Of a stretch of 16,929 nt of DNA, positions 1 through 16,929 are shown in pieces. The stretch comes from Saprospiraceae bacterium UBA7328 (GTDB lineage Bacteria > Bacteroidota > Bacteroidia > Chitinophagales > Saprospiraceae). Location of the stretch: NCBI GenBank assembly GCA_002471345.1, contig DKPS01000060.1:1-16929 (forward strand), written 5' to 3'. Positions within the stretch are counted from its first letter, which is position 1. Each line of letters opens with the position of its first letter. The position numbers and the translations under genes are program-made. Under the pieces are notes generated by a model. That model searched no databases and had not been told where the DNA came from. It saw nothing but the letters and a program-made list of their open reading frames with translations.

Positions 1-1477
1 TCTTGAATTTTTGAAGTGACTTCTTTTCTGTATACATCATATGACCGGCTTCATAATAAGTCATGGTGATATTATCCTTAATCTTCGGTGTTAATCCTAA
101 ATGATTTATACTATGTTCTACCCCATAAAAGACAGTAGCAATGTCATAAATACCATTCATGATAAGGACTTTCATATTAGGATCTCTAGATAATGCTCTT
201 GCCATATCAGGACCTGTATTAATTGCTGTTTGAGTTCCCCATCCAGTATTGCCTTGATGGCTCCAGTCCCATTTGAATCCTGGTCTTCTTCCTGCAGTTG
301 TACTGTACATTAATCCCTTATCTACTTTCAGGTCTTTGTGGAAATAATCCAAAAAACCTTGAATGTAAGCTGGAGAGATCGCCAAACTTTGAGGGTCATA
401 AAATGCATTTTGACTTAATAAATCTTGATTGATACCGGAATACCTAGAATCTAATCGTCCTACTATTTCACCTTCATCTCGAAGTAATTCAGCAAAGTAC
501 TCAGATGCTTTTACTTTTAAATCAGCTCTTAACCAATAGTCCTTTGATAACCCAGTGTAATTGGAAAGTTGAGTGGCAATTGAGTTTCTTGTATCATCAG
601 AAAGTTGATCACCTTGAAATAGAGCAGAGACATAATCATTAGCAGTAAAGCTTCGGACCTCATCTAAGAATTCATAAACATCGGTATGCTTTTTCTCAAT
701 TTTATTATGGTACCAAGAAGTAGCTGCATATGTTGGGAAATGCGCAATGTAAGGCATATCATCATCTGGAGGAAACATCAACGTTCTTAAATCAAATACC
801 GCAGAAACCATGATAATTCCATTTAGCGCTATCCCTTGACTCAGCAGCTTATTCATTACCCCAGCATTTCTAAATGTACCATAACTTTCACCTAAAAGAA
901 ATTTTGGTGAATTCATCCTATTGTGATGAATCAGAAACTGAGTGATAAAAAGACTAATGCTTCTAATATCTTGGTCTACTCCCCAAAAGTCTTTAAACTC
1001 AGCTTCGCCTATAGGTATGCTTAATCCTGTACCTACTGGGTCAATCATTACAAGGTCAGCCTTGTCGAGGATAGAATATTCGTTATTGACAATTTGATAA
1101 GGAGCAGCTTTATTATAATTGGGATCGTCTACAACTATTCTCTTTGGCCCCATGACACCCATATGTAGCCAGAATGAAGAAGAACCAGGACCTCCGTTGT
1201 ATGCAAACATTATAGGTCTATTTGAAGGGGCTCCTTCTTTGAAATACCCTGTAAATCCCATCAATGCAATTCCTTTATTATTCTCGTCTCTTACTCTAAA
1301 TGTGCCGGCATGTGCATTGAGGTTTATGGTTTGTCCCTTGATAGTTACTCTTTGCTTGGTTGTGGAAACTTTTGCTTCTGGGTCTGATGCGTTTTTCTTT
1401 GGAGCATCTTTTTGAGCTATAAGGCCAATTGAAAGGAAGAGGAATAAAATGAAGGCCATTCTGGATTTGTTTCCCAT
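1..1477 (-). CDS. Secreted S10-family serine carboxypeptidase-like protein (C-terminus cut by window edge)
   Basis: Seen: an open frame from ATG at 1477-1475 runs 492 codons to the window edge without a stop. The N-terminus is a signal peptide: a basic start, then a hydrophobic stretch FILFLFLSIGLIAQ. Residues about 92-104 read AYNGGPGSSSFW, the S10 oxyanion-hole motif. The nucleophile motif GESYGT places the catalytic Ser at residue 198. The acid is Asp445 in NGIYDIAT, and the His is residue 479 in EAGHMMY. Known: family S10 (COG2939-like in bacteria) releases C-terminal amino acids from peptides; members are about 450-520 residues, so few residues are missing here. Inferred: an exported enzyme for peptide scavenging or processing. 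A second in-frame ATG at 1459 would still leave a signal peptide; 1477 gives a better basic n-region. A terminator lies between this gene and its upstream neighbour, so it is probably transcribed alone. A T9SS tail is not visible and has little room. Confidence 0.93.
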   Translation of the reverse strand, partial: MGNKSRMAFILFLFLSIGLIAQKDAPKKNASDPEAKVSTTKQRVTIKGQTINLNAHAGTFRVRDENNKGIALMGFTGYFKEGAPSNRPIMFAYNGGPGSSSFWLHMGVMGPKRIVVDDPNYNKAAPYQIVNNEYSILDKADLVMIDPVGTGLSIPIGEAEFKDFWGVDQDIRSISLFITQFLIHHNRMNSPKFLLGESYGTFRNAGVMNKLLSQGIALNGIIMVSAVFDLRTLMFPPDDDMPYIAHFPTYAATSWYHNKIEKKHTDVYEFLDEVRSFTANDYVSALFQGDQLSDDTRNSIATQLSNYTGLSKDYWLRADLKVKASEYFAELLRDEGEIVGRLDSRYSGINQDLLSQNAFYDPQSLAISPAYIQGFLDYFHKDLKVDKGLMYSTTAGRRPGFKWDWSHQGNTGWGTQTAINTGPDMARALSRDPNMKVLIMNGIYDIATVFYGVEHSINHLGLTPKIKDNITMTYYEAGHMMYTEKKSLQKFK

Positions 1478-1515
1478 TGTTGTAATTATATCAGGTGTAA
1501 AAATTATACTAGAAT

Positions 1516-1549
1516 TAAATATAACTTTTTATGCAGAAAAGTCCATCAA
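1516..1549 (-). promoter_or_regulatory. Candidate Bacteroidota-type promoter for the S10 peptidase gene
   Basis: On the minus strand TATATTTA (1523-1516) matches seven of the eight positions of the Bacteroidota -7 element TAnnTTTG. A TTG lies upstream at 1549-1547, 23 bases away, slightly longer than the usual -33/-7 spacing. The element is about 38 bases before the ATG at 1477. The region is AT-rich, so a chance match is quite possible. Confidence 0.3.
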
Positions 1550-1579
1550 TGAAATTCAAGATGCTCATTGAAATAAAAG

Positions 1580-1612
1580 ATGCAGATAATTTGATTTTCA
1601 ATTTATCTGCAT
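1580..1612 (-). terminator. Hairpin terminator downstream of the 1,224-aa T9SS cargo gene
   Basis: Arms TGCAGATAA (1581-1589) and TTATCTGCA (1603-1611) are perfect inverted repeats. The stem continues inward for four pairs (1591-1594 with 1598-1601) after one T-T mismatch, leaving a three-base loop, and outward by one A-T pair. Read on the minus strand it lies 53 bases after the TAA at 1666 and is followed by the T-rich run CTTTTATTT. This fits intrinsic termination of the gene ending at 1666 and separates it from the peptidase gene. The stem is AT-rich, so efficiency is uncertain. Confidence 0.65.
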
Positions 1613-1665
1613 TAAATGAGGCTTAAAGGCTCTTCGGGTTCTTTTTTAAGTTTTCGTGCGGAATA

Positions 1666-4600
1666 TTATTCTACTTTGATCATTTTCTTAGTAATCACAT
1701 TGTCATCAAAAACTAATTCGTACAACAATACACCCACTATAGAAACCTCCTCTTTTCTTACTACAATGGTATTTTGACCTGTACGGAGAATAATTTTTCG
1801 ACTTAGAATTTTTCTCCCCTGGACATCGTAGATATTAAAGTCAGCATCTCCGTCACTTTGTGCAATGACGGTAATCGCCGTACTTTCTTTCCATGGATTA
1901 GGTTCATTTTGACTAAGGTCAAATTGATTGTCGTCATTTCTTATCTTTTCCAATGTGTATTTTCTCGCATCGAGATCAGTATAAATTTCTGGCATGGTTG
2001 CATTCAACCCTAATGCCAAAAGCTTCTTTTCTATATCTATCGCACCATCAATCTCAATTGAAAACAGTGGCTCATTGGCTTTAATCTTCATTGGAGACAA
2101 TGTAGAAAAACTGAATGCCAATCTATCGTTTTCATTATCCATATGAATGTTTTCAGAAGTCATATTAATCTGACCATTGCTGATTCTTTTAATATTTATA
2201 GAGTTTGGCAAAAAGAATTCTCCTTGTATTCCATTGAAGTTTGATAGGGTAGGAGGGAAAAGGGACAATTGCTTCTGTCCTTCTTGAATCTTGAGTTCCC
2301 AGCTCAACGTTAGTAGTTCATTAGATCTTGATTCTGATTTTTCAATTCCATTGGCGACAGCATTGCCAGATAAGTCTCCCACTTTGATACCTGTCCAATC
2401 AATTTTCATATTCTTGGAAAGAGCATCCAAATTGTATTCTTCTACAATTGGGGATGAGAGATTTAGCCTTGATTTTATATCATCTCCATTCCAAACAAAT
2501 CTCCAACTCGTATTATTCTTGACTTGATGATCTATACCTAGAATAATTTTTCTTAAATGGACTAAATCAATAGCCGAAATATTGGCATCGTTATTCACAT
2601 CAGCGGCTATCATGTTATATCCATCATTAATGATTGATTTTCCTAAAATGTGATTTTGTATTTGAATCAAATCTAATGTGGATACTCCATTGCTCCAGTT
2701 GTCATCTTTGAACGGAATTATATTATATTTTCCACCACTTGCCATGCTCCCAAAGGCATATTGGCCTGAGTTATCGGTTTCAGAATGATTTAAAATAGAG
2801 CTAAGGGATTCTAGCCCTACGGCTACTTTTGAGACGGCTTCATTATGTATGCTTGTTACTGTACCTTCTATTATCAGATTATTGCCTTGAACTTTCTCTA
2901 GATATATCATTTGGCTATCTATGTCGATCACTTTAATTGGACTTACACAAGCCTCAAATGCTGTCCATGTTCTTATGATCTTCAGACATCTTACTGTTGT
3001 GTCCTGGGGATTGACTAGAAGGTCTTGATGACTAAATCCTATCATGTTACATCTACCCTCAGCAGCACTAGGAGAACCTGTTATAGCAGTTGTAGCATCT
3101 CCTTCATCACATGTGATTAATGTTGTGTCTGATGGATAAGTTATTGCTCGTTTATTTGTATTCCCGTCATGGATTATTGTAATGATTTGTATACAACTGG
3201 ATTCGATACCAGACATAGTACGAGCAGTAAAGGTTCTACTTATTGAACCCAATCCACATTTATCTAAGCTTTGAGAATTATTCACTAATACGGTGTCCAT
3301 ACAATTACCAAAGATTACTCCGTCGGTAAGAGGTCCTGAAGCTGTTATCACATCGTTTGGATCTATTTCTAATATTTTTTGATTGCCTTGCTCTACTACA
3401 GATCCAAATTCTGAATTATCAACTGTTATAAAATTGCAATCAACTGTCAAATTTGGCGGACAATGAATGCTTGGGATGTCCTTATCCTGAATCTCTACAC
3501 TTATCATGCAAATACTGCTGTGCCCAGATTCATCAGTGGCTGTCAGTTCGACCATTACTTCAGATCCAACATCAGCACAGCAGAATTGAACCTCTGGGCC
3601 AGGTGTGATCGTCTGCACATCACATGAAGATGACATTCTCCTGGCTGAGAGTGTAACATTGCCACAAGCATCATATGACCCATCGTCAAATTTTTCAGCA
3701 GGTACGGTCGCTACCCCATTATTATTCAGTGAGATGACCAATTGCGATAAGCAGAAAGAAACCGGTGGGGTATCATCCTGAAGAATAACTACAAATGTAT
3801 CATTGCTTATGTTATGACAACCATCATATGCTTGTACATATAAAGTGTGAGTGTCTATTGGAAGTCTTAATGTAGTTCCGTCGTAGAATGTAGGTAACAA
3901 ACCTTGGAATATGCTAATAGTGACGTCCTCATCACATGCATCTTCTGCTGTAAGACTAGGAAGAGAGAATGTGACTAAACAGTCACCAGATGTATTTCCT
4001 GAGGCTATTATGGTGTCTGGCACAGTAATAACTGGAGGAACGGTATCTATCAAAGTGATTAATTGAGGGCTTTCTATTATAGTATCTCTATAAGTACAGA
4101 AAGTCTGTCTTACAGTCCACATTCTCAATATTTGTTTTTTACAAGGTGTATTGACTATCACTCTATCCACAAATTCTGAGCTTATCAAACATACTCCTAG
4201 GGTATCCGTGGAAAGATCAAAGCCCATAAACATTGGACCACCAAAGTTTACAATTTGGAGTTTATTTAAATCATTGAATGCTTCGCTGCACGCCACTATT
4301 GTGTCAGTAGGAAAGGATATATTATTGATTTTTGGAGTTTTAATATATACATCTGTAGTACATGTATCTGATATATTGCCAGCAGCATCTATAGCTCTAA
4401 ATGTGCGTCTACTTACACCTATGATGGTGTCTCCTTCGCAGAGTGATTGAAACTCCTGATTTACCAGTTCTATTGTTACATCATTATCACAAAAATCAAA
4501 AGTAGATGGATAACGGATAGAATCCATTTCATAGCACATGATTGTATCTCGTTCAGCGCAATCTATTACAGGGGGCAATTTATCTTCTATAAGGACTTCA

Positions 4601-5340
4601 GTCCAGCATGTTGATCCCCATTGTTCGCATCCTGCAATACTGATCATCACGTTTATTCTTTCATTAACCTTAAATTCGTCAATTGGATTTCCAGAAAGAT
4701 CTAAATAATTAATATTAAAAGAGTCAGCGCTTAGTCCTGTTGTATCTGTTAAAAGCATTTGTGGAGTCACCTGAACACCGCAAGAGTTATCAATACTGAC
4801 ATTTATTCGACCATAACAGGCAATGACCCTACACCTACACGAAGCATCTGCTTGAATTTCAGCCATTGTATTGCATCCCGTTGCATTTTTGGCATCATTT
4901 ATAAATAACATTGGATTAATCGCATCCACTATTGCACAACATTGACTAAGCAGCGGGTTTGTACTAATAGTAATAAATCCAGTAACAACATTTAATCCAG
5001 CAAGTGCATTAATATTTGTGAGGTTAGGATTGTTCTCAATCATTAATTGATTGGCTTCCTGTAAGCCGTCTAACCCATTGAGTGTTGTAAGCGGAGGAAC
5101 GTCACGAATCATCAGGATACCTGTAACTACTGATACTTTAAATAAAGGAGAAAGGTCGGTAATATCGCTACTTCCCATAACCATAGAAGTAATCTCAAGA
5201 TTCCCGTCTATGGTATCACACGAGACAAAAGCATTTACATCTGCCTGTGTAAAAAGTACCACATTACCTAGACAAGTAGTAGCTATTGCTTTTTGGGAAA
5301 AAGAATAAATGAAAAGAAGAATGAAGAGTCCCTTTTTCAT
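1666..5340 (-). CDS. Secreted multidomain T9SS cargo protein: L-domain head, HYR-like region, dockerin-like, cohesin-like, sorting domain
   Basis: Seen: 1,224 codons, ATG at 5340, TAA at 1666. Residues 1-20 form a signal peptide (MKKGLFILLFIYSFS then QKAIA). Residues about 21-170 are leucine-rich, receptor-L-domain-like repeats (for example NPNLTNINALAGL) ending with a CC pair. Residues about 174-810 are cysteine-bearing beta-sandwich units with HYR-like signatures such as EDKLPPVIDC and DTVPPVITVP. Residues 877-935 are dockerin-like: two loops, DDNWSNGVSTLD and DVNNDANISAID, keep EF-hand spacing. A GIKVGDLSGNA segment and a cohesin-like beta-rich stretch (ANEPLFSIEI) follow. Residues about 1139-1224 are a T9SS type A sorting domain (NEPNPW, FNIYDVQGRKI, final KKMIKVE). 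Inferred: exported by Sec and then T9SS to the surface, probably adhesive or structural. No catalytic motif was seen. From residue 174 it is colinear with the upstream giant protein, with an extra segment at about 618-810. No Shine-Dalgarno is evident, as is usual in this phylum. Confidence 0.92.
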   Translation of the reverse strand: MKKGLFILLFIYSFSQKAIATTCLGNVVLFTQADVNAFVSCDTIDGNLEITSMVMGSSDITDLSPLFKVSVVTGILMIRDVPPLTTLNGLDGLQEANQLMIENNPNLTNINALAGLNVVTGFITISTNPLLSQCCAIVDAINPMLFINDAKNATGCNTMAEIQADASCRCRVIACYGRINVSIDNSCGVQVTPQMLLTDTTGLSADSFNINYLDLSGNPIDEFKVNERINVMISIAGCEQWGSTCWTEVLIEDKLPPVIDCAERDTIMCYEMDSIRYPSTFDFCDNDVTIELVNQEFQSLCEGDTIIGVSRRTFRAIDAAGNISDTCTTDVYIKTPKINNISFPTDTIVACSEAFNDLNKLQIVNFGGPMFMGFDLSTDTLGVCLISSEFVDRVIVNTPCKKQILRMWTVRQTFCTYRDTIIESPQLITLIDTVPPVITVPDTIIASGNTSGDCLVTFSLPSLTAEDACDEDVTISIFQGLLPTFYDGTTLRLPIDTHTLYVQAYDGCHNISNDTFVVILQDDTPPVSFCLSQLVISLNNNGVATVPAEKFDDGSYDACGNVTLSARRMSSSCDVQTITPGPEVQFCCADVGSEVMVELTATDESGHSSICMISVEIQDKDIPSIHCPPNLTVDCNFITVDNSEFGSVVEQGNQKILEIDPNDVITASGPLTDGVIFGNCMDTVLVNNSQSLDKCGLGSISRTFTARTMSGIESSCIQIITIIHDGNTNKRAITYPSDTTLITCDEGDATTAITGSPSAAEGRCNMIGFSHQDLLVNPQDTTVRCLKIIRTWTAFEACVSPIKVIDIDSQMIYLEKVQGNNLIIEGTVTSIHNEAVSKVAVGLESLSSILNHSETDNSGQYAFGSMASGGKYNIIPFKDDNWSNGVSTLDLIQIQNHILGKSIINDGYNMIAADVNNDANISAIDLVHLRKIILGIDHQVKNNTSWRFVWNGDDIKSRLNLSSPIVEEYNLDALSKNMKIDWTGIKVGDLSGNAVANGIEKSESRSNELLTLSWELKIQEGQKQLSLFPPTLSNFNGIQGEFFLPNSINIKRISNGQINMTSENIHMDNENDRLAFSFSTLSPMKIKANEPLFSIEIDGAIDIEKKLLALGLNATMPEIYTDLDARKYTLEKIRNDDNQFDLSQNEPNPWKESTAITVIAQSDGDADFNIYDVQGRKILSRKIILRTGQNTIVVRKEEVSIVGVLLYELVFDDNVITKKMIKVE

Positions 5341-5407
5341 ATTGTAGTTTCATTATTAAAAGAATAAGAGCCTATTCTTCTGAGGTGGTGGCATTTAAAA
5401 TACTAAG

Positions 5408-5415
5408 CAAATATA
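5408..5415 (-). promoter_or_regulatory. Candidate -7 promoter element for the 1,224-aa gene
   Basis: On the minus strand TATATTTG (5415-5408) is a full match to the Bacteroidota -7 consensus TAnnTTTG. It lies 67 bases before the ATG at 5340, leaving a leader of roughly 60 bases. No good TTG -33 element is visible at the usual distance upstream; that stretch is almost all A and T. It overlaps the inverted repeat that follows the giant gene. Confidence 0.4.
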
Positions 5416-5448
5416 ACATATTATAAAAATATTTAATATGTTTTATTT
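5409..5448 (-). terminator. AT-only inverted repeat after the giant gene, possible weak terminator
   Basis: Arms AACATATTA (5415-5423) and TAATATGTT (5434-5442) are perfect inverted repeats. After one mismatch the stem extends outward through 5409-5413 pairing with 5444-5448. It starts four bases past the stop codon of the giant gene (5452-5454). On the minus strand the bases that follow are GCTTAGTATTTTAAATGCC, not a clean T run, and the stem is almost free of G and C. Termination is therefore only possible; it could be partial, letting some transcripts continue into the next gene. Confidence 0.35.
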
Positions 5449-5451
5449 TGT

Positions 5452-8400
5452 TTATTTTATATGTATCATTTTGTGACTGTATTTCTTATCACCTAGTGAA
5501 ACTTCATAAAGGAAGACTCCTTCTTGCAGAAGATCTTTTTTCTGAATTGTAAGAATATTTGGACCCATAACTGGCAAATAATTTTTAGAATAAATAACAT
5601 TACCTGAAATGTCATAGATCTTGAAAATAATTTCATGATTATCAGTGCTGAAGAATGTGATCTTAGTCTCCTCCGTCCAAGGGTTTGGCTCATTTTGTAT
5701 TAAGGAGGAGTTTGTTTGCTCAGACTTTCTTTTTGATAAAGCAAATGTCATAGCCTTACCAGAAGAATAAATTTCAGGATCTAATCTTCTGCGATTTATA
5801 GTGATATCTTCTTCGGATGAAGAGATACCTTTCAGTATGATACTGAATAATGGTAATTCGGGATCCATTGAAGATTCGAATTCATTATTTAGACTTAAAG
5901 CAATTGCATTTGATTTATTATCAAGGTATAAATTTTGTGTTGTCAAAGCCAACTGACCACTTATAAGGTCATTAACATACAGCCCAAGTGGGATGGAAAA
6001 TTCCATCTGCAGACCTTGTAATTTAATCTCATTATTGGTGTAAAAATTGAGGATAGTTTGATTTTTACCCTGGTTGATATCCCATTCAATTGTTTCATTT
6101 ACTCCTGTTCTGGACTCGGATGTAAGAAGTGCATTTGATGAAGCATTGCCAGAGAGATCTCCTATTTTGATACCTTTCCAGTTGACTTCCATGTCCCTAT
6201 TCAATGTAGGAATGTCATAGACCTCGATCAATGGTTCGTTCAAACTAAATTCATTAGGTAATTTCTGATCATCCCAGATGAACCGCCAACTGGTGTTGGT
6301 TTGCACTTCATCAGAAATACCAATTATTAATTTCCTCAGTTGTACTATATCTATTGCCGAAATTGACCCATCATTATTGATATCTGCTGCGATTAAGTTG
6401 TATGGATCTGCAATCGAATTATTTCCAAGAATGTGGCCTTGTATCAATATTAAGTCTAAAGTCGACACACCATTGAGCCAATCATCATTTTTATATGGAG
6501 ATAGACTATAATGACCACCCGTAGGCATGTCAATAAAATGATAATCACCATTACTACCTGTTCTAATGGCTATCTCTTCTAAACTGTTGACATTAGTTAA
6601 ATTGACTTTAGTAGACTCGATCACCTCATTTTCTTTATTAAATATTTCGCCTTCAATAGTTACTAATTGGCCCAAGTTCGTATTGCACCCAGGATTTGGA
6701 CTGGTGTCTTCCACATTTACTGTAATCATACAAATGCTAAAATTTCCTGCAGCATCAGTAACACGGAGAGCTACCATAACATCTTGATTCAAGTCATCAC
6801 AGCAGAAACTTACATCATCTCTAAAGACTAGATCACTTCCAATACAAGTAGTGGACATTCTTCTTACATCCATAGATACATTCGAACATCCATCAATAGA
6901 TGCTAAATCAAAATCCATTGCATCAAGAATTGCCGAACCATTACTTAAATTGACCACTTTATTACTCAGACAAAGAGTAAGAGGTGGAGTATTGTCCTCA
7001 ATGATGATGATGACTGAATCTCTACTTATATTTTGACAATTGTCTGTGGCCTGTACGAACAGCTTGTGAGTTCCAACCGGCATGGTGAGAGTCATTAATG
7101 AATGGACGAAGTTCGTGGCTAAGGAATCTGAGTAAACCTGTAAGTCAACCTCTTGATCACATACATCATCGGTAGTTAATCCTGTTAATTCGAATGTTGC
7201 CATGCATTCTGCATTCGATGCATTTGTTATGATCAAAGTATCAGCTAAAGTTATAATCGGAGCCGTTGTATCTACAAATGTGATAAGCTGAGGACTTCTG
7301 ATTTCTCTGTCTCTTGAGAAACAAGACCAATGAGTTATAGTCCACATTCTCACAATTTGCTTTTTGCAATCAGTGTCGACTAAAACTTGATCTTCATGGA
7401 AAGCCGAGATATTACATATAGGCATGGTGTCCATTGTAAGGTCGAATCCATTTAGCATTGGAACTCCGAATACTGCATCTTTCAGATATGTTACAGAGCT
7501 GTTTAGACCATCGCAGGATATCACTGAATCTGAAGGAAAAATTGTGTTGTTGAAATCAGGAGATTGGACAAAAATAATAGATGAACAAGTGTCGGAAGTG
7601 TTTCCTTGATTGTCCACAGCTCTGTAAGTCCTTGTGATTTTTGCTAGAATAGAATCATTAGAACAAAGCTCTTCATATTCATCTCTGAGAAGCTGTATAG
7701 TGATATTTGTATTGCAGAGATCATTGACCTGTGGTGTGGGCAGATGGTTGAGATTATCACAAGTCACAGTATCTCTTGGTGTACAAATGATGTTTGGACC
7801 TATTTTATCTTCAATTAGGACTTCAGTTTCACAGGAACTACTTGGACAAGATGGTACACTTGTTACCACTCTTATTTTTTCATTTACCTTGACCGATGTA
7901 ATTGGGTTTCCGAAGAGGTCTAAGTATTCAATTTGGAATTGATTAGAAGAAAATGGAAGTGTGTCAATAAGTAATATTGAAGGTGTCAATGAAAAAATAC
8001 AATTATTGTCCAAGCTCACATTAATGCTTCCTTTACATGCCAAAGGCCCACATAGATTTAATTGTGTTGGATCTGCATCATCTTCGTCAGCTATGCCAAT
8101 ATCATTGATCTGATTGTCACTATTTGATCCGGGTACACCACCTAAATCATTACCAAAATCTGAATCTGGTTGTGAGTCCAAATCATAATCTGAAAGGTTA
8201 ATTCCACCAAGCCCACGAGTCAATATGATTTCTGCTTGATTGAGAATATTGTTATTGGATGCTGTATTCTTGATTCTGAATGAAATAAAAATATCCGACG
8301 TTTCTCCTCTACCCACATCGATTGTAGGTATGTATTCGAAGTGATCTCCTTTAGTTTTCCAATCTATATTTAAGTCAGGCAAAAATTCTAACCCGTTTTG

Positions 8401-9231
8401 AGCCTTATCAGCTACCTCTACACCCGTGGCGTCCATAGTGCCTTGATTAATCACTTCTATTTTATAGGTTACAATATCGCCAAAGTAGAATTCTGATTGG
8501 TTAGAATGAATTGTCTTTCTTAAAGCAAGATCATAGATTGGAACTAATGCGATGTCATGATCATCTTCATCATCATTTTCATTTGCTATTTGATCATCGT
8601 CTACATCCCCATCATTTTCATCCAAATTGTCAGGATTACTATCTATATCAGGGCCCTTATTTCCATTTTCATCCGAAAAATCACTAATCTCGGCATAATT
8701 GATCAGGTTGCTCAACTGTGTGGTGCTGTCTACACTTAAGAATAAGGATATGTCAAAAGAGCTGTCAATTTTTAAAATGTCATTATATAAAAACTCCGGA
8801 TTTCCTAAACTATTGATTTTCCATTCTGGTTCGTTTTCAGGTAAAAATGTCATGCCATGTGGGATATAATCCGTGACTAATATGTCTTTAGTATTATTGT
8901 TTCCTTGATTGATCAAATTGATTACAAATTCTACAGTATCGCCCCATTGAATTGGAAATTCAGATCCCGCATATGACTTTCTCAATGCTAAGTCTAAGAA
9001 ATTTACAGATGCGGGATCATGATCATCTTCATCTCCTCCAGTTTTACCGTTTTGACCAATTTCGTCATCCGAAGGAGAAAAAAGGACTCCTCCATCATCA
9101 TTCTTATTGTCGGCATCAGCATAAGAATCTACATCAAAAGAGGTTGCTTCATCTCCATTAATAAAGAAAAATCTGCTAATCTCTGCGTAGTTGGTGACAG
9201 ACTTATTTGTGAAAAGTAGAGTAGGGGACAA
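5452..9231 (-). CDS. 3' half of a giant T9SS-secreted adhesin, separated from its 5' half by an in-frame stop
   Basis: Seen: the longest start-to-stop reading begins with TTG at 9231 (1,259 codons), but the same frame is open up to 9285, right after a TAA, and the TTG lies inside a DUF11-like repeat with no signal peptide. Domains by residue from the TTG: 1-76 the second half of DUF11-like repeat 4; 77-230 and 231-392 repeats 5 and 6 (DLALRK starts, YNQG/INQG core, YAEIS, acidic DDEDDHD tails); about 394-851 HYR-like cysteine-bearing units (VEDTSP, DTTAPIITL); a carboxypeptidase-regulatory-like strand set; 913-972 dockerin-like with DINNDGSISAID; a cohesin-like stretch (DPELPLFSIIL); and about 1175-1259 a T9SS type A sorting domain (NEPNPW, FKIYDISGNVI, final SHKMIHIK). 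Inferred: this is the C-terminal portion of one protein with the 9286-16929 frame. On its own it lacks an export signal, so an independent function is unlikely. Confidence 0.85.
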   Translation of the reverse strand: MSPTLLFTNKSVTNYAEISRFFFINGDEATSFDVDSYADADNKNDDGGVLFSPSDDEIGQNGKTGGDEDDHDPASVNFLDLALRKSYAGSEFPIQWGDTVEFVINLINQGNNNTKDILVTDYIPHGMTFLPENEPEWKINSLGNPEFLYNDILKIDSSFDISLFLSVDSTTQLSNLINYAEISDFSDENGNKGPDIDSNPDNLDENDGDVDDDQIANENDDEDDHDIALVPIYDLALRKTIHSNQSEFYFGDIVTYKIEVINQGTMDATGVEVADKAQNGLEFLPDLNIDWKTKGDHFEYIPTIDVGRGETSDIFISFRIKNTASNNNILNQAEIILTRGLGGINLSDYDLDSQPDSDFGNDLGGVPGSNSDNQINDIGIADEDDADPTQLNLCGPLACKGSINVSLDNNCIFSLTPSILLIDTLPFSSNQFQIEYLDLFGNPITSVKVNEKIRVVTSVPSCPSSSCETEVLIEDKIGPNIICTPRDTVTCDNLNHLPTPQVNDLCNTNITIQLLRDEYEELCSNDSILAKITRTYRAVDNQGNTSDTCSSIIFVQSPDFNNTIFPSDSVISCDGLNSSVTYLKDAVFGVPMLNGFDLTMDTMPICNISAFHEDQVLVDTDCKKQIVRMWTITHWSCFSRDREIRSPQLITFVDTTAPIITLADTLIITNASNAECMATFELTGLTTDDVCDQEVDLQVYSDSLATNFVHSLMTLTMPVGTHKLFVQATDNCQNISRDSVIIIIEDNTPPLTLCLSNKVVNLSNGSAILDAMDFDLASIDGCSNVSMDVRRMSTTCIGSDLVFRDDVSFCCDDLNQDVMVALRVTDAAGNFSICMITVNVEDTSPNPGCNTNLGQLVTIEGEIFNKENEVIESTKVNLTNVNSLEEIAIRTGSNGDYHFIDMPTGGHYSLSPYKNDDWLNGVSTLDLILIQGHILGNNSIADPYNLIAADINNDGSISAIDIVQLRKLIIGISDEVQTNTSWRFIWDDQKLPNEFSLNEPLIEVYDIPTLNRDMEVNWKGIKIGDLSGNASSNALLTSESRTGVNETIEWDINQGKNQTILNFYTNNEIKLQGLQMEFSIPLGLYVNDLISGQLALTTQNLYLDNKSNAIALSLNNEFESSMDPELPLFSIILKGISSSEEDITINRRRLDPEIYSSGKAMTFALSKRKSEQTNSSLIQNEPNPWTEETKITFFSTDNHEIIFKIYDISGNVIYSKNYLPVMGPNILTIQKKDLLQEGVFLYEVSLGDKKYSHKMIHIK

Positions 9232-9285
9232 TGTGATTTCTATAGATGTAGAGTCTCCAGGTGCAATTTCTTCTGTGATTAGGTA

Positions 9286-9288
9286 TTA
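9286..9288 (-). other. In-frame TAA splitting the giant adhesin gene
   Basis: The codons before it (9291-9289 and up) and after it (9285-9283 and down) are in one frame, and the translated sequence continues the DUF11-like repeat with no gap. Aligned to repeat 3, both have exactly 21 positions between the conserved Trp and the PGDS motif, with the stop just before a conserved Tyr. Repeats 2 and 3 have A-T-Y where this copy has A-stop-Y; repeats 1, 5 and 6 have N, L and E before the Tyr. No homopolymer lies at the site, and no frameshift is needed. A single base change from a sense codon such as GAA, AAA, CAA or TTA explains it. Confidence 0.9.
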
Positions 9289-12200
9289 AGCAATCGTGTC
9301 ATTTATAGAAACCCAATCTTCATCTTTTAGAACAAGTCCTAGTGGTATATAATCGGTTATCGTGATGTCTGTGATTACAACATTACCTTGATTGTATATA
9401 GATATAGCAAAAGAGATTTTATCAGTTTCTGTAATATACTCCTGAGTGACCAATGTCTTTTTTAAAGCCAAATCTACATATTGAATAGAAGCCACATCGT
9501 GGTCGTCCTGATCACTATTTTTATCATCAATACTAAGTGATCCCGTGCCATCTCCAAACAAATAATTGTCACTTTCCCCTTTCACAATGCCACCTTGATC
9601 GTTTGCGATTAATGTATCAGGAGAGCTGTCTTTGTCAATTAAAGTGTTATTGATAGAATTATTCCCAAAAGTGTCAGCCATAAAGCTGATTTCCGCGGTA
9701 TTGATATGTTCTTTTTGACCAAATGCTTCCTTGAAAATGCCATTTAAAGAAATGATTGTAGAGTCTCCAGGAAGGAGTATGTTTTTAAATTCATAAGTGG
9801 CTGTAGTATTATTTGTAAGTGCCCACCCTGTATTACCTGAGGCTGATAGCAAATCTAAAGAAGGTGGGATGTGTTCTGTAATGTGAAATTCAGAGGCAAC
9901 TATATTTCCTTGATTATAGACATGGATATCAAAGGTTACCTCGTCTCCGTGCAAGTAAATACTATCAGGATATCGAAGCTTTTTTAATAAGGCTAAATCA
10001 AATTCTTTTAAAATGAAACCGAAGTCTACTGTGCTATTTCCATTTTTGTCTAATGTTTCTTGTGAGCCAGGTGGATCTTCATTAGTAGGTTCATCTCCAA
10101 ACAAGAATACAGTGTCACTGCTCACAGCTTGTGGGATTTTGCTGTGTAGTCCATACACACCATTGTCATCACCATCTACGTCGTTTTCTGGTGATATTGG
10201 GTTGTCTGGATCCTCATTTGGACCTACACCCAGGCTGTTAACTCCACCACCACTTGAACTCGAATAGTCATGAAGTTGCCCGTTGATTTCAAAATTAGAT
10301 GCAGAAACGGCAGTGATATATTTCCCATCTGCCAAATTTTCAAACAGAAATACTCCTTCTGCATCAGTAGTATCAGATTCGACATATTCACAGATGCCAG
10401 ATATTGAATTAATATAATACAGATCAATAATTACATCGCCTATTCCAGTTTCATTGTCTTCTCTAAATCCGCTGTTGTCTTGGTCCCACCATACTTGATT
10501 TCCTAGACTTTTACGTGCTAAAACTACTGCTGCGGGGTCAGCATCATCTTCATCAGTTAATGGGTTGTTGTCAAAGGGTGAGCCATGTCCACTACCAAAA
10601 ATGGAGTTGTCAGAATTTGAATATACTTGACCACCCGCATCATTGAATTCATTTTGATCATAAATTCCATCATAATCACCGAAAACAAATAGCCTATCAA
10701 TTGATTCAAGATAGCTGCCATGGCCATCATTGATTAAAGTAGATTTAAGAACTCGAGATCCGCTTATTTCAGCCCTATTTACATGGTCATTATCATTTCC
10801 CTCGCCTCTTTCTACAAGTAATGATATCTCTATACATATGGAATCCATAGATTGAAGTGCTGTTCCATTCGAGAATCCAGATGTAATAGAATATGTTGCT
10901 ATTCTAGAGGTGGAATCATATTTCCATCCATTTGCAATGTTAGAAGTTGAATAGGCATAGCCCACGGGTATATAGTCAGATATTATGATAGAATCACTTT
11001 GGACTATTCCTTGATTATAGATACAAATTTCAAATACAGCGACCTCGCCAGGAATATAGTTACCTGAATGTGAGGACAAGGTCATCTTAAGTGCCAAGTC
11101 ATGTACGCATAGTAGAGCTGGATCAACATTGTCTTGATCAGTGCTGTCCACAGGCCCTAAGGAGGTGGCAGAACCATCACCGTACCATTCATCATCTGAA
11201 GGAGTAAGAACAGTACTTCCTCCATTATCGGTTTTTATACTATTTAACTCGCTATCACAATCATTAATCCATGACCCATTAATATCTTTTGCTCCACTTA
11301 TTTCAGCATAATTGATAAAATCTAATATTTCACCATTCTGAGGGTTTTCTATTTTGAGAAAGAGAGAAATTGAATCCTTTTCATTTTTTTCTAGTGTGCT
11401 TTTGTCCCAGAGATAATTCAATTGATCATTAGAATGAAGAGACCATCCTTCATTAATCTCTCCAATTTCATTTTTTTCTATAAATGAAAAACCAGTACGA
11501 ATGTAATCCTCAATTATCAAAGTGTTTATAGGCCTGTTTCCTTGATTTTGAAGTGTAATTTGAAACTCAACTGTATCGCCATATTTTATTGAAAATGGAT
11601 CATTTACAATAGTTTTTATTAGGGCAACGTCACTACTGAGTATTATTACGGAATCCACAGCTCTACACCCATTAATGTCTTCTACAGTTACTCTATACAT
11701 TCCTTCATCAAGCCCTGTTATATCTTCTGTATCATTGCTATCATTGATACCGTCATTTTCCCACTGATATGTTACAATATCTTCACCCTCTACTGTTAGG
11801 TCTATGGCTCCTTTCTTGTTACTGCCTTCTATATGTGAAATTGTAAATGACAGTATGGGGGCTATGGTCTGACTCACTTGAACTGAGGCATTAGCTGTAC
11901 ATCCTGCAGCACCTATATCAGTCACAACGACTTCATAGAAACCAGAGTCTAAATTTGTTATTATGGAATCAGTACTAAAATCGGGTATGCCATTTTTAGA
12001 CCAGGCATATGTGAAAGGTCCGATACCGTTTATTTCGATATCAACTTGTCCATTTGCATTGTCACAGGCATTATGACTCGCTATGGCAGATACTGTTAAT
12101 ACAGAAGATGGTTGTAATTCAATCATCAATGCTTGAGAACAATTCAATCCATTTGAAACGGTTACTTCATATTGACCTGGTGCAAGACCTGAACGATTTT

Positions 12201-15200
12201 GAGGTTGATTATTTCCATTCAGATCAGCCCAGTCAAATGTGTATGGATTGATTAAACTGTCTTCTTCAAGGAGAATAAAGATTTCTCCATCATCCATATT
12301 GCATGAAGGCATGATTGAAGAATCAGAAACCATTGGATGAGGCAGTTCTGAGATTTTCACAGGTTGTCCTTGATGAATACACCCAAAATTATCTGTTACA
12401 AATACTTGATAGGTACCAGCTTCGAGACTGTCCAAATCTTCTGATGAATTATATCCAGGTGTGCCATTTTTGCTCCAATTAAAACTAAATGGGGGTGCCC
12501 CATTTGAAACTGAAACGTAGATATTATTTTCTTCATTACAGCTGTTTTTTGAAATTGGAATCACTACTATATCGGGAATATTGTTCTGTATTATGTCAAA
12601 AGTATCCGAAACTGTACATCCGTTTGCATCAGTAAGAGTAACACTGTATTCAGCAGGTTCTAAGTTGTTTTGATCTTCTTGATTGCTATTTGAAATAAGC
12701 ACACCACCTTTAGACCATATGAATGTGAATGGCTGAGTTCCCTCTGCTATAGTTAAATCAATAGCTCCGTCATCACTATTACAATGAGTGGAATGAGAAA
12801 TATTCGGTTGAATGGAAGGTTCAATAATTGAATTCAATATTACAAAAGTAGAATCAGAACATCCAGCAGCATCAGTAATAGTAACAGAGTAGGCTCCATC
12901 ATCGAGCCCAAATCTATTCAGAGAATCATCATTAATATGAACTTGAGGCTCAGACCATTGAATATCAAAAGGAGCAGTCCCGTTAATAATGGTTAAAGAG
13001 ATGGATCCATTAGGATCATCACAAGTAGGATCAGCGTGAGATTCAGAAAAAGAAAGAATAGGTGTGGTATTGATCACCACGGCAATAGAATCGGTACATC
13101 CATTAGCATCAGATACAGTCACTGCATAAGTGCCTTCACCGATATTTCCTATATCTTGACCATCATCTGTTCCTGCAATATGTTCCCAATCATATGTAAA
13201 AGGTGCAGTACCATTGCTAATGGAAAGGTCTATACTTCCATTATCAAGATTACAAGTAGCATGAGTCGAAGTGGCGGATAAAGTAGGACTTATGATATCA
13301 ATAATGGTAAAGGAATCGATTACCTCACAGATGTTATTAGTAGCTGTGACATAGTATGTCCCGGCAGAAAGTCCATTGATGTCTTCTGTATTAGCTCCAT
13401 TGCTCCAAGTGATGGAGGAGTCACCAGAGATGGAGATATTGATGCTTCCGTTATCGGCCGAACAAGTTTCATTAGTTGAGTTATCAAATGTGAGACTAGG
13501 GCCACTGATGTTAGAAAGTATAACAGAAGTAGAATCAGAACATCCGACAGCATCAGTGATAGTGACAGCGTAAGCTCCATCATCGAGACCAAACCGATTG
13601 AGTGAATCATCATTAATATGAGCTTCTGAAACTGACCATTGGATATCAAAAGGAGCAGTCCCCGTATTTATTGTCAAAGAGATAGACCCTTTAGCATCAT
13701 CACAAGTAGGATCAGAATGAGATTCGGAAAAAGAAAGAATCGGAGCGGAATTGATCATCACAGCAACAGAATCAGTACATCCATTAGCATCAGATACTGT
13801 CACTGAGTATGATCCAGCACTAAGATCAGAGACATCTTGGCCATTATCAGAACCCACAATGTGGGCCCAGTCATAGGTGAAAGGGCTGATTCCTCCATTT
13901 ATAGTAAGATTTATGCTGCCATTTGACTCTTCACAACTAGAATTGTTTTGGATTGAAGAAAGGGTGGGAGGGAGTATTTCATCTATTGTAAATATTGCAA
14001 AAGTCTCACAAACACCATTTCCAACTGTCACAGTATATTGTCCAGTTGAAAGGCCAGTGACATCTTCAGATGTAGGTCCGTGAGACCATGATATTGTAGA
14101 TTCATCGGTAATATTTAAATCTATACTTCCATTTGAATTGCCACATTCTTCATTAATAAGATTCACTAGGGTTACACTAGGACCGTTTATAACATCTACT
14201 GTGAAGTTGTGCAAACCTATACATCCATTAGCGTCAGTCACAGTTAAATTGTAATCACCTCCTTCAAGATTTGAAAGATCTTCAGCATTATCATTTCCAG
14301 AAATATGAGCCCAATCAAATTGATATGGTTCAAAACCAACTACACTCACATCTATACTTCCATTTGAATTTCCACATGTATTGTCACTCACCACTCCTTC
14401 ACTTGAAAAAGTGTGAACATATACGTCCATTCTTAAAGTGTCAAAACATCCTGTATCATCTGTGACAGTCACAATATAGGTGCCTTGATTATTAGACGAT
14501 GCAGGAAATATGTATGGATGAGGTTGATTATCACTAAACCCATTTGGGCCAGCCCAATTATAGGTAAATGGAGGATTTAATCCAGTCACATCGGATGTGA
14601 TTAGGAGTGAGTCTCCTTCACATGGAACATTAGACCTTAGAGTAATTTGTGGTTTGTTACAATTATACTCACCAGTGAATCCAAAGTCTATGCTGTGATC
14701 ATTTTTGCCCCAATCCGATGTTTCTAAAGTAGCAACAATATCATTTATTACAAGTCGGCCATTGTTATCTCTCCTAGTACCTGAAATACCTTGATTTTCA
14801 GCAGAAGTTGGTAAATGGGTAACAATATTAAATGAATTTTTGAAAGCCAAAATACCTGGATCAGACAAGTAACTGGGAATTTTCACTTGATACACCATAT
14901 TGGCTTCTACTTTATTAGCAGAATTCACCCATGTTTCTGTGTTCAGACTATTATCATTGCCATCAAAACTGAAGGCATATCTTCCATAACCATCAGTCGT
15001 TGTACTTGCTACTTTAAATTCGTCACCATCAGGATTTGAGCCATCTGTTGTATTGCCATTAGGATCCTTGTAGAGTTCTATTAAAACATTTGATATACTA
15101 CTTTCACCAGGATCCATGAGACCATCTTTGTCCTCGTCCCACCAGACGTAATTACCTACCTCAATTGGTGCTGGGTCACAGAGCAGTTCTAAATCACCTA

Positions 15201-16929
15201 CTCCTGATCCTTTACTAAAAGAAGAAGAAAAACTAAATGGGTCTCCTCTATAGATTTCCATTGTTCGGTTAGCTCGACCTGTGAAGTTATCCATCCAAAC
15301 CAGTCCATTTGAGAATGAATTAATTGGATCTGCAGTAGGAAACATTACTTCTTGAGAACCCCACTTGATGGCTAGGCCACCAATTCCAGAATTATGATTT
15401 CCATTGTACCAAAAATCTCCCCAATAGAATGACTTGCCCCCTAAGCCAGTAGAGTTATGAGGATTTGTACTTGTACGATTACCTGCAATTCCATTATTCT
15501 CTATTTCGAAGCTATCTGTATCTGAATTGAAATAAGCCCTCAAAATATCACCATGGACAAATGCTTTGTCACCTGTGCCATCAGAATTTTGATCTGGTGC
15601 AGGAGAATCATATCCAAGTTGGATAGTAGTTCGATCTGCAAACCCCATTATCAAGGCTCCATCATCATCAAATTCTATATCAGCAAAGATGGGACTACCA
15701 AGTTGTGCATCTGTAATGTTTTTTACATATGGTTCTATCGTGCTATAGTCATCAGACCATTTTACCCAATATGGAGATCCTTCTACAAAAACATCCCGGT
15801 AATAATTCAGAGAAAATTCTAATTCTTGATTCCAAACCCTAGTAGTGAAGTTGTATGAGTAGACTAATGCCGTGAGATCATTACAGGCTGCATCATTAGC
15901 ACAGTTGCTACTACTGGCATCACAAACAACTCCTACATAAAGTTTATTACGTCTCACCTTAAGTCCCCATGGCCTAGCTATTCCATTCGTGCATGGAGCA
16001 TTATTTAACCATGGTTGATTAGGAATTTCTTGTGCACTACCTGCATTAGTGCTATTCGTCGCAATGCCATAGACTTTTCGATCAAAAAGATTTACAGCAA
16101 AAAGTGTGTCCTCATCAGTAGAAATATCTATATCTCCAAACCCTACCTTTCCTACTTGAGGGAATGTGGATGCATCTATATTGTCACATGTTCCACAAGG
16201 CCCTTCTTCTCCAAATCCATCACCATCTCCAGGAAATCGGGAAGCATCGCTTTGTACGATTCCTGCATTATTCCCGAAGTCATAAAAAAGGTCTGCACTT
16301 GCATTACTCGCCCCAATCACATGGGAATAAATAGCACCAATTCCATATGGTCCCATTCCGGTATGCCTTTTTAAAAGCGCAGATAGAAAAACTTCTTTTG
16401 TTGATCTTTTATAAGCTAATCCCCAAGTGGAACCAATTTGTTGGGTTTGTATTTCATTTTTGTAAGATGATACAGGGGCGTCACCATTGGCACTATAATC
16501 GAATGTAGCCAATCCCGTATTTGTAGCGTTTGAAGAGTGTGCACTTGCTCCATTAACGTAGCATGGAATCATCCATATTGGGTCATTTGCGCTACAGTAA
16601 TTTGCAGGGTCATAAACTCCTAGATTTACATCACATAAATTGCCTCTGGCAAATTGAATCAAAGAGGATGACTCGATTCCATGACTTCCTACTTCTAATC
16701 CTGATGGTACAGCGAACTCAATTCTATACATGGAATCCTTATTGAGTCCACTAAACTCATATTCTCCAATATCATTAGTTGTTGTGGATTGAAGAAATCC
16801 AGTATTGGTAAAAAGAGAAACATTCACAGAGGATACACCAGGATCATTCATATCCTGTGATCCATCATTGTCAATGTCATTAAAGACAATTCCACCAATT
16901 TGAGCTACTGAACATGTGTCATCATATGG
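9286..16929 (-). CDS. 5' part of a giant multidomain surface adhesin-like protein (N-terminus beyond window; ends at premature TAA)
   Basis: Seen: the frame is open from the window edge at 16929 to the TAA at 9286, 2,547 codons. The first Met (16851) lies inside an SdrD-B domain (IGGIVFNDIDNDGSQD precedes it), so it is not the start. Residues from the edge: 1-112 SdrD-B; 113-588 a propeller-like module (TWGLAYKRS, GFGDIDIS, RPWGLKVRRNKLYVGVVC); 589-754 SdrD-B (VGNYVWWDEDKDG); 757-841 Ig/PKD-like; 842-1766 twelve SprB-like repeats; 1767-2138 two DUF11-like repeats; 2139-2306 SdrD-B (GNQVWWDQDNSG); 2307-2483 a third DUF11-like repeat; 2484-2547 the first part of a fourth. Known: SprB of Flavobacterium is a giant T9SS-exported gliding adhesin carrying repeats of this type; SdrD-B folds bind calcium. 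Inferred: a fibrous surface adhesin. As sequenced it ends mid-repeat without a sorting domain, which would prevent T9SS export unless the stop is read through or is an error. The true start and signal peptide are outside the window. Confidence 0.88.
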   Translation of the reverse strand, partial: PYDDTCSVAQIGGIVFNDIDNDGSQDMNDPGVSSVNVSLFTNTGFLQSTTTNDIGEYEFSGLNKDSMYRIEFAVPSGLEVGSHGIESSSLIQFARGNLCDVNLGVYDPANYCSANDPIWMIPCYVNGASAHSSNATNTGLATFDYSANGDAPVSSYKNEIQTQQIGSTWGLAYKRSTKEVFLSALLKRHTGMGPYGIGAIYSHVIGASNASADLFYDFGNNAGIVQSDASRFPGDGDGFGEEGPCGTCDNIDASTFPQVGKVGFGDIDISTDEDTLFAVNLFDRKVYGIATNSTNAGSAQEIPNQPWLNNAPCTNGIARPWGLKVRRNKLYVGVVCDASSSNCANDAACNDLTALVYSYNFTTRVWNQELEFSLNYYRDVFVEGSPYWVKWSDDYSTIEPYVKNITDAQLGSPIFADIEFDDDGALIMGFADRTTIQLGYDSPAPDQNSDGTGDKAFVHGDILRAYFNSDTDSFEIENNGIAGNRTSTNPHNSTGLGGKSFYWGDFWYNGNHNSGIGGLAIKWGSQEVMFPTADPINSFSNGLVWMDNFTGRANRTMEIYRGDPFSFSSSFSKGSGVGDLELLCDPAPIEVGNYVWWDEDKDGLMDPGESSISNVLIELYKDPNGNTTDGSNPDGDEFKVASTTTDGYGRYAFSFDGNDNSLNTETWVNSANKVEANMVYQVKIPSYLSDPGILAFKNSFNIVTHLPTSAENQGISGTRRDNNGRLVINDIVATLETSDWGKNDHSIDFGFTGEYNCNKPQITLRSNVPCEGDSLLITSDVTGLNPPFTYNWAGPNGFSDNQPHPYIFPASSNNQGTYIVTVTDDTGCFDTLRMDVYVHTFSSEGVVSDNTCGNSNGSIDVSVVGFEPYQFDWAHISGNDNAEDLSNLEGGDYNLTVTDANGCIGLHNFTVDVINGPSVTLVNLINEECGNSNGSIDLNITDESTISWSHGPTSEDVTGLSTGQYTVTVGNGVCETFAIFTIDEILPPTLSSIQNNSSCEESNGSINLTINGGISPFTYDWAHIVGSDNGQDVSDLSAGSYSVTVSDANGCTDSVAVMINSAPILSFSESHSDPTCDDAKGSISLTINTGTAPFDIQWSVSEAHINDDSLNRFGLDDGAYAVTITDAVGCSDSTSVILSNISGPSLTFDNSTNETCSADNGSINISISGDSSITWSNGANTEDINGLSAGTYYVTATNNICEVIDSFTIIDIISPTLSATSTHATCNLDNGSIDLSISNGTAPFTYDWEHIAGTDDGQDIGNIGEGTYAVTVSDANGCTDSIAVVINTTPILSFSESHADPTCDDPNGSISLTIINGTAPFDIQWSEPQVHINDDSLNRFGLDDGAYSVTITDAAGCSDSTFVILNSIIEPSIQPNISHSTHCNSDDGAIDLTIAEGTQPFTFIWSKGGVLISNSNQEDQNNLEPAEYSVTLTDANGCTVSDTFDIIQNNIPDIVVIPISKNSCNEENNIYVSVSNGAPPFSFNWSKNGTPGYNSSEDLDSLEAGTYQVFVTDNFGCIHQGQPVKISELPHPMVSDSSIMPSCNMDDGEIFILLEEDSLINPYTFDWADLNGNNQPQNRSGLAPGQYEVTVSNGLNCSQALMIELQPSSVLTVSAIASHNACDNANGQVDIEINGIGPFTYAWSKNGIPDFSTDSIITNLDSGFYEVVVTDIGAAGCTANASVQVSQTIAPILSFTISHIEGSNKKGAIDLTVEGEDIVTYQWENDGINDSNDTEDITGLDEGMYRVTVEDINGCRAVDSVIILSSDVALIKTIVNDPFSIKYGDTVEFQITLQNQGNRPINTLIIEDYIRTGFSFIEKNEIGEINEGWSLHSNDQLNYLWDKSTLEKNEKDSISLFLKIENPQNGEILDFINYAEISGAKDINGSWINDCDSELNSIKTDNGGSTVLTPSDDEWYGDGSATSLGPVDSTDQDNVDPALLCVHDLALKMTLSSHSGNYIPGEVAVFEICIYNQGIVQSDSIIISDYIPVGYAYSTSNIANGWKYDSTSRIATYSITSGFSNGTALQSMDSICIEISLLVERGEGNDNDHVNRAEISGSRVLKSTLINDGHGSYLESIDRLFVFGDYDGIYDQNEFNDAGGQVYSNSDNSIFGSGHGSPFDNNPLTDEDDADPAAVVLARKSLGNQVWWDQDNSGFREDNETGIGDVIIDLYYINSISGICEYVESDTTDAEGVFLFENLADGKYITAVSASNFEINGQLHDYSSSSGGGVNSLGVGPNEDPDNPISPENDVDGDDNGVYGLHSKIPQAVSSDTVFLFGDEPTNEDPPGSQETLDKNGNSTVDFGFILKEFDLALLKKLRYPDSIYLHGDEVTFDIHVYNQGNIVASEFHITEHIPPSLDLLSASGNTGWALTNNTTATYEFKNILLPGDSTIISLNGIFKEAFGQKEHINTAEISFMADTFGNNSINNTLIDKDSSPDTLIANDQGGIVKGESDNYLFGDGTGSLSIDDKNSDQDDHDVASIQYVDLALKKTLVTQEYITETDKISFAISIYNQGNVVITDITITDYIPLGLVLKDEDWVSINDTIA
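10012..10515 (-). other. SdrD-B-like domain 3 inside the DUF11-like array
   Basis: Begins RKSLGNQVWWDQDNSGFRED, the usual opening of SdrD-B (Cna-B-type, calcium-stabilised) domains with a D-x-D-x-x-G loop, then GIGDVIIDLY and GVFLFENLADGKY, and closes with TVDFGFI. It also has a loop rich in Asp and Asn (DVDGDDNGVYG). It is about 168 residues, a little longer than typical. It is inserted between DUF11-like repeats 2 and 3. Confidence 0.8.
11632..14406 (-). repeat. Array of twelve SprB-like repeats
   Basis: The 925-residue stretch divides into twelve units averaging 77 residues. The consensus has a Cys about five residues before an NGSI motif, then PF-YDW, a short loop, L-AG-Y-VTV-DANGC and an SxxVxI strand. 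Most units carry two Cys, one before NGSI and one in the DANGC position. The third and sixth units of the block layout carry a shorter loop (ISWS or ITWS), and the last unit lacks the first Cys. Known: SprB repeats occur in T9SS-secreted adhesins of Bacteroidota. An Ig/PKD-like domain (14407-14661) precedes the array. Confidence 0.88.
12826..14187 (-). repeat. Two gapless 681-base tandem blocks (three SprB-like units each)
   Basis: Block A is 13507-14187 and block B is 12826-13506. Each encodes 227 residues, aligning end to end without a gap. By hand count 142 of 227 residues are identical, but unevenly: about 34/71 in the first unit, 43/77 in the second and 65/79 in the third. Shared DNA strings include ATCATCACAAGTAGGATCAG in the third units. 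This indicates duplication of a three-unit segment, with later homogenisation of its third unit. Confidence 0.88.
14668..15165 (-). other. SdrD-B-like domain 2
   Basis: Opens IEVGNYVWWDEDKDGLMDPG with the D-x-D-x-D-G calcium-type loop, followed by ISNVLIELYKDPNG and DGYGRYAFSF, and closes SIDFGFTGEY. It includes a loop with NPDGDEF typical of longer bacterial SdrD-B versions. It links the propeller-like module to the Ig/PKD-like and SprB-like region. Confidence 0.85.
15166..16593 (-). other. Propeller-like module of unknown function between two SdrD-B domains
   Basis: About 476 residues with repeating blade-like strands: TWGLAYKRSTKEVFLSA, then GFGDIDISTDEDTLFAVNL, RPWGLKVRRNKLYVGVV and FADIEFDDDGALIMGFADR. 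It holds two cysteine-bearing loops (GPCGTCDN and CDASSSNCANDAAC) and ends in SKGSGVGDLELLC. Similar uncharacterised segments are, to my recollection, found beside SdrD-B domains in large secreted bacterial proteins. No catalytic motif was recognised; ligand binding is a guess from the fold. Confidence 0.55.
16594..16929 (-). other. SdrD-B-like domain 1 (N-terminal edge at window end)
   Basis: The frame upstream of the first Met reads IGGIVFNDIDNDGSQDMNDPG, a canonical SdrD-B opening with a D-x-D-x-D-G calcium-type loop, then SSVNVSLF and IGEYEFSGL. This proves that the coding sequence extends beyond the window and that the Met at 16851 is internal. Confidence 0.85.

Follow-up and report, generated by a model that had tools for sequence, protein, structure and literature searches.

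An in-frame TAA in a giant putative T9SS surface-protein gene of a Saprospiraceae bacterium: probably a recent nonsense allele

Two long open frames follow each other on the minus strand of a Saprospiraceae contig with a single TAA between them, and the question is whether they are one gene or two and, if one, whether the stop is a mutation, an error of the draft assembly or a codon that is read through. The window (the whole stretch of DNA analysed, 16,929 nucleotides) has this TAA at 9286..9288 (minus strand, read as 9288..9286) and thus does contain the single in-frame stop within a long minus-strand gene on which the original prediction was built. Upstream of it lies an open frame of 2,547 codons (9289..16929, minus strand) and downstream one of 1,277 codons plus stop (5452..9285, minus strand), which has the phase of the upstream frame and terminates at the TAA 5454..5452. 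The upstream frame stays open to the end of the window, which stops at a scaffold gap (NN) of the 17,113-base contig C108. The 5' frame therefore has the predicted stop, but its start lies past the gap and not within the window; a hand estimate against a paralogue on contig C67 suggests that very roughly 135 N-terminal residues, including the signal peptide, are absent from it. By direct count the Trp-to-PGDS spacing across the TAA, with the stop counted as one, is 21 positions, the same as in the preceding repeat, as had been claimed. The TTG at 9229..9231 (minus strand), which had been considered as a start, proved to be only the first formal start codon 3' of the TAA, with no leader after it.

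That the two frames belong together follows mainly from comparison with an uninterrupted homologue, P0095. When 5.8 billion proteins were searched with the two frames joined and the stop written as X, 798 of the 1,987 candidates scored were matches. The best 120 were considered, and among them P0095 matches a 501-residue region of the joined frame over its whole length with 61% identity. P0095 (3,019 amino acids, encoded on a 62,190-base ENA contig) is colinear with the interrupted gene through the site and carries a sense residue at the column of the stop. The last 1,347 upstream residues, the X and the downstream piece together form a 2,625-residue alignment with it that has a single gap column; identity amounts to 972/1,727 residues (56%; 10 gap columns) for the upstream frame and to 799/1,277 (63%) for the downstream frame. 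Because of this long alignment to an uninterrupted protein the arrangement is not a chance split, and the single gap column together with the common phase on either side of the TAA rules out a frameshift at the site, in line with the prediction. The precomputed domains of P0095 are SprB, DUF11, dockerin-like and sorting domain, as in the interrupted gene, from which it differs in having no stop at the site and in an N-terminus that looks incomplete, since it begins inside the SprB repeats.

The one-gene reading was to fall if orthologues proved to be two separate genes with a signal peptide after the stop, and the comparison came out in its favour: the closest relative among the matches listed, P0095, is continuous across the site, and a leader 3' of the stop, as expected of a separate gene, was not found. 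Among the best 120 matches of each protein search, few of which were aligned, no relative was seen in which a separate downstream gene starts at this place. Judged from the sequences, the interrupted frames are one gene, which would have about 3,960 codons in full, and they show what characterizes a nonsense-interrupted gene, namely an in-frame stop, one phase and an uninterrupted relative. The paralogue on C67 of the same genome is an uninterrupted frame of 2,579 codons with a leader; it resembles the interrupted gene in the N-terminal region, the DUF11 repeats and the C-terminal part, with 32–35% identity in the main matches, whereas the SprB stretch was unmatched in the genome comparison. 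One related locus was found in the named genome collection, in a Saprospiraceae MAG, and many of the named protein matches are also from Saprospiraceae. The literature, as far as its text was open to the search, held nothing on the interrupted gene and no paper joining DUF11 with type IX secretion and Bacteroidetes.

Pfam and NCBIfam models place SdrD_B, SprB and DUF11 before the stop and DUF11, dockerin-like, weak HYR-like and T9SS type A domains after it. The upstream frame has an SdrD B-like domain (PF17210, upstream residues 9–82; 16684..16905, minus strand) and a SprB-type repeat region (11680..14412, minus strand, approximate limits set by eye) with six stretches matching PF13573, the best at residues 1219–1249. 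DUF7507/DUF11 matches lie 5' of the stop, and DUF11 stretches are found in the region read with X. By their NQG landmarks six DUF11-type repeats can be discerned by eye, and the TAA falls within the fourth (approximate limits 9106..9477, minus strand; landmark at residue 2513, stop at 2548). The downstream frame contains a dockerin-like domain (PF00404, downstream residues 940–986; 6328..6468, minus strand) and, at its C-terminus, a T9SS type A sorting domain (TIGR04183, downstream residues 1200–1274; 5464..5688, minus strand), which scores 23.1 bits against a cut-off of 23; PF18962 reaches 19.3 bits on the same piece, under its cut-off of 27. By TIGR04183 the gene thus has the C-terminal sorting domain typical of T9SS cargo. 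Of the predicted "giant T9SS adhesin", T9SS therefore holds, narrowly, and "adhesin" denotes a resemblance in the SprB and DUF11 repeats. Correctly foreseen was that the upstream product is without the T9SS sorting domain and the downstream piece without a leader.

The best explanation, to which we assign a probability of roughly 0.6, is that the TAA arose by a recent nonsense mutation in the gene of a giant surface protein exported by the T9SS, in the Saprospiraceae or a near lineage. An in-frame nonsense break is an ordinary kind of event. From the three options originally offered, nonsense mutation and base error both remain, and programmed readthrough is without support. No other stop interrupts the downstream piece, and when its rate of change was compared with that of P0095 against six outgroups, chi-square was at most 1.04, so that faster change after the stop was not seen. 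Since the downstream half is neither decayed nor faster, the break should be recent, or not real, or read through. With three other outgroups, the rates of the upstream half were unequal, the difference going either way (chi-square 5.2, 17.3 and 13.5).

If the stop is real, translation would end inside the fourth DUF11-type repeat, and the truncated product would reach the periplasm by means of a signal peptide encoded off the contig. According to a published account (PMC12618676), proteins exported by the T9SS have a Sec signal peptide and, at the C-terminus, a domain recognised for export. Because the stop at 9288 removes the C-terminal domain, the truncated product should come to a halt in the periplasm and would not be moved over the outer membrane, and the 3' half would presumably yield no useful product. 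In that case the allele would cause a loss of function, which the intact C67 paralogue may buffer.

That the stop is instead a base error or a strain-mixing artefact of the draft assembly (5.1 Mb, 288 contigs, 96.5% complete), the gene being uninterrupted in the population, is less likely and is the main rival. Base errors are plausible because there are several other in-frame stops in the genome and because C108 ends in a duplication of strain-variant type: past window base 16929 and the NN follows a repeat of about 16490–16673 in another frame, 169/182 bases being identical to the contig's own interior, which looks as if two strain variants had been scaffolded together. In 1.19 Mb of the genome (82 stretches and the window; of 87 stretches, 5 were all N and were dropped) a homologue or a domain model spans 7 in-frame stops, which are distributed over 6 genes, versus none convincing in 0.72 Mb from four relatives. 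Over 45,944 codons the homologue scan showed no frameshift. A further hint of base errors comes from a gene close to a contig end that resembles tRNA-Phe but has a different anticodon. Against an error speaks P0121, which has the same downstream piece. It stands for 8 sequences clustered at 90% and located on 2 contigs, the larger of which (24,168 bases) exceeds C108, and its 1,259 residues correspond to the downstream piece from the same formal start. Its sequence departs from that of the window at two other positions, one of them a cysteine kept in P0095. It suggests that the break also occurs in another, slightly different copy, which may not be independent if it stems from the same reads as the window. 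A near-identical uninterrupted protein, which should outscore P0095, is absent from the best 120 matches of the joined-frame search. Against a real allele counts that an upstream product matching P0121 is absent from the best 120 of the upstream-frame search, perhaps as a result of being cut short by contig ends. Also against an error, a scan by codon usage yielded 5 frameshift-like candidates in this genome versus 2 in the controls; these are unverified and leave room for real decay. The excess of stops may reflect base errors, strain mixing or real decay.

The supported stops, which are 5 TAA, 2 TAG and no TGA, lie in the gene of the window, a glycosyltransferase (C3), mqo (C39), a TPR-kinase (C272), a T9SS-type gene (C265, two TAA) and a short gene (C110); the support over the stop is modest for C272 (TPR_MalT under cut-off) and C110 (63 bits). 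The scan of the genome had given 44 candidates, most of which were, by eye, adjacent genes starting a few codons further on or antisense frames. Scanned by an equal rule, the controls gave 12 candidates, none of them convincing by eye, and the genome itself 18. The homologue scan listed 27 stops in the genome, of which 4 were counted (the window's, the two in C265 and the one in C110) and 23 were dropped by eye; four of the latter, on re-inspection, proved to lie beyond the normal end or start of a gene. In the controls it listed 4, all from one alignment at one locus, and these were dropped too. All supported stops are on contigs of less than 60 kb, which make up about two thirds of the sample, a weak pattern with so few genes. 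Five further probable interruptions were left uncounted, as no homologue or model clearly spans them: those on C9, C132 and C30 and two TAG that a second gene on C265 may carry. The T9SS-type gene on C265 (L029) is split by in-frame TAA at 5019 and 5736; control open frames align over both, the second lying opposite a gap in the query. The mqo (L130, 1376–2851, minus strand), the only one found in the genome, has an in-frame TAG. In the family, 25 of the 100 genomes searched, this one included, have an mqo match that passes the cut-off, and this genome is the only one of the 25 with a stop in it; a weak match in one other genome, far below the cut-off, also has one.

Readthrough of the stop, programmed or tolerated, which would yield the full protein, is very improbable. 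It would account for the undecayed downstream half, and the preponderance of TAA with TAG and without TGA among the supported stops would suit it; from codon opportunity (TGA 0.29), however, the probability of finding no TGA among seven is about 0.09. If readthrough were programmed, the stop should be conserved in relatives together with the continuation, but in P0095 the site is occupied by a sense residue. The stop is followed by T, which makes a strong termination context in Escherichia coli. prfA is intact, and TAA is the stop of 160 of the 299 open frames of at least 250 codons counted in 47 stretches and the window, antisense frames included, the others ending in TGA (73) or TAG (66). 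No suppressor tRNA was found: the family search, in which 150 of 356 candidates were scored, gave 20 matches, and ARAGORN, run on their loci, detected none. Patterns for suppressor anticodons occurred at the level of backward controls (UUA 27 versus 29, CUA 16 versus 17), and on 24 of these 43 matches ARAGORN found only a serine tRNA. Recoding of TAA alone is ruled out by the TAG interruptions, and recoding to one amino acid by the differing residues of homologues at two sites. Still less credit is due to the broader proposal that the lineage tolerates in-frame UAA and UAG genome-wide, by a suppressor or leaky release, and still makes its giant surface proteins and its only mqo; TAA and TAG without TGA, the undecayed downstream half and the lack of a frameshift in the homologue scan are compatible with it.

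The tRNA-Phe-like gene lies at 94–167 of stretch L250 (C222), 27 bases off the contig end. The encoded tRNA has short arms, an anticodon arm like that of tRNA-Phe and the anticodon TAA, which would read UUA and not the UAA stop. In 39 relatives, 3 with this anticodon arm have GAA and are called tRNA-Phe, and their acceptor and T stems differ from those of the C222 tRNA. A tRNA-Phe was not found in the genome by pattern. The C222 tRNA may be the result of a base error or simply an odd tRNA.

Two separate genes, the second starting from the TTG at 9231 or later, would agree with the prediction of P0121 as a separate 1,259-residue protein but are extremely unlikely, as the TTG falls mid-repeat, is followed by no leader (best 18-residue mean hydropathy 0.21 versus 2.06 for the C67 paralogue and 1.42 for the next gene) and lies at a site over which P0095 is continuous, and as the one full Bacteroidota-type promoter motif found on the minus strand is at 3820. 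The −7 part of this motif by itself occurs 14 times on the minus strand, once at 9476. The next gene (1666–5340, minus strand) encodes a T9SS-type protein with a leader of its own and a receptor L-like domain near the N-terminus; it is a relative of the interrupted gene's C-terminal half, with 44% and 36% identity in two stretches.

For annotation, the result means that two proteins otherwise listed apart are halves of one gene. The unusual number of in-frame stops in this draft genome calls for a check of the reads before decay or recoding is claimed. Should the stop be real, it would be a clean case in which a genome has very recently lost a giant exported protein while retaining an intact paralogue.

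Among known systems, a recent nonsense allele has its counterpart in the bacterial pseudogenes interrupted by a nonsense codon, which likewise have a single in-frame stop in a gene that is otherwise open and colinear; compared with these, the present break, if real, would be very recent, decay being not yet visible. As a protein, the full product is presumably akin to the SprB-type giant T9SS surface proteins of Bacteroidota, with which it has in common the SprB repeats and an export via T9SS predicted from the sorting domain. It differs from them in also carrying DUF11 and SdrD_B domains.
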